Source: an uncultured Clostridia bacterium
GTDB lineage: Bacteria > Bacillota_A > Clostridia > Christensenellales > Aristaeellaceae
Assembly (NCBI GenBank): GCA_945871545.1
Contig: CAMBWJ010000088.1
Location: forward strand, 1 to 7,121
DNA: 7,121 bases
Direction of reading: 5' to 3'
The position numbers were made by a program, and so were the translations under genes. Numbering within the stretch: position 1 is the first letter of the stretch; each line of letters begins with the position of its first letter. Of the stretch, positions 1 to 7,121 are shown one piece after another. Under the pieces are notes generated by a model. It made no database searches. It saw only the letters and a program-made list of their open reading frames with translations, and was not told the origin of the DNA.

Positions 1-125
1 ATTGCTACCACATCGTTTTTCAAGGTTCTGTCAAGGATGGCGTCTTTAGACACTCAACTTTCGTGTCCAATTCTTCGTGTCCGCGTGTCCAGTTTTTGTT
101 GACTAGTGCACATGGATATAGAACT

Positions 126-158
126 TTTGTGCGCCTGCCATGGTGACAGGCGCACAAA
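126..158. repeat. Perfect 12-bp inverted repeat
   Basis: TTTGTGCGCCTG (126-137) and CAGGCGCACAAA (147-158) are exact reverse complements around a 9-nt loop containing CCATGG. There is no T-run on the 3' side in either orientation, so a rho-independent terminator is not well supported. It could be the hairpin end of a former gene or mobile element to the left, or a dispersed palindrome. Confidence 0.7.
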
Positions 159-211
159 GCGAAATGAGGACAACATCCCGTTTCCTTATTGTATGTTTAT
201 TTATCTTCCTT

Positions 212-226
212 CCTGACGCAAGCCGC
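212..226 (+). repeat. 15-bp direct repeat, copy 1
   Basis: CCTGACGCAAGCCGC is repeated exactly 78 bp downstream at 290-304. The bases that follow (CTATCTTAGCAGC) form only a weak imperfect hairpin, in contrast to copy 2, which leads into a strong one. With two copies only, this is not a CRISPR array. Confidence 0.7.
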
Positions 227-289
227 TATCTTAGCAGCACACAAAACGACACTGAAAGAATCTCTCTCTTTCATATTCTATATATCATC

Positions 290-324
290 CCTGACGCAAG
301 CCGCCACCATGGCGGCGCAGCGTC
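290..324 (+). repeat. 15-bp direct repeat copy 2, leading into a two-step hairpin
   Basis: The repeat occupies 290-304. GACGC (293-297) can pair with GCGTC (320-324), and inside it GCCGCC (300-305) pairs perfectly with GGCGGC (311-316) across the loop ACCAT. The two stems are separated by AA on one side and GCA on the other. It is not followed by a T-run, so its role as RNA structure or DNA repeat is open. Confidence 0.6.
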
Positions 325-366
325 CAAACGATAATCATTATTATTTATTTCCCCATATTGAAGAGT

Positions 367-389
367 CCAGAGAAACTAAGTTTCTCTGG
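367..389. repeat. Perfect 10-bp hairpin with 3-nt loop
   Basis: CCAGAGAAAC (367-376) and GTTTCTCTGG (380-389) are exact reverse complements separated by TAA. It sits directly before two GC-rich hairpins (392-442) and 80 nt before the rsmH start, so it would lie in the leader of any transcript entering rsmH from upstream. No U-tract follows. Confidence 0.75.
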
Positions 390-391
390 CA

Positions 392-442
392 GGGTCCAGG
401 GGCAGAGCCCCTGGTGGCGGGGTCCAGGGACAGAGCCCCCGG
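392..442 (+). repeat. Tandem pair of palindromic repeats, 28-bp period
   Basis: Two 23-bp units begin at 392 and 420 and differ at only two positions (G to A at 402/430, T to C at 412/440). The first folds as a perfect hairpin, CCAGGGGC (396-403) with GCCCCTGG (407-414) around AGA. The second keeps the same shape, with the G-to-A change leaving one mismatch. The second unit ends 16 nt before the rsmH Shine-Dalgarno. The form suggests a dispersed REP-like palindromic element; whether it affects rsmH expression is unknown. Confidence 0.7.
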
Positions 443-468
443 CGTAACCCCTGGAATCGGAGGGCATC

Positions 469-1410
469 ATGGAATTTCATCACGTCTCGGTTCTGTTAAG
501 CGAGTGCCTGGAGGGGCTGAACATCCGCCCGGACGGCACGTATCTGGACTGCACGCTGGGCGGCGCGGGCCACTCCAGTGAGATCTTCAAGCGGCTGGAC
601 GGCGGCAGGCTGATCGGCATCGACCGGGATGCGGACGCCATCGCAGCGGCCACGCAGCGCATGTCCAGCCTGAACCCGAGGGCGCAGTTCCATGCCGTTC
701 GCGGCAACTTTCACGATGCGAAGGCGCTGCTTGCCGGGCTGGGCGTGACCCGGCTGGACGGCGTGCTGGCCGACCTGGGCGTATCCAGCCACCAGCTGGA
801 CGTGCGGGAGCGCGGCTTCTCCTACCACGACGACGCGCCGCTGGACATGCGCATGGATCAGAGCCAGCGCCTGTCTGCCCGGGAGATCGTGAACGAATGG
901 AGCGAGGACGAGCTGAACCGCATCCTGCGGGACTACGGCGAGGAGAAGTGGGCGCGGCAGATCGCAAGGGTGATCTGCGACCGCCGCAAGCAGGCCCCCA
1001 TCGAGACCACCAGCCAGCTGGTGTCCATCATCGACGCGGCCATCCCCAAGAAGTTCCGCGCCAAGGACGGCTCCCATCCGGCCCGCAGATCCTTTCAGGC
1101 ATTGCGCATCGCTGTCAACGACGAGCTGGATCCGCTGGAACCCGCCATCCGCGACCTGGTCGATCTTCTCAATCCCGGCGGACGCATCTGCATCATCACC
1201 TTCCATTCCCTGGAGGATCGGATCGTCAAAAACACTTTCCGCAGCCTGAACGACCCCTGCACCTGCCCGAAGAGCCTGCCGGTGTGCGTGTGCGGCAAAA
1301 AGCCGGTGGTGAAGCTCGTCACCCGCAAGCCCATCACCGCTACATCCGAGGAGCTGGAGGTCAACCCCCGCTCCCGCAGCGCCAGCCTACGCATCGCCGA
1401 AAAGCTGTGA
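469..1410 (+). CDS. rsmH: 16S rRNA (cytosine1402-N4)-methyltransferase RsmH
   Basis: RsmH (MraW) transfers a methyl group from SAM to N4 of C1402 in 16S rRNA, in the P-site part of the decoding centre. At 313 aa it has the usual family length and all signature blocks: HVSVLL at the N-terminus, the SAM loop DCTLGGAGHS (27-36), GIDRDADAI (50-58), ADLGVSSHQLD (101-111), DAPLDMRMD (122-130), FQALRIAVNDEL (209-220), FHSLEDRIVK (245-254), the cysteine-rich CTCPKSLPVCVCG (264-276) and NPRSRSASLR (299-308). The start at 469 has GGAGGG at 459-464. The gene lies outside the cell-division (dcw) cluster where rsmH is normally found: no mraZ, ftsL or penicillin-binding protein gene is adjacent. Instead it heads an operon containing its C1402 partner rsmI. 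It could be the only copy or a second copy in this genome. Confidence 0.96.
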   Translation: MEFHHVSVLLSECLEGLNIRPDGTYLDCTLGGAGHSSEIFKRLDGGRLIGIDRDADAIAAATQRMSSLNPRAQFHAVRGNFHDAKALLAGLGVTRLDGVLADLGVSSHQLDVRERGFSYHDDAPLDMRMDQSQRLSAREIVNEWSEDELNRILRDYGEEKWARQIARVICDRRKQAPIETTSQLVSIIDAAIPKKFRAKDGSHPARRSFQALRIAVNDELDPLEPAIRDLVDLLNPGGRICIITFHSLEDRIVKNTFRSLNDPCTCPKSLPVCVCGKKPVVKLVTRKPITATSEELEVNPRSRSASLRIAEKL

Positions 1411-1440
1411 CCCACCCTCTGAACTGCAAAGCGAGGTCTT

Positions 1441-2529
1441 ATGAAGCATCTTGACACCCCCAGCGGACGGATTCCGCTGCCGGCCTTCTTCCCGGACGCC
1501 ACCTACGGCGCGATTCGCGCAGGCTCCTTCGACGACGTGTACGCCGCCGGCCTCTACGGCTGCGAGATGAACAGCTACCACCTGATGACCAAGCCCGGCG
1601 CGAAGCTCATCAAGTCGCTGGGCGGGCTGCACGGCTTCACCGGCTACAAGGGCGCGGTTCTCACCGACTCCGGCGGCTTTCAGCTCTATTCCCTGATCCG
1701 GGAGAACAGCGATTACGGCGAGATTCGCGACAAGGAAATCATCTTCCGTCCCGACCGGGGAAAGGAGAAGCTCAGCTTCACCCCGGAGAAGTGCATCCAG
1801 GTGCAGTTCCAGTACGGCTCGGACATCATGATGGCGCTGGACATGTGCACCCACCCCGACGATCCCTTAGAGGTACAGAAACGCAGCGTGGAGCTGACCG
1901 TCAAGTGGGGCGCGCGCTGCCGCGAGGAGTTCGACAAGCTGGCGAAGCAGTCGAAGTCCGAAAGGAAGCCGCTGCTGCTGGGCATCGTGCAGGGCGGCAG
2001 CGACCCTGAGCTGCGCATGGAGTGCGGGCGGCGGCTGGAGGAGATCGGCTTCGACGGCTACGGCTTCGGCGGCTGGCCGCTGGACGCAAACGGCTCGTTC
2101 CGTCCCGACATCCTGAAGATGGCCGCGGATGCGATGCCGGACAATAAAATCAAGTACGCCATGGGTCTGGGCCGCCCGGAGGAGATCGTGCAGTGCGTGG
2201 AGATGGGCTATTCCCTGTTTGACTGCGTGATTCCCACCCGCGAGGCGCGCCACCAGCGGCTCTACGTGTTCGCCGACGGCTGCGCCACCCCCGACGGCGT
2301 GCGCCGCAGCGACGGCAGATTCTACAAATTCCACTATATTCTGGACGACAGGCACGCCCGCGACGGACGAAGCGTGGACGAGAGCTGCGACTGCGAGCTC
2401 TGCCGCAACCACTCCCGGGCATACCTGCACCACCTGTTCAAGATGGGCGATCCCAGCGCCATGCGCCTGGCCACCGCCCACAACCTGCGCTTCTACGGAA
2501 GGCTGATGGAGCTGCTGCGCGATGAATGA
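1441..2529 (+). CDS. tgt: tRNA-guanine transglycosylase, divergent (TGT family)
   Basis: TGT family enzymes swap guanine-34 in the anticodon of Asp/Asn/His/Tyr tRNAs for a 7-deazaguanine (preQ1 in most bacteria). This 362-aa protein keeps the catalytic core: DSGGFQ (76-81), an aspartate in MALDMC (D134), GIVQGG (181-186), FDCVIPTR with the likely nucleophile D261, and the zinc site C316, C318, C321 and H347. It is clearly divergent. The usual GGL-[AS]-VGE substrate loop reads GGWPLDA (210-216), NARNG after PTR is EARHQ, and the N-terminus is short. An in-frame stop at 1420-1422 means the start cannot move far upstream; the ribosome binding site (CGAGG, 1432-1436) is modest. It lies 30 bp after rsmH, and its last 8 nt overlap the next gene. 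Altered base specificity, for example queuine or another deazapurine, is possible. A DNA-modifying DpdA-type role seems unlikely in this translation-gene setting. Confidence 0.85.
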   Translation: MKHLDTPSGRIPLPAFFPDATYGAIRAGSFDDVYAAGLYGCEMNSYHLMTKPGAKLIKSLGGLHGFTGYKGAVLTDSGGFQLYSLIRENSDYGEIRDKEIIFRPDRGKEKLSFTPEKCIQVQFQYGSDIMMALDMCTHPDDPLEVQKRSVELTVKWGARCREEFDKLAKQSKSERKPLLLGIVQGGSDPELRMECGRRLEEIGFDGYGFGGWPLDANGSFRPDILKMAADAMPDNKIKYAMGLGRPEEIVQCVEMGYSLFDCVIPTREARHQRLYVFADGCATPDGVRRSDGRFYKFHYILDDRHARDGRSVDESCDCELCRNHSRAYLHHLFKMGDPSAMRLATAHNLRFYGRLMELLRDE

Positions 2530-3316
2530 TCCGATGCTGGAAAAGCTGCTGCATTCGAAGAACTACCAGTGCGTGTGCCCGGACGCCGTGCGCCGCATCT
2601 ACGCCGAATGCTGTCAGAAGTATAAGAAGCCCAGGGACGCGGAGAAGGCCGCCCGCGAACAGCTGCACGGCCTGACCGGCGCGTTTCTGACGAGGGATGA
2701 ATCCGCCGCCTGCATGAAGGACATGCAGCTCTGGGCGACAAGCGCCCGCATGGACGCCGATCTGGAGCGCGCGCTGACCCGCCATGCCTCCACCCGGGAG
2801 CGCCTGCCGCTTGCGCGCATGGACGGGATGTATGCGCACATCTTCGAGGTCACAGGCACACCGTCATCTGTACTCGATCTGGCTTGCGGGCTGAATCCGC
2901 TGTATCTGGGCGCGCGGGGCATCTCCTGCACGGGCGTGGACGTGTCCGGCGAGGCGGTGAAGGACGTCAACGCCTGCGCGTCGAACTACGACCTGCCCAT
3001 CCGCGCCGTCTGTGCCGACCTGCTGTGCGAAAATGCGGTTCCGAAGGAGCGCTATGACCTTGCGCTGCTGTTCAAAATCCTGCCGCTGCTGGAGCGCCAG
3101 AAAAGCGGCGCTGCGCTGGATGTGATGCGCGCTGTGAACGCAAAATACCTGGCTGTCTCCTTCCCCACCCGCACGCTGGGTGGGCGCAACGTGGGCATGG
3201 AGGGCAACTACTCCGCCTGGATGGAGGGCCACCTGCCCGAGAACCGGCGCATCGCCGCGCGCTTCACGGAGGAAAACGAGCTGTTCTATCTATTGGAGGA
3301 GATGCACAATGCCTAA
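2522..3316 (+). CDS. 16S rRNA (guanine1405-N7)-methyltransferase, Rmt/ArmA family
   Basis: This 264-aa protein matches the aminoglycoside-resistance methyltransferase family (RmtA-H, ArmA, Sgm, FmrO) along its whole length. Those enzymes put N7-methyl on G1405 of 16S rRNA in the 30S A site and block 4,6-disubstituted deoxystreptamine drugs such as gentamicin and amikacin. Recognisable blocks are SKNYQCVCPDAVRRI (12-26), HASTRERL (88-95), the SAM loop VLDLACGLNPL (117-127), LLFKILPLLERQ (162-173) and SFPTRTLGGR (193-202) followed by GMEGNYSAWMEG (205-216). K165, R197 and R202 fall where the family has its functionally essential lysine and arginines. The start at 2522 overlaps the tgt stop by 8 nt with TGGAG at 2507-2511, and its end overlaps rsmI by 8 nt, so translation is likely coupled. 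Base composition matches its neighbours and no mobile element flanks it. Family membership is confident; the exact target base and any resistance phenotype are inferred. Confidence 0.9.
   Translation: MNDPMLEKLLHSKNYQCVCPDAVRRIYAECCQKYKKPRDAEKAAREQLHGLTGAFLTRDESAACMKDMQLWATSARMDADLERALTRHASTRERLPLARMDGMYAHIFEVTGTPSSVLDLACGLNPLYLGARGISCTGVDVSGEAVKDVNACASNYDLPIRAVCADLLCENAVPKERYDLALLFKILPLLERQKSGAALDVMRAVNAKYLAVSFPTRTLGGRNVGMEGNYSAWMEGHLPENRRIAARFTEENELFYLLEEMHNA
3295..3301 (+). promoter_or_regulatory. Ribosome binding site that fixes the rsmI start
   Basis: GGAGGAG ends 7 nt before the ATG at 3309, inside the last codons of the Rmt-family gene. It selects 3309 over an upstream in-frame ATG at 3180, whose extra 43 residues are unlike any RsmI N-terminus. 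Confidence 0.85.
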
Positions 3317-4169
3317 GCTCTTCGTCGTCGCCACGCCCATCGGCAACCTGAACGATCTCACGCCGCGCATGCGGGAGGCCATCGAAAATGCCGACCTCAT
3401 CGCCGCCGAGGACACCCGGGTGACGATGAAGCTGCTGAACCACTGGGACGTGAAAAAGATACTGATCTCCTGCCACCGCCACAACGAGGAGGACAAGGCC
3501 CCGCAGATCGTGGAGCGCATGCTTGCGGAGGATCTGACCGTGGCGCTGACCTGCGACGCGGGCACGCCGGGCATCTCCGACCCCGGTCACCTGCTGGTGC
3601 GCGCGTGCTGGGAGGCCGGAATCCCCGTGGAACCGGTCAGCGGGCCGTCGGCGGTGGTCACGGCGCTGTCGGCCTCGGGCTTCGACGCGCGGGAGTTCGC
3701 CTTTTACGGCTTCCTGCCGCGGGAGAAGAAGTTCCTGCGGGAGAAGCTGGAGGCGATCCGCCGCGCGGGCGTGCCGGTGTGCGTGCTGTACGAGTCCCCC
3801 CACCGCGTCTGCGAGCTGGTGAAGCAGATTGCGGAGGACTGGGCGGGCTGCATGCTCTGCGTGTGCTCCGATCTGACCAAGAAGTTCGAGCGCGTCTATC
3901 GCGGCGAAGCAAGGCAGGTTCTTGAAATGCTTGAAGGCAATCCCAGCGTGGAGAAGGGCGAGTACTGCATCGTCTGCGATCTCTCGCCGCTGCCGCCGCT
4001 GGAGGAAAAAAAGCCGCCGCTGGACGCGACGGTTGTGATGCTGGCGGCGATCCTGAACGACGATTGCTCCATCGCGGAGGCCGCGCAGGCCGCCCTCGAC
4101 GCGGGCTGTCCCCGCAACGAGGTCTACCGGGCCAAGCTGCGGATTCAGGAGATGTTTGAAGAAGAATAG
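3309..4169 (+). CDS. rsmI: 16S rRNA (cytidine1402-2'-O)-methyltransferase RsmI
   Basis: RsmI (YraL) methylates the ribose 2'-OH of C1402 in 16S rRNA, the same nucleotide whose base is modified by RsmH. The 286-aa product has the standard tetrapyrrole-methylase-type fold signatures: VATPIGNLNDLTPR (7-20), AAEDTR (32-37), DAGTPGISDPG (83-93), SGPSAVVTALSASG (111-124), FYGFLP (132-137), ESPHR (162-166), LTKKFERVYRG (189-199) and KGEYCIV (216-222), plus the short C-terminal helical domain. Length is typical. The start is set by the GGAGGAG at 3295-3301 and overlaps the preceding methyltransferase gene by 8 nt (3309-3316). It is the last gene of the operon; a terminator follows about 95 nt downstream. 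Confidence 0.96.
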   Translation: MPKLFVVATPIGNLNDLTPRMREAIENADLIAAEDTRVTMKLLNHWDVKKILISCHRHNEEDKAPQIVERMLAEDLTVALTCDAGTPGISDPGHLLVRACWEAGIPVEPVSGPSAVVTALSASGFDAREFAFYGFLPREKKFLREKLEAIRRAGVPVCVLYESPHRVCELVKQIAEDWAGCMLCVCSDLTKKFERVYRGEARQVLEMLEGNPSVEKGEYCIVCDLSPLPPLEEKKPPLDATVVMLAAILNDDCSIAEAAQAALDAGCPRNEVYRAKLRIQEMFEEE

Positions 4170-4199
4170 AAATCTGCGCAACGTTCCAATTTGTAGGCT

Positions 4200-4238
4200 G
4201 GGGTGCCTTCACCCCGCCGGCGGCGAGCCGCCGCTGGC
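4200..4238. repeat. REP-like double palindrome downstream of rsmI
   Basis: GGGGTG (4200-4205) pairs with CACCCC (4210-4215) around CCTT, and it is followed at once by GCCGGCGGC (4216-4224), which pairs with GCCGCTGGC (4230-4238) with one G-T wobble. Two adjacent GC-rich hairpins between convergent genes are typical of dispersed palindromic repeats. The element lacks a U-tract. Confidence 0.55.
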
Positions 4239-4263
4239 ACATCGCTTCGCGGTTTCAGTGAAC

Positions 4264-4312
4264 GCACCTCTGCCCCCATAGATTCAAGGGGCAGGGGTGC
4301 TGTGTTTCTTTC
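4264..4312 (+). terminator. Rho-independent terminator of the rsmH-rsmI operon
   Basis: GCACCTCTGCCCC (4264-4276) pairs with GGGGCAGGGGTGC (4288-4300), 13 bp with one G-T wobble, around an 11-nt loop. TGTGTTTCTTT follows. The T-rich side is on the plus strand, so it mainly stops transcription from rsmI. The minus-strand GNAT gene has no equally clear terminator, though this same stem may serve it weakly. Confidence 0.75.
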
Positions 4313-4357
4313 CTGCAGGTCTATTTCTGTGACCCCGAAATTCAGTCCGGCAATTTA

Positions 4358-4858
4358 TTACAGTCCCTTCTCCATTAAATAGAAGATTCCCTTGCGGAAG
4401 CGCACCTCGCCCGTGCGCTTGTAGCCCAGCTTTTCGTACAGGCGCTGGGCGTGCAGGTTCTGGCTGAACACGTCCAGGCGCACGCTGTCGAAGCCCTTAT
4501 CAAGTGCATTTTTCTCCATGCGGGCCATCGTCTGCCGTGCAAGGCCCCGCCCCTGCATCGCAGGATTCACGCACAGCCGGTGCAGCACGCAGAATTCGCC
4601 CTCGGTATGATCCCACGCGCCCAACTCGTACTCCGGGTCATACTCCCGGTTCACCACATACGCGCAGGCCGGCTGGCCGTCCAGAAGGCCCAGCGTCATG
4701 TCGCCCGACTCCACATCCTCGGTAAGTATCTCCCGGTCGGGATAGCGCTCATCCCACTGATCGATGCCCTGCCGGAGCATGTCCTGCGTCGCCGCGCCGT
4801 ACAGACGCACCAGCGCGTCCAGATCGTCGATCTGAGCCGTGCGAAATTCCAGTTCCAT
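4358..4858 (-). CDS. GNAT-family N-acetyltransferase
   Basis: A 166-aa single-domain GNAT, which transfers an acetyl group from acetyl-CoA to an amine; the substrate cannot be told from sequence. The acetyl-CoA motif is VLHRLCVNPAMQGRGLARQT (91-110), with the Q-x-x-G-x-A/G pyrophosphate loop at QGRGLA (102-107). It is followed by the C-terminal SVRLDVFSQNLHAQRLYEKLGY stretch (125-146), whose N134, A137 and Y141 are typical of motif B. The N-terminal QGIDQWDERYPD (30-41) resembles a pattern I recall from small clostridial GNATs. The start at 4858 is chosen because GGAGGTGA lies just upstream; extending the frame to 5050 would overlap the kinase gene and add a low-complexity Arg/Gly/Ala segment. 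It is 50 nt downstream of the ROK kinase and probably cotranscribed with it. Confidence 0.88.
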   Translation of the reverse strand: MELEFRTAQIDDLDALVRLYGAATQDMLRQGIDQWDERYPDREILTEDVESGDMTLGLLDGQPACAYVVNREYDPEYELGAWDHTEGEFCVLHRLCVNPAMQGRGLARQTMARMEKNALDKGFDSVRLDVFSQNLHAQRLYEKLGYKRTGEVRFRKGIFYLMEKGL

Positions 4859-4863
4859 ATGCC

Positions 4864-4871
4864 TCACCTCC
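4864..4871 (-). promoter_or_regulatory. Ribosome binding site that fixes the GNAT start
   Basis: On the minus strand GGAGGTGA is followed 5 nt later by the ATG at 4858. This near-perfect Shine-Dalgarno decides against the longer frame starting at 5050. Confidence 0.85.
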
Positions 4872-4908
4872 GGCCAGCGACCTCCCAATCCGACCGCAGC
4901 AGCCGCAT

Positions 4909-5877
4909 CTATTGTTGCCTCCGGTTCTCCATTCCATACACCGCGACCACCGCGGCGGCGAAATCGCCGATCTGCTCGCCCGTTCCTGCAGGGAGCACCT
5001 TCAGATCCTCCCAGCACATCGGCAGCGCCTCGCGGCGGATGGTGCGCCACATGCTCGCCTCCAGCAACTTTTCGCAGCGCATGTACACGCCGCCGATCAC
5101 GATGCGCTCGGGGTTGAGCACGTCCGCGATCAGCGCGATGCCCTCGCCCAGATACGCGCCCGCGATTTCAAACACCCGGATCGCGTCCGGATCCCCCGCC
5201 TTGGCGTAGTCGCCCAGCGCACGGGTACTCAGCTCTGCGTCCGTTTCCTTCCAACGGATGCTGCGGCCCTCCTTCGTCCACTCCCGGCGCAGTCCCGCCG
5301 CCAGCCGCGCGATGCCGCCGCCGCTGGTGAAGCCCTCGAAGGAGCCCTCCTTGCCGTAGCCCACCGGGCCGTCCCTCTCCAGGCGCAGGTGCCCCACCTC
5401 TCCGGCCATGTCCCGCGCGCCGCGCAGCAGCCGACCGTCGGCGATCACGCCCGCGCCCATGCCGGTGCCCATGGTGAGAAACACCATGTCCGCGCAGCCC
5501 CGGCCCGCGCCGTACTTCCACTCCACCAGCGCGCAGGCGTTGGCGTCGTTCTGCAGAAAGGCCGGAATGCCGAATGCGTCCTCCAGAATCTTCACGATGG
5601 GAACCTCGTCCCAGCCCGGCAGGTTCGGCGGCGACTGCACCACGCCGGTGCGGGAGTTCAGCGGGCCGCCGCAGCTCACGCCGATGGCCTGCACCGGCGC
5701 GTCCGATTCGCGGATCAGTTCCTCCGCCGCCGCAAGCAGCCTGTGCCGCGCGTATTCAAAGCCCAGCTCCGTGTGGGTCTCAAAGCGGATCTTGCGGATG
5801 ATTTCAATCTTTTCACCGGCGTCCGCCAGCAGCACCGCGCATTTCGTGCCGCCAACGTCCAGTCCCAGCACGCGCAT
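4909..5877 (-). CDS. ROK-family sugar kinase (glucokinase-like), lacking the Zn cysteines
   Basis: ROK proteins phosphorylate hexoses or N-acetylhexosamines with ATP in the cytosol, or act as sugar-responsive repressors. There is no N-terminal DNA-binding domain here, so this is a kinase type (322 aa). Visible motifs are DVGGTK (7-12, phosphate loop), CGGPL (69-73), QNDANA (109-114) with D111 as likely catalytic base, GTGMGAGVI (137-145), GEVGH (159-163) and VIGG (270-273). The family's usual CxCGxxGC zinc site is absent: the aligned positions are V172, Y174 and S179 in GPVGYGKEGSFEG, although H163 and E181 remain. That variant appears in a subset of Firmicutes sugar kinases. The start at 5877 is preferred over an ATG at 5895 because GGAGG lies 10 nt upstream of it, and because the ROK fold begins at MRVLGLDVGGTK. 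Specific sugar unknown. Confidence 0.88.
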   Translation of the reverse strand: MRVLGLDVGGTKCAVLLADAGEKIEIIRKIRFETHTELGFEYARHRLLAAAEELIRESDAPVQAIGVSCGGPLNSRTGVVQSPPNLPGWDEVPIVKILEDAFGIPAFLQNDANACALVEWKYGAGRGCADMVFLTMGTGMGAGVIADGRLLRGARDMAGEVGHLRLERDGPVGYGKEGSFEGFTSGGGIARLAAGLRREWTKEGRSIRWKETDAELSTRALGDYAKAGDPDAIRVFEIAGAYLGEGIALIADVLNPERIVIGGVYMRCEKLLEASMWRTIRREALPMCWEDLKVLPAGTGEQIGDFAAAVVAVYGMENRRQQ

Positions 5878-5887
5878 CCGGTCAACG

Positions 5888-5892
5888 CCTCC
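5888..5892 (-). promoter_or_regulatory. Ribosome binding site that fixes the ROK kinase start
   Basis: GGAGG on the minus strand is 10 nt from the ATG at 5877. The alternative ATG at 5895 lies upstream of this site and has no Shine-Dalgarno of its own. Confidence 0.7.
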
Positions 5893-5921
5893 CATTCTGT
5901 GTAGAAATCGGGATTTTCCTC

Positions 5922-5950
5922 AGGATACCACAGCGCTGCCAGGCTGTCAA
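5922..5950 (-). promoter_or_regulatory. Sigma-A-type promoter of the ROK kinase-GNAT unit
   Basis: On the minus strand a perfect -35 TTGACA (5950-5945) is followed by a 17-bp spacer and a -10 TATCCT (5927-5922, 4 of 6 consensus). Transcription would start near 5915, giving a leader of roughly 40 nt before the start codon at 5877. Confidence 0.65.
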
Positions 5951-5995
5951 CCGACGGTTTTTCCGATAAATTCTGTGAAAATTGAAAAAACCTTG

Positions 5996-6024
5996 TTGCC
6001 TTTTGTGCGAAAGCATGCTATAAT
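5996..6024 (+). promoter_or_regulatory. Promoter of secG with extended -10
   Basis: A perfect -10 TATAAT (6019-6024) is preceded by TGC, making an extended -10 element. A weak -35 TTGCCT (5996-6001) sits at the ideal 17-bp spacing. It faces away from the kinase promoter, so 5878-6065 is a divergent regulatory region. Confidence 0.75.
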
Positions 6025-6065
6025 ACTCAAGTATGTTGCGTTGATACGTTTAAGGAGGATGTCCC

Positions 6066-6482
6066 ATGACCGCTTTGTCCATTGTTCTCGATATCGTACT
6101 GATTCTGATCTCTCTCGTGCTGATTGCCGCAGTGCTCATGCAGCAGGGCCAGCGTCAGGGCCTGGGCGCCATTGCCGGCGGTGCAGAGACGTTCTTTGGC
6201 AAGAATAAGTCCCGCGGCCTGGATGGCAAGCTGCAGAAGATCACCAAGATCGCTGCCGTTGTGTTCATCGTGCTGGCCATCGTCACCACCATCGTTGTCG
6301 CCCACAATGCATCCAGCTCCGCTGCCGTCACCGACGTCAACGCTGCGGTGCAGGAGATTCTTGACGCTGAGAATGCAGCCGCAGCCGATGTCGCCGACGT
6401 CGCTGACGCTGTCGCCGAGGGCGAGACCGAAGCTGCTGCCGAGGGTGAAACTGAAGCCGCTGCCGAGACCGCTGCAAACTGA
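6066..6482 (+). CDS. secG: Preprotein translocase subunit SecG with acidic Ala/Glu-rich tail
   Basis: SecG is the small membrane subunit of the SecYEG protein-export channel. The product has two hydrophobic segments (about 4-25 and 60-79) joined by the conserved cytoplasmic loop LMQQGQRQGLGAIAGGAETF (24-43) followed by FGKNKSRGLDGKL (44-56), which is diagnostic of the family. AAGGAGG (6052-6058) lies 7 nt before the ATG. SecG is usually about 75-80 aa in Gram-positive bacteria; this one is 138 aa because of a 58-residue extension after the second membrane helix. The extension is rich in Ala, Asp and Glu, carries no basic residue, and ends in the tandem AEGETEAA repeat. By the known SecG topology this tail should lie outside the membrane. 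It is expressed alone, with a promoter upstream and a terminator downstream. Confidence 0.93.
   Translation: MTALSIVLDIVLILISLVLIAAVLMQQGQRQGLGAIAGGAETFFGKNKSRGLDGKLQKITKIAAVVFIVLAIVTTIVVAHNASSSAAVTDVNAAVQEILDAENAAAADVADVADAVAEGETEAAAEGETEAAAETAAN
6414..6461 (+). repeat. 24-bp tandem repeat inside the secG tail
   Basis: Two in-frame 24-bp copies (6414-6437 and 6438-6461) each encode AEGETEAA, followed by a partial copy, AETAA. The copies differ at synonymous third positions, so the repeat has aged under selection on the protein or drifted since duplication. The unit can expand or contract without breaking the frame. Confidence 0.8.
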
Positions 6483-6509
6483 CGCGGTTGATTCAACCGG
6501 TTTCAAGGG

Positions 6510-6541
6510 AAGAGAGACGGAAAGCGCCGCCTCTCTTTTCT
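6510..6541 (+). terminator. Rho-independent terminator of secG
   Basis: AAGAGAG (6510-6516) pairs with CTCTCTT (6531-6537). After an A-C mismatch, CGG (6518-6520) pairs with CCG (6527-6529) around AAAGCG. The T-rich end TTTTCTT overlaps and follows the stem. A smaller hairpin, CGGTTG/CAACCG (6485-6499), sits right after the stop codon. Confidence 0.65.
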
Positions 6542-6596
6542 TGCTGTCTGCCGCACAATGTGGCTTCCCCCTGCGGCGCGCAGTAGGATTCTTAAC

Positions 6597-6625
6597 TTGA
6601 CAATCCCCCTGCGCTTTTTTATAAT
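6597..6625 (+). promoter_or_regulatory. Consensus sigma-A promoter of leuS
   Basis: A perfect TTGACA (6597-6602), a 17-bp spacer and a perfect TATAAT (6620-6625). The predicted transcription start is near 6632, exactly where stem I of the T-box begins. A full-consensus promoter suits a gene whose output is limited downstream by attenuation. Confidence 0.9.
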
Positions 6626-6631
6626 GAAAGG

Positions 6632-6851
6632 GCTGAGAAGGAAAGCAGTAGGCGCGCACAGGCCTGAAGAGAATTGCCGGTCGCTGCGAGGCAATGACCG
6701 AACGCGCTGAACTCGTTCCGGAGCATCCCGCCTGAAAGGGTGGGCGGCCGCCACCGTTACCGGTATCAAGCGGATCTGATAGGATCAATAAGAGTGGTAC
6801 CGCGAAAGGCTTGCCTTCCGTCTCTTTACGAGGACGGAGGTTTTTTCTTTT
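6632..6851 (+). ncRNA. T-box leader sensing uncharged tRNA-Leu (specifier CUC)
   Basis: The leader reads tRNA-Leu charging and stops or allows leuS transcription. Stem I shows AGTA (6647-6650), a helix GGCGCG (6651-6656) with CGCGCT (6703-6708), the distal AGAGA bulge (6667-6671), ATTGCC (6673-6678) pairing with GGCAAT (6690-6695), and a basal helix GGAA/TTCC (6640-6643 with 6716-6719). The specifier loop GAACTC places the codon CTC (Leu) at 6712-6714, matching tRNA-Leu with anticodon GAG. The T-box motif AGAGTGGTACCGCG is at 6791-6804, with TGGT (6795-6798) able to pair with an ACCA acceptor end; leucine tRNAs carry A73. The terminator stem CCTTCCGTC (6814-6822) with GACGGAGG (6833-6840), with one unpaired T, is followed by TTTTTTCTTTTT. 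Confidence 0.95.
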
Positions 6852-6891
6852 TCGGGCCGCCTGAAGCATTTCAAAAGGAGCGACTGTCTGC

Positions 6892-7121
6892 ATGAAGAAC
6901 ATTCCCGTCTACAATCCCGCACAGATCGAGGGCAAGTGGCAGCTGCACTGGGAGAACAACCACTCCTTCGCCGCCGAGAAGTCCCACGAAAAGCCGAAGT
7001 TCTATCCGCTGATCGAGTTCCCCTACCCCTCCGGCGCGGGCCTGCACGTGGGCCATCCGCGCTCCAACACGGCCATGGACATCATCGCCCGCAAGCGCCG
7101 CATGGAGGGCTACAACGTGCT
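6892..7121 (+). CDS. leuS: Leucyl-tRNA synthetase, N-terminal part (cut by window end)
   Basis: LeuRS attaches leucine to its tRNAs. The 76 complete codons present contain the class I N-terminal block [15 protein letters not shown] (42-56) with the HIGH-type signature HVGHP (52-56), followed by [16 protein letters not shown]. This reading matches the Bacillus/Clostridia type of LeuRS rather than the enterobacterial type. AAAGGAG (6874-6880) lies 11 nt before the ATG, and the gene follows the leucine T-box terminator by about 40 nt. The editing and anticodon domains lie beyond the window. Confidence 0.95.

Follow-up and report, generated by a model that had tools for sequence, protein, structure and literature searches.

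The rmt gene in the 7,121-nt stretch of Clostridia DNA analysed here (the window) lies directly downstream of an altered paralogue of tRNA-guanine transglycosylase, termed Tgt2 in this work. We are confident, short of certainty, in a combined reading: the gene encodes an Rmt predicted to methylate G1405, it belongs to an inherited Tgt2-Rmt module, and loci like it probably gave several mobile rmt genes. The native status of the module and the role of its lineage as a source of mobile rmt genes are both probable because cluster flanks are preserved on plasmids, Tgt2 co-occurs with rmt, and RmtB, RmtD, RmtF and RmtG fall inside a chromosomal clade. Most aminoglycosides used in the clinic are ineffective against bacteria with a mobile rmt gene. 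Some plasmids carry evidence of their own origin, namely flanks of the chromosomal tgt2-rmt cluster, and this turns the open question of the rmt source into a directed search in one Clostridia family.

Four genes follow one another on the plus strand of the window: rsmH (469..1410), tgt2 (1441..2529), rmt (2522..3316) and rsmI (3309..4169). The outer two are housekeeping genes, rsmH (mraW) for the 16S rRNA C1402 N4-methyltransferase (Pfam Methyltransf_5, 8.9e-123) and rsmI for the C1402 2'-O-methyltransferase (TIGR00096, 204.3 bits against a cut-off of 167.9). The available text of PMC12406665 places the RsmH and RsmI sites at C1402 and reports that RsmI is blocked by ArmA. The tgt2 and rmt frames overlap by 8 nt (2522..2529), as do those of rmt and rsmI (3309..3316), and translational coupling through the tgt2/rmt overlap is probable. 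GNAT and ROK genes on the minus strand come after rsmI, followed by secG and the start of leuS, the last named from its sequence. GC content was 63.4% for rmt, compared to 64.1% for tgt2 and 65.3% for rsmI. In a Pfam search of seven window ORFs, the six besides rmt were the RsmH, Tgt, RsmI, GNAT, ROK and SecG proteins. This search found no transposase, no antibiotic biosynthesis family and no dedicated resistance family other than rmt. Neither a preQ1 riboswitch nor another known leader was found before rsmH, and the sole Rfam match in the window was a downstream T-box. The sequence-only reading had described a 264-aa ORF with 8-nt overlaps on both sides, a composition like that of its neighbours and no transposon, and these observations were all reproduced, the overlaps exactly.

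The rmt product starts at an ATG and passed the cut-offs of both family models, Pfam FmrO (7.5e-39; 134.1 bits against 27) and the NCBIfam Rmt equivalog NF000466 (5.2e-84; 281.6 bits against 250). These scores support the Rmt/FmrO placement proposed earlier. The nearest allele model was that of RmtD, with 276.5 bits against a cut-off of 500; the protein is, therefore, not an RmtD allele. Among solved structures, it matched 6pi9 and 3frh/3b89, which we named RmtF and RmtB by identity to plasmid genes (their sequences appear as RmtF1 and RmtB), as well as Sgm (4.6e-31) and another three chains of G1405 methyltransferases, taken here to be RmtC. Sgm presumably shares the predicted target base of the window Rmt. 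An alignment of eight plasmid proteins (RmtB1, B2, C, D1, E2, F1, G and ArmA) defined 23 invariant columns, of which the window protein keeps 21; the exceptions are at residue 38 (R instead of K) and residue 202 (M instead of L). Since the family cut-offs were passed, the structures matched and 21 columns kept, N7 methylation of G1405 is the likely activity predicted for this protein. R38 and M202 could instead point to an altered relative with another target, as could the 28 of 69 matching family genomes under the equivalog cut-off (41 of 300 family genomes are above it). This is quite unlikely, given that the window protein itself is above the cut-off and that neither exceptional position is fixed among the chromosomal proteins (K in 71% and L in 46% of 68 rows). 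The closest named record is a Clostridia bacterium contig, L001, at 95% identity, and the rmt genes of this one pair gave a dN/dS of 0.158, compared with 0.088 for tgt2 and 0.089 for rsmI. Judged by its sequence, the Rmt is an ordinary family member, yet an informative one: it represents a resistance gene of clinical importance in its native chromosomal state.

The upstream tgt2 product is not a canonical Tgt. It scored 288.2 bits against the TIGR00430 equivalog cut-off of 306.75, and the Tgt2 linked to rmtB2 on a plasmid was above that cut-off at 317.7 bits. The window protein keeps the catalytic and zinc residues (DSGGFQ, DMC, GIVQG, FDCV and CDCELC...H), so that the catalytic aspartates, the GIVQG glutamine and the zinc-ligand motif align with those of canonical preQ1 and queuine Tgts. 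The difference is in the pocket, where the window reads GGWPLDA and the preQ1 motif GGLxVGE is absent. Alignment to solved Tgts maps the GGWP substitution (residues 210-213; codons at 2068..2079, plus strand) to the base pocket. GGLSVGE was found at this position in 12 of 12 canonical Tgts. Of the 70 Tgt2 sequences, among them three from plasmids, 69 have GGWP; the exception, with GGFP, is that of rmtE2. In the accessible portion of PMC11570991, queuine enzymes are given as GG[LS][AS]G and the E. coli enzyme as GGLAVG. GGWP fits neither the queuine motif nor the preQ1 motif GGLAVG. In a Tgt tree of Tgt2 sequences longer than 300 aa, which left out L096 with its broken tgt frame, Tgt2 formed its own clade apart from the 12 canonical Tgts (support 100/100).

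The distribution of Tgt2 follows that of rmt. A Tgt match of any kind was nearly general in the family (279 of 308 genomes), whereas the window type (E < 1e-110) was confined to 67 genomes, all of them rmt-positive, and the window gene was, therefore, rejected as the housekeeping tgt. Of the housekeeping operon proposed in the sequence-only reading, rsmH and rsmI stand as a housekeeping pair, but tgt is a paralogue whose presence is tied to that of rmt. The co-occurrence gave a Fisher p of 4e-66 with kinship ignored, and rmt was searched in 300 of the 308 genomes surveyed for Tgt2. Only two rmt-positive genomes were without Tgt2, one holding an rmt fragment and the other an rmt at a contig end. 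At least two Tgt matches were present in 61 of the 67 Tgt2 genomes, some second matches being pieces of a split Tgt2; among the matches listed, the second Tgt was usually canonical, with 36-41% identity. QueA was present in 49 of 50 genomes regardless of their rmt status, and QueC in 1 of 50, suggesting from gene content that the family salvages 7-deazaguanines. That Tgt2 reflects a gained or lost queuosine pathway was rejected since QueA and QueC do not split by rmt.

Gene order was compared across 71 rmt loci. Tgt2 was immediately 5' of rmt in 66 and rsmI 3' in 54, and 43 showed the complete four-gene order; the window-type chromosomal order is common to L001, L071, L110 and others. Five loci had no upstream Tgt2: L108 is at a contig end, L137 encodes a distant FmrO protein (24%), and L117, L122 and L124 belong to genomes (G797, G803 and G824, respectively) that keep both genes, with Tgt2 on another contig. 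In the 66 adjacent pairs, tgt2 and rmt overlapped by 8 nt in 27 and by 4, 11 or 14 nt in 23; there were also 15 gaps of 2-303 nt, which vary with the start assigned, and a single broken frame (L088). Neighbours were searched in loci without a downstream rsmI (L113, L120, L127, L128, L130, L132 and L135), and these varied among sugar-metabolism, transporter and phosphoglucose-isomerase genes, with L120 keeping rsmH upstream. Because the neighbours differ among these loci while Tgt2 adjoins rmt, the tgt2-rmt pair is the most constant unit. Toxins are known that act at the anticodon and at the ribosomal A site. The retention of the pair at varied sites, including the three genomes with the genes on separate contigs, could mean that Tgt2 (at anticodons) and Rmt (at the A site) jointly shield these RNAs from cleavage by ribotoxins or phage enzymes, both predicted targets being in the decoding centre. 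However, no clear toxin or nuclease family was seen in 20 ORFs from flanking genes and plasmid neighbours, although one ABC-transporter ATPase in L135 also matches AAA_21, described as a putative AbiEii toxin, and we regard this protective role as unlikely.

The position of the pair between rsmH and rsmI was also considered. In 50 relatives searched, rsmI was present in 49, as a single match save for a second, weaker one in G806, and rsmH was a single match in 48 and missing from 2. These single matches in nearly all genomes ruled out that rsmH and rsmI are extra copies. Among the 13 rmt-negative genomes of these 50, rsmH and rsmI were adjacent in 9 (gap up to about 115 nt) and apart in two (G779 and G420), with adjacency undecidable in G864 and G785. 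In G787 and G816, tgt2-rmt is elsewhere and rsmH and rsmI are adjacent. The simplest reading is that, within the family, tgt2-rmt was inserted between rsmH and rsmI and then inherited. A class-level relative, L136, has rsmI directly 3' of rmt, and the rmt-rsmI link is either old or gained more than once. Pairwise Rmt distances correlated with those of RsmH (r = 0.92) and Tgt2 (r = 0.93) over 45 of the 71 loci, those with all three proteins at full length and with L088 and L096 left out. Since Rmt tracks the housekeeping RsmH, this fits vertical descent.

A protein search found 1435 relatives of the window Rmt at E <= 1e-3, whose names and details rest on the best 120. Few were named among the matches listed, with P0074 and P0210 given as Clostridia bacterium and P0174 as uncultured bacterium; the earlier statement that members of this family are only mobile resistance genes or producer genes could, thus, not be upheld. 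Strong genome matches were found in 4 of 391 genomes of the class (E <= 1e-25), 11 of 396 of the order and 69 of 300 of the family (E <= 1e-15), and 3 of 3 genomes of the nearest genus had an rmt match. Some of the 69 are fragments (e.g., G783, G788, G814, G825 and G832). Given the counts in the family and the nearest genus, the window rmt is no isolated capture, and the native chromosomal setting suggested by the sequence-only reading gains support from these 69 genomes and their shared gene order. Two sets of candidates were set aside. Of the matches in 97 of 391 class genomes at E <= 1e-3, all but the 4 strong ones scored 17-29 bits and resemble generic methyltransferases, and phage-borne copies amounted to two records at 27%.

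The spread within the family is patchy, with no match in 231 of 300 genomes, in assemblies that are partly incomplete. This patchiness could be expected if the module were primarily an old resistance trait against aminoglycosides in the habitat, with Tgt2 a passenger or a means of offsetting the cost of m7G1405. A GNAT acetyltransferase gene is nearby, and cloned RmtA-D, ArmA and Sgm raise the kanamycin MIC in E. coli above 1,024 mg/L, with fitness and fidelity costs, in the available text of PMC12406665. Rmt is, however, inherited in step with RsmH, and the window ORFs searched held no second resistance family. In addition, anaerobes take up aminoglycosides poorly and selection for resistance would, therefore, be weak. 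We view a primary resistance role as possible, although doubtful.

Plasmids link the chromosomal cluster to some of the mobile rmt genes. On pKP13f, an rmtG plasmid, the block rsmH-tgt2-rmtG-rsmI' follows the gene order of the window and matches positions 469-3545 in one alignment of 3095 columns at 72.5% DNA identity. Its rsmH and Tgt2 are complete (81% protein identity each), rmtG is 48% identical, and rsmI is limited to its first 79 residues (85%); the 8-nt overlap seen in the window recurs between tgt2 and rmtG, and an IS91-like transposase is downstream. The rmtD1 plasmid holds the last 31 residues of rsmH, a complete Tgt2 (81.5%) and rmtD1, repeated with IS26; RmtD is 53.7% identical to the window Rmt. 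The window differs from these plasmids in its chromosomal neighbours, complete rsmI and lack of a transposase among the ORFs searched, whereas the plasmid rmtD and rmtG copies are among IS26 and, for rmtG, also IS91-like elements. This same Tgt2 (~81%) is directly upstream in 2 of 2 plasmid records of rmtD and 8 of 9 of rmtG. One Providencia strain has two plasmids with Tgt2 (66%), and in the one read rmtB2 is two genes downstream of Tgt2 with a phosphoesterase gene between. On the rmtE2 plasmid, a truncated Tgt2 (52%) overlaps rmtE2, and an annotated Tgt lies under the match in 4 of 11 rmtE records. RmtB, RmtF, RmtE, RmtC and ArmA are of the same Rmt/FmrO family, at about 44, 45, 31, 28.5 and 27% identity to the window, but in the records read Tgt2 was beside only rmtB2 and rmtE2; none was found within 5 kb in single rmtF1, rmtB1, rmtC and armA records. 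Tgt2 is missing from most plasmid rmt records: altogether, 1591 had an Rmt match, with at least about 15 of the Tgt2 type among the matches listed. Because the cloned enzymes give E. coli resistance and several mobile rmt loci are without Tgt2, resistance at those loci apparently does not require Tgt2.

The Rmt tree took in 27 of 245 homologous proteins and left out L138 (<= 200 aa). RmtB, RmtD, RmtF and RmtG were inside a chromosomal group of 91 rows (branch support 97/95) and RmtE was beside the chromosomal L135 (100/98); RmtC and ArmA were long branches of unsure placement. In the Tgt2 tree, the rmtG copy grouped with G790 and G818 (100/97), which are two of the three nearest-genus genomes and of the same genus as the genome of L001. 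The rmtB2 copy grouped weakly with an outer group (83/95), unlike RmtB itself, which is inside the family clade (97/95). The nesting of these mobile genes in a chromosomal clade and the plasmid flanks strengthen the earlier suggestion of a reservoir near the source of mobile rmt genes. Plasmid copies of rmt are frequent, as the 1591 records attest, and a Clostridia chromosome could have captured one recently. This reversed direction is highly improbable: the mobile genes are nested in broader chromosomal diversity, the plasmids hold truncated pieces of a longer chromosomal cluster, and the window rmt matches its neighbours in overlaps and composition. No donor species can be named because the closest relatives of known context are ~56% identical to RmtD1 and ~52% to RmtG, and proteins at 94-98% to RmtG and RmtD (P0122, P0188 and P0194) were found without genomic context. 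The latter may be plasmid copies. A chromosomal donor of RmtD was sought in the 308 family genomes, where nothing was more than 63% identical to the RmtD-like protein P0185.

Parts of this arrangement have been described on plasmids. A review (PMC9311965, citing Passarelli-Araujo et al. 2019) gives a plasmid rmtG operon of rsmH, tgt and 'rsmL', and PMC3904158 reports a tRNA ribosyltransferase upstream of rmtG. In their available text, the published rmtG operon is a plasmid copy; no chromosomal source is named there, and no Tgt paralogue. We found no print naming a Clostridia chromosomal source or the Tgt2 paralogue, in a search whose scope did not extend to many subscription papers, among them Doi et al. 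2008 (rmtD). Neither a paper on recent resistance-gene origins nor one on wastewater emergence had a word beginning 'rmt' in its main text. The window also differs from the loci of Sgm and other producer self-protection enzymes in that its neighbours are RNA-modification enzymes and not a producer cluster.

Together, these results suggest how the module may work. By analogy with its family, Rmt would act on the 30S subunits of its own host, methylating helix 44 at N7 of G1405; RsmH and RsmI methylate C1402, three bases away. As the second gene of an apparently inherited Tgt2-Rmt module, rmt lies in this lineage between rsmH and rsmI; from this observed arrangement, the three helix-44 methyltransferases and the Tgt paralogue are probably expressed as one coupled transcript. 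The resulting m7G1405 should both tune the decoding site and protect the host's ribosomes from 4,6-disubstituted deoxystreptamine aminoglycosides. Segments of such loci, from this clade and its neighbours, probably became mobile rmtD, rmtG and rmtB, with rmtE probably from a more distant branch of such loci. IS91/ISCR-type elements were perhaps the vehicle; this and the direction of transfer are what we infer, and the adjacency of Tgt2 on plasmids is observed.

A wider proposal is plausible, and we put it forward tentatively. Tgt2 and Rmt would form an undescribed decoding-centre module in which Tgt2, through its GGWP pocket, inserts a base that is neither preQ1 nor queuine (or has another RNA as its target), in functional coupling with a resident m7G1405; mobile rmtB, rmtD, rmtE, rmtG and probably rmtF would be separate escapes, and m7G1405 would be normal in part of a Clostridia family. 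The native origin of mobile rmt genes itself predicts that m7G1405, treated as a mark of acquired resistance, belongs to the normal modifications of some bacteria, and the cluster brings to light a Tgt subfamily with a distinct pocket beside rmt. When host 16S rRNA was checked for G1405, exact helix-44 matches were obtained in 6 of 60 genomes, of which G852 and G349 (distant FmrO) were the only two with an rmt-like gene.

Among 50 genomes searched from the Clostridia family containing the window's relatives, QueA was found in 49 and QueC in only one (G943). Because of this distribution, the family seems, from its gene content, to salvage 7-deazaguanine precursors rather than make them.

Upstream of rsmH in the window, a 28-nt element of the GGGTCCAGGGGCAGAGCCCCTGG type occurs twice in tandem (387-442), and a 35-nt direct repeat lies at 207-241 and 285-319. 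There is also a hairpin at 126-158, with 15-nt arms of 93% complementarity, which is possibly a terminator preceding the operon. Further downstream, leuS (start 6892) is closely preceded by a T-box leader at 6626-6828 on the forward strand (119 bits). The chromosomal relative L071 also carries one T-box leader, and the edge of a raiA RNA (L071:1-128) is located directly 5' of its rsmH-tgt2-rmt-rsmI cluster.

On the plasmid records of rmtD1 (L139) and rmtE2 (L142), the 3' end of each methyltransferase gene is overlapped by 4 nt by a small ORF (L139:6726-7109 and L142:7558-7875, respectively), and neither ORF had a match in Pfam. IS26, tgt2, and rmtD1 are present twice on the rmtD1 plasmid, in identical order. 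An unannotated Rmt-like stretch with 31.9% identity was seen on the E. coli plasmid CP095684.1 (L147:5001-5723). Two records labeled "Acinetobacter phage", CAKLQH020000068.1 and CAKLQF020000043.1 (7.6 kb each), encode an FmrO protein with an identity of 27.4%, equal to that of ArmA; these records may be plasmid contigs misassigned to phage.
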